Source: Rhodovulum visakhapatnamense (GTDB taxonomy: Bacteria > Pseudomonadota > Alphaproteobacteria > Rhodobacterales > Rhodobacteraceae). Taken from it: a stretch of DNA of 64,000 bases. Below the pieces are notes generated by a model. It searched no databases and was not told the origin of the DNA. It was given only the letters and a program-made list of their open reading frames with translations. Location of the stretch: NCBI RefSeq assembly GCF_004365965.1, contig NZ_SOEB01000011.1, forward strand, positions 1 to 64,000, read 5' to 3'. The position numbers were made by a program, and so were the translations under genes. Shown here one piece after another: positions 1-64,000 of the stretch (position 1 is the first letter of the stretch; the number at the start of each line of letters is the position of its first letter).

Positions 1-83
1 TTCGATGCCTTCATGCGTTTCCGCTCCTCTCCCAGCCAGGAAAGATTAGCCGAAAACTCCAGCTTCAAACGGTCCAGTTTTCA
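1..83 (-). mobile_element. IS3-family insertion sequence, left end and start of orfA (truncated by window edge)
   Basis: Read on the minus strand, a terminal-looking TGAAAACTGGACC begins at 83. It is followed by about 70 bases with a purine-rich ribosome site (GAGAGGAGCGG) and an ATG at 14 that reads M-K-A-S before the window ends. This leader and M-K-A-S start look to me like the orfA end of IS407-type IS3 elements. Only about 14 coding bases are visible, so the family call comes from the leader and start context. The element abuts an IS5-like remnant, so this is a nested insertion site. Confidence 0.5.
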
Positions 84-103
84 GGGAACAGAGCACACGC
101 TGT

Positions 104-264
104 ATGAAGATTATCCCGCTCAACACCCGTCGGTCATCGATCCAGGGCGTCCCGCGGGAGTTCGGGAGTTTGGAGGGTCAGAAAACAGTCCGGGGGACTG
201 TTTTCCCGACAAACGGACGCAGCCGCGCCATCTGCGCTTCTGTCAGCCGGAAAAGCTCGCTCAT
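104..264 (-). pseudogene. IS5-family transposase remnant, interrupted
   Basis: Starting at 264 on the minus strand the frame reads MSELFRLTEAQMARLRPF, the typical N-terminus of small IS5-family transposases. It then runs into a palindromic insert and a stop at about 178-180. Past the insert, at about 141-104, the same family resumes as IDDRRVLSGIIF. The codons that should encode the linking FPKSHG-like segment are replaced by roughly 65 foreign bases. Downstream, family similarity is lost within a few codons of 104, before the IS3-like end at 83. This is a dead fragment with no catalytic region left. Confidence 0.6.
138..207. repeat. Short palindromic element inserted in the IS5-like remnant
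   Basis: About 65-70 bases interrupt the transposase codons. They contain a perfect 11-bp inverted repeat (GAAAACAGTCC at 181-191, GGACTGTTTTC at 195-205) with a 3-base loop. The flank carries two CTCCCG-like units on the minus strand. The boundaries are inferred from where transposase similarity stops and resumes. It resembles a REP- or MITE-like unit, but no second copy is present in this window. Confidence 0.5.
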
Positions 265-335
265 GATCCCTCCCGAAATCGGAAGATGGAATCACGCGGC
301 GAGCCCGCGCTCAAGCGGATTAATGTGTCCTGACT

Positions 336-1067
336 CTAGGACAGGCCGATCCGGGTCAGGCCCCAGACAAGTGCGATCAACAGCGGCTGATGGATCAGAT
401 AGATCGCAAGGCTGTTCCGTCCGGGCCAGGCAAGCCAGCGGGTCAGGCGGCCGGGCGACCCCGAGAGCCGGTCCCAGAGCCCGTGGCGGCGGCCCAGCCC
501 GGCCAGCGCCATTCCGGCAAGGAAGGCGGCCGCCCAGGGAAAGAGGGGCTCGAAATCGACGCTCGGGCGCGGGGTCGCGGTCAGCCCGGTCCAGTCGAGC
601 CAGCCCAGGTCGGGGATCGGGGCCGGGCGGGGAGCCAGCAGGACCGCAAGCGCCAGCAGGGCAGGGACGAAAGGCGGCAGGCGCAGCAGCAAAAGCCCCA
701 GAAGGCTGGCGGCCGCAATGGCATGCAGGATGCCGAAATAGACGAAGGCGGCCGGAAACACGGCCCAGGTCCCGAGGCTGACCGCCCCGGCTGCGGCCGC
801 GATCCGCAGCAGGCGGCGCAGGACGGCGCGGGGGCGGACGCGCGCGCCATGGGCCAGCTGCAGGCTGACCCCGGCCAGCGCCAGAAAGGCCGCCGCGACC
901 GTGACCGACAGCACCCGGAAGCCGCCCGAGACGACCGTGCCCGGGGGCAGATGGCCGAACATCTCGAGATCGTAGCTGAAATGAAAGACCACCATCCCGG
1001 CCAGAGCCGCGCTGCGGGCGAGGTCGATGGCGGCAATGCGGGGCAGGGGGCGGGCCGGGCCGGTCAA
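336..1067 (-). CDS. DUF1624 (heparan-alpha-glucosaminide N-acetyltransferase-like) membrane protein
   Basis: A 243-residue polytopic membrane protein of the DUF1624/HGSNAT catalytic-domain type, a family of membrane acyltransferases. The N-terminus carries the family pattern RIAAIDLARSAALAGMVVFHF with the His-Phe pair in the first membrane segment. Several hydrophobic helices follow, and the end (NSLAIYLIHQPLL) is typical of acyltransferase-3-like proteins. I place the start at a TTG (1067) that overlaps the TGA stop of soxT as TTGA, because the conserved N-terminus begins just after it and no ATG precedes it. This suggests translational coupling to soxT. Substrate unknown; a role in sulfur metabolism is only implied by position. 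Confidence 0.72.
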   Translation of the reverse strand: MTGPARPLPRIAAIDLARSAALAGMVVFHFSYDLEMFGHLPPGTVVSGGFRVLSVTVAAAFLALAGVSLQLAHGARVRPRAVLRRLLRIAAAAGAVSLGTWAVFPAAFVYFGILHAIAAASLLGLLLLRLPPFVPALLALAVLLAPRPAPIPDLGWLDWTGLTATPRPSVDFEPLFPWAAAFLAGMALAGLGRRHGLWDRLSGSPGRLTRWLAWPGRNSLAIYLIHQPLLIALVWGLTRIGLS

Positions 1068-2110
1068 TCGGGCTGGAACCCCGCGATCAGCCGGCGCAGC
1101 CCGAAGACCGCCCCCGCCGAAATCGCCGCCAGCGTCACCGGCGCCGACCAGGCCAGGGTCGCGAAGGCGGTGATCCCCTGGCCCACCGAACAGCCCAGCG
1201 CCACCACGCCGCCGACCCCCATCAGCGCCGCGCCGCCGACCTGACGGCCCAGCTCGCGCGGGTCTTCGCAGGCCTCCCAGCGGAACGAGCGTTTGCGGCG
1301 CGACCCGAGCCAGGCGCCCGCCAGAACCCCCAGAACCGAGCCGACGGAAAACGACAGCCCGCCCGCCGAGGAGGTCATCATCCACAAAAGCGTGCGGCCC
1401 AGCGGGGCGGTGAAGGTATGGCCCTCGACCGCGACCGCGCCGAGCGTCGCGTGGCTGATCGCCGAGGTCCCCCACAGCGCCGCCGTCACCGCCAGCCCGA
1501 CCGCGACCGCCCAGCCGATCCGGTGCGGCTCGGCCCGCATCGGGCGGTGCAGGATGCCCCAGCCGAAGGCCGCGGCGGCCAGCGTCAGCGCCACGGCCAG
1601 CGCGGGCAGGCCTGTCAGTTCGGCGGTCGAGACCGCCAGGCTTTGCAGCCCGTCCGAGGGCTCTTGCGGGAAGGCCAGATCGCGCAAGGGCGCCAGCGGG
1701 CCCGACAGGGTGACGAAGCCGCAGATCGAGATCACCACCACGATCACCAGCGATCTGAGGTCGCCGCCGCCGAACCGCGCCAGCGCGCCAAAGCCGCAAT
1801 TGCCCGCCAGCGCCATGCCATAGCCGAAGGCCAGCCCGCCCAGCACGCTGGCAGCCGGGTTCCAGCGGATCGCGTGATAGATGGTGGCGCCGGTGTCGAT
1901 CTGGCCCGCGGCGGCCAGCAGCGAGGTCGCGGCGATGGCGGTGCCGAGGATCACGCCCCACATCCGCAGCCGCCGCTGGTCGCCGCCCCAGATCGCGGTC
2001 TCGAGCGCGCCGAGCGTGCAGAAATCGCCCAGCCTGGCGGCAAGCCCCAGCACCGAGCCGGTGACAAGGCCGATCAGCGCGGCCCAGGCGCCCGGCGGTA
2101 TCGTCTCCAT
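1064..2110 (-). CDS. soxT: SoxT, YeeE/YedE-family thiosulfate/sulfur transporter
   Basis: A 348-residue inner-membrane protein with about nine to ten hydrophobic segments. It has the hallmark small-residue cysteine motifs of the YeeE/YedE family: GDFCTLGALE near residue 30, GNCGFGAL near 105, and GCSVGQG near 310. These cysteines relay thiosulfate through the membrane in characterised YeeE. In sox loci the homologue is called SoxT and lies beside soxR, as here. It presumably moves thiosulfate or a sulfur compound across the inner membrane and may contribute to induction. It is the third gene of the leftward soxS-soxR-soxT transcript and overlaps the downstream DUF1624 gene by four bases. Confidence 0.87.
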   Translation of the reverse strand: METIPPGAWAALIGLVTGSVLGLAARLGDFCTLGALETAIWGGDQRRLRMWGVILGTAIAATSLLAAAGQIDTGATIYHAIRWNPAASVLGGLAFGYGMALAGNCGFGALARFGGGDLRSLVIVVVISICGFVTLSGPLAPLRDLAFPQEPSDGLQSLAVSTAELTGLPALAVALTLAAAAFGWGILHRPMRAEPHRIGWAVAVGLAVTAALWGTSAISHATLGAVAVEGHTFTAPLGRTLLWMMTSSAGGLSFSVGSVLGVLAGAWLGSRRKRSFRWEACEDPRELGRQVGGAALMGVGGVVALGCSVGQGITAFATLAWSAPVTLAAISAGAVFGLRRLIAGFQPD

Positions 2111-2161
2111 CGCGTCTTCCCCCCTCGGCGGGACCGCCTCTGCGGGCGCCCGCCCCCTTCG

Positions 2162-2668
2162 TCAGTCGCGCGCCTCCGCCGCCCGGGGCGGCGCCTTGGC
2201 AGTGCAGAACATGTCATGCATCAGCTCGAGCAGCCGACGCGCCTTTTCGTCGGCCAGCGAATAGTAGATCGCCTTGCCCTCGCGCCGGTAGGACACGAGC
2301 CCTTCCAGCCGCAGCCGCGCCAGCTGCTGGCTGACCGCCGCCTGGCGCGAGGACAGAAGCGTTTCCAGCTCGGTCACCGATTTCTCGCCGGTCGACAGGT
2401 GGCACAGGATCATCAGCCGGCCCTCATGCGACAGCGCTTTCAGAAAGCTCGACGCGGTTTCGGCATGCTGGACCATATCCTCGGCCTGCACCTCATCCAT
2501 CGACGGCACGGGGCCGTCCCGGCCGCCGTCGCGGCCATCGTCCTCTGGCGGGGCAGCCTCTGTCGTCATCGCATCACGGGGCATCAGCACCACCCCGTCT
2601 TCTCCCCGGTTGCGGCCGCGCCCGCCGCGCGTCGGGGTCCGGCCTGCCTGTTGCACATCCTCACTCAC
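2162..2668 (-). CDS. soxR: SoxR, ArsR-family persulfide-responsive repressor
   Basis: A winged-helix ArsR-family repressor of the sox operon. Residues about 68-150 form the DNA-binding domain, with recognition region SSRQAAVSQQLARLR and wing LVSYRREGKAIYYSL. Two cysteines, C89 in LMILCHL and C155 in HDMFCTA, are 66 residues apart. This is the same spacing as C41/C107 of SqrR and C50/C116 of characterised SoxR, where they form a polysulfide bridge that releases DNA. The start is uncertain. A GTG at 2668 overlaps soxS by 8 bases, but the first 50-odd residues are low-complexity, and ATGs at 2584 or 2569 would give a more usual length. Confidence 0.85.
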   Translation of the reverse strand: MSEDVQQAGRTPTRGGRGRNRGEDGVVLMPRDAMTTEAAPPEDDGRDGGRDGPVPSMDEVQAEDMVQHAETASSFLKALSHEGRLMILCHLSTGEKSVTELETLLSSRQAAVSQQLARLRLEGLVSYRREGKAIYYSLADEKARRLLELMHDMFCTAKAPPRAAEARD

Positions 2669-3047
2669 CCTCGTCCGTCTGTGCCCATTCGGGCTGTCCC
2701 TGCACCATGGCTCCGATCAGGCCCCAGAAGAAATCCTCGCCCGGATAGCCTTCGAGACGACCGATTTCCACCCCGTCGCGCAACAGCACGAAGGTCGGCG
2801 TGAATTGGGGTCTGGAGACAAGCCGCACGTCCTCTGGCAGCTTGGCGTCCAGATCGATCCGGCGCAAGGGGGCGGTGCGGCCTTCGCGGGTCTTCGGCCA
2901 GATCGGCGCGATTTCGCGGTTCCACATCACGCAATAGGCGCAGCCCGTGCGCTCGACCATGCCCAGCACCAGATCGGCGCGCGCCGACGCTCCGGCGATC
3001 AGCGCCAGCCCCGCCGCGCAGATCCATGCCGCAAGGTCAGGTTTCAT
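2661..3047 (-). CDS. soxS: SoxS, periplasmic thioredoxin-like protein
   Basis: A 128-residue secreted thioredoxin-fold protein. It has an N-terminal signal peptide ending near ASARA (residue 24), a redox motif C36-A-Y-C39, and the cis-proline segment QFTPTFVLL. Characterised SoxS in Paracoccus is a periplasmic reductant that keeps the SoxYZ carrier active. It is the first gene of the leftward transcript that continues into soxR. It diverges from soxV across a 67-bp control region. The C-terminus overlaps the candidate soxR GTG start. Confidence 0.88.
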   Translation of the reverse strand: MKPDLAAWICAAGLALIAGASARADLVLGMVERTGCAYCVMWNREIAPIWPKTREGRTAPLRRIDLDAKLPEDVRLVSRPQFTPTFVLLRDGVEIGRLEGYPGEDFFWGLIGAMVQGQPEWAQTDEGE

Positions 3048-3114
3048 TTTGGGCTATCCTATCACATAGACAAATCGTAATATGTTTTCGCGTCATCGGC
3101 AAGGGAGGGCTGGG
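3048..3114. promoter_or_regulatory. Divergent soxS/soxV control region, candidate SoxR operator
   Basis: This 67-bp AT-rich gap drives two divergent transcripts. It contains an inverted repeat CTAT-N8-ATAG at 3054-3069 and the word CATAGACAAAT at 3065-3075. Related words recur before soxX (GTATGCAAAAAAC) and before soxE (CATATGCAAATAA, minus strand). The soxS-soxV gap is a known SoxR binding region in Paracoccus. That this motif is the operator here is my inference. The soxV ribosome site AGGGAGG lies at its right end. Confidence 0.5.
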
Positions 3115-3852
3115 ATGCTGGAGATTTCCTACGGGGGTGCGGCGCTGGCGGGGCTTTTGTCCTTTCTGTCGCCCTGCATCCTGCCGATCGTTCCGTTCTA
3201 CCTGTGCTACATGGCGGGCATCTCGATGACCGAGCTGCGCGGGTCCGACCGGATCCCGCCCGGCGCGGTCCGCCGCCTGGTGGTGTCGGCCATCGCCTTC
3301 GCGCTGGGGGTGACCTCGATCTTCGTGCTTCTGGGCATGGGGGCGACGGCGCTGGGGCAGGGCTTCCGCGAATGGAAGGACGAACTCAGCTATGTCGCCG
3401 CTGCGATGCTGTTCCTGTTCGGGCTGCATTTCCTGGGTGTGCTGCGCATTCCGCTGCTCTATCGCGAGGCGCGGATCGAAAGCCGGGCCGAGCCGACGAC
3501 GGTTCTGGGCGCCTATCTGATGGGGCTGGCCTTCGGCTTTGGCTGGACGCCCTGCGTGGGCCCGGCGCTGGCGGCGATCCTGATGGTGGCCAGCGGCATG
3601 GGCGACATTGCCCGAGGGGCGCTGCTGCTGCTGGTCTACGGGCTGGCGATGACGCTGCCCTTCGTGCTGGCCGCGGCCTTCGCCCGGCCGTTCCTGGCCT
3701 GGATGCAGCGCAACCGCCGGCATCTGGGCCATGTCGAAAAGGCGATGGGGGTGATGCTGGTCGTCTTCGCCGTGCTCATCGCCACCAATTCGGTCGGCTA
3801 CCTCGCGCAGGTGCTGATCGACACCGTGCCGTGGTTCACCACGCTCGGCTGA
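3115..3852 (+). CDS. soxV: SoxV, CcdA/DsbD-type thiol electron transporter
   Basis: A 245-residue, six-helix inner-membrane protein of the CcdA family that carries reducing equivalents from cytoplasmic thioredoxin to the periplasmic thioredoxin SoxW. The two redox cysteines sit in the conserved motifs LSPCILPIVPFY (residue about 20) and GWTPCVGPALAAI (about 142). The chosen ATG at 3115 follows AGGGAGG by a good distance. An upstream in-frame ATG at 3082 would add 11 charged residues and lacks a ribosome site. soxW follows after 22 bases. Confidence 0.88.
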   Translation: MLEISYGGAALAGLLSFLSPCILPIVPFYLCYMAGISMTELRGSDRIPPGAVRRLVVSAIAFALGVTSIFVLLGMGATALGQGFREWKDELSYVAAAMLFLFGLHFLGVLRIPLLYREARIESRAEPTTVLGAYLMGLAFGFGWTPCVGPALAAILMVASGMGDIARGALLLLVYGLAMTLPFVLAAAFARPFLAWMQRNRRHLGHVEKAMGVMLVVFAVLIATNSVGYLAQVLIDTVPWFTTLG

Positions 3853-3874
3853 CCGTTCTGCAGGGAGGACAACC

Positions 3875-4438
3875 ATGAAACTGACGACGCTTCTGGCCGC
3901 AGGCTTTGCGGCCCTTGCAGCCCCGGTGCTGGCCTCGCCGATGGGCGATGACGGGTTGCACAAGCCCGACTGGCTGCGCGAGACCTTCCGCGACATGCGC
4001 GAGGATCTGGGCGAGGCGCAGGCCGAGAACCGGCGGATGCTGGTGATCTGGGAACAGCGCGGCTGCATCTACTGCACGAAGATGCATGAAGAGGTGTTTC
4101 CCGATCCCGAGATCGAGGCGCTGATCCGGAAGAACTATTTCGTCGTCCAGATGAACCTGTTCGGCGATGTCGAGGTCACCGATTTCGACGGCACCGTGCT
4201 GCCCGAGAAGGAGATGGCGGCGCGCTGGGGGGTGATGTTCACGCCCACGCTGATGTTCATGCCCGAGACCGTGCCCGAGGGCGGCACCGCGGCCCAGGCG
4301 GCGGTGGCGACCATGCCCGGCGCCTTCGGCAAGGGCACGACCCGGGCGCTGCTGCAATGGGTGCTCGACCGCGGCTATGAGGGCGACGAGCATTTCCAGA
4401 AATACGTGGCCCGGACCATGGCCGACCCGTCCAACTGA
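3875..4438 (+). CDS. soxW: SoxW, periplasmic thioredoxin
   Basis: A 187-residue secreted thioredoxin-like protein. It has a signal peptide cleaved near VLASP (about residue 20), active site C64-I-Y-C67 in EQRGCIYCTKMH, and a cis-proline segment VMFTPTLMF. SoxW takes electrons from SoxV and reduces periplasmic Sox partners. A GGAGG ribosome site sits 7 bases before the ATG. It ends 114 bp before soxX, where a second sox promoter is expected. Confidence 0.87.
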   Translation: MKLTTLLAAGFAALAAPVLASPMGDDGLHKPDWLRETFRDMREDLGEAQAENRRMLVIWEQRGCIYCTKMHEEVFPDPEIEALIRKNYFVVQMNLFGDVEVTDFDGTVLPEKEMAARWGVMFTPTLMFMPETVPEGGTAAQAAVATMPGAFGKGTTRALLQWVLDRGYEGDEHFQKYVARTMADPSN

Positions 4439-4552
4439 CCGGGGCAGGGGGTGCCGGAAAGTCGTATGCAAAAAACTATATTTGTTGTTGCGTCGCGCCG
4501 GGCCGCTCCGCTACAGTCGGGTCAAGGGAGAGAAAAGGGAGGAGTCTCAGCA
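4439..4552 (+). promoter_or_regulatory. soxX-soxD operon promoter region with candidate SoxR operator
   Basis: This 114-bp gap holds an AT-rich block at 4464-4484 (GTATGCAAAAAACTATATTTG split by strand-wise similarity to the other two sox gaps). A plausible sigma-70 pair follows: TTGCGT (4488-4493), 18 bases, TACAGT (4512-4517). The soxW-soxX gap is the second SoxR target in Paracoccus. The repeated AGGGAG/GGGAGGAG purine run before 4553 supplies the soxX ribosome site. The assignment of hexamers is tentative. Confidence 0.45.
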
Positions 4553-5029
4553 ATGGGAAAGGTGGGTCTGACCGCCTTCTGCCTCGCCGTCTGGGCGGGC
4601 GCAGGGCTGGCATCCGAGGTGGCGCCGGGCGACGTCGCGATCGACGGGCAGGGCCATGTGGCCGCGCCCCTGACCGATGCGCCGGGCGATCCGGCGGCCG
4701 GGCGCAGCCTGATGACGAACCGGGCTGTGGCCAATTGCATCGCCTGTCACCAGGTCACCGAAATGTCCGACGCGCCGTTCCCCGGCACGGTCGGCCCGTC
4801 GCTCGACGGGGTCGCCGCGCGCTATTCCGAGGCGATGATCCGGGGCATCCTGGTCAATTCCAAGAACGTGTTCCCCGATACCGTGATGCCCGCCTATTAC
4901 CGGGTCGAGGGCTTCAACCGCCCGGGCATCGAGTTCACCTCGAAACCCATAGAGGGCGAGATCCAGCCGCTGATGACGGCCGCGCAGATCGAGGATGTCG
5001 TCGCCTATCTGATGACGCTGACGCAATGA
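4553..5029 (+). CDS. soxX: SoxX, monohaem c-type cytochrome subunit of SoxAX
   Basis: A 158-residue periplasmic cytochrome that accepts electrons when SoxA joins thiosulfate to the SoxY cysteine. It has a signal peptide ending near GLAS (residue 20), haem motif C62-I-A-C65-H66 and a Met ligand in DTVMPAYY. The C-terminal helix AAQIEDVVAYLMTL is typical of class I cytochromes. The ATG at 4553 was preferred over an in-frame ATG at 4451 because it has a strong ribosome site (GGGAGGAG) and starts directly at the signal peptide. It is the first gene of soxXYZABCD. Confidence 0.93.
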   Translation: MGKVGLTAFCLAVWAGAGLASEVAPGDVAIDGQGHVAAPLTDAPGDPAAGRSLMTNRAVANCIACHQVTEMSDAPFPGTVGPSLDGVAARYSEAMIRGILVNSKNVFPDTVMPAYYRVEGFNRPGIEFTSKPIEGEIQPLMTAAQIEDVVAYLMTLTQ

Positions 5030-5069
5030 GCGCCCCGGCCGCCGGGCGCGCCTGAGCAAGGAGGAAGAG

Positions 5070-5489
5070 ATGGAGTTCACCAGACGAGGCGCGATGGCTC
5101 TGGGCGCGGGGCTCGCCGCGGCGCTGATGCTGCCGGCGCAGGCGCTGCGCGCGGCTGCCGATGACAAGATCGCCGAATTCACCGGCGGCGCCGCGATGGG
5201 CGAGGGCGGGATCACCCTGACCACGCCCGAGATCGCCGAGAACGGCAACACCGTCCCGATCGAGGTCAGCGCCCCCGGCGCGGTCGAGATCCTGGTTCTG
5301 GCCTCGGCCAACCCGACGCCCGACGTGGCACGGGTCAGCTTCGGCCCGCTCGCGGGCGCGCAGCGCCTGTCGACCCGCATCCGGCTGGGCGGCACGCAGG
5401 ACGTGATCGCCATCGCGAAGATGGCCGATGGCAGCTTCCAGCGCGCGGCGAATACCGTGAAGGTCACCATCGGCGGCTGCGGCGGCTGA
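5070..5489 (+). CDS. soxY: SoxY, sulfur-carrier subunit of SoxYZ
   Basis: A 139-residue periplasmic carrier on which all thiosulfate-oxidation intermediates are bound. The mature protein ends in the swinging-arm motif GGCGG, with the carrier cysteine at residue 137. The N-terminus carries a twin-arginine-like start (FTRRGAMALG), fitting export of a folded SoxYZ dimer in which SoxZ, lacking a signal, is carried along. A GGAGG ribosome site precedes the ATG. soxZ follows after 19 bases. Confidence 0.95.
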   Translation: MEFTRRGAMALGAGLAAALMLPAQALRAAADDKIAEFTGGAAMGEGGITLTTPEIAENGNTVPIEVSAPGAVEILVLASANPTPDVARVSFGPLAGAQRLSTRIRLGGTQDVIAIAKMADGSFQRAANTVKVTIGGCGG

Positions 5490-5508
5490 GACGAGAGGAG
5501 AAAGACAC

Positions 5509-5838
5509 ATGGCAGAAGGCGTCAAACCCCGCGTCAAGGCCCCGAAGACGGCCGCTGCGGGCGAAACCGTGGTCATCAAGACCCTGATCAGCCACCAGAT
5601 GGAATCCGGCCAGCGCAAGGACAGCGACGGCACCCCCATTCCGCGCTCGATCATCAACCGCTTCAGCGTGGCCTTCAACGGCCAGAACGTGATCGATGTG
5701 GCGCTGGCCCCGGCGATCTCGACCAATCCCTATTTCGAGTTCGAGGCGGTGATCCCGGAAGCGGGCGACATGGTGTTCACCTGGTACGACGACGACGGGT
5801 CGGTCTACGAGGACGTGAAGTCGATCGCCATCGGCTGA
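5509..5838 (+). CDS. soxZ: SoxZ, partner subunit of SoxYZ
   Basis: A 109-residue immunoglobulin-like protein without a signal peptide that forms the SoxYZ heterodimer. The family landmarks are present: PRVKAPKTAAAGETVVIKTLI at the N-terminus (a beta-sandwich strand pair), the HQMESGQRKD loop and the AVIPEAGDMVFTWYDDDG strand. It is probably exported with SoxY via Tat. A GAGGAG ribosome site lies just before the ATG. Confidence 0.94.
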   Translation: MAEGVKPRVKAPKTAAAGETVVIKTLISHQMESGQRKDSDGTPIPRSIINRFSVAFNGQNVIDVALAPAISTNPYFEFEAVIPEAGDMVFTWYDDDGSVYEDVKSIAIG

Positions 5839-5881
5839 GCCGCCCGCGCCTCAGGCGCGCTGTTTCGAGGGAGGGGAGCAG

Positions 5882-6745
5882 ATGAAGACCAACAGACTGA
5901 CAGGCATGGCTGCGGCACTGGCCTGCGGCGCCCTGCTGGGCGGCGGGGTCGCCTCGGCCGGGCCGGACGATCCGCTGATCATCAACGGCGATCTCGAGAT
6001 CGTCACCCGCACCGCGGCGCCGCCGCATCTCGAAGGCCATCTCGACGAGATCCGGTCCGGCTGGACCTTCCGCAGCGACGATACCCAGGCGCTGGAGCTG
6101 GACGATTTCGACAATCCGGGCATGATCTTCGTCGAGGCCGCGCGCGAGGTCTGGGACACGCCCGAGGGCAGCGCCGGCAAGTCCTGCGCCGACTGCCATG
6201 GCACGGTCGACGAGGGCATGCTGGGGGTCCGCGCGCATTACCCGAAATGGGTCGAAAGCGCGGGCGAGGTCCGCACGGTCGAGCAGATGATCAATGCCTG
6301 CCGCACCTCGCGCATGGGTGCCGACGAGTGGAAATACATCGGCAGCGACATGACCCAGATGGTCGCGCTGATCGCCTCGGTCTCGCGCGGGATGCCGGTC
6401 GATGTGGCCATCGACGGCCCGGCCCGGTCGACCTGGGAGAAGGGCAAGGAAATCTACTATACCCGCTACGGCCAGCTCGACCTGTCCTGCGCCAACTGCC
6501 ACGAGCAGTATTTCGACCATTACATCCGCGCCGACCATCTGAGCCAGGGCCAGATCAACGGCTTTCCCAGCTACCGGCTGAAGAACACCAAGCTCAATGC
6601 CGTGCAGGACCGGTTCAAGGGCTGCATCCGCGACACCCGCGGCGTGCCCTTCGCGGTCGGCTCGCCCGAATTCGTGGCGCTGGAGCTTTACGTCGCCTCG
6701 CGCGGCAACGGGCTGTCGGTCGAGGGGCCGTCCGTCCGCAACTGA
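5882..6745 (+). CDS. soxA: SoxA, dihaem cytochrome, L-cysteine S-thiosulfotransferase subunit
   Basis: A 287-residue periplasmic cytochrome which, with SoxX, oxidatively couples thiosulfate to the SoxY cysteine. After a signal peptide (to about residue 26) there are two haem motifs: C102-A-D-C105-H106 and C203-A-N-C206-H207. C140 in INACRTSRMG is the expected thiolate ligand of the first haem. C248 in FKGCIRDTRG is the active-site cysteine, seen as a persulfide ligand of the catalytic haem in solved SoxAX. It is therefore the dihaem type of SoxA found in Rhodovulum and Paracoccus. A strong hairpin lies just past its stop. Confidence 0.95.
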   Translation: MKTNRLTGMAAALACGALLGGGVASAGPDDPLIINGDLEIVTRTAAPPHLEGHLDEIRSGWTFRSDDTQALELDDFDNPGMIFVEAAREVWDTPEGSAGKSCADCHGTVDEGMLGVRAHYPKWVESAGEVRTVEQMINACRTSRMGADEWKYIGSDMTQMVALIASVSRGMPVDVAIDGPARSTWEKGKEIYYTRYGQLDLSCANCHEQYFDHYIRADHLSQGQINGFPSYRLKNTKLNAVQDRFKGCIRDTRGVPFAVGSPEFVALELYVASRGNGLSVEGPSVRN

Positions 6746-6749
6746 TCCC

Positions 6750-6781
6750 GGGGCCCGCGCCGCTGACCCGGCGCGGGCCCC
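6750..6781 (+). terminator. 13-bp perfect hairpin between soxA and soxB
   Basis: GGGGCCCGCGCCG (6750-6762), a 6-base loop and CGGCGCGGGCCCC (6769-6781) pair perfectly, starting 4 bases after the soxA stop codon. No T-run follows, so this is more likely an mRNA-stabilising or partial-termination structure inside the operon than a full terminator. It would raise soxXYZA transcript levels relative to soxBCD. Confidence 0.6.
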
Positions 6782-6850
6782 GTCGGATCTAAAACATTCG
6801 GTTTCGTGCATGTGATGCGCAGGCCGCGATCCGGAAAGGATGCCGAAACG

Positions 6851-8542
6851 ATGATTTCGCGAAGGGATTTCCTGCAGGCCGCGCTGGCCGCCTCGGCGGT
6901 CTGGGGCGCGTCCGGCGCGGGCAACTGGGCGCGGCTCGCGGCTCAGCAGGCGCTGACCCAGGACCGGCTGCTGGAGTTCGACACCTTCGGCAACGTGACG
7001 CTCATCCATGTCACCGACATCCACGGCCAGCTGGTGCCGCTTTGGTTCCGCGAACCCGAGATCAATATCGGCGTCGGCGCCGCAGCCGGACAGCCGCCCC
7101 ATGTGACGGGCGCCGATTTCCTCAAGCTTTACGGCATCGCCCCCGGCACGCCCGAGGCCTATGCGCTGAGCTATGTCGATTTCGTCTCGCTGGCCAAAGG
7201 CTATGGCCGGATGGGCGGGCTCGACCGGGTGGCGACGGTGATCAACGCCATTCGCGCGGACCGGCCCGAGGCGCTGCTGCTCGATGGCGGCGACACCTGG
7301 CACGGGTCCTATACCTGCCTGCGCTCGGATGCGCAGGACATGGTCAACGCCATGAACCTGCTGAAACCCGACGCGATGACCAGCCACTGGGAATTCACCC
7401 TCGGCGTCGACCGCGTGACCGAGATCGTGGACGGGCTCGACTTCGCCTTCCTCGGCGCCAACATCTTCGATGCCGAATGGGACGAGCCCGCCTACGAGCC
7501 CTACAGGATGTTCGAGCGGGGTGGCGCGCAGATCGCGGTGATCGGCCAGGCCTTCCCCTACCTGCCCATCGCCAACCCGAAATGGATGTTCCCCGGCCTC
7601 AGCTTCGGCGTCCGCGAAGAGCGCATGGCCGAGGTGGTGCAGGAAGTCCGCGGCAAGGGCGCCGATCTTGTCGTTCTGCTCAGCCATAACGGCTTCGATG
7701 TCGACCGCAAGATGGCCGGCAACGTCCCTGGCATCGACGTGATCCTGACCGGGCACACCCATGACGCGCTGCCCGAGCCGGTGATGGTGGGCCAGACCCT
7801 TCTGATCGCCTCGGGCTCGAACGGCAAGTTCGTCACCCGGCTCGATCTCGATGTGCGCGAGGGACGGATGATGGGCTTCCGCCACAAGCTGATCCCGGTC
7901 TTTTCGGACGCGATCGCCCCCGATCCCGAGATGGCCGCCCTGATCGACCGCGAGCGCGCGCCCTACCGCGACGAGATGGCCGAGGTTCTGGGCACGACCG
8001 ACAGCCTGCTTTACCGGCGGGGCAATTTCAACGGCACCTGGGACGATCTGATCTGCAATGCGCTGATCGACGAGCGCGAGGCCGATATCGCGCTCAGCCC
8101 CGGGTTCCGCTGGGGGCCGAGCCTGCTGCCGGGCGATCCGATCACCCGCGAGGATCTGTATAGCGCCACCGCCATGACCTATCCGAACGCCTACCGCTCC
8201 GAGATGACGGGCGAGATGCTGCACACCATCCTCGAGGACGTGGCTGACAACCTCTTCAACCCCGATCCCTATTACCAGCAGGGCGGCGACATGGTCCGGG
8301 TCGGCGGCATGGGCTACCGGATCGACGTCACCAAACCCCAGGGCAGCCGCATCACCGACATGACGCTGCTGAAGACCGGCGAAGCGGTCGATCCGGCCCG
8401 GTCCTACGTGGTCTCGGGCTGGGCCAGCGTGGGCGAGGGCACCGAAGGGCCGCCGATCTGGGAGGTGGTCGAAAGCTACGTCAAGCGTCAGGGCACGGTC
8501 CGCGTCGACCCAAACACGTCGGTCGTGGTCAGCGGCGCATGA
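6851..8542 (+). CDS. soxB: SoxB, S-sulfosulfanyl-L-cysteine sulfohydrolase
   Basis: A 563-residue periplasmic di-manganese hydrolase that releases sulfate from SoxY-bound thiosulfonate. It is a member of the 5'-nucleotidase/calcineurin phosphoesterase superfamily. It starts with a Tat signal (SRRDFLQAAL). Metal-binding motifs are visible: TDIHGQL (D56, H58), DGGDTWHGS, SHWEFTLG, LLSHNGFD and TGHTHDAL. A C-terminal nucleotidase domain follows. An ATG at 6851 with an AAAGGA site was chosen because it starts exactly at the Tat signal. The stop overlaps an alternative soxC ATG. Confidence 0.95.
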   Translation: MISRRDFLQAALAASAVWGASGAGNWARLAAQQALTQDRLLEFDTFGNVTLIHVTDIHGQLVPLWFREPEINIGVGAAAGQPPHVTGADFLKLYGIAPGTPEAYALSYVDFVSLAKGYGRMGGLDRVATVINAIRADRPEALLLDGGDTWHGSYTCLRSDAQDMVNAMNLLKPDAMTSHWEFTLGVDRVTEIVDGLDFAFLGANIFDAEWDEPAYEPYRMFERGGAQIAVIGQAFPYLPIANPKWMFPGLSFGVREERMAEVVQEVRGKGADLVVLLSHNGFDVDRKMAGNVPGIDVILTGHTHDALPEPVMVGQTLLIASGSNGKFVTRLDLDVREGRMMGFRHKLIPVFSDAIAPDPEMAALIDRERAPYRDEMAEVLGTTDSLLYRRGNFNGTWDDLICNALIDEREADIALSPGFRWGPSLLPGDPITREDLYSATAMTYPNAYRSEMTGEMLHTILEDVADNLFNPDPYYQQGGDMVRVGGMGYRIDVTKPQGSRITDMTLLKTGEAVDPARSYVVSGWASVGEGTEGPPIWEVVESYVKRQGTVRVDPNTSVVVSGA

Positions 8543-8565
8543 GCGGCACGAAGGAGGAGACACCG

Positions 8566-9828
8566 ATGACCGACCGGCCGGGCGCCCCCACGCGGCGCGG
8601 ATTTCTGAAGGCGGGACTGGCGGGCGGCGGCGCGCTGGTCGCGGGCGGCGCCGTGGCGCAGGAACCCGATCCGCTGATCACCGAGAAACAGCCCTGGGCG
8701 CAGATGTGGGGCGACGGGGTCGACGTGACCCCTTACGGGATGCCCATCGAATACGAAGCCGACGTGATCCGGCGCAATGTCGGCTGGCTGACCGCCGACA
8801 CGATTTCCTCGGTCAACTTTTCGCCGATCCACGCGCTTGACGGTACCATCACGCCGCAGGGCTGCGCCTTCGAGCGGCATCATTCCGGCGCCATCGACCT
8901 GCCCAAGGAAGATTACCGGCTGATGATCAACGGGCTGGTCGAGACGCCGCTGGTCTTCACCTATGCCGATCTCGAACGCTTCCCGCGGGTGAACCACACC
9001 TATTTCCTCGAATGCGCGGCCAATTCCGGGATGGAATGGGCGGGGGCGCAGCTGAATGGCGCGCAGTTCACCCATGGCATGATCCACAACATGGAATATT
9101 CCGGCGTGCCGCTGCGCACCCTGCTGGAAGAGGCGGGCGTCAAGCCCGAGGGCAAATGGATCTATGTCGAGGGGGCCGATGCCTCCTCGAACGGCCGCTC
9201 GATCCCGCTCGACAAGGCGCTCGACGATTGCCTGGTGGCGTTCAAGGCCAATGGCGAGGCGCTGCGCAAGGAGCATGGCTATCCGGTCCGGCTGTGTGTG
9301 CCGGGCTGGGAAGGCAACATGTGGATCAAGTGGCTGCGCCGGGTCGAGGTCACGACCGAGGCCGTCCAAAGCCGCGAGGAGACCTCGAAATACACCGACA
9401 CGCTGGCCGACGGCACCTCGCGCAAATGGACCTGGGTGATGGATGCGAAATCGGTCATCACCTCGCCCAGCCCGCAATCGCCCATCACCCACGGGCCGGG
9501 GCCGCTGGTCATCACCGGGCTCGCCTGGTCGGGGCGGGGCGCGATCTCGCGGGTCGATGTCTCGCTTGATGGCGGCACGTCCTGGCAGACCGCGCGGCTG
9601 GCGCAGCCCGGGCAGAAGATGGCGCTCAGCCGCTTCTATCTGGATATCGACTGGGACGGCTCCGAGATGCTGCTGCAATCGCGCGCGATGGACGAGACCG
9701 GCTATGTCCAGCCGACCAAGAACGCGCTGCGCGAAATCCGCGGGCTGAACTCGATCTATCACAACAACGGCATCCAGACCTGGTGGGTCAAGGCCAACGG
9801 GGAGGCGGAAAATGTCGAAGTCTCGTAA
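8566..9828 (+). CDS. soxC: SoxC, molybdenum sulfane dehydrogenase subunit
   Basis: A 420-residue sulfite-oxidase-family molybdoprotein that, with SoxD, oxidises the SoxY-bound sulfane sulfur with release of six electrons. It has a Tat signal (PTRRGFLKAGLAGGG) needed for export with cofactor. The Mo-coordinating cysteine is C150 in YFLECAANSGMEW. The C-terminal dimerisation domain (from about residue 300) is intact. The ATG at 8566 has AAGGAGG 8 bases upstream. An ATG at 8539 overlapping the soxB stop is possible but adds nine unneeded residues. The end overlaps soxD by 17 bases. Confidence 0.94.
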   Translation: MTDRPGAPTRRGFLKAGLAGGGALVAGGAVAQEPDPLITEKQPWAQMWGDGVDVTPYGMPIEYEADVIRRNVGWLTADTISSVNFSPIHALDGTITPQGCAFERHHSGAIDLPKEDYRLMINGLVETPLVFTYADLERFPRVNHTYFLECAANSGMEWAGAQLNGAQFTHGMIHNMEYSGVPLRTLLEEAGVKPEGKWIYVEGADASSNGRSIPLDKALDDCLVAFKANGEALRKEHGYPVRLCVPGWEGNMWIKWLRRVEVTTEAVQSREETSKYTDTLADGTSRKWTWVMDAKSVITSPSPQSPITHGPGPLVITGLAWSGRGAISRVDVSLDGGTSWQTARLAQPGQKMALSRFYLDIDWDGSEMLLQSRAMDETGYVQPTKNALREIRGLNSIYHNNGIQTWWVKANGEAENVEVS

Positions 9829-10447
9829 CCTGTCCGCGGTCGCCCTGCTGCTGGCCCTGACCGGTCCGGCCCAGGCGGACCGTTTCGGGCTGGGCCGTCC
9901 GGCGCTGCCCGAAGAGGTCGCGGCCTGGAACGTCGATGTGGCCCCCGACGGGGTGGGCCTGCCCGAAGGCTCGGGCTCGGTCGAGGATGGCGAAGAGATC
10001 TTTTCGGCCAATTGCGCGATCTGCCATGGCGAATTCGCCGAGGGCGTGGGCAATTACCCCAAGCTTGCGGGCGGCGACGGCACGCTTGACCGCGACGACC
10101 CGCTCAAGACCGTGGGGTCCTACTGGCCCTATCTTTCGACCGTCTGGGACTATGTCCACCGCTCGATGCCCTTCGGCGCGGCGCAGGTGCTGACGGTCGA
10201 CGAGGTCTATGCCATCACCGCCTACATCCTTTATTCGAACGATCTGGTCGACGACGATTTCGTGCTGTCGAACGAGAACTTCCTCGAGGTCGCGATGCCC
10301 AATGCCGACGGCTTCATCGTCGACGACCGCGAGACGACCGAACTGCCGCGCTTCTCGCAGCCGCCCTGCATGACCGACTGCAAGCCGGAGGTTAAGATCA
10401 CCATGCGCGCCGCCGTGCTGGACGTGACCCCGGACGAAGGTCACTAG
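9812..10447 (+). CDS. soxD: SoxD, c-type cytochrome of sulfane dehydrogenase, short monohaem form
   Basis: A 211-residue periplasmic cytochrome partner of SoxC. After a signal peptide (to about residue 22) there is one haem motif, C68-A-I-C71-H72, and a Met ligand in HRSMPFGAA. The characterised Paracoccus SoxD is about 380 residues and dihaem. This one stops at DVTPDEGH, about where the linker to the second cytochrome domain would begin, and that domain is absent. The gene is followed by an intrinsic terminator, so the short form is the intended product and not a window artefact. Confidence 0.9.
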   Translation: MSKSRNLSAVALLLALTGPAQADRFGLGRPALPEEVAAWNVDVAPDGVGLPEGSGSVEDGEEIFSANCAICHGEFAEGVGNYPKLAGGDGTLDRDDPLKTVGSYWPYLSTVWDYVHRSMPFGAAQVLTVDEVYAITAYILYSNDLVDDDFVLSNENFLEVAMPNADGFIVDDRETTELPRFSQPPCMTDCKPEVKITMRAAVLDVTPDEGH

Positions 10448-10473
10448 CGACGCGATCTGCGGGCAGGGGATAT

Positions 10474-10499
10474 GGGGCGGCCGTCGGGTCGCCCCTTTT
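10474..10499 (+). terminator. Intrinsic terminator after soxD
   Basis: GGGGCG (10474-10479) pairs with CGCCCC (10490-10495) around a GC-rich loop and is followed immediately by TTTT. It closes the soxX-soxD transcript and implies that soxE and soxF have their own promoter, which is seen about 65 bp further on. Confidence 0.6.
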
Positions 10500-10564
10500 C
10501 CGTTTCAGGGTCCGCCCGCGTCATTCCGTCCCTGCCCTTGGGCGAGTCGAGGGGTCGAATCATC

Positions 10565-10602
10565 TTGCTAGACGCATAGCGGAATTGCATTATTTGCATA
10601 TG
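10565..10602 (+). promoter_or_regulatory. soxE promoter with sox-type operator word
   Basis: TTGCTA (10565-10570), a 17-base spacer and CATTAT (10588-10593) form a reasonable sigma-70 promoter. Transcription would start near 10600. The -10 region overlaps the word read on the minus strand as CATATGCAAATAATGCAA (10602-10585). That word is similar to the candidate SoxR sites before soxV and soxX. The predicted start point coincides with the soxE ATG. Confidence 0.45.
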
Positions 10603-11316
10603 AGGGAGGAACTAAGTCTGGTCCTCGCGCTCGCCTTGGGAGGGGCGGGCGCGGGGCGGGCCGAGACGCATGTCGAGGCCATCGGCGACCCGGTGCGCGG
10701 CGCCGAGATTTGGGTCTATTGCAGCGGTTGCCATGAAATCGGTCCCGAGGCGCAGGCCAGCATCGGGCCGCCGCTGACAGGGCTTTTCGGACGGCGCGCG
10801 GCGACGGTCGCGGGCTTTCCCTATTCGAGGTCGATGCAGCGGGCGGGCCAGGACGGGCTGACCTGGACGTTCGAGACGCTCGATGCCTATCTGGAAAATC
10901 CGGTGGTGCTGGTCTCGGGCACCAGGATGAGCTTTCCGGGGCTCGAGGATGCGGGCGAGCGGGCCGATCTGCTGGCCTTCCTGCGCCAGTATTCCGACAA
11001 GCCCTCGAACATCCCCGAGGCGGCGCCGACCGCGCGCGCGGGCGATCCGGAGCTGAGCGAGGCGACGCTGGCGCTGGCGGGCGACCCGGGCTGGGGCGAA
11101 TACCTGTCGAGCGAATGCACGACCTGCCATCAGCGCGACGGGTCCGATCAGGGCATCCCTTCGATCACGCTCTGGCCCGAGCGCAAGTTCGTGCTGGCGA
11201 TGCATGCCTACAAGCAGCATCTGCGCCCGCATCCGGTGATGCAGATGATGGCCGGGCGGCTGTCGGACGAGGAAATCGCGGCGCTGGCGGCCTATTTCGG
11301 GGCGCTCGGCCTCTGA
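10600..11316 (+). CDS. soxE: SoxE, periplasmic dihaem c-type cytochrome
   Basis: A 238-residue secreted cytochrome with two haem motifs, C41-S-G-C44-H45 and C173-T-T-C176-H177. In Paracoccus, SoxE partners the SoxF flavoprotein as a sulfide dehydrogenase. The start is odd. The only early ATG (10600) coincides with the predicted transcription start and has no upstream ribosome site, while GGGAGGA lies just after it. A CTG at 10618 would suit that site but gives a signal peptide without a positive charge. A leaderless ATG is my preferred reading. Confidence 0.8.
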   Translation: MREELSLVLALALGGAGAGRAETHVEAIGDPVRGAEIWVYCSGCHEIGPEAQASIGPPLTGLFGRRAATVAGFPYSRSMQRAGQDGLTWTFETLDAYLENPVVLVSGTRMSFPGLEDAGERADLLAFLRQYSDKPSNIPEAAPTARAGDPELSEATLALAGDPGWGEYLSSECTTCHQRDGSDQGIPSITLWPERKFVLAMHAYKQHLRPHPVMQMMAGRLSDEEIAALAAYFGALGL

Positions 11317-11383
11317 CGGCCCGCCGTCATTCACGAAAACGACCGGAGACGCGCGAAATCATGTCCAGGGAGGAGACAGAGAC

Positions 11384-12649
11384 ATGAGCCTGAACAGACG
11401 AAGCTTTCTGGGAACCGGGCTGGCGCTGGGCGCGGCCCTGTCGGCGCCCTCTGCCCTCGGCCAGGCCCGGCCGAGGGTGGTGATCGTGGGCGGCGGCGCG
11501 GGGGGCGCCACGGCCGCGCGCTACATCGCCAAGGACAGCGGCGGCGCCATCGACGTGGTGCTGATCGAGCCCGGCAAGACCTATTACACCTGCTTCTTCT
11601 CGAACCTCTATCTGGGCGGGTTCCGCGACCTCGCCTCGATCGCCCATGACTACGGGCGGCTTGCCAGCCAGTACGGCATCAACGTGATCCACGATCTCGC
11701 CGTCGATATCGACCGCGAGGCCCGGTCGGTCGCGCTCGCCTCGGGCCATGCGCTGGGCTATGACCGGCTGATCGTGTCGCCGGGCATCGACTTCGTCGAC
11801 GGTGCGGTGCCGGGCTGGGATCTGACGGTTCAGAACCGCATGCCCCATGCCTGGAAGGCGGGCAGCCAGACCCAGCTGCTGAAGGCGCAGATCGAGGCGA
11901 TGCGCGAGGGCGGCGTCTTCTGCATGGTGGCCCCGCCCGACCCCTATCGTTGCCCCCCCGGCCCTTACGAGCGGATCTCGATGGTGGCCCATGTCCTGAA
12001 GGAACGGAACCCGACCGCCAAGATCCTGATCGTGGACCCCAAGGAGAAGTTCTCGAAGCAGGCGCTGTTCGAGGAGGGCTGGGGGCGGCACTATCCCGGC
12101 ATGATCGAGCGGATCGGCCCCGATTTCGGCGCCGCCAATGTCGAGGTGCGGCCGGACAGCATGGAGGTCGTGATCGACGGCACACCCGAGACGGTCGATG
12201 TCTGCAACGTGATCCCGGCGCAGAAGGCGGGTCATATCGCGGGTATCGCGGGGCTTGCCAATGACAGCGGCTTCTGCCCCATCGTGCCGGGGACGATGCA
12301 AAGCCGGATCGACGAGAATATCTACATTCTGGGCGACGCGACCATCGCGGGCGACATGCCGAAATCGGCCTTCTCGGCCAACAGCCAGGCCAAGGTGGCG
12401 GCGATGCAGGTGCGCGCGGCGCTGATCGGGGCACGGGCCTTCCCGGCGAAATACTCGAACACCTGCTGGTCGCTGATCGACACCGGGGACGGCGTCAAGG
12501 TCGGCGCCTCCTATCAGGCCGCCGAGGACAAGATCGCCAAGGTCGACGGCTTCGTCAGCCAGACCGGCGAGGATGCGGCGCTGAGAAAGGCGACCTTCGA
12601 GGAAAGCCTCGGCTGGTATGCGGGCATCACTGCCGACATCTTCGGCTAG
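11384..12649 (+). CDS. soxF: SoxF, FAD-dependent flavocytochrome c sulfide dehydrogenase flavoprotein
   Basis: A 421-residue exported flavoprotein of the FCSD family that can oxidise sulfide and pass electrons to SoxE. It has a Tat signal (NRRSFLGTGLALG), then the FAD-binding GGGAGGATAARY. It also has the family motif CPPGPYERISMV (about 188-199) and a C-terminal FCSD-binding domain with the NILGDAT-like FAD segment IYILGDATIAGD. A GGGAGGAG ribosome site precedes the ATG. It is the last recognisable sox gene; soxG and soxH are not present. Confidence 0.92.
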   Translation: MSLNRRSFLGTGLALGAALSAPSALGQARPRVVIVGGGAGGATAARYIAKDSGGAIDVVLIEPGKTYYTCFFSNLYLGGFRDLASIAHDYGRLASQYGINVIHDLAVDIDREARSVALASGHALGYDRLIVSPGIDFVDGAVPGWDLTVQNRMPHAWKAGSQTQLLKAQIEAMREGGVFCMVAPPDPYRCPPGPYERISMVAHVLKERNPTAKILIVDPKEKFSKQALFEEGWGRHYPGMIERIGPDFGAANVEVRPDSMEVVIDGTPETVDVCNVIPAQKAGHIAGIAGLANDSGFCPIVPGTMQSRIDENIYILGDATIAGDMPKSAFSANSQAKVAAMQVRAALIGARAFPAKYSNTCWSLIDTGDGVKVGASYQAAEDKIAKVDGFVSQTGEDAALRKATFEESLGWYAGITADIFG

Positions 12650-12656
12650 GTTCGGA

Positions 12657-12698
12657 GGGGCGCCCCCGGACGGTCCGAAGGGCCGCCCGGGGGGCGCC
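12657..12698 (+). terminator. GC-rich hairpin after soxF
   Basis: An imperfect inverted repeat (GGGGCGCCCCCGGACGG against CCGCCCGGGGGGCGCC) begins 8 bases after the soxF stop and is followed by only TT. It probably ends the soxEF transcript. Confidence 0.4.
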
Positions 12699-12909
12699 TT
12701 GCGGGCCAGGCGTGGCTCCCAAGATGCTGTGGTGCAGCGTAATGCTGCGGCGCGGTGTGGCGAAATCCCGCCGGCGAGTCGCGGAAAGGTTGTCGTCAAG
12801 AGGAGAAAATTCCCTGAGGACGTGGTATATCTTTCCGTAGGGTCGCCCGTCGTCCTGCCAGGCGATGAGGACGGCCCGTACGGCAGGGACGAATTGGGAG
12901 GAGTCGGCC

Positions 12910-13134
12910 GTGAACATGATTCAGGAACCCAGAAACACCGCCCGCCGGCTGGCGATGCGCCCGCGTGTGCATCCCGTCTTCGGCAAGCTCGGCCCGATGC
13001 CGGCGGCCTCGCTGCGCGCGATGGTCGGCTACGGCCTGAACGAGGCCGAGATCGGCCGCTATTTCGGAGTGACGCCGTCTTCGGTGCGGCGGCTCAAGCG
13101 CAGCCTCGGGGTCTGTGACGCGGCGGCGGACTGA
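12910..13134 (+). CDS. Small helix-turn-helix protein
   Basis: A 74-residue basic protein whose C-terminal half reads as a compact helix-turn-helix (LNEAEIGRYFGVTPSSVRRLKRSLG), similar to sigma-70 region 4 or GcrA-like folds. The GTG at 12910 has GGGAGGAG six bases upstream; an ATG at 12916 is the alternative. It stands alone after the sox cluster, preceded by a 260-bp gap. In that gap I see a soxF hairpin, a GCAGC-N5-GCTGC repeat and an AT-rich block near 12800-12835 that may hold its promoter. Target unknown. Confidence 0.6.
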   Translation: MNMIQEPRNTARRLAMRPRVHPVFGKLGPMPAASLRAMVGYGLNEAEIGRYFGVTPSSVRRLKRSLGVCDAAAD

Positions 13135-13227
13135 TCGTCCGCCCCGCCGTCAGGGGCGCCTGCCAAGCCATCGCCATTGCCAGCGCCAGCGCAACCCGGT
13201 CCGGTCCGGGCCTTGCCTTCGGGGAGG

Positions 13228-13251
13228 CCCTCCGGCCGGGCGCCCGGAGGG
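13228..13251. terminator. Hairpin between the HTH gene and flavin reductase gene
   Basis: CCCTCCGG (13228-13235) and CCGGAGGG (13244-13251) form a perfect 8-bp stem in the convergent gap, 5 bases past the flavin reductase stop. It can serve both strands; no T-run is present. Confidence 0.45.
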
Positions 13252-13255
13252 CGGC

Positions 13256-13750
13256 TCAGCCCAGCGGGCTGAAATCGCCATAGGCCCCGCCCGCGAAAAC
13301 CAGCGGCGGGCCTTCGCGCCGGGCGCAGTCCTCGACATGACCGACCACGATGGCGTGGTCCCCGGCCTCGTGCAGCGCGACCCGGCGGCAGACAAAGCGC
13401 GCGATCCAGCCCTGCTCCAGCAGCGGCGGGTCGTCCCCGCTCTCGGGGCCGAGCCCCTCGAAATCGGCGCCCGACCGGGCAAAGCGCGCGGCGAGGTTCT
13501 CTTCGCCCGCGCCCAGTACATGGATCGCGAAACGCTCTGCGCCCGACATCGCCGGATAGCGCGTCGAGGCGCGCGCGGGCGACCACAGCACCAGCGGCGG
13601 GTCGAGCGAGACCGAGGAAAAGCTGTTCGCGGTCATGCCGACCGGACCGTGTGACCCGAGCGCCGTGACCACCGTCACGCCGGTCGCAAAGCTGCCCAGC
13701 GCGTCGCGATAAAGCCGCTGGGTGTCCGGGCCGGGAATGAATCGTTCCAT
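13256..13750 (-). CDS. Flavin reductase (HpaC/DIM6-NTAB family)
   Basis: A 164-residue FMN-binding split-barrel protein. These enzymes reduce free flavin with NAD(P)H for partner monooxygenases. Family features are present: [20 protein letters not shown] at the N-terminus, [21 protein letters not shown] (FMN-binding strand pair), and a C-terminal [11 protein letters not shown] that closes the flavin site. No monooxygenase partner is adjacent. It diverges from phnC across about 200 bp and converges with the HTH gene. Confidence 0.85.
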
Positions 13751-13867
13751 GCGTCCTGCCGTCTTTTCCGGTCTGTTGCGGGCCGCACAATGCGCCAGAT
13801 GGCGGGCGGCGGCAACCTCGGCCCGGCGGCTGTTACCGGTCGGCCCCGGTCGTTCCCGGTTCGGGCC

Positions 13868-13885
13868 GTGTCACCAAAGCTTCAC
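13868..13885 (+). promoter_or_regulatory. Candidate Pho box upstream of phnC
   Basis: GTGTCAC-CAAA-GCTTCAC fits the CTGTCAT-N4-CTGTCAT PhoB box at 5 of 7 and 3 of 7 positions and lies about 70 bp before the phnC start. Phosphonate operons are classically PhoB-controlled, so the position is right, but the second half is weak. The rest of the 13751-13953 gap shows no other clear signal. Confidence 0.35.
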
Positions 13886-13953
13886 CCCGTCGCAACATTT
13901 CCGTTTCCCTCCGCCTCTACCCACCCCGGCAAGGACCAGCACCCGGGGGGCAG

Positions 13954-14778
13954 ATGCTGCTTAGCGTTGACAATCTGACACGGCATTTCGGCCGGATCGC
14001 CGCCGTCGACCGCGTCAGCTTTTCGGTCGAGCGTCCGGCCTTCATCGGAATCATCGGCCGGTCCGGCGCGGGCAAGTCGACCTTGCTGCGCATGCTCAAC
14101 CGCCTGACCGACGCCACCGCGGGCGAGATCCGCTTCGAGGGCCGCAACGTACTGGCGCTGAAGGGCGCGGCCAAGCGCGCCTGGCAATCGGACTGCGCGA
14201 TGATCTTCCAGCAGTTCAACCTGGTGCCGCGGCTCGATGTGGTCTCGAACGTGCTGCACGGCACGCTGAACCGCCGCTCGGCGCTGGCCACGGTCTTCAA
14301 CCTCTATCCGCGCGCCGACATTTACCGCGCCATCGACATTCTCGACCGGCTGGGCATCGCCGAACAGGCGGCGAAGCGCGCCGAGGCGTTGTCGGGCGGC
14401 CAGCAGCAGCGCGTGGCCATTGCCCGCGCCCTGATGCAGGACCCGAAGATCATCCTCGCGGACGAGCCCATCGCCAGCCTCGATCCGATGAATGCCCAGG
14501 TGGTGATGGATGCGCTGCGCCGCATCCACGAGGAGGACGGCCGCATGGTGATCGCCAACCTGCACACGCTGGACACCGCGCGGCGCTATTGCGACCGGGT
14601 GATCGGCATGCGCGAGGGCCGCATGGTGTTCGACGGCCGCCCCGAACAGCTGACCACCGGCGTCGCCCGCGACATCTACGGCGCCGACGCCACGTTCTCG
14701 GAACAGGCGACTTCGACCTCGATCGAGGCGCTGGACCGGGTCGCGCGCGCGGCGATGGCCGAGACCGAACTGATCTGA
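13954..14778 (+). CDS. phnC: PhnC, phosphonate ABC transporter ATP-binding protein
   Basis: A 274-residue ABC ATPase that powers import of phosphonates and phosphite through PhnE. It has Walker [11 protein letters not shown]-loop IFQQFNLV, signature [13 protein letters not shown], Walker [13 protein letters not shown] and an H-loop in NLHTLD. The insertion [21 protein letters not shown] before the signature is typical of PhnC. It is the first gene of phnC-phnD-phnE1-phnE2-hexapeptide transferase. Confidence 0.95.
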
Positions 14779-14840
14779 CAGCTTTCCCGCCCCCCGGGCC
14801 TGACCGACGGGGCATTTCAACCGAAAGAAAGAGTAAGACC

Positions 14841-15746
14841 ATGACCCGACTGCTTGCCGCTCTCGTCGCGACCTCCGCGCTGGCCGCGCCCGCCTTCGCG
14901 CAGGACAAGATCGACGAATTCCGCATCGGCATCCTCGGCGGCGAGAACGCCCAGGACCGGCTGAATTCCTACGAATGCCTGCGCGTCAAGTCCGAGGACC
15001 TGCTGGGCGTGCCGACCAAGCTGTTCGCGCCCGCCGATTATGACGGCGTGATCCAGGGCCTTCTGGGCGGCACCATCGACATGGCGTGGCTGGGCGCCTC
15101 GGGCTATGCCAAGATCTATCTGGAAGACCCGACCGCGGTCGAGCCGGTGCTGGTCAAGGTCAACACCGACGGGTCCTACGGCTATTACGCCATCGGCTTT
15201 GCCCGCAAGGACAGCGGCATCGCCTCGCTCGACGACATGCAGGGCAAGAAATTCGGCTTCGGCGATCCGAACTCGACCAGCGGCTATCTGATCCCCTCGA
15301 TCGAGATCCCGGCCCAGACTGGCCATTCGATGCAGTCGGGCGACTTCTTTGGCGAGGTCGTCTTCACCGGCGGCCACGAACAGACCATCGTCGCGGTCAG
15401 CAACGGCGATGTCGATGCGGGCGTGACCTGGGCCGACGGCCAGGGCAACTGGGAAGACGGCTACAACTCGGGCGCGCTCCGCAAGGCCGTCGATGCGGGC
15501 ATCGTCGACATGAATGACATGGTCGAGATCTGGCGGTCCAAGCAGATCCCGGAAGGCCCGATCGTGCTGCGCACCGCGCTGCCGGAAGATGCCAAGGTGA
15601 AGATGACCGCCCTGGTGGCGTCGCTGGCCTCGATGGACCCCGACTGTTCCTATGGCGTGCTGGCGGGCGAGGCGAAGGGCGTGATGCCGATCACCCATGA
15701 CGCCTATCTGTCGATCGTCGAGGCCCGCAAGGCGCAATCGAACTGA
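14841..15746 (+). CDS. phnD: PhnD, periplasmic phosphonate-binding protein
   Basis: A 301-residue type II periplasmic binding protein. The signal peptide MTRLLAALVATSALAAPAFA is cleaved before QDKIDEF. Family landmarks include IGILGGENAQDR, the binding-pocket loop MAWLGASGYA, and FGFGDPNSTSGYLIP, whose Ser/Thr cluster binds the phosphonate group. The ATG at 14841 begins exactly at the signal peptide. A strong hairpin follows the gene, as often seen after binding-protein genes. Confidence 0.94.
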   Translation: MTRLLAALVATSALAAPAFAQDKIDEFRIGILGGENAQDRLNSYECLRVKSEDLLGVPTKLFAPADYDGVIQGLLGGTIDMAWLGASGYAKIYLEDPTAVEPVLVKVNTDGSYGYYAIGFARKDSGIASLDDMQGKKFGFGDPNSTSGYLIPSIEIPAQTGHSMQSGDFFGEVVFTGGHEQTIVAVSNGDVDAGVTWADGQGNWEDGYNSGALRKAVDAGIVDMNDMVEIWRSKQIPEGPIVLRTALPEDAKVKMTALVASLASMDPDCSYGVLAGEAKGVMPITHDAYLSIVEARKAQSN

Positions 15747-15760
15747 GCCGGATCACCGGC

Positions 15761-15790
15761 GGCGGCGGACCCCTGTCCGGGTCCGCCGCC
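15761..15790 (+). terminator. 12-bp perfect hairpin between phnD and phnE1
   Basis: GGCGGCGGACCC (15761-15772), loop CTGTCC, GGGTCCGCCGCC (15779-15790), then TT. It likely stabilises or partly terminates the phnCD message so that the binding protein is made in excess over the permeases. Confidence 0.6.
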
Positions 15791-15812
15791 TTCACGTGAA
15801 AGCACCCCCGTC

Positions 15813-16679
15813 ATGGCCGACAGCTTCCCCGCCTCCCGGACCGATCCGATCCGCAGCCGCTATCTCGATCTGGTGCGGCGCCGGCAGCTTTATTCGGGCC
15901 TGACGCTGACCATCTTCGCGGTGCTGATGGCGTCGGGCTTCGGGCTTGCGAATGACCGCAATGCCGGCGGGTTCCTGGACGGGATCGGCAACATCTTCGC
16001 CTTTCCGGCCAATGTGATCGAAGAGGCCGCCGCCAAGATCGCCGACATGCCCGCCAACCTGCTGCGGTTCTTTCCGGCACTGGTCGAGACGGTCAATATC
16101 GCCGCGGTCTCGACCCTTGTGGGCGGGACGGCAGGCTTTGCGCTGGCGCTTTTGTCGACCCGGGGGCTGGCGCCCTGGGCGCTGGCGATCCCGCTCTTTC
16201 GCCGGGCGATGGACGTGATGCGGGCAGTGCCCGAGATCGTCATCGCGCTGGTGCTGATCTACGTGCTGGGCGGCGGGCCGGTGCCCGCGATGATCGCCAT
16301 CGCCTTTCATACCGCGGGCGCGCTGGGCAAGCTGTTCTCGGAGGTCAACGAGAATGCCGACCTGAAGCCGGTCGAGGGGCTCGCCTCGGTCGGCGCGGGC
16401 TGGGCGCAGCGGATGTGGCTGGGGGTCGTGCCGCAGGTCGCGCCGAATTACCTCAGCTATGCGCTGTTGCGCTTCGAGATCAATATCCGCGCCTCGGCGA
16501 TCCTGGGCTTCGTCGGCGCGGGGGGGCTCGGCTACGAGCTGAAGAACGCGATGTCCTGGGGGCAGGGGCGGTTCGACCAGGCGGCGGCGATCTTCCTGCT
16601 GCTCTTCGCGGCCATCGTCGTCTTCGACCAGGTGTCGAGCCATGTCCGCGACCGCCTGACAAAGGGAGCCGCCGCATGA
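15813..16679 (+). CDS. phnE: PhnE1, phosphonate ABC transporter permease
   Basis: A 288-residue inner-membrane permease with about six hydrophobic segments. It has the cytoplasmic EAA-type loop near residue 180 (EVNENADLKPVEGLASVGAG) that docks on PhnC, followed by a VVPQVAPNYLSY segment. It forms the channel with PhnE2. The stop overlaps the start of phnE2 as ATGA, indicating translational coupling. Confidence 0.92.
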   Translation: MADSFPASRTDPIRSRYLDLVRRRQLYSGLTLTIFAVLMASGFGLANDRNAGGFLDGIGNIFAFPANVIEEAAAKIADMPANLLRFFPALVETVNIAAVSTLVGGTAGFALALLSTRGLAPWALAIPLFRRAMDVMRAVPEIVIALVLIYVLGGGPVPAMIAIAFHTAGALGKLFSEVNENADLKPVEGLASVGAGWAQRMWLGVVPQVAPNYLSYALLRFEINIRASAILGFVGAGGLGYELKNAMSWGQGRFDQAAAIFLLLFAAIVVFDQVSSHVRDRLTKGAAA

Positions 16680-17983
16680 GCGATACCGCCCTGCTGAAAC
16701 GGGGCGCGGTCGGCCTGATCGGGCGCAAGCGCCTGACAGCCTTCGCGTTTCCGGGGCTGGTGCTGGCCTATCTGGCCTATGTCGCCATCGCCTTCGACGT
16801 GGCCGGGCTGGCCGAGAGGGCGCGGCTTGACAATGGCCGGACGCTGCTGGCCGACAGCTACAGCTACAAGACCCATGTCACCCGCGACAACCGCTCGGGC
16901 GAGGTCACCGTCGCGATCGAGGGCGAACGGAAGGGCACCTATGCCCCCGATGCGCCGCCCGACTGGGTCGAGCGCAAGGGCGCGCGCACCGAAATCGACC
17001 TGGGCGATGGCCATCTGGTCAGTTTCGGGCCGGAGATGGTGAGCTATAGCGTCCCGGGCTACGGGCTGATCGAGGCGCGGCCGAGCCCGTCCGCCGGGGT
17101 CGAGACCAACCTGACCGGGCCGCTGCCGGACTGGATCAGCCTGTCGCGCAACCGGCTTGCGGTGACGACCGAGGCCGGGCGGCTGACCGTGACCCGCAAC
17201 CGCACCGAGGTGTTCCGGTATTTCGTCGGATGGGAGCTGTTCTTCTTCACCCTCGACAGCCCCTATCACGGGCACTCGGCAGCAAGCCTTCTGTTCGGGC
17301 CGCAGATCGATCCTGATCGCAGCAATCTCGCGGGCGCTTGGCACGATTTCTGGCGCAACCCGATGTGGCGCCATGCGGACGTCGCCTGGGCGCTGTTCGA
17401 AACCGTGCTGATGGCCTTTCTCGGCACCATGGGGGCCGCGCTGGTGGCGCTGCCGCTGGCCTTTCTGGCGGCGCGGAACTTCACGCCTGTGATGGCGATC
17501 CGCTTCGGCATAAGGCGGGTCTTCGACTTCGTGCGCGGGGTCGACGGGCTGATCTGGACCATCGTTCTGGCGCGTGCCTTCGGGCCGGGGCCGATGACCG
17601 GGGCGCTGGCGATCCTGTTCACCGACAGCGGCACCTTCGGCAAGATGTTCTCGGAGGCGCTGGAAAATGTCGACCGGCGGCAGATAGAAGGCGTGCAGTC
17701 GACCGGGGCGCCGCTCTTGGCGCGCTACCGCTTCGGGGTGATCCCGCAGATCACGCCGGTGCTGCTGTCGCAGGCGCTGTACTATCTGGAATCGAATACC
17801 CGCAGCGCCACCGTGATCGGCGCCATCACCGGCGGCGGCATCGGGCTTTTGCTGACCCAGGCGATCATCACCCAGAAGGACTGGGAAGAGGTCAGCTATT
17901 ACATCGTTCTGATCGTGCTGATGGTGTCGGCGATGGACTGGATCTCGGGGATCCTCCGCCGCCGCCTGATCCGCGGCGCCTGA
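16676..17983 (+). CDS. phnE: PhnE2, phosphonate ABC transporter permease with large periplasmic insertion
   Basis: A 435-residue permease, about 150 residues longer than PhnE1. The first membrane helix (about 20-42) is followed by a hydrophilic, strand-rich stretch (about 45-200) that would lie in the periplasm. The ordinary permease core comes after it, with the EAA loop EALENVDRRQIEGVQSTGAP near 335. It starts at an ATG overlapping the phnE1 stop. The extra domain is presumably involved in contact with PhnD, though that is only inference. Confidence 0.9.
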   Translation: MSDTALLKRGAVGLIGRKRLTAFAFPGLVLAYLAYVAIAFDVAGLAERARLDNGRTLLADSYSYKTHVTRDNRSGEVTVAIEGERKGTYAPDAPPDWVERKGARTEIDLGDGHLVSFGPEMVSYSVPGYGLIEARPSPSAGVETNLTGPLPDWISLSRNRLAVTTEAGRLTVTRNRTEVFRYFVGWELFFFTLDSPYHGHSAASLLFGPQIDPDRSNLAGAWHDFWRNPMWRHADVAWALFETVLMAFLGTMGAALVALPLAFLAARNFTPVMAIRFGIRRVFDFVRGVDGLIWTIVLARAFGPGPMTGALAILFTDSGTFGKMFSEALENVDRRQIEGVQSTGAPLLARYRFGVIPQITPVLLSQALYYLESNTRSATVIGAITGGGIGLLLTQAIITQKDWEEVSYYIVLIVLMVSAMDWISGILRRRLIRGA

Positions 17984-18036
17984 TCCCGCACCTTCCCCGC
18001 GGGGACGATGCGTCCCGCTTTCCGAGGAGCCCGCCG

Positions 18037-18654
18037 ATGCCCCGCCTGTCCGCCGAGACGCCGGTCGTTCATCCCGAGTGTTCGGTCACGGGCTGTACCC
18101 TTGGCCGCTATGTCGAGATCGGGCAGGGCGCGCGGCTGCTCAACGTCGCCATGGGCGATTATTCCTATTGCGACCGCTATGCCGACATCGCCAATGCCGA
18201 TCTGGGCAAGTTCGCCAATATCGCCGCCTTCACCCGGATCGGGCCCACCGATCACCCGATGCAGCGCGCGAGCCTGCACCATTTCCTGTATCGCTCGGCC
18301 GATTACTGGGAGGATGCCGGGGACGACCCGGCCTTCTTCGCCCATCGTGCCAGCCGCCGCGCCCGGATCGGACATGATACCTGGATCGGTCATGGCGCCA
18401 TCGTCCGCCCCGAGGTGACGGTGGGCGACGGAGCGGTGGTGGGGGCGGGCGCCGTGGTGACCCGCGATGTGGCGCCCTATACCATCGTGGCCGGGGTCCC
18501 GGCGGTGCCGATCCGCGACCGCTTTGCCCCCGCCATCGCCCGGCGGCTGCAGGCGCTGGCCTGGTGGGACTGGGACCATGCGGCGCTGCGGCGCGCGCTG
18601 GAAGACTTCCGCACCCTCTCTGTCGAGGCCTTCCTCGAGGCCCATGGCGGCTGA
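18037..18654 (+). CDS. Phosphonate-cluster hexapeptide-repeat acyltransferase (TIGR03308-like)
   Basis: A 205-residue left-handed beta-helix protein of the kind found in phn operons and related to chloramphenicol/xenobiotic acetyltransferases. Hexapeptide repeats run from about residue 13 to 165. An insertion loop (HHFLYRSADYWEDAGDD) carries the likely catalytic His, and a terminal VTVGDGAVVGAGAVVTRDV coil completes the helix. It may acetylate aminoalkylphosphonates as PhnO does, but no substrate can be read from the sequence. The ATG at 18037 follows CGAGGAG. A 9-bp hairpin lies after the stop. Confidence 0.85.
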   Translation: MPRLSAETPVVHPECSVTGCTLGRYVEIGQGARLLNVAMGDYSYCDRYADIANADLGKFANIAAFTRIGPTDHPMQRASLHHFLYRSADYWEDAGDDPAFFAHRASRRARIGHDTWIGHGAIVRPEVTVGDGAVVGAGAVVTRDVAPYTIVAGVPAVPIRDRFAPAIARRLQALAWWDWDHAALRRALEDFRTLSVEAFLEAHGG

Positions 18655-18683
18655 GCCCGCCGCGCGGGCCGCCGGACAGCAAA

Positions 18684-18712
18684 AGGGGGACGGGCCGAAG
18701 CCGCGTCCCCCT
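18684..18712 (+). terminator. Hairpin after the phnC-to-transferase transcript
   Basis: AGGGGGACG (18684-18692) and CGTCCCCCT (18704-18712) form a perfect 9-bp stem with a smaller GGC/GCC stem inside the loop. A second, AT-rich fold (AAAACC near 18773, GGTTTTT near 18797-18803) follows. The convergent 241-bp gap 18655-18895 shows nothing else but an AT-rich stretch at 18790-18895. Confidence 0.5.
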
Positions 18713-18895
18713 GAGCCTGCTGAAATCGAAACTGAAATCCCCGGTCGCCTGACGGCGGAACAACCTCTACCGAAAACCCCGATCACACCGTTTAACGGTT
18801 TTTAGTATAGCTCGTCTTTGTGGCGAAAGCCCATGGAATTGGTTGCCGGTAGGTGAATTTTCTGCGACGCGGCTATAAATTTTGCTGCGTTGCGG

Positions 18896-20077
18896 CTATT
18901 CCGCCGCCATATCCAGCGCATGGATGCGATGGGCGAAGCGATGCGCCGCCTCGCCGGCCAGATAGGTCAGCCGCCCGCCCGCAATGGTCATCTCGACCGC
19001 GCGAGTCTCTTCGTTGATCACGCACAGATCCGCCCGGCGTCCGAAATCGAGCCGGCCGCGGTCGGGCAGGCGCAGGATCTCGGCCGGGTGCTGCGAGATC
19101 ATCGCCCAGGCCTGCGGCAGCGACCTGAGACCCAGATCGACGAGCCGCCAGACCGCATGGGGCAGCGCCGGATAATAGAAGTCGGACACCAGCGCGTCGC
19201 AAAGCCCCTGGGCGATCAGATCGGTCGCCGAGGCGTTGCCCGCCTGCGAGCCGCCCCGCGCCACATTGGGCGCACCCAGCAGCACCGGATCGTTCATCGC
19301 CTTGGCGGCGGCGGCGGCGCGGCGGGTGGTCGGGAACTCGGCGATCCGGGCCCCGATCATCGAAAACCGCTCGCGGGTCTCGCCGTCGGGGTCGTCATGC
19401 GACCCGTAAAGCACACCCATCGCGTCGAACGCCTCGGCCAGCCGGCACAGATAGCGCGGCACGTCGGGCGCCATTGCCTGCGCGGCGGCGACCGCGGCCA
19501 TGTGATCCCGCACGGACCGGCCGTTTTCGGTCGCCCAGTGGTGCAGCCGCTCGGGCCGCGCGCGCGCCAGCTCTTCGGCCTCTTCGAGGTGGTTGTTGAA
19601 GACGACATAGTCGATGCCGTGCCGTTCGACCGCCTCGAGCAGGCGTTGGGCGGTGCCCACGGTATGGGTTTCGCAGCGCAGCTGGATGCGCAGGTCGGTC
19701 AGCATCCGCGGCCGGTAGGCGTCGAGCGCGGCCATCAAGGCCTCGGCCTGATCGGGGGCACGGCGTCCGCCCTCCCAGGACCAGCCCTGCGCAAGCCAGC
19801 CGGTGGTGATGCCGTTCGCGGCCGCCTCGCGGTCGGTCGCGGCCAGCCCGACCTCCAGCGCGAAGGGCGCGGCAGGGCGGGGCGCGATATGCCGTTCGAA
19901 GGCGTCGCCATGCAGATCGACGATGCCCGGCAGGATCAGATAGCCCGACAGATCGACCTCGGGCAGCGGGCCCTTGGTGATCCGGCCATCGGCAATGGCA
20001 AGCGAGCGCCGCTGCAGCTCGCCGTCGCGCAGGATGGTGGCGCCGGTAAAGCGCAGGGGCTGAAGGTACTGGGGCAT
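18896..20077 (-). CDS. PhnM-like metal-dependent hydrolase, divergent paralogue
   Basis: A 393-residue amidohydrolase-superfamily protein related to PhnM, the RPnTP diphosphatase of the C-P lyase pathway. Metal motifs are visible but altered: LPGIVDLHGDAFERHIAPRP where canonical PhnM has LHTDNLERH, then GSHDD and LVSDFYYPAL. It lies downstream of phnF on the leftward strand. The 110-bp gap before it contains TTGTCAT (20148-20142), resembling half a Pho box, and a GTGACG/CGTCAC repeat (20101-20129). A canonical phnM exists at 26870, so this copy may act on another compound. Confidence 0.82.
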   Translation of the reverse strand: MPQYLQPLRFTGATILRDGELQRRSLAIADGRITKGPLPEVDLSGYLILPGIVDLHGDAFERHIAPRPAAPFALEVGLAATDREAAANGITTGWLAQGWSWEGGRRAPDQAEALMAALDAYRPRMLTDLRIQLRCETHTVGTAQRLLEAVERHGIDYVVFNNHLEEAEELARARPERLHHWATENGRSVRDHMAAVAAAQAMAPDVPRYLCRLAEAFDAMGVLYGSHDDPDGETRERFSMIGARIAEFPTTRRAAAAAKAMNDPVLLGAPNVARGGSQAGNASATDLIAQGLCDALVSDFYYPALPHAVWRLVDLGLRSLPQAWAMISQHPAEILRLPDRGRLDFGRRADLCVINEETRAVEMTIAGGRLTYLAGEAAHRFAHRIHALDMAAE

Positions 20078-20187
20078 GTCGCTGCTCGGGCGGTTATGAG
20101 GTGACGTAGCGAGCGAAATACCCCGTCACTGTATCGCCGGTATGACAAGGGTTGCAGCTCTGCCCTCAATTCGATCAAATGCGGTAC

Positions 20188-20898
20188 TCAATCGGGCGCG
20201 ACGATCAGGCTGACGCGGTCGCCCGCGAACCAGGTGCGGCCGTATTCGACCGGTTGGCCCCCGGCATCGACATTGACCGACACGCTGCGCAGGATCGGGT
20301 CGCCCGGGCGCAGGTCCAGATGCAGGGCCTGGGTCGGCGTCGCGCGCTTGGCGGTCAGCCGGGTCGAGGCGCGGGTGTAGTCCGCGACGCCCGCGCGCGC
20401 CAGCGCCCGGGTCACCGACGGGTCCTCGGCCAGCGCGTCGAGCAGCCCGGGCAGCCGGTCGGCCGGGAACACGCTGCGGAAAAGCGCGAGCGGCTGGCCA
20501 TCGGCCAGCGAGATGCCCTCGTAGACATGAACGGCCGCGCCTTCGGGCAGGGCCAGCGCCTCGGCCTCGCGCCGGTCGGCCTTGCCGGTCGTGCGCAGCA
20601 GCACCTTGCGGTCGGCGCTGCGCCCGGCCGCGGCGAGGTTCTGGTGAAACCGCACCCGGCGGCCCAGCGGATAGTCGGTCGGCCGGGCCGCGACATAGAC
20701 GCCCGAGCCGCGCCGGGCATGCACCAGCCGCGCCTCGGCCAGATCGGCCAGCGCCCGCCGGACGGTGTGGCGGTTGACCCCGAACCGGCGCGCCAGGTCG
20801 GCCTCGGTCGGCAGCTTGTCGCCCGGCCGGTAGCGGCCCGCGGCGATTTCGTCGCGAAGCGTCGCGGCGATCGAGATCCAGAGCGCGGTCGGGGTCAT
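20188..20898 (-). CDS. phnF: PhnF, GntR/HutC-family regulator
   Basis: A 236-residue repressor. The N-terminal winged helix (about 5-72) contains RYRPGDKLPTEADLARRFGVNRHTVRRALADL, split here as a typical GntR recognition helix region. The C-terminal UTRA effector domain (about 90-232) contains the usual DPILRSVSVNVDAGGQPVEY. PhnF proteins repress phn genes and respond to pathway metabolites or phosphate status. It diverges from phnG over a 123-bp gap with tandem TTGTMTAG words that are probably its operator. Confidence 0.9.
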   Translation of the reverse strand: MTPTALWISIAATLRDEIAAGRYRPGDKLPTEADLARRFGVNRHTVRRALADLAEARLVHARRGSGVYVAARPTDYPLGRRVRFHQNLAAAGRSADRKVLLRTTGKADRREAEALALPEGAAVHVYEGISLADGQPLALFRSVFPADRLPGLLDALAEDPSVTRALARAGVADYTRASTRLTAKRATPTQALHLDLRPGDPILRSVSVNVDAGGQPVEYGRTWFAGDRVSLIVAPD

Positions 20899-20955
20899 GT
20901 CATCGAAACTTCATCCAGGTGCCGCTTGCGCGACTCGGGAAGCGCGCGTAGGGAT

Positions 20956-20982
20956 TTGTCTAGTTGTATAGTGTCTGTGTAG
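20956..20982. promoter_or_regulatory. Candidate PhnF operator: tandem TTGTMTAG repeats
   Basis: TTGTCTAG (20956-20963) is followed directly by TTGTATAG (20964-20971) and then, after 3 bases, by CTGTGTAG (20975-20982). The words resemble HutC-family half sites and sit between the divergent phnF and phnG starts, where a PhnF operator is expected. Confidence 0.5.
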
Positions 20983-21021
20983 AGATCGGACAAGCCTGTG
21001 GACAAATCGGCAAGCAGTCGG

Positions 21022-21468
21022 ATGACCGAACCGGGAACGCGTCGCGAATGGATGGGTCTGTTGGCCCGCGCGCCTGCGGCGACGCTGGAGCGCCTGTGGA
21101 TAAGTCTGGGGCCAGATCCCGAATTCGCATGGCTTCGACCCCCCGAAACCGGAGGGGTGATGGTGCGCGGCCGGATGGGGGGCACGGGCGCGCCCTTCAA
21201 CCTCGGGGAGGTGACGGTTACCCGCTGTGCGCTGCGGCTGCAAGAGGGGCGCGCGGTCGGCCATGCCTGGGTGCAGGGGCGCGACAAGGCCAAGGCGCGC
21301 CGGGCCGCGCTGGCCGATGCGCTGATGCAGACCGGGCGGGCGGACGATGTGCGCGCCCGGCTGCTGGACCCGCTGGCCGAAGAGATGGCGGCGGCCGAAA
21401 CGGCGCGGGCGGCGCGGGCCGCCGCGACCCGGGTCGAGTTCTTCACCATGGTGCGCGGAGAGGATTGA
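21022..21468 (+). CDS. phnG: PhnG, C-P lyase core subunit
   Basis: A 148-residue subunit of the PhnGHIJ core complex, which attaches phosphonate to ribose from ATP. Family features: RREWMGLLARAPAATLERLW at the N-terminus, PFNLGEVTVTRCALRL, and a GRDKAKARRAALADALMQT helix. The ATG at 21022 is preferred because it aligns with known PhnG starts. A GTG at 20998 adds eight residues; neither has a strong ribosome site. First gene of phnGHIJKL-phnN. Confidence 0.9.
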   Translation: MTEPGTRREWMGLLARAPAATLERLWISLGPDPEFAWLRPPETGGVMVRGRMGGTGAPFNLGEVTVTRCALRLQEGRAVGHAWVQGRDKAKARRAALADALMQTGRADDVRARLLDPLAEEMAAAETARAARAAATRVEFFTMVRGED

Positions 21469-21472
21469 GGCG

Positions 21473-22042
21473 ATGGACGTTCAGGCCCTGTCAGGCGGCT
21501 TTGCCGACACCCCGCGCGAGGCGGCGCAGGCGTTTCGCGCGGCGCTGACCGCGATGGCCCGGCCCGGGCGCATCGAGGACGTCGCGGGCGCGCGGCCGCC
21601 CGCGCCGCTGTCGGTTGCCGCCGGCACGCTTTTGCTGGTGCTGGCCGATCCCGCGACCCCGGTGCATCTGGCCGGGCCGCTCGACCGGCCCGAAATCCGC
21701 GACTGGCTGCGGTTTCACACCGGGGCGCCGCTTTCGGACCGCGCGGGCGCCGTCTTTGCCGTCGGGCGCTGGGCCGATCTGCTGCCGCTCGATGCCTACA
21801 GCCTCGGGACGCCCGATTATCCCGACCGCTCGGCCACGCTGATCGTCGAGATGGACGCGCTTGACGCCACGGGGGCGCGGCTGACCGGCCCCGGCATCGA
21901 GACCAGCCATGGGCTGTCGCTGCCCGAGATCTCGGCCTTCCGGGCCAATCGGGCGCGGTTTCCGCTGGGGCTCGACTTCTTCTTTACCGCGGGCGTCCGG
22001 CTGGCCGCGCTGCCCCGCAGCACGCATGTGGAGGCCGTCTGA
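21473..22042 (+). CDS. phnH: PhnH, C-P lyase core subunit
   Basis: A 189-residue subunit of the PhnGHIJ complex, structurally related to PLP enzymes but without cofactor. Typical features: GGFADTPREAAQAFRAAL and MARPG near the N-terminus, a GTDYPDRSATLI-like segment (GTPDYPDRSATLIV), and a C-terminal FPLGLDFFFTAGVRLAALPRST. It starts 5 bases after phnG, and its stop shares one base with the phnI ATG (TGATG). Confidence 0.93.
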   Translation: MDVQALSGGFADTPREAAQAFRAALTAMARPGRIEDVAGARPPAPLSVAAGTLLLVLADPATPVHLAGPLDRPEIRDWLRFHTGAPLSDRAGAVFAVGRWADLLPLDAYSLGTPDYPDRSATLIVEMDALDATGARLTGPGIETSHGLSLPEISAFRANRARFPLGLDFFFTAGVRLAALPRSTHVEAV

Positions 22043-23133
22043 TGTATGTTGCCGTCAAGGGGGGCGAGCGGGCGATCGACAATGCCCATGCCTGGCTGGC
22101 CGAGGAACGCCGGGGCGATGCGGCGGTCCCGGAACTCGCCGTCGCCCAGATCCGCGAACAGATGACGCTGGCGGTCAACCGGGTGATGGCCGAGGGGTCG
22201 CTGTACGATCCCGATCTGGCGGCGCTGGCGATCAAGCAGGCGCGCGGCGATCTGATCGAGGCGATCTTCCTGATCCGCGCCTATCGCACCACCCTGCCGC
22301 GTCTGGGCGCGTCCGAACCGGTCGAGACCGGCGCGATGCGCTGCGACCGCCGGATCTCGGCCACCTTCAAGGACGTCCCCGGCGGGCAGGTGCTGGGGCC
22401 GACCTTCGATTATACCCACCGGCTGCTGGATTTCGCGCTGGCCGCCGAGGGCGAGGTGCCGGAGGCCGCGACCGCCGCCCCGGACCCGGCGCCGAAGCCC
22501 CGGATCACCGGGCTTCTGGACCGCGACGGGTTGATCGAGACGGAACCGGCCTCGGACGAGACCCCGCCCGACCTGACCCGCGAACCGCTGGGCTTTCCCG
22601 CGGGCCGCGCGCTGCGGCTGCAGGCGCTGACCCGCAGCGACGAGGGCTTTGCGCTGGGCATGGCCTATTCGACCCAGCGGGGTTACGGGCGGAACCACCC
22701 CTTCGTGGGCGAGCTGCGTCTTGGCCGGGTCGGCGTCGAGGTCGAGATCCCCGAACTGGGCTTTGCCGTCGAGATTGCCGAGATCGAGCTGACCGAATGC
22801 GAGACCGTGAACCAGTTCGCGGGCTCGAAGACCGAGCCGCCGCAATTCACCCGGGGCTATGGCCTGGTCTTCGGCCAGTCCGAGCGCAAGGCGATTTCGA
22901 TGGCGCTGGTCGACCGGGCGCTGCGCTGGGAGGACCTGGGCGAGGATTTCACGGGCGCCCCGGCGCAGGATGCCGAATTCGTCATCTCGCATGGCGACAA
23001 CATCCAGGCCTCGGGGTTTCTGGAACATATCAAGCTGCCGCATTACGTGGATTTCCAGTCCGAGCTGGAGCTGGTGCGGCGGATCCGGGCCGAAGCCGCA
23101 GCCAGCGCGGCCGAGCGGGAGGCGGCGGAATGA
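22042..23133 (+). CDS. phnI: PhnI, C-P lyase nucleosidase/core subunit
   Basis: A 363-residue subunit that displaces adenine from ATP with phosphonate together with PhnGHL. The N-terminus MYVAVKGGERAIDNAHAWLAEERR is diagnostic. Other conserved blocks are QAIRLMVE-like TLAVNRVMAEGSLYDPDLAALAIKQA (given in part) and HPFVGELRLGRVGVE. The stop overlaps the phnJ start as ATGA. Length matches the family. Confidence 0.94.
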   Translation: MYVAVKGGERAIDNAHAWLAEERRGDAAVPELAVAQIREQMTLAVNRVMAEGSLYDPDLAALAIKQARGDLIEAIFLIRAYRTTLPRLGASEPVETGAMRCDRRISATFKDVPGGQVLGPTFDYTHRLLDFALAAEGEVPEAATAAPDPAPKPRITGLLDRDGLIETEPASDETPPDLTREPLGFPAGRALRLQALTRSDEGFALGMAYSTQRGYGRNHPFVGELRLGRVGVEVEIPELGFAVEIAEIELTECETVNQFAGSKTEPPQFTRGYGLVFGQSERKAISMALVDRALRWEDLGEDFTGAPAQDAEFVISHGDNIQASGFLEHIKLPHYVDFQSELELVRRIRAEAAASAAEREAAE

Positions 23134-24026
23134 CCCAGGCGGAAATCCGGGGCGAGGCCCCCGGGGCGGACTACACCTTCGCCTATCTCGACGAACAGAC
23201 CAAGCGGATGATCCGGCGGGCGCTTTTGAAGGCGCTGGCAGTGCCGGGCTATCAGGTGCCCTTCGCCAGCCGCGAGATGCCGATGCCCTATGGCTGGGGC
23301 ACCGGGGGCGTGCAGGTCTCGGCCGCGGTGCTGACGCCCGAGGATACGCTGAAGGTGATCGACCAAGGCGCCGACGACACCACCAACGCCGTCTCGATCC
23401 GCAAGTTCTTCCAGAAGACGGCGGGTATTGCCGTGACCGAGCATACCGGCGAGGCGACGGTGATCCAGACCCGTCACCGCATCCCCGAAGCGCCGCTGAC
23501 CGAGGGGCAGATCCTTGTCTATCAGGTGCCGATCCCGGAACCCTTGCGGTTTCTGGAACCGCGCGAGACCGAGACCCGCAGGATGCATGCGCTGGAAGAG
23601 TACGGGCTGATGCATGTGAAGCTTTACGAGGACATCGCCCGCCATGGCGAGATCGCGACCGCCTATGCCTATCCGGTGAAAATCGAGGGGCGCTATGTGA
23701 TGGACCCCTCGCCGATCCCGAAATTCGACAACCCCAAGCTGAGGATGGCGGCGATCCAGCTGTTCGGCGCCGGGCGCGAGCAGCGGATCTATGCGCTGCC
23801 GCCCTACACGGAGGTGGTGAGCCTCGATTTCGAGGATCATCCCTTCGTGCCGGGCAAGGCCGAAGGGGCCTGCGCGCTGTGCGGGTCGGAGACAAGCTAT
23901 CTGGACGAGGTGATCGTCGATGACCGGGGCGGGCGGATGTTCGTCTGTTCCGACACCGATTACTGCGCCGGGCGGCGGGCCGCAGGATATCGCGGTGAGA
24001 TGGCCGCAGAGGAGGGCGGGGCATGA
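23130..24026 (+). CDS. phnJ: PhnJ, alpha-D-ribose 1-methylphosphonate 5-phosphate C-P lyase
   Basis: A 298-residue radical-SAM-like enzyme that cleaves the C-P bond, releasing methane from methylphosphonate. Four cysteines, C248, C251, C273 and C279, keep the C-x2-C-x21-C-x5-C spacing of the E. coli enzyme. There the first three hold the 4Fe-4S cluster and the last forms the thiyl radical. N-terminal motifs DYTFAYLDEQTKRMIRRA and MPMPYGWGTGG are also present. The intact cysteine set argues for an active pathway. It overlaps phnI and phnK by 4 bases each. Confidence 0.96.
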   Translation: MTQAEIRGEAPGADYTFAYLDEQTKRMIRRALLKALAVPGYQVPFASREMPMPYGWGTGGVQVSAAVLTPEDTLKVIDQGADDTTNAVSIRKFFQKTAGIAVTEHTGEATVIQTRHRIPEAPLTEGQILVYQVPIPEPLRFLEPRETETRRMHALEEYGLMHVKLYEDIARHGEIATAYAYPVKIEGRYVMDPSPIPKFDNPKLRMAAIQLFGAGREQRIYALPPYTEVVSLDFEDHPFVPGKAEGACALCGSETSYLDEVIVDDRGGRMFVCSDTDYCAGRRAAGYRGEMAAEEGGA

Positions 24027-24826
24027 GGGCGGGTGCTTTCCGGGCCGAGGCGCCGGTGGCGCCGATCCTGTCGGTCAGGGGGCTGACGAAACGCTATGGC
24101 GGGCGGGTCGGCTGCGAGGATGTGGGCTTCGATCTTTATCCCGGCGAGGTGATGGGGATCGTCGGCGAAAGCGGATCGGGCAAGTCGACGCTTCTGAACT
24201 GTCTGGCCGGCCATCTGCGGCCCGATGCGGGCGAGGTGCTGTTCGATCTGGGCAAGGACGGAATGCGCGACACGCTGGCCCTGTCCGAGCCCGAGCGGCG
24301 GCGGCTTGCGCGCACCGACTGGGCCTTCGTGCATCAGAACCCGCGCGACGGGCTGAGGATGACGGTCTCGGCGGGCGGCAATGTCGGCGAGCGGCTGATG
24401 GCGGTCGGTGCGCGGAACTACGGGGCGATCCGGGCCTCGGCGCTGGACTGGCTGGGCCGGGTCGAGATCGCGGCCGACCGGATCGACGACCGGCCCGCGG
24501 CCTTTTCCGGCGGCATGCAGCAGCGGCTGCAGATCGCGCGCAATCTGGTGACGGGGCCGCGGCTGGTGTTCATGGACGAACCGACCGGCGGGCTCGATGT
24601 CAGCGTGCAGGCGCGGCTTCTGGATCTGTTGCGCGGGCTCGTGCGGGACATGGGGCTGTCGGCGGTGATCGTGACCCATGATCTGGCCGTGGTGCGGCTG
24701 CTGGCGCATCGGCTGATGGTGATGAAGGGCGGGCGGGTGGTCGAGACCGGGCTGACCGATCAGGTGCTGGACGATCCGCAGCATGGCTATACCCAGCTTC
24801 TGGTGAGTTCGGTGCTTCAGGTCTGA
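24023..24826 (+). CDS. phnK: PhnK, C-P lyase-associated ABC ATPase
   Basis: A 267-residue ABC-type ATPase that binds the PhnGHIJ core and helps open or remodel it rather than transporting. Motifs: Walker A GESGSGKST, Q-loop VHQNPRDGL (the N-P-R-D-G pattern is typical of PhnK), signature FSGGMQQRLQIAR and Walker B LVFMDEPTGGLD. Its ATG overlaps the phnJ stop. The C-terminus VLDDPQHGYTQLLVSSVLQV is family-typical. Confidence 0.93.
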   Translation: MRAGAFRAEAPVAPILSVRGLTKRYGGRVGCEDVGFDLYPGEVMGIVGESGSGKSTLLNCLAGHLRPDAGEVLFDLGKDGMRDTLALSEPERRRLARTDWAFVHQNPRDGLRMTVSAGGNVGERLMAVGARNYGAIRASALDWLGRVEIAADRIDDRPAAFSGGMQQRLQIARNLVTGPRLVFMDEPTGGLDVSVQARLLDLLRGLVRDMGLSAVIVTHDLAVVRLLAHRLMVMKGGRVVETGLTDQVLDDPQHGYTQLLVSSVLQV

Positions 24827-24854
24827 GGGTGCGCCCATGGCGGGCGGCGCGGCA

Positions 24855-24878
24855 ATGGGTATTTGGGCCAAGAAGAAG
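24855..24878 (+). repeat. Copy 1 of a conserved 24-base word
   Basis: The 24-base word beginning ATGGGTATTTGGGCCAAGAA lies in the short phnK-phnL gap. A copy with a single G-to-A change is at 40268-40291 on the other strand, behind metG. Its 3' purines (AAGAAGG) also serve as the phnL ribosome site here. Confidence 0.65.
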
Positions 24879-24887
24879 GACCAAGCG

Positions 24888-25565
24888 ATGATCGAGCTTT
24901 CGGGCGTGGCCAAGAGTTTCACGCTGTATAATCAGGGGGGCGCCGCGATCCCGGTGATGGCGGGGGCGGCGCTGTCGGTGGCGCCCGGCGAGTGCGTGGC
25001 GCTGACCGGGGCCTCGGGCGCGGGCAAGTCGACCCTGATGCGGATGATCCATGGCAATTACCTGGCCGCCTCGGGGCGGATCGTCGTCGGCGGGCTCGAT
25101 GTGGCGGCGGCCGAGCCGCGCGAGATCCTGGCGCTGCGGCGCCATGTGCTGGGCTATGTCAGCCAGTTCCTGCGGGTGGTGCCGCGGGTGCCGACGCTCG
25201 ATGTCGTGGCCGAGCCCTTGCTGGCGGTGGGCGTGCCGGTCGAGGCCGCGCGGGACCGGGCGGCGGCCCTGCTGGCGCGGCTGAACATCCCGCGCCCGCT
25301 TTGGGATCTGAGCCCGACCACGTTTTCGGGCGGCGAACAGCAGCGGGTCAATATCGCGCGCGGCTTTGCCCATGACTATCCGGCGCTTTTGCTGGACGAG
25401 CCGACGGCGAGCCTCGATCCCGGCAACCGCGAGGTGGTGCTGGAGCTGATCGAGGCGGCCAAGGCGCGGGGCGCCGCGATCCTCGGGATCTTTCATGACG
25501 CGGGCGCGCGCGCGCGGGTCTGCGACCGCGAGGTCGATGTCTCGGCCTTTGCGGTGGCGCCATGA
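24888..25565 (+). CDS. phnL: PhnL, C-P lyase-associated ABC ATPase
   Basis: A 225-residue ABC-type ATPase required with PhnGHI for ribosylation of phosphonate. Motifs: Walker A GASGAGKST, Q-loop YVSQFLRVVPRV, signature FSGGEQQRVNIAR and Walker B LLLDEPTASLD. The ATG at 24888 starts directly at IELSGVAKSFTLY and gives the length of E. coli PhnL. An in-frame ATG at 24837 would add 17 residues encoded by the repeat word. Its stop overlaps phnN as ATGA. Confidence 0.93.
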   Translation: MIELSGVAKSFTLYNQGGAAIPVMAGAALSVAPGECVALTGASGAGKSTLMRMIHGNYLAASGRIVVGGLDVAAAEPREILALRRHVLGYVSQFLRVVPRVPTLDVVAEPLLAVGVPVEAARDRAAALLARLNIPRPLWDLSPTTFSGGEQQRVNIARGFAHDYPALLLDEPTASLDPGNREVVLELIEAAKARGAAILGIFHDAGARARVCDREVDVSAFAVAP

Positions 25566-26116
25566 GCGGGGTTGGGCCGGGGCGGCTGTTCGCGGTGGTC
25601 GGCCCCTCGGGCGCCGGCAAGGACACGCTGATGGCGGCGGCCTGGCTGCGCCGGCCCGATCTGCATCTGGTCCGCCGGGTGGTGACCCGGGCGCCCGGGG
25701 CCGGGGGCGAGGACTGCGATTGCGTCAGCGCGGCCGCGTTCGAGCGGATGCGCGACGAGGGTGCCTTTGCGCTGTGGTGGCGCGCGCACGGGCTGAGCTA
25801 TGGCATCCCGCGCAGCGTCGACGAGGCGCTTTGGGAGGGGGAGGACGTGATCTTCAACGGGTCGCGCGCGATGCTGGCCGAGGCGCAGGCGCGGTTTCCC
25901 GATCTGACCGTGCTGCATGTCACCGCCCGGCCCGAGACGCTGGCGGCGCGGCTTGCCGGGCGCGGGCGCGAAAGCGCCGAGGAAATCGCGGCGCGGCTGG
26001 GGCGCGCGGGCTATGCGCTGCCCGAGGGGATCGTGGCGGTCCGCATCGACAATGACGGCGCGCTTGACGACGCCGTCGCCGCGTTTCTGGCCGCGCTTCA
26101 GCCCGACAGGCGATAG
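25562..26116 (+). CDS. phnN: PhnN, ribose 1,5-bisphosphate phosphokinase
   Basis: A 184-residue guanylate-kinase-like enzyme that converts ribose 1,5-bisphosphate, the end product of C-P lyase, to PRPP. It has P-loop GPSGAGKDT, then RRVVTRAPGAGGEDCDCVS, a GLSYGIPRSVDEAL lid segment, and HVTARPETLAARLAGRGRES. It overlaps phnL by 4 bases and converges with the DUF1045 gene, sharing 19 bases tail to tail. Confidence 0.92.
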   Translation: MSGVGPGRLFAVVGPSGAGKDTLMAAAWLRRPDLHLVRRVVTRAPGAGGEDCDCVSAAAFERMRDEGAFALWWRAHGLSYGIPRSVDEALWEGEDVIFNGSRAMLAEAQARFPDLTVLHVTARPETLAARLAGRGRESAEEIAARLGRAGYALPEGIVAVRIDNDGALDDAVAAFLAALQPDRR

Positions 26117-26787
26117 CGGTGCAGGTTGTGAAACTTCCCGTCCTCGGCCTCGCCGAAGAGGCACAGGCTTCTGATGCGGATCGGCCGGTCGATCAGCGGG
26201 TCGAGCACCGGACCCAGCACCATCCGCGTCGCCTCGGCTTCGGGCGGCTTCAGCGGGCCGGTCAGGGTCAGATGGAAGCGGTATTCCTCCATCACGTAGG
26301 GATAGCCCCATTTTTCAAGGAGCTTGCGCTGGCGGGCGCTCAGCCGGTCGGGATTGCGGCGGGCGAGGTCTGCGGCGGTGGGCGGCGCCCGGAAGCCGTC
26401 GAGCGCCTCGACCACGCTGCCCGCCAGCGCCGCCAGAGCGCGGGTGTCGCCGCGCGGGGTCAGGGCCAGGAAGCCGCTCAGAAGCGAGAGCCGCAGCCCT
26501 TCGATCAGCACCGGCCGCAGCTGGCCCGAGAGCGCCACGGCCGAGGCATGCAAGAGCCCGATATCGCTGCCCGTGGCCAGCCGGAACGGCGCCTTGACGG
26601 TGGCGTGGAACCCGTATTTGCGCGGCACCTCGGTCAGATCCTCGACCGGCCGCGGCAGCCCGCGCAGCCGGGGATGCGCCCGCGGCGCCCCGGCCTCGGC
26701 ATCCCAGCCGAGCCAGGCCTTGCCGAAATCACCAAGCGCGCCCTCTTCGGGCGCATAGTAGATCGCGTAGCGCCGGTAGCCTTCCAT
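26098..26787 (-). CDS. DUF1045 (TIGR03223) phosphonate-cluster 2H phosphoesterase-like protein
   Basis: A 229-residue protein with two H-x-T motifs, YGFHATVKAPF (about residue 60) and YRFHLTLTGPL (about 173). These are the signature of 2H phosphoesterases, which cut 2',3'- or 1,2-cyclic phosphates. DUF1045 proteins are largely confined to phn clusters. No phnP (the 1,2-cyclic phosphate dihydrolase) is present in the window, so this protein may open the cyclic ribose phosphate made by PhnJ. It starts at an ATG at 26787 and diverges from phnM over 82 bp. Confidence 0.85.
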   Translation of the reverse strand: MEGYRRYAIYYAPEEGALGDFGKAWLGWDAEAGAPRAHPRLRGLPRPVEDLTEVPRKYGFHATVKAPFRLATGSDIGLLHASAVALSGQLRPVLIEGLRLSLLSGFLALTPRGDTRALAALAGSVVEALDGFRAPPTAADLARRNPDRLSARQRKLLEKWGYPYVMEEYRFHLTLTGPLKPPEAEATRMVLGPVLDPLIDRPIRIRSLCLFGEAEDGKFHNLHRYRLSG

Positions 26788-26869
26788 TGCCCCCTCCGCA
26801 CTGGGATGCCGCGCCGTTTCCCCCCTTGTCCTGCCCCAATCCTCCCCGCGCATCAAGAAGGAGGCGCCC

Positions 26870-28018
26870 ATGTCCCCGGTTTCCGAGACCGTTCTTGCCA
26901 ATGCCACGCTGGTTCTGCCCGATGAGACGCTGACCGGATCGGTCCGCGTCGCGGACGGGCGCATCGCCGGGATCGACGCGGGCGCGGCGGTGCCCGCGGG
27001 GGCCATCGATTGCGGCGGCGATCTGGTGATGCCGGGGCTGATCGAGCTGCATACCGACAATCTGGAGCGGCATATCCAGCCGCGCCCCTCGGTCGACTGG
27101 CCCCATGCCAGCGCCATCGTCGCCCATGATGCCGAACTGGCCGGGGTCGGCATCACCACCGTCTTCGATGCGATGCGGGTGGGCTCGATCCCGTCCGGCA
27201 AGGCGCGCTACCGGGCCTATGCGCGCGGACTGGCCAGCGAGATGCTGGATCTGAGGGCGCGGGGCGCGCTGCGGATCAGCCATTTCCTGCATCTGCGCGC
27301 CGAGGTCTGTTCCGAGACCCTGGCCGAGGAGATGGCCGAATTCGGTCCCGAGGACCGGGTCGGCATCGTCAGCCTGATGGACCACACCCCCGGCCAGCGG
27401 CAGTTCCGCGATCTGGACAAGCTGAAGGCCTATGTGATGGGCAAGAACAACTTTTCCGAGGCCGATTTCGAGGCCCATGTCGCGACGCTGAAGGCGTTGC
27501 GCGACCGTCATGGCGAGCGCCACGAAGAGGTCGCCGTGGCCGAGGCCCGGCGCTGCGGGGCGATCCTTGCCAGCCATGACGACACCACCGAGGCCCATGT
27601 CGCGGTTTCGGCCGGGCATGGTATCCGGCTGGCCGAGTTTCCGACCACGCTCGAGGCGGCCCGGGCCTGCCGGGAACAGGGGATCGCGGTGATGATGGGC
27701 GCGCCCAACCTGATCCGGGGCGGGTCGCATTCGGGCAATGTGGCGGCGGCCGAGCTGGCCGGTCTGGGGCTTCTCGACATCCTTTCGTCGGATTACGTGC
27801 CCTCGGCCTTGCTGATGGCCGGGGTGATGCTGGGCGATCTCTGGGACGACATGGCGCGGGGCATCGCGACGGTGACCCGGGCGCCCGCCGATGCGGTAGG
27901 GCTGAGGGATCGCGGCCGGATCGCGCCCGGCGCGCGGGCCGATCTGATCCGGGTGGCGCGGATCGACGGCGTGCCGGTGGTGCGCGGCGCCTGGGTGCAG
28001 GGGACCCGTGTCGCCTGA
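26870..28018 (+). CDS. phnM: PhnM, RPnTP diphosphatase (canonical copy)
   Basis: A 382-residue amidohydrolase that releases pyrophosphate from alpha-D-ribose 1-phosphonate 5-triphosphate. Motifs match the canonical enzyme: MPGLIELHTDNLERHIQPRPSV split at the H-T-D-N metal site, GIVSLMDHTPGQRQF, ASHDDTTEAH, APNLIRGGSHSGN and LSSDYVPSALL. AAGAAGGAGG precedes the ATG. It is only distantly similar to the leftward copy at 18896, so this is not a recent duplication. Confidence 0.93.
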   Translation: MSPVSETVLANATLVLPDETLTGSVRVADGRIAGIDAGAAVPAGAIDCGGDLVMPGLIELHTDNLERHIQPRPSVDWPHASAIVAHDAELAGVGITTVFDAMRVGSIPSGKARYRAYARGLASEMLDLRARGALRISHFLHLRAEVCSETLAEEMAEFGPEDRVGIVSLMDHTPGQRQFRDLDKLKAYVMGKNNFSEADFEAHVATLKALRDRHGERHEEVAVAEARRCGAILASHDDTTEAHVAVSAGHGIRLAEFPTTLEAARACREQGIAVMMGAPNLIRGGSHSGNVAAAELAGLGLLDILSSDYVPSALLMAGVMLGDLWDDMARGIATVTRAPADAVGLRDRGRIAPGARADLIRVARIDGVPVVRGAWVQGTRVA

Positions 28019-28023
28019 CGTCG

Positions 28024-28065
28024 GGACTGCGGGTCGGGGACGGCGGCGCGGTTGCGCCGCAGTCC
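28024..28065 (+). terminator. Double hairpin after phnM
   Basis: GGACTGCGG (28024-28032) pairs with CCGCAGTCC (28057-28065). Inside, GCGGCGC-GGTT-GCGCCGC (28043-28060) offers a competing 7-bp stem. It begins 6 bases after the phnM stop. Confidence 0.5.
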
Positions 28066-28140
28066 GGGCCTTTGACCCGGCCCCCGGTTGTTCCTATTTT
28101 CAGATCCGTACCACCCGGTTTGCGTGTGAGGAGATCCGCC

Positions 28141-28488
28141 ATGCCCAAGACCCCCGAGACGCCGTCTGCCGCCGCCGCGCTTGAGGCGGCCTTGCGTGCC
28201 CAGGCCGAGGGCTGGGGGCTGATGGCCTGGGTGAGTGCCACCATGGTCGATCACGTCCGCCGCACCAGCAGCGAGATGGCGGCCTTTGCCCGCGACGAGG
28301 CCCGGCGCAACGCCGACGCGATGCAGCGCCTGGCCGCCTGCCGCACGCCCGAAAGCCTGACCGACTGGCAGGGCGACTATCTGGGCGAGACGGTCGCGGT
28401 CTGCCGCGACGAGGCCGAGCGGCTGGCGCGGATGAATGCCGAGGTCTGCGACCAGACCCTGACCCGGATGACCTCCTGGCGCGACTGA
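28141..28488 (+). CDS. Helical, phasin-like small protein
   Basis: A 115-residue, soluble, almost entirely helical protein without signal peptide. Heptad-like stretches (MAAFARDEARRNADAMQRLAA and ETVAVCRDEAERLARMNAEV, each cited in part) and the WQGDYLGE middle resemble phasin-family proteins that coat polyhydroxyalkanoate granules or bind other surfaces. A GAGGAG ribosome site sits 7 bases before the ATG. It stands alone between the phn cluster and a broken exporter gene. The phasin call is tentative. Confidence 0.55.
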   Translation: MPKTPETPSAAAALEAALRAQAEGWGLMAWVSATMVDHVRRTSSEMAAFARDEARRNADAMQRLAACRTPESLTDWQGDYLGETVAVCRDEAERLARMNAEVCDQTLTRMTSWRD

Positions 28489-28545
28489 GGCAGGCGCGTC
28501 CAGACGAAAGCCGGGCGCGCGACCGGCGGGGCCGCGCCCGGCCGG

Positions 28546-29166
28546 ACGCGATGCGGCAAGGCCGATCCCGCTGGCCACGAAGATCCCGCCCGTCGTCTTG
28601 TGGATCCGCGTCACCGCGCGTTGCGACAGCTCCAGCCGCCGCAGCCAGGCGCCGAGACCGCCGTAGATGGTGGCAACGGCAAAGGCGCTGAGGCAGACCA
28701 CCGCGACCATGCCCGCCAGTTGCCCGACGCCCGTGCCCTCCGGCGACAGGAATTGCGGGAAGAGCGCCGTGAAGAAGGCGATGGCCTTGGGGTTGCTCGC
28801 GGCCACGGTGAAGCCCCCGGCGAACAGCTTGCGCGCGGGCTCGGGGAGGTTGTGGGTTCTATCGGAGAGGCTGACGCGCCGGGCGGCGCTGCGTCAGAGC
28901 TGGATGTCGACATAGGCCAGATAGGCCGCCCCGGCATAGTTCAGCGTCAGGAACAGCGTTGCCGACCCGGTGAGGACCTGCCCCGGTCCGGCCGAGGCCG
29001 CGATGGCCTGACAGGCAGAGGCCACGGCATTTCCGCTGGCCGTGATCGTGCTGCGCAGCCAGCCATGGCTTGCCCCATGCGAAAAGGCGATCAGGGTACT
29101 CGGCCCCGGAATCATCGAGACGGCGATGACGGTCCCGGCAAAGACGGCCCAATAGGTCAGGTCCAT
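28546..29166 (-). pseudogene. LysE/RhtB amino-acid exporter, nonsense-disrupted
   Basis: Read from the ATG at 29166, the frame gives 90 residues of a typical RhtB-family exporter (TVIAVSMIPGPSTLIAFSHG, then NYAGAAYLAYVDIQL). A TGA follows at 28896-28894. The same frame then continues with the other half of the family (PEPARKLFAGGFTVAASNPKAIAFFTALFPQF, cited in part, and GGIFVASGIGLAASR). Total length is about 207 codons, as normal. The stop replaces what is often Leu or Trp. The natural C-terminal stop is also missing. Either a recent pseudogene or a sequencing error. Confidence 0.75.
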
Positions 29167-29444
29167 TTCCTGCGCTCCGCTGCGATGGGGGCACAGGACC
29201 CTGGGCCGAGGCCCCCGTTGCGGCAAAGGGGGGCTGCGCGGACCATTTGCCGTTCCGGCGCCGGTCTTTCGACAGGAAGGGCCTGCGGACTGTCCCGGCG
29301 GATGTCAGGCCCCGTTGCGTCAAGCCGTTGCCCGACCGCTCCTTTTCCCGTGTCGTAAAGGTTTTGTTTACCTTTGACGCTGCGTTGACGGCGGTCCGCG
29401 ATCCTCGAGTCGTTGAGGGAAAACGGTCAGGGAGTCGAGGGAAG

Positions 29445-31040
29445 ATGTTGCCGCTTCAAAGCCAAGAATGCCCCGCGACCCGTGCGCGACCCGCCCCCGA
29501 TGAGGCGGGAACCGCCTGCCTCCGGAGCGCCACCATCGATGCGTTTTCCTATCCGGTCTGGCCCGAGGCCCCGCATGGCCCGTTCGGCTATCTTTTTCCC
29601 GACGCGGCCGAGGCGCGGGGCGGGGTGGCGGCGGCCGCCGCGCTGCGCGATCTGGCCTCGGCGATGGCGGGCCGGGGGACGGGCGGCGGGGACGATTCCG
29701 GCATGCCCGCGATCTATACCTATCTGGGTCAGGTCATCGCCCGGGAACTGGCCGCCGGGACCGACCCCGAGGGCGGGCTGTCGGGGCTCGACCTCGACCG
29801 TGTCGATCCGCTGCCGCGCCGCCGGGCGATGGCCGATCTCCGCAATGACAGAAGCGGCCGGTTGAGCCTCGAGAGCCTCTATGGCGCCGAGGCGGGCGGA
29901 TGGCGGCGCGATCCGGCGGCCCCGGCCCGGCTCTGGTCGGGCGTGACCGGTCCGTCCGGGAGCATGGGGGAGGGGGTCCGGATCGATCCGGCGCGGCGGA
30001 ACCGCTTGCCGAAACCGGCCCTGGCCGAGCAGGACAAGGCCTATATCGGCGCTCCGCAGACCGATGCGGGCCTGGCGACGGCCGAGGTCCATCTGGTTCT
30101 GGCGCGGTTTCACAATGCGGTTGTCGCCCGGGCGCCGGGGATCGGCGGCCCCCCGGCCGAGGCGGGCGATGCCGCCTTCGACTTCGCCCGGGACGAGGTG
30201 CGCAAGCACTTCCAGTGGCTTGTGGTCAACGACTACCTGCGCCGGATCTGTTTGCCCGAGGTTCTGGACGCGGTCATGGCCGAAGAGGCGCCGGTCTATC
30301 GCGATCTGCTGCAGCGCTGTCCCGGCCTGCCCGAGGGGCGGCTTCCGCTGCCCTTCGAGTTCCAGGCCGCCGCCATCCGTCTGGGCGAGACCATGGCCCG
30401 GCCGAGCTATGACTGGTCGGCGCGCCATGGCTTTGGCTGCGGCGCGGCATCAGTCGCCGGGCCGCCGGGATGGCGGCGGGCGCCGGGGCGGATGGATTTC
30501 TCGCGCCTGACCGATGAAAGCGGCACCCGTCCCGACCGCCATGCGCGCGGCATCAACACCCGGATCACGCCGGATCTGCTGTGCCTGCATGACGAGCCGC
30601 CGGGGCTGCACGGGCGGATGCGCCAGCTGGCCGAGCGCACGCTGCGCCGGGGGCTGCGGCTGAACCTGGCCTCGGGGCAGGACTGTTTGCGCGGGATGGC
30701 GCGGCTTGGGGTGCGGATCGCGCCGCTGAGCGCGGCCGAGCTGGCCGAGGGCCCCGGCGGCGGGGTGCTGGCGCGGGCCGGGATGATCGAGGCGACGCCG
30801 CTTTGGTATTACATCCTGCGCGAGGCCGAAGCGCGGACCGGCGGGCGCCGTCTGGGCCCGCTGGGCAGCCGGATCGTGGCCGAGACCCTGGTGGGGCTGT
30901 GTGTCTGCGATCCCGACAGTTACTGGCACCATCTGGGGTCGGATCACGGCCGCTGGCATCCCCGCGACGGGGTCCGGCCGGCGGGCGAACCGGTCACGAC
31001 GGTGGCAGCCCTGATCCGGGCGGCGGGCATGCGCGCCTGA
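29445..31040 (+). CDS. Animal-type (peroxinectin-like) haem peroxidase
   Basis: A 531-residue protein of the animal haem peroxidase superfamily, found sporadically in bacteria. Landmarks: YTYLGQVIARELAAGTD (the usual GQFIDHD region, here lacking the distal D-H), then AEVHLVLARFHNAVVARAP (proximal R-x-H-N motif) and DEVRKHFQWLVVNDYLRRI. The end GSRIVAETLVGLCVCDPDSYW matches the family C-terminus. No signal peptide. The ATG at 29445 has GAGGGAAG upstream. The 278-bp leader holds an AAAGGT-N7-ACCTTT repeat (29357-29375) that could be an operator. Confidence 0.78.
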   Translation: MLPLQSQECPATRARPAPDEAGTACLRSATIDAFSYPVWPEAPHGPFGYLFPDAAEARGGVAAAAALRDLASAMAGRGTGGGDDSGMPAIYTYLGQVIARELAAGTDPEGGLSGLDLDRVDPLPRRRAMADLRNDRSGRLSLESLYGAEAGGWRRDPAAPARLWSGVTGPSGSMGEGVRIDPARRNRLPKPALAEQDKAYIGAPQTDAGLATAEVHLVLARFHNAVVARAPGIGGPPAEAGDAAFDFARDEVRKHFQWLVVNDYLRRICLPEVLDAVMAEEAPVYRDLLQRCPGLPEGRLPLPFEFQAAAIRLGETMARPSYDWSARHGFGCGAASVAGPPGWRRAPGRMDFSRLTDESGTRPDRHARGINTRITPDLLCLHDEPPGLHGRMRQLAERTLRRGLRLNLASGQDCLRGMARLGVRIAPLSAAELAEGPGGGVLARAGMIEATPLWYYILREAEARTGGRRLGPLGSRIVAETLVGLCVCDPDSYWHHLGSDHGRWHPRDGVRPAGEPVTTVAALIRAAGMRA

Positions 31041-31138
31041 CGCCGGATGCCTGTGTCGAGATCCTCCCTCGCACCCTCGGCACAGGCCAGCCTTTCGGAC
31101 GCTCCAAAGGGGGGAGCGGGCGAAAGGTGGCTCGCGTG

Positions 31139-31163
31139 CTCCGGCGGCGTCCTGCCGCCGGAG
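31139..31163 (+). terminator. 10-bp perfect hairpin downstream of the peroxidase gene
   Basis: CTCCGGCGGC (31139-31148), loop GTCCT, GCCGCCGGAG (31154-31163). It lies about 100 bp after the stop and directly before a larger inverted repeat; no T-run. Confidence 0.5.
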
Positions 31164-31164
31164 A

Positions 31165-31262
31165 CCGGAGGCGGGGGCGGATGCGCAGTGCCTGGGGGTT
31201 GGTGACGAGGTCCAATGTCAGGTTTTTCGTCCGACGGCACGACTTGCGCATCCCGCCTCCGG
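31165..31262. repeat. 98-bp nested inverted repeat in non-coding DNA
   Basis: CCGGAGGCGG (31165-31174) plus GATGCGCA (31180-31187) pair perfectly with TGCGCATC-CCGCCTCCGG (31245-31262), with a 5-base bulge on the left arm. Further in, GTGCC/GGCAC (31188-31192, 31236-31240) and GACGA/TCGTC (31204-31208, 31227-31231) continue the stem. Few such fully nested arms arise by chance, so a folded RNA or recombination site is plausible. Confidence 0.5.
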
Positions 31263-31455
31263 CCACCGGCGCGCCTTGCGGCCCCGGCGGCTCCGCATTG
31301 CCAGACCGGCACCGGCCGGGCGGGCCGAGCGGGGACCGTCAGGCGCCGCGGCCGGGTTTGGTCGCCCGTTGCGGCGCGGCCGGAGCACGCCTTTTCACGC
31401 CGGTCCCGCCGGGAGCGGGGCAGGAAAACGGATCTGTGGGCAGGGGGTACCGCCC

Positions 31456-31556
31456 GCGGACGGTCTTGTGCGATGCCGGTTCGCCATGGGCGGCGGTCGC
31501 GCAGGGTGGGGACCGTCCGCAGGCGGCGGGGCGCCCGGCAACGGGCGCCCCTTTTT
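31456..31556 (+). ncRNA. Candidate small RNA ending in an orphan intrinsic terminator
   Basis: GCGGACGGTC (31456-31465) and GACCGTCCGC (31511-31520) form a perfect 10-bp closing stem with GC-rich inner pairing, followed 7 bases later by a textbook terminator. No protein gene on the plus strand ends nearby: the peroxidase stops 416 bp upstream, after which other hairpins occur. No convincing promoter was found, so the 5' end is unknown and this stays a hypothesis. The remaining parts of the 31041-31560 gap show no gene. Confidence 0.3.
31528..31556 (+). terminator. Strong plus-strand intrinsic terminator
   Basis: GGGGCGCCC (31528-31536), loop GGCAAC, GGGCGCCCC (31543-31551), then TTTTT. On the minus strand the stem lies 5 bases beyond the dctP stop and may also end that operon, but the T-run is on the plus strand only. 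Confidence 0.7.
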
Positions 31557-31560
31557 GCGG

Positions 31561-32601
31561 TCAGGCCCTGGTATAGCGGTAGGGTCGGCCCGCCTTCTGC
31601 ATGTCTTCGTTGTATTTCTTGAAGATGCCGACGATCCTGGCCTTGGTCTCGGATTCCTCGGCAATCTCGTCCCAGAAGGTCCGGGCGGCGGTCTCGACCT
31701 TGTCCCAGTCCTCGTCGGGGATCGAGGTCAGTTCCATCTTGGTGCCCTCGACGCGCAGCCGCGCCTCGCCGCCCCAGTACCACCATTGCCGGTAGTAGTG
31801 CGACTGGTCCATGCAGACCCGCAGCAGCTCCTGCAGCCGTTCCGGCACCTCGTTCCAGCGGTCCATGTTGGCGAAGAAATGGCCGATCCAGGCGCCCGAG
31901 ATGTTGTTGGTCAGGAAATACCTGGCAGGCCCGGCCCAGCCCACGGTGTAATCCTCGGTGATGCCCGACCAGGCGACGCCGTCCAGCTCGCCGGTCTGCA
32001 TCGCGACCTCGACATCCTCGTAAGGCAGCGTCACCGGCACGACGCCGAATTGTGCGAGGAACCGGCCCGCGGTCGGGAAGGTGAAGACGCGCTTGCCCTT
32101 CAGATCGTCAAGCGACCGGATCGGGCTGATCGTGGCGAAGTTGCAGGGGTCCCAGGACCCGGCCGAGATGTGCTTGACGCCGACCTTTTCATATTCGGCG
32201 CCCCAGATCTCGTTCAGGCCGTACTGGTTGAACAGCACCGGCACATCCAGCGAATAGCGCGAGGCGAAGGGGAAATAGCCGCCGAAGACGGTGACCTCGG
32301 TCGGCGAGGCCATGGAATCGTCGTCGGACTGCACCGCGTCGATGGTGCCCTGCTGCATGGCGCGGAACAGCTCGCCCGTGGGGACAAGCTGGTCGGCGGT
32401 GAACAGCTCGATCTCCATCTCGTCGCCGGCGATCTTGTTGAAGCTTTCGATGGCGGGCCGGATCACGTGATCGGCCAGGGCGACGCCCGCATAGGTCTGC
32501 ATCCGCCAGCGGATCTTGGACTGGGCGAGCGCCGGGGCGGCCAGACCGGCGGCGGCGGCTCCGACCCCGGCAGAGGCCAGGAACTTGCGTCTTGTGGTCA
32601 T
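31561..32601 (-). CDS. TRAP transporter solute-binding protein (DctP family), Tat-exported
   Basis: A 346-residue periplasmic binding protein with a Tat signal (TTRRKFLASAGVGAAAAG). It resembles the keto-acid/TakP-like branch of TRAP binding proteins: IRWRMQTYAG at the mature start, the substrate-clamping LKGKRVFTFPTAGRFLAQFG, and LDGVAWSGITEDYTVGWAGPARY (in part). The conserved Arg in the RVF segment would bind a carboxylate. It is the last gene of the leftward catabolic operon. Two hairpins separate it from dctM. The actual ligand cannot be read from sequence. Confidence 0.85.
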   Translation of the reverse strand: MTTRRKFLASAGVGAAAAGLAAPALAQSKIRWRMQTYAGVALADHVIRPAIESFNKIAGDEMEIELFTADQLVPTGELFRAMQQGTIDAVQSDDDSMASPTEVTVFGGYFPFASRYSLDVPVLFNQYGLNEIWGAEYEKVGVKHISAGSWDPCNFATISPIRSLDDLKGKRVFTFPTAGRFLAQFGVVPVTLPYEDVEVAMQTGELDGVAWSGITEDYTVGWAGPARYFLTNNISGAWIGHFFANMDRWNEVPERLQELLRVCMDQSHYYRQWWYWGGEARLRVEGTKMELTSIPDEDWDKVETAARTFWDEIAEESETKARIVGIFKKYNEDMQKAGRPYRYTRA

Positions 32602-32648
32602 CGTCTTCTCTCCTTGTTGGCAGAGGGCTTTTGCCCCCGGTTTTCCGG

Positions 32649-32676
32649 GCCCCGCGACCCGGGGCTCCGTTTTTTT
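32649..32676. terminator. Hairpin with T7 run in the dctM-dctP gap
   Basis: GCCCCG (32649-32654), CGACC, CGGGGC (32660-32665), TCCG, then seven T on the plus strand. In the direction of the operon (minus) the A-run comes first, so here it probably acts as a processing or stability hairpin upstream of dctP. Confidence 0.4.
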
Positions 32677-32687
32677 AAGGGCCGTCT

Positions 32688-34013
32688 TCAGAGGCCGTAG
32701 ACCTGATGCGGCAGCCAGAGCGCGATCTGCGGAAAGGCCATGACGATGGCCAGCGCCGCGATCATCACCATGACGAAGGGCACGATCGAGGCGTAGATGT
32801 CCTTCAGCCCGATCTCTTTCGGGGCCATCGCCTTCATCAGGAAGAGGTTATAGCCGAAGGGCGGTGTCATGTAGGCGATCTGGGTGGTGATGGTGTAAAG
32901 CACCCCGTACCAGATCAGGTCGAACCCCAGCGCCTTGACCAGCGGGATGTAAAGCGGCGCCACGATCACCAGCATCGCGGTATCGTCGAGGAAGGTCCCC
33001 ATCAGGATGAAGCTCAGCTGCATCAGGATCAGGATCATCCAGGGGTCGAGGCCCAGCTTTTCGGTAAACAGGCTCTCGATCGCCTTGACCGCGCCCAGCC
33101 CGTCGAAGACCGCGCCGAAGGCCATGGCGGCGACGATGATCCACATGAACATGCAGGACACCGCCAGCGTCTGGCGCACCGAGGTCTCGAACACCGCGCG
33201 GGTCATCCGCCCCTTCAGCACCGCCGCGACGAAGGCCGCCAGCGCGCCGATGGCCGAGCTTTCCACAAGCGAGGTCCAGCCGTTGACGAAGGGCACCATC
33301 ATCGTGGCGAAGATCACCAGCGGCAGCACGCCCGCACCCAGCAGCCGGACTTTCTCGGCGAAGGCGATCCCGGCGCGTTCCCCGGGCGGCAGGACCGGCC
33401 CCAGCGCGGGCGAGATCCGGCAGCGCAGGTAGATATAGAGGATGAAGAGCCCGGCCATCAGCAGCCCGGGCAGGATGCCCGCCAGCCAGAGCTGACCGAC
33501 CGGCTGGCGCGCGATCATGGCATACAGCACCAGCACCACCGAGGGCGGCACCAGAATGCCCAGCGACGACCCGGCCTGGATCACCCCCGTGACCATCCGC
33601 TTGTCATAGCCGCGCCTCAGCAGTTCCGGCAGCGCGATGGTCGCGCCGATGGCCATGCCCGCGACCGACAGCCCGTTCATCGCCGAGATCAGCACCATCA
33701 GCCCGATGGTGCCGATGGCCAGCCCGCCGGGCACCGGCCCCATCCAGACATGGAACATCTTGTAAAGATCGTCGGCGATGCGGCTTTCGCTCAGCACATA
33801 GCCCATGAAGATGAACATCGGCAGCGTCAGCAGCGGATACCATTTCATCAGCTTCATGCTGGCCGAGAACGGAATGACCGACCCGCCCGTGCCCCACAGC
33901 GCCAGCGCCGCCAGCGCCGCCACCGCCCCGATGGCGCCGAAGACCCGTTGCCCGGTCATCAGCATCAGCATCATCGAGGCGAACATCAGGATTGCGATCA
34001 TCTCGTAGGACAT
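32688..34013 (-). CDS. TRAP transporter large permease (DctM)
   Basis: A 441-residue membrane protein of the DctM/ion transporter superfamily with about 12 hydrophobic segments and the usual hairpin motifs (GLSVAGMAIGATIALPELLRRGYD, in part; GSSLGILVPPSVVLVLYAMIA, in part; GTFLDDTAMLVIVAPLYIPL). It carries out sodium-driven uptake of the ligand delivered by the adjacent DctP. It begins 3 bases after the dctQ stop. Confidence 0.92.
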   Translation of the reverse strand: MSYEMIAILMFASMMLMLMTGQRVFGAIGAVAALAALALWGTGGSVIPFSASMKLMKWYPLLTLPMFIFMGYVLSESRIADDLYKMFHVWMGPVPGGLAIGTIGLMVLISAMNGLSVAGMAIGATIALPELLRRGYDKRMVTGVIQAGSSLGILVPPSVVLVLYAMIARQPVGQLWLAGILPGLLMAGLFILYIYLRCRISPALGPVLPPGERAGIAFAEKVRLLGAGVLPLVIFATMMVPFVNGWTSLVESSAIGALAAFVAAVLKGRMTRAVFETSVRQTLAVSCMFMWIIVAAMAFGAVFDGLGAVKAIESLFTEKLGLDPWMILILMQLSFILMGTFLDDTAMLVIVAPLYIPLVKALGFDLIWYGVLYTITTQIAYMTPPFGYNLFLMKAMAPKEIGLKDIYASIVPFVMVMIAALAIVMAFPQIALWLPHQVYGL

Positions 34014-34016
34014 GGG

Positions 34017-34523
34017 CTAAAGCTCCTCGCCGCGGATATGGGCGATGTCCTTGAACAGCTCGGAGACGGCCTGCAGGATCATCAGGAAGAGGCCTAGGCA
34101 CATGACCGACTTGATCGGCCAGAGCACCGGGCGCCAGGCGGTCGGGCTGCGCTCGTTGTACTGGATCGCGTAGATCAGGCTGTCGATGCCGCCATAAAGC
34201 AGCACGCCCAGGAAGAAGATCAGGAAGAGCACGGTAAAGCTGTCGACCCAGGCCCGCGTCTGCACCGACCAGCGGCCGTAGAACAGGTCCATCCGCACGT
34301 TCGACCCCAGCTGGATCGAATAGGGCCCGCCCATGATGTAATAGGCGACCATCGCGAACTGGGCCATTTCCAGCGTCCAGAGCGAGGGCAGGAAGAAGGT
34401 CTTCGAGATCGAGGACCACAGCAGGATCCCCATCATCACGAAGATCCCGTACATCATCACCCGGCCGATATGATAGTTCACCCCGTCGACCGTGCGCACA
34501 TAGCCGCGCATGAACCCGGTCAT
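34017..34523 (-). CDS. TRAP transporter small permease (DctQ)
   Basis: A 168-residue four-helix membrane protein. Typical features: YHIGRVMMYGIFVMMGILLW first helix, GSNVRMDLFYGRWS (the conserved H/R-DL segment), and a final helix with MCLGLFLMILQAVSELFKD. It pairs with the DctM permease encoded immediately downstream. A 178-bp gap to the upstream alcohol dehydrogenase gene holds only a GC-rich inverted repeat (about 34657-34685). Confidence 0.88.
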   Translation of the reverse strand: MTGFMRGYVRTVDGVNYHIGRVMMYGIFVMMGILLWSSISKTFFLPSLWTLEMAQFAMVAYYIMGGPYSIQLGSNVRMDLFYGRWSVQTRAWVDSFTVLFLIFFLGVLLYGGIDSLIYAIQYNERSPTAWRPVLWPIKSVMCLGLFLMILQAVSELFKDIAHIRGEEL

Positions 34524-34701
34524 GGCGCCGCCTTTCGCGCGGGCGCGCCGATCCTTGTGGCTGTCATGCCGTCACCATTTCCCTGTTGCCCCGTCATCCT
34601 GCCGCGAGTGTTGTCCCGCGTGCGCTTTGGGGTCCATTCCTGGTCTCCGGCGGCCGGGCTGGCGCCGCCCGCCGGTGTCTTTCAGGGCGCGTCTGCCCGT
34701 T

Positions 34702-35847
34702 TCAGAGGCAGTCCTCCAACAGACGGCGCGTGTTCTCTTCCGTCATCTCGACCGGATTGCCGCCGGTCGAGGGGTCCTTCAGTGCCGAGGCGGTCAGCGC
34801 ATCGAGATCGGGGTCGGTCACCCCCAGCGCGGTCAGGTTGGCGGGGATGCCAAGTTCGGCATTCAGACGGCCGACCAGCGCATAGAAGGCGTCGAAATCG
34901 CTGCCGATGCCCAGATAGGCGGCGGCGCGGGCCAGACGGTCCTCGATGGCGGGGCGGTTCATCCGCAGGACGGGCTGCATCACGGTCGCGTTGGTGGTGC
35001 CGTGATGGGTGTTGTGCACCGCGCCGATGGGATGCGAGATCGCATGGATCGCGCCCAGCCCCTTCTGGAAGGCGACCGCCCCCATCATCGCCGCCGACAT
35101 CATCTGCGCGCGGGCCTCAAGGTCGGTGCCGTCGGCATAGGCGCGGGGCAGGTACTCGGTCACGAGGCGCAGCCCCTCTAGCGCGATGCCCTGCGACATC
35201 GGGTGGTAATGCGGCGAGCAATAGGCCTCGAGGCAATGGGCGAAGGCATCCATGCCGGTGCCCGCGGTGATCGCTTTCGGCATGCCGACGGTCAGCTCGG
35301 GGTCGCAGATCACGACGCTGGGCAGCACCTTCGGGTGGAAGATGATCTTCTTCTCGTGGGTTTCGGAATTGGTCAGCACGCTGGCGCGGCCGACCTCGGA
35401 CCCGGTGCCCGCCGTGGTCGGCACCGCCACGATGGGGGCGATGGCATCGGCATCGGCGCGGGTCCACCAGTCGCCGATATCCTCGAAATCCCAGACCGGG
35501 CGGGTCTGGCCTGCCATGAAGGCGACCATCTTGCCCAGATCGAGCCCCGAGCCGCCGCCGAAGGCGATCACCCCGTCATGGCCCCCGGCCCTGTAGGCCT
35601 CGAGCCCGAGCGCGAGGTTCAGCTCGGTCGGGTTCGCGTCGACCTCGGCAAAGACCGCGCGGCCCAGCCCCGCGGCGTCGAGGATGTCCAGCGCGCGGGC
35701 GGTGATCGGCAGCCCCGCAAGCCCCTTGTCGGTCACCAAGAGCGGCCGGGTCAGCCCCGCCGCGGCGCAGGCGGCGGGCAGTTCGGCGATGCGGCCTGCG
35801 CCGAAGCGGATGGCGGTGGGATAGGACCAGTTGGCGTTCGGCGTCAT
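34702..35847 (-). CDS. Iron-containing (group III) alcohol dehydrogenase
   Basis: A 381-residue NAD(P)-dependent dehydrogenase. The nucleotide-binding FGGGSGLDLGKMVAFMAG and VPTTAGTGSEVG blocks are intact. The metal ligands are in GMDAFAHCLEAYC and in GAIHAISHPIGAVHNTHHG (three His). It should interconvert an alcohol and an aldehyde. It is directly abutted (no gap) by the aldehyde dehydrogenase gene upstream, implying the aldehyde is passed to or from that enzyme. Confidence 0.92.
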   Translation of the reverse strand: MTPNANWSYPTAIRFGAGRIAELPAACAAAGLTRPLLVTDKGLAGLPITARALDILDAAGLGRAVFAEVDANPTELNLALGLEAYRAGGHDGVIAFGGGSGLDLGKMVAFMAGQTRPVWDFEDIGDWWTRADADAIAPIVAVPTTAGTGSEVGRASVLTNSETHEKKIIFHPKVLPSVVICDPELTVGMPKAITAGTGMDAFAHCLEAYCSPHYHPMSQGIALEGLRLVTEYLPRAYADGTDLEARAQMMSAAMMGAVAFQKGLGAIHAISHPIGAVHNTHHGTTNATVMQPVLRMNRPAIEDRLARAAAYLGIGSDFDAFYALVGRLNAELGIPANLTALGVTDPDLDALTASALKDPSTGGNPVEMTEENTRRLLEDCL

Positions 35848-37224
35848 TCAGAGTTTCCTCAGGTGATAGGATTTCGGACGGGTCAGGTTGTGGAAGCCGA
35901 TCACCGACAGCCCGCCGCCGCGCCCGGTATCCTTGCAGCCGGTCCAGCACAGCGCGGGGTCGAGATAGTCGGCGCGGTTCAGGAAGACGGTGCCGGTCTC
36001 GATCCGCCGGCCGATCCGCTCGGCCCGCGCCACATCCGCCGTCCAGAGCGAACAGGTCAGCCCGTAATCGCTGTCATTCATCAGCCGGATCGCCTCGTCG
36101 TCGTCCTTCACCGGCATGATGCCGACCACGGGGCCGAAGCTTTCCTCGCGCATCACCCGCATTTCGTGGGTCACGCCGGTCAGGATCTGCGGCATCAGGT
36201 AGGTGCCGCCATCCTGCGGGAACAGCGCGGGGTCGATCATCGCCGTCGCGCCTGCGGCCACGGCTTCGGAGGTCTGGGCGCGGACCAGATCGGCAAAGCG
36301 CGCCTGCGCCATCGGGCCGATGGTGGTCTCGGGGTCGAGCGGGTCGCCCAGCCGGTAGCCCTCGACCAGTTTCACCGCCTTCTCGACGAAGCTGTCGTAA
36401 AGGCTTTCGGCCACGTAGATCCGCTCGATCCCGCAGCAGCACTGGCCCGAATTGTACATCGCCCCGTCGATCAGCACCTCGACCGCCATGTCGAGATTGC
36501 AGTCCTCCATCACATAGCCCGGGTCCTTGCCGCCCAGTTCCAGCCCCAGCGGCGTGAAGGTGCCGGCCGCCGCGCGCTCGATGGCGCGCCCGCCGCCGAC
36601 CGAGCCGGTGAAGTTGACGAAGCCGAAGGCGCGTTCGGCGATTAGCGCCGAGGTGGTGTCGTGATCGAGGAAGACGTTCATGAAGACGTCCTCGGGCACG
36701 CCCGCCTCGTGGAAGGCGCGCGCCATCCGTTCGCCGACCAGAAGCGTCTGGGTCGCGTGTTTCAGCATCACCGTGTTGCCCGCGATCAGCGCAGGCGCGA
36801 CGGTGTTGATCGCGGTCATGTAGGGATAGTTCCAGGGCGCGATCACCAGTACCACGCCATGCGGATCGCGGGCGACATAGCGCCTGAAGCTGCCGCTGTC
36901 CTCGGCCTCGATCGGCGCAAGCGCGGTCTCGGCGATCCGGGCCATGTATTTCGCGCGCTCTTCGAAGCCGCGGAATTCGCCGCCATAGCGGACGGGCCGG
37001 CCCATCTGGCGCGCGAGTTCGGGCACGATGGCGTCGTTCATCGCGCCGACATTGGCGACGCCTTTCAGAACCAGGTCGATGCGTTCGGCCAGCGGCCGCG
37101 CGGCCCAGGCGGCCTGGGCTGCGCGGGCGCGCGCCACAGCGGCGCGGGCGGCTTCGGGCGCGAGCGCCTGGCGTTCGGCCAGAACCGATCCGTCGATGGG
37201 AGAGATGCAGGTCAATGTGGTCAT
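35848..37224 (-). CDS. NAD(P)-dependent aldehyde dehydrogenase
   Basis: A 458-residue aldehyde dehydrogenase. NAD-binding APWNYPYMTAINTVAPAL and FTGSVGGGRAIERAAA, general base Glu in LELGGKDPGYV, and the nucleophilic cysteine in NSGQCCCGIERIYV are present. Three consecutive Cys occur at the active site. It resembles succinate-semialdehyde and gamma-glutamyl-aldehyde dehydrogenases of similar length, but specificity is not decided. Cotranscribed with the alcohol dehydrogenase and the glutamine-synthetase-like gene. Confidence 0.9.
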   Translation of the reverse strand: MTTLTCISPIDGSVLAERQALAPEAARAAVARARAAQAAWAARPLAERIDLVLKGVANVGAMNDAIVPELARQMGRPVRYGGEFRGFEERAKYMARIAETALAPIEAEDSGSFRRYVARDPHGVVLVIAPWNYPYMTAINTVAPALIAGNTVMLKHATQTLLVGERMARAFHEAGVPEDVFMNVFLDHDTTSALIAERAFGFVNFTGSVGGGRAIERAAAGTFTPLGLELGGKDPGYVMEDCNLDMAVEVLIDGAMYNSGQCCCGIERIYVAESLYDSFVEKAVKLVEGYRLGDPLDPETTIGPMAQARFADLVRAQTSEAVAAGATAMIDPALFPQDGGTYLMPQILTGVTHEMRVMREESFGPVVGIMPVKDDDEAIRLMNDSDYGLTCSLWTADVARAERIGRRIETGTVFLNRADYLDPALCWTGCKDTGRGGGLSVIGFHNLTRPKSYHLRKL

Positions 37225-37312
37225 CGGAGGGTCTTCCGTTGTGAAAGGTCCGGGCCCGTGCGGCGCCTGTCCGCGCCAAGGGCCGATCTTCGTTGGAGGC
37301 GGTTCGGGCGCA

Positions 37313-38677
37313 TCAGGCGCGCTCGAAGCCGCGGGCGAGTTCCCAGTCGGTCACCGCCATGTCGAAGGCTTCCTGTTCGACCTCGGCGGCGCGGGTGTAG
37401 TGGTCGACGACGAAATCGCCCATCGCCGCGCGCAGCATGGCCGAGGCGCGGAGCGTTTCCGTCGCCTCGCGCAGGGTGCGCGGAATTTCCGGCACGTCGG
37501 CGCTTTCGTAGATGTCGCCCCGGGTGGGCGGGGCCAGGTCCAGCTTTTCCTCGATGCCCCTGAGCCCGGCGGCCAGCAGGGCTGCCAGCGCCAGATAGGG
37601 GTTGATGTCGGACCCGGCGATCCGGCATTCGATCCGCACGCCCGGGGTGTTCTCGCCGCACAGCCGGAACCCGGCGGTGCGATTGTCGACCGACCAGACC
37701 GTCTTCGTCGGCGCGAAGGTGCCCTTGACGAAGCGCTTGTAGCTGTTGACGTAGGGCGCGAGGAACACGGTCAGATCGGCGGCATATCTGATCTGGCCCG
37801 CCACATACTGGCGCATCAGCCCGGACATGCCGTGATCGGCGCCCTTCTCGAAAAACGCGTTCCGGCCGTCCTTCCACAGCGACTGGTGCACATGCGCGGC
37901 GCTGCCGACCCGGTCCTTGTGCCATTTCGGCAGGAAGGTCACGGCATGCCCCTGGGCCCAGGCGATCTCCTTGGTCGCGTGCTTGGCGATGGTGTGGTAA
38001 TCGGCCGCCAGCAGGGCCGGGCCGTACTTGATGTTCAGCTCTTCCTGCCCGGCCTCGGCCTCGCCCTTCGAGTTCTCGACCGGAATGCCCGCGGCCCACA
38101 GATGGTTGCGCAGGGGCCGCATCACCGCCTCTTCCTTGGTGGTCTGGAAGATGTTGTAGTCCTCGTTATAGGCGCTGATCGGCGTCAGGTCGCGAAAGCC
38201 CGAGGCGGCGATCTCGCGCAGGCTCTTCTCGAAGAGGAAGAATTCAAGCTCGGTCGCCATGACCGGGGTCAGGCCCATCGCCTCGGCCCGCGCGACCTGC
38301 GTTTTCAGCACCTGGCGGGGCGCATGGGGCACGGGGTCGTGGCTGTGATGATCGAGCAGGTCGCACAGCACCAGCGCCGTCCCGTCCAGCCAGGGCACCG
38401 GGCGGATCGTGTCGAGGTCGGGCTTCATCACGTAGTCGCCATAGCCCGCGCGCCAGGAGGTCGAGGCATAGCCGTCGGGCGTTGCCATTTCCAGATCGGT
38501 GGCCAGCAGGTAGTTGCAGCAATGGGTCTCTTCCCAGGCGCTGTCGACGAAATGCTGCGCGACGAAGCGCTTGCCCATCAGCCGACCCTGCATGTCGATC
38601 AGGCAAACCAGAACCGTGTCGATCCCGCCCTCGGCCACGGCCCTCTTCAACGCGTCGAAACTCATCTGGCCGGGCAT
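37313..38677 (-). CDS. Glutamine-synthetase-like gamma-glutamyl-amine ligase (PuuA/GlnA-like)
   Basis: A 454-residue glutamine-synthetase fold enzyme. Metal-binding Glu residues lie in TELEFFLFEKS and in ENSKGEAEAGQEELNI; the ATP-site His lies in GSAAHVHQSLW. The substrate loop NRTAGFRLCGENTPGVRIECR is present. The context with dehydrogenases and a transporter, rather than nitrogen-control genes, and similarity to PuuA/GlnT-type enzymes suggest it glutamylates an amine or amino alcohol and does not make glutamine. The chemistry is inferred, not shown. Confidence 0.82.
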   Translation of the reverse strand: MPGQMSFDALKRAVAEGGIDTVLVCLIDMQGRLMGKRFVAQHFVDSAWEETHCCNYLLATDLEMATPDGYASTSWRAGYGDYVMKPDLDTIRPVPWLDGTALVLCDLLDHHSHDPVPHAPRQVLKTQVARAEAMGLTPVMATELEFFLFEKSLREIAASGFRDLTPISAYNEDYNIFQTTKEEAVMRPLRNHLWAAGIPVENSKGEAEAGQEELNIKYGPALLAADYHTIAKHATKEIAWAQGHAVTFLPKWHKDRVGSAAHVHQSLWKDGRNAFFEKGADHGMSGLMRQYVAGQIRYAADLTVFLAPYVNSYKRFVKGTFAPTKTVWSVDNRTAGFRLCGENTPGVRIECRIAGSDINPYLALAALLAAGLRGIEEKLDLAPPTRGDIYESADVPEIPRTLREATETLRASAMLRAAMGDFVVDHYTRAAEVEQEAFDMAVTDWELARGFERA

Positions 38678-38822
38678 CGGGTGGTCTCCTGTTGTTGGGT
38701 GTCGGACCGGTGTCCGTTATCGGGCGGCTTTGCCATCCCGTTCTTTTCTCTGCCTTCCGGTGAAGATCAGAATGCGCCGGATTTCAAGCTCGTCTTTGGG
38801 ACAGGGGTCCCGGCGCGGCGGG

Positions 38823-40142
38823 TCACAGCGCCGCTGTCAGGGCCGATTTCAACTTATCCGCGATCTCCGATACATGGGTGTCGTCCAGGATGAAGGGCGG
38901 GGCCAGCAGCACATGATCGCCCCGCCGCCCGTCGACCGTGCCGCCCATCGGATAGCAGAGCAGCCCGGCCTCGAAGGCGGCGGCCTTCAGCCGCGCATGG
39001 ACCCGAAGGTCTGGCGCAAAGGGGCGGCGGCTGGCGCGGTCCGCGACCAGTTCGAGCCCGAGGAGAAGCCCGCGCCCGCGAATGTCGCCGATATGGGGAT
39101 GCTCGGCGAAGGCCGCGCGCAGGGCCGCGTCGAGCCTGTCGCCCATGATCCGCGCCCGGTCGACCAGTCCGTCCCGGGTCAACCGGGTCAGCACCGCCAG
39201 CGCCGCGGCGGCGACGGTCGGATGGCCCATATAGGTATGGCCGTGCTGGAAGGCGCCGCTGCCCGCCTCGATGGCGTCATGGATGCGACCGGTACACAGC
39301 ATCGCGCCCACCGGCTGATAGCCCGCCCCCAGCCCCTTGGCGATGGCGGCGATGTCGGGGGCGATGCCGTCCTGTTCGCAGGCGAAAAGCGTCCCTGTCC
39401 AGCCCATGCCGCACATCACCTCGTCGAGGACCAGCAGCACCCCGTGGCGGTCGCAGATCTCGCGGATGCGGCGGAAATAGCCCGGAACCGCCGGAACCGC
39501 GCCCAGCGTCGCGCCCACGACCGGCTCGGCGACGAAGGCCATCACCGTCTCGGGGCCGAGCCGCTCGATCTCGGTGTCCAGCTCGTCCGCCACGCGCAGC
39601 CCATAGGCCGCCTCGCTTTCGCCCTCGGCCCGGTCGCGATAGGCATGGCAGGGCGCGATATGCGAGGTCTCGATCAGCAGCGGCGCGAAGGGCGCGCGCC
39701 GCCAGACGTTGCCGCCGGTTGCCAGCGCCCCCAGCGTGGTGCCGTGATAGCTCCGGCGCCGGGCGATCACCCGGTGGCGCCCGGGCTGGCCGGTTTCCAG
39801 CATGTATTGCCGCGCGAGCTTCAGCGCCGCCTCCATCGCCTCGGACCCGCCCGAGACCAGACAGACCCGGTCGATCCCCGCAGGCGCATGGGCGATCAGC
39901 AGATCGGCCAGCCGCTCGGCGGGCTCCGAGGTGAAAAAGCCGGTATGGGCGAAAGCGACCCGGTCGAGCTGGGCCTTGATCGCGGCGATGACCGCCGGGT
40001 CGGAATGGCCAAGGCACGAGACCGCAGCCCCGCCCGAGGCATCGAGATAGCGCTTGCCGCTCCGGTCGATGAGATAGACGCCCTCGCCGCGGTCGACCAT
40101 GGGCCGGACCGCGCCCGGAGCACGGGGGATGAGACGAGACAT
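38823..40142 (-). CDS. Class III PLP-dependent aminotransferase
   Basis: A 439-residue omega-amino-acid/4-aminobutyrate-type aminotransferase. It has the PLP-binding pattern VLLVLDEVMCGMGWTG with the catalytic lysine in IAAIAKGLGAGYQPVGAM. The GGSEAMEAALKLARQY phosphate-binding segment and the N-terminal GVYLIDRSGKRYLDASGGAAV are intact. It is the first gene of the leftward catabolic operon, followed after 145 bp by the ligase gene. Confidence 0.9.
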   Translation of the reverse strand: MSRLIPRAPGAVRPMVDRGEGVYLIDRSGKRYLDASGGAAVSCLGHSDPAVIAAIKAQLDRVAFAHTGFFTSEPAERLADLLIAHAPAGIDRVCLVSGGSEAMEAALKLARQYMLETGQPGRHRVIARRRSYHGTTLGALATGGNVWRRAPFAPLLIETSHIAPCHAYRDRAEGESEAAYGLRVADELDTEIERLGPETVMAFVAEPVVGATLGAVPAVPGYFRRIREICDRHGVLLVLDEVMCGMGWTGTLFACEQDGIAPDIAAIAKGLGAGYQPVGAMLCTGRIHDAIEAGSGAFQHGHTYMGHPTVAAAALAVLTRLTRDGLVDRARIMGDRLDAALRAAFAEHPHIGDIRGRGLLLGLELVADRASRRPFAPDLRVHARLKAAAFEAGLLCYPMGGTVDGRRGDHVLLAPPFILDDTHVSEIADKLKSALTAAL

Positions 40143-40250
40143 GGGGCCTCCGGACAGACGAGTCGCCTGGTGCGGCGCCTCTGTCCGAACTGAACCAGAG
40201 CCCGCCCGTCCTGAAAACGCTCAAGTGGGCCGAACCGTCCCTATAGGGGA

Positions 40251-40270
40251 AAGGGACCCGACGGTCCCTT
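40251..40270. terminator. Hairpin in the gap between metG and the aminotransferase gene
   Basis: AAGGGACC (40251-40258), CGAC, GGTCCCTT (40263-40270): perfect 8-bp stem about 55 bp past the metG stop and partly inside the conserved repeat word. It probably ends the metG message. Confidence 0.55.
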
Positions 40271-40291
40271 CTTCTTGGCTCAAATACCCAT
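40268..40291 (-). repeat. Copy 2 of the conserved 24-base word
   Basis: On the minus strand this is the same word as at 24855-24878 (core GGGTATTTGAGCCAAGAAGA) with one base changed. Its 3' end forms part of the hairpin behind metG. It is outside any coding region here. Confidence 0.65.
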
Positions 40292-40325
40292 CTTCAGACG
40301 CTGGCCCAGGGGCGCGCGGCCGGGG

Positions 40326-42044
40326 TCAGCCGCGCTGGCCGGCAAAGCGCGCCTGCCAGTCCTCGCGCTCCTCGTCCGAGATCTTGCGGAACAGCATCTC
40401 GGGGGTGGTGAAGGCCTGACCGGGGGCGAGCCGCTCCATCGCATGGGTCATCTGGGCGGGCCAGGTGTCGTCCTCGCAGCCCATCGCGTCCATCATCGCC
40501 TTGGCGGCATCGGGGATGAAGGGTGCGGACAGCACCGCGTAAAGCCGGATCAGGTTCAGCGAAAAGCGGATGATCGCCGCCGCCTGATCGGGGTCTTCCT
40601 TGTAGACCGACCAGGGCGCGGCCGATTGCAGGTATTCGTTGCCCGCGACCCAGATCGCGCGCAGCTCGGCCGCGGCCTTGCGGATCTCCATCGCCTCCAT
40701 ATGCGCGTCATAGGCGCGGATGCGGATATAGAGATCGTCGTTCAGTTCCTGCTCGCGGTCGCCATAGCTGCCGCCCTCGGGCACCACCTCGCCGAATTTC
40801 GACCGGCAGAACTTGGTCACGCGGCTGACGAAATTGCCCAGAACGTCGGCCAGGTCCTTGTTCACGGAGGCCTGGAAATTCTCCCAGGTGAATTCGCTGT
40901 CCGAGCTTTCGGGGGCGTGCGACAGCAGCCACCAGCGCCAGTAATCGGCGGGCAGGATCGACAGCGCCTGATCCATGAAGACGCCACGCCCCTGGCTGGT
41001 CGAGAACTGGCCGCCATCGTAGTTCAGGTAGTTGAACGACTTGATGTAGTCGACCAGCTTCCAGGGGTCGCCCGAGCCCATGATCGTCGCCGGGAAGCTC
41101 AGCGTATGGAAGGGCACGTTGTCCTTGCCCATGAACTGGACATAGCGCACGTCCTCGGCGCCCTCGTCCAGCCGCCACCAGCGCCGCCAGTCGGCCTCGG
41201 GGCGGCCGTTCTTCTCGGCCCATTCGGCCGAGGCCGCGATATATTCGATGGGGGCATCGAACCAGACATAGAAGACCTTGCCCTCCATGCCGGGCCAGTC
41301 CTCCTCGCCCTTCTTCACCGGGATGCCCCAGTTCAGATCGCGGGTGATGCCGCGGTCCTGCAGCCCGTCGCCGTCATTCAGCCATTTCTTCGCGATCGAG
41401 GTGGTCAGCACCGGCCAGTCGGTCTTGCTGTCGATCCAGGCCTCGAGATCGCCCCTCAGCGAGCGCTGCTTGAGATACAGGTGCTTGGTCTCGCGCACCT
41501 CCAGATCGGTGGACCCCGAGATCGCCGAGCGCGGGTTGATCAGGTCGGTCGGGTCGAGCTGCTTGGTGCAGTTCTCGCACTGGTCGCCGCGCGCCTTCTC
41601 GTAGCCGCAATTGGGGCAGGTGCCCTCGATATAGCGGTCGGGCAGGAAGCGACCGTCGGCATTGGAATAGACCTGACGCTCGCTGACTTCCTCGATCAGC
41701 CCGTTCTCGGCCAGACGGCCTGCGAAATACTGAGTCAGCCTGTGGTTCTGCGGGCTTGAAGACCGGCCGAAATGGTCGAAGGACAGCCGGAAGCCGCGCG
41801 CCAGATCCGCCTGCACCTCGTGCATCTCGGCGCAGTAGTCCGCCACCGGCTTGCCGGCCTTGGCCGCGGCCAGTTCGGCGGGGGTGCCATGTTCATCGGT
41901 GGCGCAGAGGAACAGGACCTCATGGCCGCGGGCGCGGCAGTAGCGGGCGTAAAGATCGGCCGGAAGCTGGCTGCCGACGAGGTTGCCCAGGTGCTTGATC
42001 CCGTTGATATAGGGGATCGCCGAGGTGATCAGGATGCGTGCCAT
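40326..42044 (-). CDS. metG: Methionyl-tRNA synthetase
   Basis: A 572-residue class I aminoacyl-tRNA synthetase of the zinc-containing type. The HIGH region is [15 protein letters not shown] and the KMSKS counterpart is [10 protein letters not shown]. The zinc knuckle is [17 protein letters not shown]. The anticodon-binding helical domain follows from about residue 390. There is no C-terminal EMAP-like tRNA-binding domain, as in many alphaproteobacteria. It is preceded by a 9-bp hairpin that separates it from the SDR gene on the same strand. Confidence 0.96.
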
Positions 42045-42101
42045 CTGCCGTTGCCTTCTTGCCGGATCTTGAGGCCCGTTTATCGCGCCATGCGCCCGAG
42101 G

Positions 42102-42125
42102 GCCAGAGCCTCGTGGGGCTCTGGC
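42102..42125. terminator. Hairpin between the SDR gene and metG
   Basis: GCCAGAGCC (42102-42110), 6-base loop, GGCTCTGGC (42117-42125): perfect 9-bp stem 16 bases past the SDR stop. No T-run on either strand. Confidence 0.5.
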
Positions 42126-42140
42126 GCGGCCTTTGGGGCC

Positions 42141-42896
42141 CTATTGCGCGGTATATCCGCCATCCGCCAGGTGATAGCTGCCGGTGACAAAGCTCGCGCG
42201 GTCCGACAGAAGGAAGGCCACCAGCCCCGAAATCTCGTCCGACCGGCCCATCCGCCCGACCGGATGCAGTGCCGTCACCCGGGCCTGGGTCTCGGCGTCG
42301 AGCCCGTCATCGATCATCGGCGTCCGGACGAAGGCGGGGCCGACCGCGTTGATGCGGATGCCGCGCGTTGCATAGGCCAGAGCCGCCGATTTCGTCAGGC
42401 CCAGCAGCGCGTGCTTGGCCGCGACATAGGCGGGGGCCGTGGCCATGCCGACGCTGCCAAGGATCGAGCTCATGTTGACCACGGCGCCGCCGCCCGAGGC
42501 CTCGATCGCGGGCAGGCCGAAGCGCAGGCCGTAGAAGACGCCGTTGAGGTTGGTGTCGATGACCTCGCGCCAGCCGTCCAGCGGATAGGCCCCGATATCG
42601 GCCGAGGGCCCCGAGATCCCGGCATTGTTGACCAGCAGGTGCAGCCCGCCGGTGGTCTCGACGGTACGCGCGACCAGCGCCTCGACGGCGCCCGGGTCGG
42701 ACACGTCGCAGGGCATGGCATAGGCCTTGCCGCCCGCCGCGGCGATCCGGTCGACCACCGGCGTCAGCTTCGAGGCCGTGCGCGCGGCCAGGCAGACCGT
42801 GGCCCCCGAGGCGGCCAGCTCGCAGGCGATGGCGGCGCCGATCCCGGTGCTGCCGCCGGTGACCAGAGCGATTTTCCCGTCGAAGCGGATTTCCAT
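42141..42896 (-). CDS. Short-chain dehydrogenase/reductase
   Basis: A 251-residue classical SDR. NAD(P)-binding TGGSTGIGAAIA, NNAGISG, the catalytic Ser in VNMSSILGS, and Y-x3-K in APAYVAAKHALLG are present, with a C-terminal GSYHLADGGYTAQ. An Arg/Ala-rich stretch after strand 2 (AARTASKL) fits NADP preference, but this is weak. The ATG at 42896 has GGAGGAAAG upstream. Substrate unknown. Confidence 0.9.
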   Translation of the reverse strand: MEIRFDGKIALVTGGSTGIGAAIACELAASGATVCLAARTASKLTPVVDRIAAAGGKAYAMPCDVSDPGAVEALVARTVETTGGLHLLVNNAGISGPSADIGAYPLDGWREVIDTNLNGVFYGLRFGLPAIEASGGGAVVNMSSILGSVGMATAPAYVAAKHALLGLTKSAALAYATRGIRINAVGPAFVRTPMIDDGLDAETQARVTALHPVGRMGRSDEISGLVAFLLSDRASFVTGSYHLADGGYTAQ

Positions 42897-42999
42897 TTTC
42901 TTTCCTCCGGTTGCGCGCGATCCCCGGTCGAGATCGGGACCGGGGCAGGGCGGCGCAAGCCGGGGTGCGCTCGGGTCGCAGGGGGACACGCGCGCACAG

Positions 43000-43031
43000 G
43001 CATCCGCAGAGTCGGGCATCCGTAGAGTCAG
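43000..43031. repeat. Tandem 16-bp repeat at the imuA stop codon
   Basis: Two adjacent 16-bp units, GCATCCGCAGAGTCGG and GCATCCGTAGAGTCAG, differ at two positions. The imuA stop codon lies in the right-hand unit. A local duplication probably altered the 3' end of the gene or its trailer. Confidence 0.6.
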
Positions 43032-43669
43032 GCGCCAGCCGTTTCGGGCTCCAGCAGGGCGGGGTCCAGCGACAGGCGGCCGTCCGCGTCCCGGCTCAGC
43101 CGCCAGGCGCGGGGCGGGTCCAGCCGGGCGCGGCGGCGTTCCAGATGCCAGGCGGTGACGCCGGGGCCGTGGCGCGAGGCCATGTGCCAGCGGGTCTCGA
43201 CCCCGGCGGCGCCACCCGACCCGGTCGAGAGGATCAGCCCCAGCGGCGCGCAGCGGCCGAGGCTTGCGCCGGTCTCGGCCGCCAGATGCAGCCGCCGGAC
43301 CGGGGTCAGCGGCGGCGGCGCGGGCAGTTCGGCCACCACCACGGGCACGACGCCCGCGCGCAGCGCCTCTTCCATGCACCACAGCAGGTCTTCGGCCCGC
43401 TTGGGCGTGGCCTGGATCAGCCGCCCCGGCTCGATCCATTCGGCCACGCTGTCGGGATAAAGCCGTCCGGGCGCCCAGGCGGGCACGATCCAGAGCACCG
43501 GCCCCTCGGTCGCGGCGGCCAGCAGCAAGGCCAGCGCATGGCGGGACGATCCCGTCAGTTCATGGGCGCGCGCCAGCGGCAGCGACAGCGCGCCAAGCGC
43601 GGTCAGCGCCGGGCGGGGGCGGCCCGTGCGGAACGCCTCGGAGGCAAGCGAAAGCGGGGAACCGGACAT
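43028..43669 (-). CDS. imuA: ImuA-like SOS mutagenesis protein
   Basis: A 213-residue protein with a degenerate RecA-like fold similar to ImuA of the alphaproteobacterial ImuA-ImuB-DnaE2 mutasome. The segment ARAHELTGSSRHALALLLAA corresponds to the usual ALHEI/HEL region, and the WIVPAWAPGRLYP block is also typical. A perfect LexA box lies 17-31 bases before its ATG. No imuB or dnaE2 follows; the next gene is an unrelated SDR. Either the partners are elsewhere or this is a relic. Confidence 0.75.
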   Translation of the reverse strand: MSGSPLSLASEAFRTGRPRPALTALGALSLPLARAHELTGSSRHALALLLAAATEGPVLWIVPAWAPGRLYPDSVAEWIEPGRLIQATPKRAEDLLWCMEEALRAGVVPVVVAELPAPPPLTPVRRLHLAAETGASLGRCAPLGLILSTGSGGAAGVETRWHMASRHGPGVTAWHLERRRARLDPPRAWRLSRDADGRLSLDPALLEPETAGA

Positions 43670-43685
43670 GGCGAAACTCTATGAT

Positions 43686-43700
43686 GTTCTTTATATGTTC
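43686..43700. promoter_or_regulatory. LexA (SOS) box of imuA
   Basis: GTTC-TTTATAT-GTTC exactly matches the Rhodobacter/alphaproteobacterial LexA box GTTC-N7-GTTC. A TATAAA (minus strand 43695-43690) inside the spacer could be the -10 element, so LexA would block it. The remaining 43701-43991 part of the 322-bp gap to the aldo-keto reductase shows no gene or clear motif. Confidence 0.8.
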
Positions 43701-43991
43701 TCAACACGTTTTCTCCAGCATGCCAGCGGACCGATCTGCTAGAGTAACGGCGCGAACAGGGAGGACCGGGCCTGCGGCATGCCATCGGAAAGTCCGTTCG
43801 GCCGGGACGGGACAGGGGGTGTCGTGTCGGCCATGCCCTTGCGGCCGAGGCCGCGCCCGTGCCGGGGGTCGGTCCGGCGGCCGGGGCGTTGCCGCTTTCG
43901 CTCCGGACTACCGATCACGGCCAAATCCGCCTTGCACCCGGCGGGCGGCAGGATACCCTCCCTTCCAGATCGAAACGAGGAACAGAAGACC

Positions 43992-45035
43992 ATGAGAAAA
44001 GTGAAGCTGGGCCGGACCGGCCTGGATGTGTCCTGCCTGTGCCTGGGAACGATGACCTGGGGCAGCCAGAACGACCAGGACGAGGCCCATGCCCAGATCG
44101 ACCTCGCCTATGAGACGGGCGTGCATTTCATGGACACCGCCGAGATGTATCCGGTGGCGCCGGTCCTGGCCGAAACCGTCGGGCGCACCGAAAGGATCAT
44201 CGGCAACTGGTTCCGGGATACCGGCCGCCGCAAGGACTGGATCGTCGCCACCAAGATGACCGGCGAGGGCCTGAAGGCGGTGCGCGAGGGCGAGCCGATC
44301 TGCCGCAAGTCCCTGATCACCGCGGTCGAGGGGTCGCTTCGGCGGCTGCGCACCGACTATATCGACCTTTACCAGCTGCACTGGCCGAACCGCGGGTCCT
44401 ACCATTTCCGCAAGAACTGGCGCTACGACCCCTCGCATCAGGACCGTGCCGCGACCCTTGCGCATATGCACGAGGTGCTCGAGACGCTGGACGGGCTGGT
44501 CAAGGCGGGCAAGATCCGCCATTTCGGCCTGTCGAACGAAAGCGCCTGGGGCATGGCGCAATGGCTGCGTCTGGCTGAGGACAAGGGCCTGCCGCGGGCC
44601 GAGACGCTTCAGAACGAATATTCGCTGCTCTGCCGGCTGTACGACACCGATCTGGCCGAACTCGGTGTCAACGAGGACGTCACGCTGCTGGCCTACAGCC
44701 CGCTGGCCGCGGGCCTTCTCAGCGGCAAATATGCGGGCGATGTCACGCCCGAGGGGTCGCGCCGGTCGCGCAGCCCCGATCTTGGCGGCCGGATCACGCC
44801 CCGGGTCTGGGAGGCGGTGTCGGGCTATCTGGCGATTGCCAAGGCGCATGGGCTCGATCCGGTGCAGATGGCCATCGCCTTCGTGGCCAGCCGTCCCTTC
44901 CCGGTGATCCCGATTATCGGCGCCACCTCGACCGCGCAGCTGGAAACCGCGCTGGGCGCGGCCGACCTCACCCTGTCGCCCGAGGTCGAGGCCGAGATCG
45001 CGGCGATGCACAAGGCCTATCCGTTGCCCTTCTGA
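43992..45035 (+). CDS. Aldo/keto reductase (Tas-like)
   Basis: A 347-residue NADP-dependent aldo-keto reductase of the Tas/AKR11-14 branch. The catalytic tetrad can be placed: Asp and Tyr in FMDTAEMYPVAP, Lys in IVATKMTG, His in LYQLHWPNRG. The long insertion WPNRGSYHFRKNWRYDPS after strand 4 is characteristic of Tas. The cofactor segment PIIGATSTAQLETAL is intact. A GAGGAACAG site precedes the ATG. Substrate unknown. Confidence 0.9.
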   Translation: MRKVKLGRTGLDVSCLCLGTMTWGSQNDQDEAHAQIDLAYETGVHFMDTAEMYPVAPVLAETVGRTERIIGNWFRDTGRRKDWIVATKMTGEGLKAVREGEPICRKSLITAVEGSLRRLRTDYIDLYQLHWPNRGSYHFRKNWRYDPSHQDRAATLAHMHEVLETLDGLVKAGKIRHFGLSNESAWGMAQWLRLAEDKGLPRAETLQNEYSLLCRLYDTDLAELGVNEDVTLLAYSPLAAGLLSGKYAGDVTPEGSRRSRSPDLGGRITPRVWEAVSGYLAIAKAHGLDPVQMAIAFVASRPFPVIPIIGATSTAQLETALGAADLTLSPEVEAEIAAMHKAYPLPF

Positions 45036-45221
45036 CGCGATCGCCTCTCGCCGGTCCGTTGCATCTCTGGCACGGCCGGCATCCATCGCGCGCGTCCTTC
45101 CCTTCGGCCCTTGCCCCCGCGGGCGGGGGGGACATTATGGGCGCTGCGGATGGGGGAAATGCATGAACGTTCAGACGGATCGCGGGCCGGGGCGGGGCCT
45201 TGCCAAGACGGGCGGAAGACC

Positions 45222-46673
45222 GTGACCGGTGCCGTGGCCATACTGGGCGCCGGGGTCGTGGGTGCGGGCTGGGCCGCGCGCTTTGCCCTGATGGGCTGGA
45301 CCGTGCGCGTCTTCGACCCCGACCCCGAGGCGGCCGGGCGTGTGGCTGCGGTGCTGGACAATGCCCGCCGCGCACTGCCGGGCCTGTCGGACCGCCCCTT
45401 GCCCGCCGAGGGCGCGGTGATCCAGGCTGCCACCATCTCGCAGGCGGTGTCGGGGGCGGACTGGATCCAGGAAAGCGTGCTCGAGCGGCTCGATCTCAAG
45501 CGCACGCTTTATCAGAAGGTGCAGGAACACGCGGCCGACGAGGCGATCATCGCCTCCTCGACCGCAGGTTTCACGCCCACGGCGCTTTACGGGCAAAGCG
45601 CCCGGCGCTGTCAGATCCTGGTCGCGCATCCGTTCAACCCGGTCTATCTGCTGCCGCTGGTCGAGTTGGTCGTGGCCGAAGACACGCCCGGCTGGGCGCT
45701 CGACCGCGCGCATGAGGTGCTGCGCGGCATCGGCATGATGCCCCTTCCGGTCCGGCGCGAGATCGACGGCCATATCGCCGACCGGCTGATGGAGGCGGTC
45801 TGGCGCGAGGCGCTGTGGCTCGTGCATGACGGGGTCGCGACCACGGCCGAGATCGACGACGCGGTGCGGATGGGCTTCGGGTTGAACTGGGCGCAGATGG
45901 GGCCGTTCGAATCCGCGCTGCTGGCGGGCGGCGCGGCCGGGGTCGACGAGGTGGTGTCGCGGATCGGGCCCGGGCTCGATCTGCCGCGCACCCATCTGAC
46001 CGAGATGCCCGAGGCGACCGAGGCGCTGGCCCGCACCGTGGCCGAACAGACCGGCGCGCAGGCGGGCGACCGGCCGCTGGAAGAGCTGGAACAGGTGCGC
46101 GACAAGAACCTGGTCGCGGTGTTGCGCGCGCTGAAATGGGCGGGCTGGGGCGCGGGCGCGCATCTGCGCGGCTTCGATGCGCGCCTCGACGGCGGCGAGA
46201 TCGACCTGGCCGGGCCGATCCGCACCGTGGCGCGGACCGTGCCGCTGGACTGGACCGACTATAACGGCCACATGACCGAGCCGCGCTACATGCAGGTCTT
46301 TTCCGACGCGACCGACCGGATGATGGAACTGGTCGGCTGCGACGCGGCCTATGTCGCGGGCGGGGCGAGCTTTTTCACAGCCGAATCCCATATCCGCCAT
46401 CTGGCCGAGGCCAGGGTCGGCGACGCGCTTCGGGTCGAAAGCCTGTGCCTGGGGGCGGGCGGGCGCAAGATGCATCTGTTCCACCGGCTGTTTTCGGACG
46501 GCCGCGAGATCGCCACCGGCGAGGCGCTGCTGGTGCATGTCAGCCTCGAGACCCGGCAGGCCTCGGAGCCCGGGCCGGATGTCGCCCGCCGGATGTCCGA
46601 GATCGCCAGCGCCCATGCAACCCTGCCCCGCCCCGAGGGCATCGGCCGCGCGGTCGGGCAGAAACCGGGCTGA
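45222..46673 (+). CDS. L-carnitine dehydrogenase fused to a betainyl-CoA thioesterase domain
   Basis: A 483-residue bifunctional protein. Residues about 1-310 are a 3-hydroxyacyl-CoA-dehydrogenase-like domain with AILGAGVVGAGWAARF (NAD site) and AHPFNPVYLLPLVE (catalytic His). Residues about 340-470 form a hotdog thioesterase with DWTDYNGHMTEPRYMQVF. This fusion is known from carnitine catabolism, where it oxidises carnitine to 3-dehydrocarnitine and later releases betaine. The cleavage enzyme and transporters are not nearby. The GTG start is preferred because it begins at the Rossmann strand; ATGs at 45150-45162 are alternatives. Confidence 0.87.
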   Translation: MTGAVAILGAGVVGAGWAARFALMGWTVRVFDPDPEAAGRVAAVLDNARRALPGLSDRPLPAEGAVIQAATISQAVSGADWIQESVLERLDLKRTLYQKVQEHAADEAIIASSTAGFTPTALYGQSARRCQILVAHPFNPVYLLPLVELVVAEDTPGWALDRAHEVLRGIGMMPLPVRREIDGHIADRLMEAVWREALWLVHDGVATTAEIDDAVRMGFGLNWAQMGPFESALLAGGAAGVDEVVSRIGPGLDLPRTHLTEMPEATEALARTVAEQTGAQAGDRPLEELEQVRDKNLVAVLRALKWAGWGAGAHLRGFDARLDGGEIDLAGPIRTVARTVPLDWTDYNGHMTEPRYMQVFSDATDRMMELVGCDAAYVAGGASFFTAESHIRHLAEARVGDALRVESLCLGAGGRKMHLFHRLFSDGREIATGEALLVHVSLETRQASEPGPDVARRMSEIASAHATLPRPEGIGRAVGQKPG

Positions 46674-46686
46674 CGCAAGGGCTGGC

Positions 46687-47397
46687 TCAGGCCAGCCGCT
46701 GGAACCGCGAGACACTGTCGCGATTGTCGAAGAACGGCACGCTGGCCGGGGGCAGGCCGCCGCGGATCAGCTGGCTGACCTCGGCCAGCACCACCTCGGT
46801 GATGAAGGGCAGGTTGAACCGGCGCACCTCGGCCAGCGGGATCCATTGCAACTGGCTGAGCTCGTCCTCGGCGAGCGAGAAATCGTCGGGGTCGCTGGCC
46901 AGCGCCTCGGCCTCGACCAGGAAGAACCGCGCGTCGAACCGGCGCGGCCGCCCCGGCGGGGTGATCGCGCGGAAGATGAAGTGAAAGCCTTCGGGCGAGG
47001 GCAGGTGGCCCGAGGCGGCGAAGCCGCGCCAGCCCTTCGGCGCCGGGCCCGGCCAGGCCCCCGGGCGCCCGAGGATCAACCCGGTCTCTTCCCAGAGCTC
47101 GCGGATCGCGGCCGCCGCCAGCGCCCCGGCCAGCGCCGGATCGGCCTCGGCCGTCAGCCGCCGGGCACAGGCGGGCGACAGCGGGCAGGCCAGCGGCACG
47201 TCCCGGTCGGCCGCGTCGACCGCGCCCCCCGGAAACACCACCTTGTTGGGCATGAAGGCAGCACTTTCGCCGCGCTGGCCCATCAGCACGCGCGGGCCGG
47301 TCGCGGCATCGCGCACCACGATCACCGTGGCCGCGTCGCGGATCGGTTGGTCGTCTATTCCGCCGGATGGCCGAAGCCGTGCATCCGTTTCGCCCAT
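46687..47397 (-). CDS. Nudix hydrolase with interrupted Nudix box
   Basis: A 236-residue Nudix-fold protein. The Nudix box is split: FPGGAVDAADRD supplies the leading glycines, and about 40 residues later AIRELWEETGLIL supplies the R-E-x2-E-E-x-G part. This layout is seen in the NUDT19-like branch, which acts on CoA or similar diphosphates. The ATG at 47397 lies inside the end of the upstream DUF983 gene (43-base overlap), so the two are co-translated. It converges with the carnitine dehydrogenase gene, 13 bases apart. Confidence 0.85.
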   Translation of the reverse strand: MGETDARLRPSGGIDDQPIRDAATVIVVRDAATGPRVLMGQRGESAAFMPNKVVFPGGAVDAADRDVPLACPLSPACARRLTAEADPALAGALAAAAIRELWEETGLILGRPGAWPGPAPKGWRGFAASGHLPSPEGFHFIFRAITPPGRPRRFDARFFLVEAEALASDPDDFSLAEDELSQLQWIPLAEVRRFNLPFITEVVLAEVSQLIRGGLPPASVPFFDNRDSVSRFQRLA

Positions 47398-47735
47398 TGC
47401 AGCGCCACCATTACTCCTGTCAGTCGGGGCAGAAGGTATAGGGCAAGCGCGACGCAGCCAACGGAAAAGACCGAGGTCAGCACCAGCGGGTCGGGCCGGA
47501 ATGCCGTCACCGCCCCCGCCACCAGAGGGGCGGTCAGCAAGCCCACGATCAGCACCGTCAGATAGGCCGGGCCGTCGTCGGAGTGATGGTGGTGCAATTC
47601 CTCCATGCAGACCGGGCAGTGTTCGCGCACCGTGAGATAGTCCGACAGCATCGGGCCTGCGCCGCAATTCGGGCAGCGCTTGCACCAGCCGCGCAGAACG
47701 GCCGCACCAAGGGGCCTGGCATGAGATCCCATCAT
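47355..47735 (-). CDS. DUF983 zinc-ribbon membrane protein
   Basis: A 126-residue protein of DUF983. An N-terminal zinc ribbon (GWCKRCPNCGAG and EHCPVCMEELHHHH) is followed by two membrane helices. The His-rich loop after the second Cys pair is usual for the family. Start taken at the ATG at 47735 with an upstream purine-rich stretch (GGAAACAGGA). It forms a two-gene unit with the Nudix hydrolase. Function unknown. Confidence 0.8.
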   Translation of the reverse strand: MMGSHARPLGAAVLRGWCKRCPNCGAGPMLSDYLTVREHCPVCMEELHHHHSDDGPAYLTVLIVGLLTAPLVAGAVTAFRPDPLVLTSVFSVGCVALALYLLPRLTGVMVALQWAKRMHGFGHPAE

Positions 47736-47968
47736 GTCCTGTTTCCGTGTGTCCCAACCGCACGCCGTCCCCGGGCGCGCTGGTCTGAACCTAGTCAAGC
47801 ATGGAACGGTTAAAAAGATGGCCGTCTGTCCTTGCGGCGGGATGTCGCAAAACGCCGCCGGGCGGCGCGACTCGGGGCGCTGCGACGGAAACCGGCGCGG
47901 GCCCCGTAAGAGACGAGGAAGGCGGGCGGCACGGGGTCGTCCGGAAGCAACGACCGAAGGAGACCGAG

Positions 47969-48895
47969 ATGGCATGGACTGTGACGAAGATGTCGACCGC
48001 GGCGCTGGCGATCGGGACGGCGGCGATCCTGGGGCTGGCCGGGCCGGCGATGGCGCAACAGGGGCCGGGGACCGACGCCGGGGCCGAAGCGAGTGCAGGG
48101 GCAGGGGCAGGGGCTGGCGCGGGCCGTCAGGGCAGGATGTTCGACCGCATGGATGCCAATGACGACGGCACGATCTCGCTTGAGGAATTCACCGCCCGCG
48201 CGCGGACCCGCTTTGCCGATCTCGATACCGACGGCGACGGCAAGATTTCCGCAGAGGAAGCGCAAAAGCTCGGTCCGGCCGGGCGTCATGCGCGGGCGGC
48301 CGGTCAGGGTGGCGGTCAGGGCGGCGGTCAGGGTGGCGGTCCGGGCGGGGCGGGCTGTGGCATGCAGCCCGGTGGCGGCGGCCAGGGGATGCAGGGCATG
48401 CCCGGCGGCCACGGCATGCATCGCGGCGCCGGGATGCAGGGCGGCTGCGGCACGAACCACGGAATGGGCTCTGGAATGGGCCCTGGAATGGGAATGGGCC
48501 AGGCTATGGGGCCGGGTATGGGCCAGGGCATGGGCATGCCCGGGGCCTGTGGCGGGCGCGGTGCCGGGACGGAGGGGCCGGGGCCGATGGGCGGCGGCTA
48601 CGGCATGTTCGGCGGGCTCGAGGGCACCGGGCCGATGGGCTATGGCGGCTTCGGCGATCCGACGCTCAGCCCCGAGGACCGCGCCGAGCGGGCCCAGCGG
48701 CTGGTCGACATGATGGATGCCGATGGCGACGGCCTGCTCAGCCCCGAGGAACTGGCCCAGCGGCCGGGGCCGGCGATGATGTTCAACCGGATCGACGCCG
48801 ATGGCGACGGGGTGCTGACGCAGGAGGAATTCGAGACCGCTCTGGAAAAGTTCCGCAGCTTCATGCGCGACCAGCGTCAGGCCCCCGCGCAGTAA
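47969..48895 (+). CDS. Secreted EF-hand protein with Met/Gly/His-rich low-complexity region
   Basis: A 308-residue exported protein. The signal peptide ends at AMAQ (about residue 30). EF-hand loops are at 62-73 (DANDDGTISLEE) and 86-97 (DTDGDGKISAEE), with two more near the C-terminus (DADGDGLLSPEE, DADGDGVLTQEE). Between them, residues about 105-215 are almost pure Gly/Met with His and Cys (GMQGMPGGHGMHRG, MGPGMGMGQ). Methionine-rich stretches of this sort often bind Cu(I) or Ag(I). It lies directly before an ECF sigma operon and may be its target or part of the sensor. Confidence 0.78.
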   Translation: MAWTVTKMSTAALAIGTAAILGLAGPAMAQQGPGTDAGAEASAGAGAGAGAGRQGRMFDRMDANDDGTISLEEFTARARTRFADLDTDGDGKISAEEAQKLGPAGRHARAAGQGGGQGGGQGGGPGGAGCGMQPGGGGQGMQGMPGGHGMHRGAGMQGGCGTNHGMGSGMGPGMGMGQAMGPGMGQGMGMPGACGGRGAGTEGPGPMGGGYGMFGGLEGTGPMGYGGFGDPTLSPEDRAERAQRLVDMMDADGDGLLSPEELAQRPGPAMMFNRIDADGDGVLTQEEFETALEKFRSFMRDQRQAPAQ

Positions 48896-48970
48896 GGCGT
48901 TGATGCGGCGCGGGCGGGGCGAACCCGCCCGCTTGCCGCGCGCCGTGCCACGGAGTAGGCCAGAGGCAGG

Positions 48971-49558
48971 ATGCAGATGCCCTTCGATGCCGCAGATCAG
49001 GACACGGACGAGGCGTTGCTTCTGGCCTACGGCCGGGGCGATGCGCGGGCCGCGCGTGTGCTGACGCTGCGATTGGCGCCCTGGGTTTTGGCCTATGCGC
49101 GCAGGCTTCTGCGCGACGCGGCCGAGGCCGAGGACGTGGCGCAGGAGGCGATGCTGCGGCTCTGGCGGATCGCGCCCGACTGGCGGACGGGCGAAGCCAA
49201 GGTGACGACCTGGCTCTATCGCGTCGTCACCAACCTGTGCACCGACCGGCTGCGGCGGCGGCGGCGGGGGGCGGCGCTCGACGAGGTGCCGGAACCGGCC
49301 GATGACAGCCCGGGGGCCGAGACCCGGCTGCAGCAGGCGGCGCGGGTGGCGGCGCTGGACGCGGCGCTGGCCAGGCTGCCGGACCGTCAGCGGCAGGCGG
49401 TGATCCTGAGGCATATCGAGGGGCTTTCCAATCCCGAGATCGCCGCCATTCTCGAGATCGGCACCGAGGCGGTCGAAAGCCTGACCGCGCGGGGCAAGCG
49501 GGCGCTGGCCCAGGCTCTGGCCGGGCGGCGCGAGGAATTGGGGTTCGACGATGACTGA
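48971..49558 (+). CDS. ECF-type RNA polymerase sigma factor
   Basis: A 195-residue extracytoplasmic-function sigma factor. Region 2 contains DAAEAEDVAQEAMLRLWR (core and -10 binding). Region 4 contains LARLPDRQRQAVILRHIEG and the helix-turn-helix SNPEIAAILEIGTEAVESL. The linker is short and there is no C-terminal extension. The stop overlaps the next gene by 8 bases, a typical sigma/anti-sigma arrangement. Confidence 0.9.
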   Translation: MQMPFDAADQDTDEALLLAYGRGDARAARVLTLRLAPWVLAYARRLLRDAAEAEDVAQEAMLRLWRIAPDWRTGEAKVTTWLYRVVTNLCTDRLRRRRRGAALDEVPEPADDSPGAETRLQQAARVAALDAALARLPDRQRQAVILRHIEGLSNPEIAAILEIGTEAVESLTARGKRALAQALAGRREELGFDDD

Positions 49559-49934
49559 CCCGAGGATGAACGACCATGAGATCGAGGCGCTGTTCGCGGC
49601 CGCCCGCGCCGAGCGGGCCGAGCCCTCGGCGGCGCTGATGGCGCGGATCATGGACGACGCGATGATCGCGGCGGCGGAGGCTGCCGCGCCGCGTCCGGTC
49701 GCGGCACGTCCGGTCGCGGCGCAGACGGGGCGGCGCGGGCTGGTGGCGGTTCTGGTCGCCGCGATCGGCGGCTGGCCGGCGCTGGCCGGGGTCGCGACCG
49801 CCGGGGTTTTCGGGCTCTGGATCGGCTATGCCGGGCCGGGCGATGTCGGCACGCTGACCGCCACGATCCTGGGTTCGGCCTATGGGCCGAACGACCTGGT
49901 CCCAAGTCTCGACACCTATCTGACGGAGGGATGA
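49551..49934 (+). CDS. Putative anti-sigma factor, single-pass membrane protein
   Basis: A 127-residue protein with an acidic, helical cytoplasmic N-terminus (HEIEALFAAARAERAEPSAALMARIMDDAM, in part), one transmembrane segment (about 68-88) and a short outer tail. Position between an ECF sigma gene and a metal-sensor-like gene, with overlaps on both sides, suggests the anti-sigma factor. It has no zinc-type H-x3-C-x2-C motif, so identification rests on context and topology. Confidence 0.6.
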   Translation: MTDPRMNDHEIEALFAAARAERAEPSAALMARIMDDAMIAAAEAAAPRPVAARPVAAQTGRRGLVAVLVAAIGGWPALAGVATAGVFGLWIGYAGPGDVGTLTATILGSAYGPNDLVPSLDTYLTEG

Positions 49935-50467
49935 GCATGTCCGATCCTACCGCATCCGCAGCGCCGCGGCGCCGAAGCTGGCTGCGCCCGGCGCTGGGCC
50001 TGAGCCTGGCGCTGAACGTGCTGCTTCTGGGGCTGATCTGCGGCGCCCTGCTGGGGCACCGGCCGGGCGGCGGTCCCGACGATCCCGGGGCGATGATGGC
50101 GCTTGGTCCCTACGGGCGGGCGTTGGACGAGGCCGACCGCGCGGCGATCCGCGAGGCGCTGCGCACCGAGGCGCCGCGCTTCCGGCAGGAACGGCGCGAG
50201 GTCCGCCAAAGCTTCCGCGATCTGCTGGCGGCGCTGCGGGCCGAGCCGTTCGATGCGGCGCAGGTGTCGAGCCTGCTCGACCGGCAGGAGCGGCGGGTGC
50301 AGTCCCATGTCGATCTGGTGCGGCAATTGATGCTCGACCGCGTCTCAACGATGAGCCAGGCCGAGCGCGCGGCCTTCGCCGACCGGCTGGAGGCGGTGCT
50401 GCGGCGCGGTCCCCCGCGCCATGACCACAGGGACAGAGACCGGGGCGGTCCGCCCTCCGATCCCTGA
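49931..50467 (+). CDS. CnrX/CpxP-like periplasmic heavy-metal-resistance sensor
   Basis: A 178-residue membrane-anchored periplasmic protein (anchor about 18-43). The outer part is a helical hairpin rich in Arg and Glu (RFRQERREVRQSFRDLLAAL, LLDRQERRVQSHVDLVRQLM) of the metal-resistance sensor type. The tail is His/Asp-rich (RHDHRDRDRGG). It overlaps the upstream gene by 4 bases. Together with the preceding two genes it resembles CnrYXH, in which the X protein senses metal and controls release of the sigma factor. Confidence 0.75.
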   Translation: MSMSDPTASAAPRRRSWLRPALGLSLALNVLLLGLICGALLGHRPGGGPDDPGAMMALGPYGRALDEADRAAIREALRTEAPRFRQERREVRQSFRDLLAALRAEPFDAAQVSSLLDRQERRVQSHVDLVRQLMLDRVSTMSQAERAAFADRLEAVLRRGPPRHDHRDRDRGGPPSDP

Positions 50468-50584
50468 GACGTCGGCGTTTCGGAGCCTTCCGGTCGTGAG
50501 CCGGGTCGCGCGGAGCCAACACGGGACCCCGGGCTCGGCCTCGGCCCGGCGCGCCTTTCGGCATGCATCCCCGCGCGCGCGGCC

Positions 50585-51988
50585 TCAGGCGGCGCTTCGC
50601 GACATCTCGACCGTGTTGCGCCCGGCGGCCTTGGCGCCGTAAAGCGCCCGGTCGGCCTGATCCATCAGCCCGCGCACCTGCGCCTCGATATCGGGCGCGC
50701 CGGACATCAGGCTGCGGCCATCGCCCAGCGCGACGCCCACGCTGATCGTCACCCGGATCTCGCCCGCCCCGCCCGGCAGCGCCACGGGACGGCATTCGAT
50801 CGCCTGACGCAGCCGCTCGGCGGCGGTGCAGGCGCGGTCGGCGTCGGTCTCGGGCAGGGCCACCAGAAATTCCTCGCCGCCGATCCGGGCCACCAGATCG
50901 ACCGCGCGCAGGTTCTCTTTCAGCCGCCGCGCCACCTCGACCAGCACCGCGTCGCCCGAGCCGTGGCCGTAGCGGTCGTTGACCAGCTTGAAGCGGTCGA
51001 TGTCGAGGATCATCAGCGCAAAGCTGCGCCCGGTCTCGGCCGCGCGTTCGGCGATCCGCGCCAGATGGGGCAGCGCGTAGCGGCGGTTGAAAAGCCCGGT
51101 CAGCGGGTCGGTCACGGCCAGCCGGAGGCCATCTTCCAGCGTCGCCCTCAGCCGGTCCGACTGGGTCTTGCGGCGGATCTGCATCTTGATCCGAAGCGCC
51201 AGTTCCTGCGCGTCCATCGGGTCGGCGATCAGGTCGTTGGCCCCAAGATCGAGCGCCATCGCCGCAGTCTCGCGCGCCGATTCCGGCACCACGATCAGGA
51301 TTGCGGCATCGCGCGACACGGGATGGGCGCGCAATTCGCTGACCAGCCGCAGCCCGGCGCCCTCGGGCGACAGATCGGCATCGACGACATAGACATCGGG
51401 CTTGGGCGCCCCGGGCAGCGGGTTCAGCGCCTCGGCCCGGCTGAGCACCGTCAGGCTGTCCGAGATCTGCGGCACCAGCGCCGCGCGCCAGGCCCGCGCC
51501 CGGCGCGGGTCGCTGGCGATCAGCGCCACCAGCCCGGGCGGGATAAAGCCGGGGGCTGCCTCGCCGAAGCCCAGAACCTGTTCGGTCCCGTTCCGGAGTG
51601 CCAGTTCCTCGGCGGTTTCCCGCGCCCGGAGCAGGCTGCGCACCCGCGCCAGCAGGATCATTTCGTCCAGCGGTTTCGACAGGAACTCGTCGGCCCCGGC
51701 CTCCAGCGCGCGCATCTTGGTTTCGGGCGCCCGGCCCGCGGTCACCACGATCAGCGGGATCGAGGCGGTCTCGCGGCCGGATTTCAGCATCCGGCAAAGG
51801 TCGGTTCCGTCGATGTCGGGCAGCCCCATGTCCAGCAGGATCAGGTCCGGCCGTTCGGCGCGCGCCACCTCAAGGGCCGTCCGGCCGTCGCTGGCCTGGA
51901 GGACCTGGTAATGGGCGTTGCGAAGCCGGACCTTCATCACGATCCGGTTTGTCGCTACGTCATCCACGATCAGTATTCGGCGGGACAT
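50585..51988 (-). CDS. pleD: PleD-like diguanylate cyclase, REC-REC-GGDEF
   Basis: A 467-residue response regulator that makes cyclic-di-GMP. The first receiver (1-125) has the phospho-Asp in LILLDMGLPDIDG and a conserved Lys in FLSKPL. The second (about 155-275) is degenerate. The GGDEF domain (about 300-460) has the active GGEEF and an inhibitory I-site R-A-V-D five residues before it. It is divergent from DUF3572 across 124 bp, an arrangement I associate with Rhodobacterales. Confidence 0.93.
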   Translation of the reverse strand: MSRRILIVDDVATNRIVMKVRLRNAHYQVLQASDGRTALEVARAERPDLILLDMGLPDIDGTDLCRMLKSGRETASIPLIVVTAGRAPETKMRALEAGADEFLSKPLDEMILLARVRSLLRARETAEELALRNGTEQVLGFGEAAPGFIPPGLVALIASDPRRARAWRAALVPQISDSLTVLSRAEALNPLPGAPKPDVYVVDADLSPEGAGLRLVSELRAHPVSRDAAILIVVPESARETAAMALDLGANDLIADPMDAQELALRIKMQIRRKTQSDRLRATLEDGLRLAVTDPLTGLFNRRYALPHLARIAERAAETGRSFALMILDIDRFKLVNDRYGHGSGDAVLVEVARRLKENLRAVDLVARIGGEEFLVALPETDADRACTAAERLRQAIECRPVALPGGAGEIRVTISVGVALGDGRSLMSGAPDIEAQVRGLMDQADRALYGAKAAGRNTVEMSRSAA

Positions 51989-52112
51989 TGGCTCTCCACA
52001 GCAAAGGCTCTCCGCGGGACTGGCGTTTGGGAACCATTTACTCTGTTTTCGGGGTTCATCTTTGAGACGTATTCGTTAACAAACCCTTTAACCTTCTGCA
52101 GAGTGTGATCCC

Positions 52113-52388
52113 ATGCAAGTTTTTGCCGAGACTGTGGCCCTTGAGGCGCTGGCCTGGCTGGTCGGCGACGACGATCTGTTGCCGGTTTTCCTTGGGGCAA
52201 CCGGAGCGAGCGCTGAAGATCTGCGCAGCCGGGCGTCGGAAACCGACTTTCTGGCGTCGGTTCTGGACTTTATCTTGCTGGACGATGCCTGGGTCCTGCG
52301 ATTCTGTCAGGCCGCGGGCCTGCCGGGCGAGGCGGTGCTGAAGGCGCGTGCCGGGCTCCCGGGCGGTGCCGATCCGCACTGGACCTGA
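52113..52388 (+). CDS. DUF3572 protein
   Basis: A 91-residue helical protein of DUF3572. Signature features include ALEALAWLVGDDDLLPVFLGATG and ASVLDFILLDDAWVLRFC. No signal peptide or known catalytic motif. It sits between divergent pleD and a HAD phosphatase, and nothing in the sequence reveals its role. Confidence 0.8.
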   Translation: MQVFAETVALEALAWLVGDDDLLPVFLGATGASAEDLRSRASETDFLASVLDFILLDDAWVLRFCQAAGLPGEAVLKARAGLPGGADPHWT

Positions 52389-52479
52389 CGGCAGGGTTTT
52401 TTCATTGCTTTTGCGTCCGGAAATGCTTGCGGCCGGGCTTTTGGACCCGCAGAACGGGCCGGGGCAGACAGGAACCGGC

Positions 52480-53190
52480 ATGGGCAAGATTTCGGCAGTC
52501 CTTTTCGACAAGGACGGGACGCTTTTCGATTTCCAGCGCAGCTGGGCGGGCTGGGCTCTGGATCTTCTGACCGAGCTTTCGGGCGGCAATCCGGCGCGCC
52601 GCGCGGCGCTGGCCGGTACGCTGGGCTTCGATCTTTGCGCGGCGCGGTTCCGGCCTGAAAGCCCGGTGGTCGCGGGCACGGCCGACGATGTGGTGCGGTT
52701 GATGCGGCCCTATCTGCCGGGCTGGACCGATGCGGCGCTGGGCGCCTATCTGACCGAGGCCTCGGCCCAGGCGCCGATGGTGCCGGCGGTCGATCTGGGG
52801 CCGCTGTTGTCGGGACTGGCGGCGCGCGGCCTGGCGCTTGGGGTCGCGACCAACGATGCCGAGGCCCCGGCGCTGGCCCAGCTCGAGGCGGCGGGCGTGC
52901 GCCGGGCCTTCGATTTCGTCGCGGGGTTCGACAGCGGGCACGGGGCCAAGCCCGGGCCGGGGCAGGTGCTGGCCTTTGCCGAGGCGACGGGCCGCCGCCC
53001 GGCCGAGGTGCTCATGGTGGGCGACAGCCGCTTCGATCTGGCCGCCGGGCGCGCCGCGGGCGCCGCGACCGCCGCGGTGCTGACCGGCACCGCCTGCGCC
53101 GAGGATCTCAGCGATCTTGCGGGCGTCGTGCTGCCCGATATCGGCGCCTTGCCCGCCTATCTGGACCGGCTGGGCGCCGGGTCCGCCTGA
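52480..53190 (+). CDS. HAD-family phosphatase (Gph-like)
   Basis: A 236-residue haloacid-dehalogenase phosphatase. Motif I is VLFDKDGTLFDF (nucleophilic Asp), motif II is GVATND, motif III is the Lys in GHGAKPGPG, and motif IV is VGDSRFDL. The helical cap lies between residues about 18 and 90. It resembles phosphoglycolate-phosphatase-like proteins. The ATG at 52480 places motif I at the usual distance; an ATG at 52423 is possible. Confidence 0.88.
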   Translation: MGKISAVLFDKDGTLFDFQRSWAGWALDLLTELSGGNPARRAALAGTLGFDLCAARFRPESPVVAGTADDVVRLMRPYLPGWTDAALGAYLTEASAQAPMVPAVDLGPLLSGLAARGLALGVATNDAEAPALAQLEAAGVRRAFDFVAGFDSGHGAKPGPGQVLAFAEATGRRPAEVLMVGDSRFDLAAGRAAGAATAAVLTGTACAEDLSDLAGVVLPDIGALPAYLDRLGAGSA

Positions 53191-53285
53191 GCGGCGGGGC
53201 TGCGTCCGGCGGTGCTGCGTCCGGCGGTCTGGCCGGGGGCAGGGGGCGGCGCTATGCTCGCCCGACAGTCTGAACGGAGGCAGCG

Positions 53286-55055
53286 ATGGCAGAAGCGGCA
53301 GAGGCCAGTCAGGGGCGGTGGATGCTGGGCGGTCTGGGCGCCTTGGCCGGGCTTGCGGCCTGGGTCCTCTTCGGCGTCCTGCCTCAGCCCATGGCGGCGA
53401 TGGGGCTCGCCCGGCTGCATCTGTTTCTGGCGGCCTTCGGGACGGTCTTCTTCGGGGCGGGGCTGGCGATGGTCGGGGCGCTGCGGCCGGGGCGGGCGCT
53501 GGGCGCAGCCGCCGGTCTGGGGCTGCCGCTGGCGGGGCTGCTGACCTGGGCGAGCCTCCGCTTCGATACGGTCGCGGCCTTTCTGGGAGACGCTGTGGCG
53601 GTGCCCGCTTTCGCGGCGCTGCTGGTGCTGGCGACGCCCTTCGCGATCGCGGGGCTGTCGCCCGGGGGGCGCTGGTTCGACTATGCGGCGCTGTTCACCC
53701 GGGCCTGGCAGATCGTGGTGCGGATGGCCGCGGCCTGGCTTTTCGTCGGCCTGGTCTGGGGCATCCTTTTTCTGTCGAATGCGTTGTTCGGGCTGGTCGG
53801 CATCGGGGTCATCGAGTGGCTGCTCGATTTCGAGGCGGTGCCTTATCTGGTAACCGGGCTGACGCTGGGGGTTGCGCTGGCGGTGGTGGGCGAGCGGTCC
53901 GATTACGTCTCGCCCGATCTGGTGCTGGGCCTCTTCCGGCTGCTGCTGCCGGTGGTTCTGGCGGTGGTCGCGGTGTTTCTGGCAGCACTTCCGGCGCGGG
54001 GGATCGGGCAGCTGTTCGGAGGGCTTTCGGCGGCCTCGATCCTGATGGCGATGGTCTTCGGATCGGTCACGCTGATCTCGTCGGCCGCCGATGCCGCCGA
54101 CGACCGGCTGCGCCTTGGCGCCGTGACCGGCTGGAGCGCGCGGCTTCTGGCGCTGCTGCTGCCGTTTCTTGCCGGGCTTGCGGGCATCGCCATCGCGATG
54201 CGGCTGCGCCAGTACGGCGCGACGCCGGACCGGCTGCTGGCGGCCGCGCTGGCGGTGCTGGCGATGGGCTACGGGCTGGGCCATGCGGGGGCCGTGCTCA
54301 GGGCGCCGGGCTGGGCGGCCCGGGTGCGGCGGGTCAATGTAGGCATGGCGCTGGCGGCGGCGGCACTGGCGGCGGCGCTTCTGACGCCCGTGTTCGACCC
54401 GCAGCGGATCTCGGCCGCGAACCAGCTGGCGCGGTATGACAGCGGCCGGGTCGCGGCCGACGGGCTCGATCTCTGGACTCTGGGCCATGACTGGGGCCGG
54501 GCCGGGCGTGCGGCGCTCGACCGGCTGGCAGAGCGGGCCGGGGGGGACCCGAAGCTGGCCGAACAGCTTGCGGCGCTGGACGCCGCCGAGACCCGCGCCG
54601 ATTTCGAACTGGCGCGGCGCGGCGCGGATAGTGCGGCCGACCGGGCCGCTCTGGCCCGGACGCTGCCGGTGCGCCCGGCCGGGGCGGCCTTGCCCGAGGG
54701 GTTCCTGTCGAGCCTGCGGTCCTGGGAGCTGCAGCAGATCGGCAAGGCCTGCAAGGCGCGCACGCCCCAGGGCAACCCGGCCTGCGTCGCGCTGCTGGCC
54801 GATCTTTCCCAGGACCGGCCCGGCGACGAGATCGTCATTCTGGCGCAAGGCCCGGGCGAGGGTCCCTTGCTGCGCGCCTATTTCGCCGATGGCGACAGTT
54901 TTTCGATGCGCAGTCCCGATTATGTCGGCGGCGACGATCTTTACCGCGACGCGGCGGCGGCCATCGACGCCCTGCTGGCGGGGCGCTACGACCTGCGGCC
55001 GATGCGCCTGAACGCGGTCGAGGTCGAGGGCCGGACCCTGTTTTTCGGTCGTTAA
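53286..55055 (+). CDS. DUF4153 polytopic membrane protein
   Basis: A 589-residue protein. The N-terminal two thirds carry about ten to twelve hydrophobic segments of DUF4153. The last 190 residues are soluble, with two cysteines in GKACKARTPQGNPACVAL and a periplasmic-looking fold. GGAGG precedes the ATG. No known function. It is followed by the H-NOX-like/GGDEF pair but separated by about 100 bp. Confidence 0.75.
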   Translation: MAEAAEASQGRWMLGGLGALAGLAAWVLFGVLPQPMAAMGLARLHLFLAAFGTVFFGAGLAMVGALRPGRALGAAAGLGLPLAGLLTWASLRFDTVAAFLGDAVAVPAFAALLVLATPFAIAGLSPGGRWFDYAALFTRAWQIVVRMAAAWLFVGLVWGILFLSNALFGLVGIGVIEWLLDFEAVPYLVTGLTLGVALAVVGERSDYVSPDLVLGLFRLLLPVVLAVVAVFLAALPARGIGQLFGGLSAASILMAMVFGSVTLISSAADAADDRLRLGAVTGWSARLLALLLPFLAGLAGIAIAMRLRQYGATPDRLLAAALAVLAMGYGLGHAGAVLRAPGWAARVRRVNVGMALAAAALAAALLTPVFDPQRISAANQLARYDSGRVAADGLDLWTLGHDWGRAGRAALDRLAERAGGDPKLAEQLAALDAAETRADFELARRGADSAADRAALARTLPVRPAGAALPEGFLSSLRSWELQQIGKACKARTPQGNPACVALLADLSQDRPGDEIVILAQGPGEGPLLRAYFADGDSFSMRSPDYVGGDDLYRDAAAAIDALLAGRYDLRPMRLNAVEVEGRTLFFGR

Positions 55056-55154
55056 GTCCAGGTGCCGCAGCGGCAGTTCGGTTTCATTTGCCATTTCTTA
55101 AGGCGGCGCGCTGAGGATCGCCCAGGCCAATCATCCAGGAGTGGGCCAGTTCGT

Positions 55155-55742
55155 ATGCACGGGCTGATCAATCGCGCTATTCATTTCTTTCTTGCCGACA
55201 CCTACGGCCGTCAGGTGTGGGGAGAGATTGTGCGCGATGCCGGGCTGGAACGCCATGCCTTCGAGTCGATGCTGAGCTATGACGACAAGACCACCGATGC
55301 GCTTCTGATCGCGGCCAGCGCCCGGCTGTGTCTGCCGCGCGCCATGCTGCTGGAAGACCTGGGTACCTATCTCGTGTCGCATCGCGCGCTGGAACCGGTC
55401 CGCCGCCTGCTGCGCTTCGGCGGCGAGACATTTCTCGAGTTCCTGTTCTCGCTCGAGGACTTGCCCGACCGCGCCCGGCTGGCGGTGCCCGATCTCGACC
55501 TGCCCGAGCTGCGCCTGGCCGAAGACGTCTCGGACGGGTTCAAGCTCGACTGTCGCGGCGGCTGGCCCGAGGCCTTCTATATCCTGCAGGGCCTGTTGCG
55601 GGCGATGGCGGACGATTACGGCGCGCTGGTCCTGCTCGACCCGCTGGAAGAGCGGCCCGATGGCGGGCTTCTCGGGGTGCGCCTGCTGGATACCTCCTTC
55701 TCGGCCGGGCGCAGTTTCTCGCTGAAAGGGCCGATGGCATGA
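55155..55742 (+). CDS. H-NOX-like (haem NO-binding fold) protein lacking the proximal histidine
   Basis: A 195-residue protein that begins MHGLINRAIHFFLADTYG and contains the H-NOX helix pattern LLEDLGTYLVSHR and FGGETFLEFLFSLEDLPDR. In haem-binding H-NOX proteins the last segment carries the proximal His (D-x-L/V-H); here that residue is Pro104. The haem propionate motif Y-x-S-x-R is reduced to the Arg of KLDCR (R134). It therefore should not bind haem in the normal way. Its stop overlaps the diguanylate cyclase gene, so it probably modulates that enzyme, as H-NOX partners do. Confidence 0.8.
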   Translation: MHGLINRAIHFFLADTYGRQVWGEIVRDAGLERHAFESMLSYDDKTTDALLIAASARLCLPRAMLLEDLGTYLVSHRALEPVRRLLRFGGETFLEFLFSLEDLPDRARLAVPDLDLPELRLAEDVSDGFKLDCRGGWPEAFYILQGLLRAMADDYGALVLLDPLEERPDGGLLGVRLLDTSFSAGRSFSLKGPMA

Positions 55743-56776
55743 ACCTGCCGCTCGATCCCCGGCCGCGCGACCGCGTGCTGGGCTTGCCCGGGGCCTCGCT
55801 CGACCGGCTGATGCCGATGCATGTCTGGATCAGCGCCACCGGCGATGTGGTCCGCACCGGACCGACCCTGCCGCGGCTGGCCGGAGGGCCGGTGACCCTG
55901 CGGCCCTGGACCGAGGTCGTGACCCTGCGCCGGCCGCGCCCGACGATGCGGCTGGAAGAGCTGTTGCGGATGCAGGGGGTGGCGCTGAAATTCACCCTGA
56001 ACGCGGTGCCCGAGATCGCCCTGAAGGGGCTGGTGGTGCCCTTGCCCGGCGGGGCGGCGCTTTTGAACCTGTCGCTCGGGATCTCGCTGATCGAGGCGGT
56101 CGGGCGGTTCGACCTGACCCTGTCCGATTTCGCACCGACCGACCTGGCGGTCGAGCTCTTGTATCTCAACGAGGCCAAGACCGCCGTCGCGGGCGAATTG
56201 CGGCGGCTGGCGCTGCGGCTGAACGGGGCCCGCGTCACCGCCGAGGTGGAGGCCGCGACCGACACGCTGACCGGGCTGGCCAACCGGCGCGCCTTCGACG
56301 AGGCGCTGATGCGGCTTTCGGCCAGCGGGCTGCCCTTTGCGCTGCTGCAGCTGGACCTCGATCTGTTCAAGGCGGTCAATGACAGCCATGGCCATGCCGC
56401 GGGCGATGCCGTGCTGCGGGCGGTGGCCGCGGTGCTGCGCGGCCATTGCCGCGGCCGCGATGTGGTGGCGCGGGTCGGCGGCGACGAATTCGTGATCCTG
56501 ATGGTCGATTTCACCGACAGGGCGAAGCTGTCGGACAATGCCGCGCGGCTGATCGCGCGGCTCGAACAGCCGATGCAGGTGCAGGAGACCGAATGCCGGA
56601 TCTCGGCCAGCATCGGAATCGCGCTGGCGACCCGGCAACGCCATCCCTCGCCCGAGGTGCTGCTGCAGGAAGCCGATATCGCGCTTTACGAATCCAAGCG
56701 CCGGGGCCGGGGCCGCGTGACCTTCTACGACGACTGGCTGGAACGGCGCCGGTCGGCCAACGGCGACACCGGCTGA
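55739..56776 (+). CDS. Diguanylate cyclase with HNOBA-like N-terminal domain
   Basis: A 345-residue protein. Residues about 1-165 resemble the HNOBA/PAS-like domain that accompanies H-NOX sensors (MHVWISATGDVVRTGPTL, then GLVVPLPGGAALLNLSLGISL, in part). A coiled linker follows to about 180. A GGDEF domain then has TLTGLANRRAF, ARVGGDEFVIL and an I-site R-G-R-D upstream. All catalytic residues are present, so it should synthesise cyclic-di-GMP under control of the overlapping H-NOX-like partner. Confidence 0.88.
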   Translation: MNLPLDPRPRDRVLGLPGASLDRLMPMHVWISATGDVVRTGPTLPRLAGGPVTLRPWTEVVTLRRPRPTMRLEELLRMQGVALKFTLNAVPEIALKGLVVPLPGGAALLNLSLGISLIEAVGRFDLTLSDFAPTDLAVELLYLNEAKTAVAGELRRLALRLNGARVTAEVEAATDTLTGLANRRAFDEALMRLSASGLPFALLQLDLDLFKAVNDSHGHAAGDAVLRAVAAVLRGHCRGRDVVARVGGDEFVILMVDFTDRAKLSDNAARLIARLEQPMQVQETECRISASIGIALATRQRHPSPEVLLQEADIALYESKRRGRGRVTFYDDWLERRRSANGDTG

Positions 56777-56811
56777 CCGGACGGGTCGGACCGGTTCCCG
56801 GCCCATGAAAA

Positions 56812-56837
56812 AACGTCCGGTCCTGCGGCCGGGCGTT
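56812..56837. terminator. Bidirectional intrinsic terminator
   Basis: AACGTCCGG (56812-56820), 8-base loop, CCGGGCGTT (56829-56837), with an A6 run on the left and TTCGTT on the right. It lies between the convergent cyclase and RND genes and can end both; the minus-strand version has the better T-run. Confidence 0.65.
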
Positions 56838-56863
56838 TCGTTGTCCTGGGGGCGGGCGCGCCG

Positions 56864-59800
56864 CTACTTGGCCATCTTGCCCCCGGCGATCTTGCGGATC
56901 GCGGTATAGAAGAGCGGCACGAAGAGCACCCCGAGGATGGTCGCGCTGAGCGTCCCGCCCAGAACCCCCGAGCCGATGGCGTTGCGCCCGCCCGAGCCCG
57001 CGCCCGAGCTCAGCACCAGCGGCAGGACGCCGAGGCTGAAGGCCATCGAGGTCATGATGATCGGGCGGAACCGCTGTTGCGCGGCCTGAACGATGGCCTC
57101 GAACAGGCTGTCGCCCGCCTCCTGCCGGTCGCGCGCGAATTCCACGATCAGGATCGCGTTCTTGCCGGTCAGGCCGATCACCGTCAGCAGCGCCACCTGG
57201 AAGAACACTCCGTTCTCGAAATGCCCGAGCCAGGCCCCCAGAAGCGCCCCCAGAACCCCGATCGGCATGGCCAGCATCACCGCGAAGGGGATCGCCCAGC
57301 TTTCGTAAAGCGCGGCGAGGCACAAAAACACCGCCGCCAGCGACAGCGTGTAAAGCAAGGGCGCCTGACTGCCGGATTCGCGCTCTTCCAGCGAGAGCCC
57401 GGTCCAGGCGATGGCAAAGCCCGGCGGCAGCTGGCTGGCCAGCCGCTCCATCTCGGCCATGGCCTCGCCGGTGGTCACGCCCTCGGCGGGCGAGCCCTGC
57501 AGCTGCATCGAGGGCATGCCGTTATAGCGGTTCAGGCCCTGGGGGCCGAAATCCCAGCTGGCAGTCGAGATGTTCGAGAAGGGCACCAGCCCGCCCGAGT
57601 CGTTGCGCACCCGCCACAGCTCGATGTCCTCGGGCGTCGCCCGGGCATCGGGCTCGCCCTGGACATAGACCCGCTTGATCCGTCCGCGGTCGACGAAATC
57701 GTTGACGTATTGCCCCGCCCAGGCGACCGAGAGCAGATTGCCCACATCGGTCGCCGACAGCCCCATCGCACCGGCTGCGCGCCAATCTATATCCAGATTG
57801 AACTGGGCCGCATCCTCCAGCCCGTTGGGCCGGATCGATCCGATCAGCGGGCTTTGCGCGGCCATGCCCAGCAGCTGGTTGCGCGCGGCCAGCAATTCCT
57901 CGTGGCTCTGGCCGCTGCGGGCCTGCAGGTAGAAGTCGAAGCCCGAGACGTTGCCAAGCTCGATCACCGAGGGCGGCACGATCGGGAACACCATCGCGTC
58001 CTGGATCTGGCTGAAGGCGCCGAAGGCACGCCCGGCGATGGCCTGCACGCTTTGCGACGGGTCCTGCCGGTCGTCCCAGTCCTTGAGCTGGACGAAGCCG
58101 ATCCCCATGTTCTGCCCTTGGCCTGCGAAGGAGAAGCCGACGACCGTGAAGACCGAGTCGACGTTGTCGGCCTCGGCGGTCAGGAAGTGGTTCTGGATCT
58201 GCCTGGCAACCTCCTCGGTGCGCTGGGCGCTGGCACCGGTCGGTCCCTGGACCAGCGTGAAGAGGATGCCCTGATCCTCGTCGGGCAGAAAGCCGGTCGG
58301 CGTCCGGACGAAGAGCAGCGCCATCACCGCGGCCAGCGCGAGATAGACCACCCCCACCCGCAGCGGCCGCCGCACGATCCAGCCCACGGTGGACCCGTAG
58401 CCTCCGGCGAGCTTCTCGAAGAAGATGTTGAACCAGCCGAACGGGCCGCGATGGGTGTGGACCGCATCCTTCGAGCGCAGGATCGAGGCGCAAAGCGCGG
58501 GCGTCAGGGTCAGCGCGACCAGCACCGACAGACCCATTGCCGAGACGATGGTCACCGAGAATTGCTGGTAGATGACCCCGGTCGAGCCGCCGAAGAAGGC
58601 CATCGGAATGAACACCGCCGACAGCACCAGCGCAATGCCGACCAGCGCGCCGGTGATCTGGCCCATCGACTTGCGCGTGGCCTCGCGCGGCGTCAGGCCC
58701 TCTTCCTCGATGATCCGTTCCACGTTCTCGACCACGACGATGGCGTCATCGACCAGAAGCCCGATGGCCAGCACCATGGCCAGCATGGTCAGCGTGTTGA
58801 TCGAATAGCCGAAGATCGACAGGATGCCGAACGTGCCCAGCAGCACCACCGGCACCGCAAGCGTGGGGATCAGCGTGGCCCGGATGTTCTGCAGGAACAG
58901 CAGCATCACCAGGAACACGAGGATGATCGCCTCGAACAGCGTCTTGACCACCTCTTCGATCGAGATCTTCACGAAGGGGGTGGTGTCGAAGGGGATCACA
59001 TATTCGACGTTTTCGGGAAAGAACTCGGAGAATTCCTCGATCTTCGCCTTGACCCGTTCGGCGGTGTCGAGCGCGTTGGCGCCCGAGGCCAGCCGGATCG
59101 CCATGCCCGCCGCGGGCTGGCCGTTGCGGTTGGCGATGGTCGAGTAGTCCTCGGCACCGATTTCGACCCGGGCGACATCCTTCAGTAAAACAAGTCCCCC
59201 GTCGGTTTCGGCGCGCAGCACGATCTGTTCGAAATCCTCGGGCGTCGACAGAAGCGACTGCGCGGTGATCGTGGCGTTCAGCTGCTGGCCTTCGGGCGCG
59301 GGCAGTTCGCCGAAGGCGCCGGCCGAGATCTGCGCGTTTTCCGCCGAGACTGCCGAGACCACGTCCCCGGGCGTCATGTCATAGGCGGCCAGCTTGGACG
59401 GGTCGAGCCAGATCCGCATCGCGTATTGCGCGCCGAACACCTGGACCTCGCCCACGCCCTGGATCCGGGCGAATTCGTCGACGAGGTTCGATTCCATGTA
59501 GTCCGACAGATCGACCTGTTCGAGCGACCCGTCCTTGGAAATCAGCGCGACCACCATCAGGAAGCTGGCCGAGGACTTGCGCACCGTCACGCCCTGGCGC
59601 TGCACCGTGTCGGGCAGCAGCGCGGTGGCCTGCGACAGCTTGTTCTGGACCTGCACCTGGGCGATGTCGGGGTCGGTGCCGGTCTCGAAGGTCAGATCGA
59701 TCGAGGAGGTTCCGGCCGAGGTCGAGGAGGACGAGATGTAGCGCAGCCCGTCGAGGCCGGTCATCTGCTGTTCGATCACCTGGGTCACGGTGTTGGCGAC

Positions 59801-59968
59801 GGTCTCGGCCGAGGCGCCGGGATAGGTGGCCGACACCGTCACGTTCGGCGGCGCGATCTGCGGATACTGCGCGATCGGCAGCGACGAGATCGACAGCAGG
59901 CCGATCCCCATGATCAGGATCGCGATGACCCAGGCGAAGACCGGGCGGTCGATGAAGAAACGGGCCAT
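56864..59968 (-). CDS. RND (AcrB/MexB-type) multidrug efflux pump
   Basis: A 1034-residue HAE1-type inner-membrane proton antiporter. It has a 12-helix layout with two large periplasmic loops. The N-terminus [17 protein letters not shown] and [23 protein letters not shown] (in part) are diagnostic. The proton-relay Asp pair is in [15 protein letters not shown]. It exports hydrophobic compounds together with the adaptor encoded 19 bases upstream. No outer-membrane channel gene is nearby. Confidence 0.94.
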
Positions 59969-59987
59969 GACTTGGGTTCCCTGCCGA

Positions 59988-61187
59988 TCAGTTGCCTTGG
60001 GCCGGCTGGCCCTGGTCGTTCTGGCCGTCGCCGCCCTCGGGCGCGGCGCCGCGTTCCTGCGGGGTCACCGGCACACCGGGCTGGACCTTCTGCAGCCCCG
60101 CGACGATCACCCGGTCGCCATCGGCCACGCCGTCTGTCACGATCCAGTCCGTGCCGCTGTCGCGCAGCACGGTCAGGACGCGGGATTCGACCACGTTGTC
60201 GGGGGTGACGACCAGCGCGGTCGGGCGGCCGCGCGTGTCGCGGCCGACGGCTTCCTGCGGCACCAGGATCGCGTTCGGCACGACGCCCTGGGGCATTTCG
60301 GCCTGCACATACATGCCGGGCAGCAGCAGCCCCTCGGGGTTCGAGAAGTTCATCCTGAGCAGGATCACGCCGGTCTGTTCGTCGACATGGGGCTCGGCCG
60401 CGGTCAGCATGCCCTCATGTTCATAAGCGCTGCCATCGGGCAGGCTGAGCTGAACCGATACATCGGCATCGGCCAGCGCGGTCTCGGTATGTCCGCGGCG
60501 CCAGCGCACCAGTTCGGCCGCGGACATCGTCACGTCGACATAAACGGGGTCGAGCGTGCGGATCACCGCCAGCGGGGTGGACTGACCGGCGGTCACAAGC
60601 GAGCCCCGGGTGGTCAGCGACCGGCCGACCGTGCCCGACAGCGGCGCCTTGATCGTCGTCCGTTCCAGATCGATCTGCGCGGTCAGAAGCTGGGCCTCGG
60701 CCACCTGCAGCGCGGCCGCCGCCGAGTCGCGCTGGGCGACCGCGTCGTCCACCGTCTGTTCGCTGGCGACATTGCGATTGAGCAGCGCCTCGACCCGGCT
60801 CGCGTCCTTCTCGGCCGCCTTCAGATTGGCCTGGGCCTGGGCCACCGAGGCCTTGGCCGCGGCGACCTGCGCCTCGTAGGAGGCCGGGTCGATGGTATAA
60901 AGCGCGTCGCCCAGTTTGACCTCGGCGCCTTCCTCGAAGAGCCGGTCGATGATGATGCCGGCCACCTGCGGGCGCACCTCGGCCACGCCTGAGGCCACCA
61001 CGCGTCCGGGCAGCCGGGTTCTGAGCGTGACGTCGCTGGCATGCAGCGTCACCACGGTCACCGCCGGCGGCGGGCGGTCGCCGCCGCCTCCGGGGGCCTG
61101 CGCCTGTGCCGCGGCCGCGCCGAGCGCCAGCACCACGGCAAGAAGGGGAAAGACGGCCCGGACGGGTCGCGGACAGGATCGCGGCAT
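59988..61187 (-). CDS. RND efflux periplasmic adaptor (AcrA-type)
   Basis: A 399-residue membrane-fusion protein. A signal peptide ending near AAAQAQ is not followed by a lipobox Cys, so it is probably soluble or held by its partner. The domains run in order: barrel-sandwich halves ([24 protein letters not shown]; in part), a coiled-coil hairpin rich in Ala/Gln/Glu (about 100-165), [10 protein letters not shown], and a C-terminal membrane-proximal domain. First gene of the leftward pump operon. Confidence 0.92.
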
Positions 61188-61322
61188 GGCGGAGCTCCTC
61201 TCGGGGCTGTGGAATTCTGTCGGACGGATTTACAAAACCTGCGAGTTTCGGTATTTGCTTCCGCGCGTTTCTGCAACATCAAACTGCAATGCCGATATGA
61301 CAGGAACCTTAATCCGGGGACA
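61188..61322. promoter_or_regulatory. Divergent control region of the RND pump and its TetR regulator
   Basis: This 135-bp AT-richer gap lies between divergent genes. It contains direct TGCAAC/TGCAAT words 13 bp apart (61272-61277, 61285-61290) and an AAAC-N6-GTTT repeat near 61234-61247. Either could be the TetR operator; neither is strong enough to assign. Confidence 0.35.
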
Positions 61323-61976
61323 GTGCCCTTGAACCGATGCGAAGATGCACCAAAGCGGGGCCGCCCGCTGCAGATGACCGCTCTCGAACGCGAGACGGTG
61401 ATTCTGGATGCGGCCGAACGGGTGCTGCTGGAGCAGGGGCTGACCGGCACGACGATGGCCGCGGTGGCGGGCGCCGCCGGCATGTCGAAGCGGACGCTTT
61501 ATGCGGTCTTCGACGGGCGGACCGCGCTGTTCGCGGGGGTGCTGCGGCGGCTCCGGGTCCGGGTGGTCCGGCCGCTCGATCCGCCGGATCTGGGGCTGCC
61601 GCTGCCGGATCGCCTGCGTCGGCTGCTGGGGCCGGATCTGGCGCCGGGCATCTGTGCGGCCCCGCTGGAATTGCTGCGCGCGACCCTTGCCGAGGCGACC
61701 AGTGACTCCGATCTGGTCGAATTGCTGCTGGAGGAGGGGCCGCGCACCTTCCGCCGCGAGATCCGCAAGGAACTCGACCGCGCCGTCAAGCGCGGCGAGA
61801 TCCGGCTGAGCGATACCGGAAAGGCGGCCGAACTGCTGCTGGACATGGCGCTGCCCTGCACGCTGGAAGACCTGCTGTGCAAGGGCTGCGGCGTGGCCGA
61901 CGAGGTCGGCAGCATCCGCGAGCGGATCGACCTCGCGGTCGATGTCTTCCTCTCGGGCGCGGACGGTCGCGTCTGA
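61323..61976 (+). CDS. TetR-family regulator of the adjacent RND pump
   Basis: A 217-residue repressor. The N-terminal helix-turn-helix (about 20-65) reads [40 protein letters not shown] (given in part), preceded by a basic KRGRPLQ arm. The ligand domain has a C-terminal three-Cys-containing segment (DLLCKGCGV). I place the start at a GTG (61323) so that the RGRP arm is included; a TTG at 61329 or ATG at 61374 are alternatives. Its divergent position implies control of the pump. Confidence 0.83.
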
Positions 61977-62070
61977 GCGCGCGGCGCCGGGTTTCCCCTG
62001 TCTCTTCCTGTCCTGCCGGTTTGGCGATAGCACTTGGTTAACGAATGCAGGACGCAAGGAGGCAAACGCG

Positions 62071-63555
<1,485 letters not shown>

Positions 63556-63557
63556 GC

Positions 63558-64000
63558 GTGGCGGGTTTCGACTTCGCCGCGCCGGGGCGCATCGTTTTCG
63601 GCCGGGGCCGGGCGGCCGAGGCGGTGCCCGCGCTTCTGGGCTGGGGGCGGCGCATCCTTCTGGTGCGCGGCGGGTCGGTGGCCTTTGCCGACCGGCTCGC
63701 GGCCGATCTGGCCGGGGCGGGCGCCACGGTCTGCCAGATCCGCGGCCGGGGCGAACCCGATCTGCCGGGGCTTGAGGCGGCGCTGGCCGAGGCGCGGGCC
63801 TTCGCGCCCGAGGCGGTGGTGGCCATCGGCGGCGGTGCGGTGATCGATCTGGGCAAGGCGCTGGCGGCGCTGGTGCCCTCGGACCGGCCGGTGCTCGACC
63901 ATCTCGAGGTGGTGGGCGCGGGCCTGCCGCTGCCGCGCGCGCCCTTGCCCTTGGCGGCCCTGCCCAGCACGGCGGGCACCGGGTCCGAGGCCACGCGCAA
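63558..64000 (+). CDS. Iron-containing alcohol dehydrogenase, 5' part only
   Basis: The first 147 codons of an iron-type alcohol dehydrogenase (maleylacetate-reductase/propanediol-dehydrogenase superfamily), cut by the window edge. Visible: FDFAAPGRIVFGRGRA at the start, VVAIGGGAVIDLGKALAAL (nucleotide site) and ALPSTAGTGSEATR (conserved before the metal ligands). A GTG two bases after the glpK stop is the start, giving likely translational coupling. Substrate unknown; the neighbour suggests a C3 alcohol or aldehyde. Confidence 0.8.
   Translation, partial: MAGFDFAAPGRIVFGRGRAAEAVPALLGWGRRILLVRGGSVAFADRLAADLAGAGATVCQIRGRGEPDLPGLEAALAEARAFAPEAVVAIGGGAVIDLGKALAALVPSDRPVLDHLEVVGAGLPLPRAPLPLAALPSTAGTGSEATR

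Follow-up and report, generated by a model that had tools for sequence, protein, structure and literature searches.

Histidine-less H-NOX proteins, the overlap of their genes with a cyclase gene, and the sequence cluster that holds them are already in print (PMC5588039, PMC8738867). As described in the accessible sections of PMC5588039, the H-NOX proteins of Paracoccus denitrificans and Rhodobacter sphaeroides lack the axial His, and P. denitrificans hnoX and dgcA (Pden_3719/3720) overlap; the hnoX mutant showed partly lowered attached growth, absence of BapA, and faster NO consumption. Its authors call H-NOX haem-containing, with NO proposed to act through it, and suggest that NO-bound H-NOX inhibits DgcA, together with an H-NOX-independent effect of NO (PMC5588039). 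A large cluster of H-NOX proteins, "Group 5," carries the proximal His in fewer than 10% of members, mostly has Pro in its place, and has no conserved Cys, and the question of how these members sense anything was raised with it (accessible text of PMC8738867). Among other described systems, the H-NOX of Dinoroseobacter shibae is listed with haem and NO inhibition (accessible part of PMC8846402), while in Rhodobacter capsulatus the cyclase rcc02629, encoded beside a homologue of the D. shibae HNOX, affects gene transfer and motility (accessible part of PMC7232146). The haem-free H-NOX of Vibrio cholerae is a redox switch (accessible sections of PMC7108781 and PMC8738867). In the literature searched, chiefly open-access papers, we found no subsequent functional work on any H-NOX described as His-less; a survey of c-di-GMP genes in five alphaproteobacterial orders (PMC9756655) holds nothing on H-NOX, HNOB, haem, or nitric oxide, and the accessible part of PMC12329717 adds nothing on His-less members.

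Here, we examined such a pair in a 64,000-nucleotide stretch of Rhodovulum visakhapatnamense DNA (the window) and compared it with related loci across its family. The two overlapping open reading frames given by the initial annotation were recovered at the positions listed in Table 1, the H-NOX stop and the cyclase start sharing the four bases ATGA. The pair is a sound observation of an already published kind: like Group 5 and P. denitrificans hnoX/dgcA, it shows Pro for His, no conserved Cys, and an overlapping GGDEF gene, and we found no difference from Group 5, membership being judged by these features. The source genome holds one HNOB match by profile search, together with 11 GGDEF and 10 EAL matches. 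A second GGDEF gene (50585-51988, minus strand, 150 bits) lies ~3 kb from the pair, and the contig has another GGDEF and EAL match at 64.9-66.2 kb, shortly beyond the end of the window.

Table 1. Features of the H-NOX/cyclase locus, in coordinates of the window
Feature	Position	Strand	Basis or remark
Putative CtrA-like element TTTG-N7-TTAA (CtrA-like spacing, divergent first half)	55087..55101	+	pattern search
195-aa protein of H-NOX fold, lacking proximal His and Y-x-S-x-R	55155..55742	+	Pfam HNOB, AlphaFold2, PDB match
Pro104 codon at the proximal-His place	55464..55466	+	alignments
C133-R-G-G-W137 at the Y-x-S-x-R place	55551..55565	+	alignment
Cyclase, 345 aa, start overlapping the H-NOX stop	55739..56776	+	ORF and Pfam
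HNOBA-like N-terminal domain, residues 18-124	55790..56110	+	profile and model
Long connecting helix, residues 136-172	56144..56254	+	model
GGDEF domain	56252..56713	+	Pfam/profile
RxxD I-site (RGRD)	56450-56461	+	starts 9 residues before GGDEF
GGDEF motif	56477-56491	+	read from translation

The H-NOX fold was recognizable, as first proposed. HNOB (PF07700) is the sole Pfam match of the protein (74 bits, cut-off 25.5, E 1.8e-20), the structures closest to it in sequence are those of Nostoc H-NOX and the beta-1 subunit of soluble guanylate cyclase (sGC), and the AlphaFold2 model (mean pLDDT 90.9) predicts an H-NOX fold whose best PDB match in Foldseek is Nostoc H-NOX (2o09, E 8.3e-13, TM 0.79). 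Against human sGC, the model fits NO-activated structures (8hbh, TM 0.84, 2.1 A; 6jt2, 0.81) a little more closely than inactive ones (8hbe, 0.79, 2.7 A; 6jt0, 0.79), a weak conformational hint, given that the NO+Rio state (8hbf) reaches a TM of only 0.77 and that inactive and active Manduca sGC match equally (0.73 each). The H-NOX domain of the sGC alpha subunit is a haem-free regulatory part of a cyclase. It resembles the window protein, which is probably also an H-NOX fold without haem in such a role; it differs in being fused to its own cyclase, eukaryotic, and devoted to cGMP, and its structural match to the window model is weak (8hbe_A, TM 0.49).

Neither the proximal His nor the Y-x-S-x-R motif of haem-binding H-NOX sensors is present in the window protein. 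In an alignment free of gaps around the site, Pro104 takes the place of Nostoc Alr2278 H105, the haem ligand, in agreement with the initial annotation. That annotation had allowed for a His displaced by a few positions; histidines occur only at residues 2, 10, 34, and 76, with none beyond residue 76. C133, G135, and W137 stand at Nostoc Y134, S136, and R138, the propionate anchors, which leaves C-x-G-x-W. The loss of Y-x-S-x-R was thus correctly noticed, but not the survival of one Arg from it, since the motif Arg is Trp137 and the lone Arg134 sits at an "x" place.

The cyclase carries a GGDEF domain (145.8 bits in Pfam) in which both GGDEF motif and I-site are intact, as had been claimed, and thus has the sequence signature of an active diguanylate cyclase. 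Its model (pLDDT 93.5) comprises an N-terminal domain (~18-124), a helix, and the GGDEF domain. The kinship of the N-terminal domain with HNOBA (PF07701) rests on profile matches, because the PDB matches in the 50 rows listed by the fold search were GGDEF-led and not decisive for this domain. In the window cyclase itself, the HNOBA match (residues 19-88) scores 19.6 bits, below the cut-off of 23.4; among relatives, 64 of the 71 aligned cyclases (71 of the 78 described below entered this alignment) match at E <= 0.01, the best at 5e-9, and the D. shibae partner scores 31.5 bits.

To place the pair among its relatives, we assembled 78 proteins of the window's kind, comprising 16 loci from a genus search (including the window's own and L012, whose H-NOX is identical to it) and 62 from a family search with matches in 221 of 295 genomes. 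The 62 come from the best-scoring part of the 221, so canonical features are possibly over-represented among the 78. The family holds two HNOB classes, and 28 canonical loci were sampled for comparison. The proximal-His place is Pro in 60 of the 78, His in 6, and another residue in 12 (Asn in 3, Ala and Gln in 2 each, and Arg, Glu, Thr, Ser, and Lys in 1 each), and none has Y-x-S-x-R or even its Tyr; the canonical proteins have His in 27 of 28 and, at the motif places, Tyr in 28, Ser in 27, and Arg in 28. Pro117 (Nostoc P118) is kept in 78/78. The best 80 loci from named genomes, ranked by similarity to the D. shibae protein, which has His, and including 13 repeats of the first set, had Pro in 48 and His in 13, and 14 further, more divergent loci, read by eye, had His in one (L215). 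In one Dinoroseobacter MAG (L107), Arg occupies the proximal-His place, with Tyr, Trp, and Arg at the motif places. Ordinary haem-NO sensing by the window protein is unlikely, because it has lost its axial ligand as well as the propionate motif, a loss seen again across the clade.

Linkage to the cyclase is strict. An HNOBA-type GGDEF gene follows the H-NOX gene on the same strand in 78/78 members, such a cyclase is also next in 80/80 of the named-genome loci (by GGDEF, with the same 13 repeats) and in 14/14 of the further loci, and a cyclase-like gene accompanies 3 of the 28 canonical H-NOX genes. GGDEF is present in all 78 cyclases and RxxD in 77. With the start codon nearest to a 4-base overlap chosen for each, 58 overlap by exactly these four bases. 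Within the genus, H-NOX is present in 16/16 genomes, each with the cyclase. More widely, an order sample of 61 genomes, all Rhodobacteraceae, gave clade-type matches in 46 (41 at >=193 bits, 5 at 134-156), and in a class sample of 289 genomes scores above 250 bits were confined to three genomes, one of them the window's and the other two from its family; the five other matches in the class sample, one in the same family, had both His and Y-x-S-x-R.

The 78 proteins form one clade (support 99/97) in a midpoint-rooted tree with long branches, adjoining L017, which has a complete haem site. L017 and its close relative by sequence, L213, resemble the window pair in having an HNOBA and GGDEF partner and differ in keeping His and Y-x-S-x-R and in a partner that also bears EAL; we take this HNOBA-GGDEF-EAL arrangement to be the Shewanella woodyi type. 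In L194, from another family, the partner is an HNOBA histidine kinase. The sole HNOB match of D. shibae DFL 12 (L102) falls within the clade; the strain assignment follows from 3,000 bases of a 190,506-base contig that are identical to plasmid NC_009955, which has the same length. Two loci of the window's genus, L004 and L014, group with L102 (96/91) apart from the other 14 of the genus, which suggests transfer or an old duplication. The H-NOX sequences of two genus loci, L005 and L014, are the same as in records of R. bhavnagarense and R. robiginosum.

A single origin of the His-less state was not supported, as Pro and His labels need several changes on both trees built. On the first (85 rows, the 78 plus 7 of the 28 canonical), the Pro label changed 10 times and the His label 6 times, with well-supported branches forcing 5 each; on the second (147 rows, after dropping the 13 repeats and L012), there were 18 and 9, with 6 and 2 forced, these counts being rough given long branches and many weak forks. 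On the 147-row tree, a model without His regain was far worse (lnL -114.8 vs -87.7), and the clade ancestor had His with a probability of 0.62 or 0.46 under two models. His and Pro codons can differ by one base. Compared with four relatives in the same genus, the window H-NOX shows dN/dS of 0.19, 0.18, 0.29, and 0.34, each time lower than its cyclase (0.32, 0.26, 0.44, and 0.48), and is under purifying selection. The ligand place, where Pro and His labels change repeatedly, is thus labile in a protein that is otherwise conserved, at dN/dS of 0.18-0.34.

A possible regulatory element accompanies the pair. The pattern TTnG-N7-TTAA, picked post hoc after viewing the data, occurs within 160 bases upstream of 43 of 77 clade loci vs 0.43 expected by shuffling, and upstream of 1 of 28 canonical loci; the reversed pattern occurs at 1 of the 77, and the window's element is its only match on either strand of the window. 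A wider form, TT-N9-TTAA, occurs at 60/77 clade and 4/28 canonical loci, with 59 of the 60 at -74 to -50. D. shibae HNOX and R. capsulatus rcc02629 have been placed under CtrA (accessible parts of PMC7232146 and PMC9143464). The exact CtrA motif TTAA-N7-TTAA, following the consensus printed in PMC7232146 (accessible part), was found in the 250 bases upstream of 0/78 clade and 0/28 canonical loci, while near matches (7/8 letters) occurred at 14/78 (2.8 by shuffling) and 13/28 (2.0), respectively; the best match in the same 250 bases of the window has 6/8 letters. The element shares the spacing of CtrA sites, but CtrA control may not be clade-specific, because near-exact CtrA-like sites precede 13 of 28 canonical loci.

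From these data, we infer that the window H-NOX is most likely a haem-independent regulatory subunit of the cyclase. In the fuller reading to which we lean, with slightly better than even confidence, the pair would form a diguanylate cyclase of two subunits, one regulatory with an H-NOX fold and the other catalytic with an HNOBA-helix-GGDEF layout, both translationally coupled through the ATGA overlap. It would probably descend from haem-binding H-NOX/cyclase pairs, the Rhodobacteraceae clade having lost the haem site and kept the tie to the cyclase. The haem-less subunit may sit in an NO-released-like conformation and hold the cyclase down, with gating by something other than haem-NO. We count in favor of this reading the 78/78 linkage, Pro in 60/78, Tyr in 0/78, Pro117 in 78/78, the low dN/dS, the match to NO-activated sGC, the P. 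denitrificans hnoX phenotype (PMC5588039, accessible sections), and the best-kept segments in eroded relatives. These relatives, four loci of one genus (L208-L211), agree poorly with the clade consensus at residues 19-60 (0.40), 61-76 (0.39), 93-118 (0.53), and 119-140 (0.25) and well at 1-18 (0.68), 77-92 (0.78), 141-160 (0.83), and 161-190 (0.67), as far as an alignment uncertain across the eroded sequence allows; clade members agree with their own consensus at 0.80-0.94. Residues 77-92 and 141-160, best kept, are hence a candidate cyclase interface. The four also keep RRLLRF and A-M-A-D-D-Y-G-like segments and the cyclase partner, while W22 and Y42 are kept in L208 and lost in L209-L211. 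Against the two-subunit reading we count His in 6/78, the haem and NO view of the P. denitrificans authors (PMC5588039, accessible sections), and the kept hydrophobic pocket, as would be expected if something were still bound.

In one alternative, the pocket left empty by haem would accommodate some other small molecule, and this would gate the cyclase. The pocket places are largely retained (I5 in 55, L73 in 78, F96 in 78, L100 in 77, and L103 in 72 of 78), as are clade-typical arginines (R83 in 77, R84 in 77, R106 in 75, and R149 in 76). The arginines may, however, equally form a protein interface, and in L208-L211 much of the consensus is gone at residues 19-76 and 119-140; we consider this alternative unlikely.

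The fold might instead still bind haem without its usual ligand, e.g., through His2, and sense NO. His2 occurs in 71/78 clade and 0/28 canonical proteins (2 of the 28 being gapped there), a clade member from D. shibae is listed as haem-binding and NO-inhibiting (PMC8846402, accessible part), and the P. denitrificans authors interpreted hnoX in terms of an NO pathway (PMC5588039, accessible sections). However, the D. shibae protein (L102) has a proximal His, the motif Tyr is gone in 78/78, and His2 is missing from 7/78, in six cases together with the proximal His, so that it is not supported as an obligate replacement ligand; we regard haem binding of this kind as improbable. A conserved Cys switch was rejected, Cys133 being present in just 49/78 and the sole column to reach half Cys. 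The V. cholerae protein (PMC7108781, PMC8738867, accessible sections) signals independently of haem through an H-NOX fold, as the window's probably does, but it differs in relying on zinc-site Cys. A decaying relic without function, to which the variable haem-site residues and the eroded segments in one other genus might point, is highly improbable against dN/dS of 0.18-0.34, the presence of H-NOX with its cyclase in all 16 genomes of the genus, and the hnoX phenotype of P. denitrificans (PMC5588039, accessible sections).

Returning to the two-subunit reading, the initial suggestion that the pair senses something other than NO via haem, perhaps through an apo-fold or as a plain protein switch, is partly supported. 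It gains from the loss of the site repeated in the clade, and the plain protein switch is the favored form. It is weakened by the minority that keeps His and by the NO-dependent inhibition proposed in P. denitrificans (PMC5588039, accessible sections). The D. shibae H-NOX/Dgc1 pair shares clade and partner domains with the window pair but has a proximal His, with Y-x-S-x-R absent, and a reported haem and NO response (PMC8846402, accessible part). Its NO sensing is not simply extendable to others, because L102 is a rare His-bearing member, and the NO model derived from D. shibae thus rests on an atypical representative.

The working of an H-NOX that lacks the haem ligand has been raised as a question in print (PMC8738867, accessible sections), and the clade described here provides natural Pro, His, and other variants that share a scaffold and a type of partner, through which the part of signalling that needs haem may be identified. 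More speculatively, and with less than even confidence, a large part of the family may have converted an NO sensor to an inhibitor subunit of a diguanylate cyclase that is free of haem and constitutively "NO-released-like," the ligand being lost and sometimes regained, so that haem sensing would be an optional add-on to a protein-protein switch.
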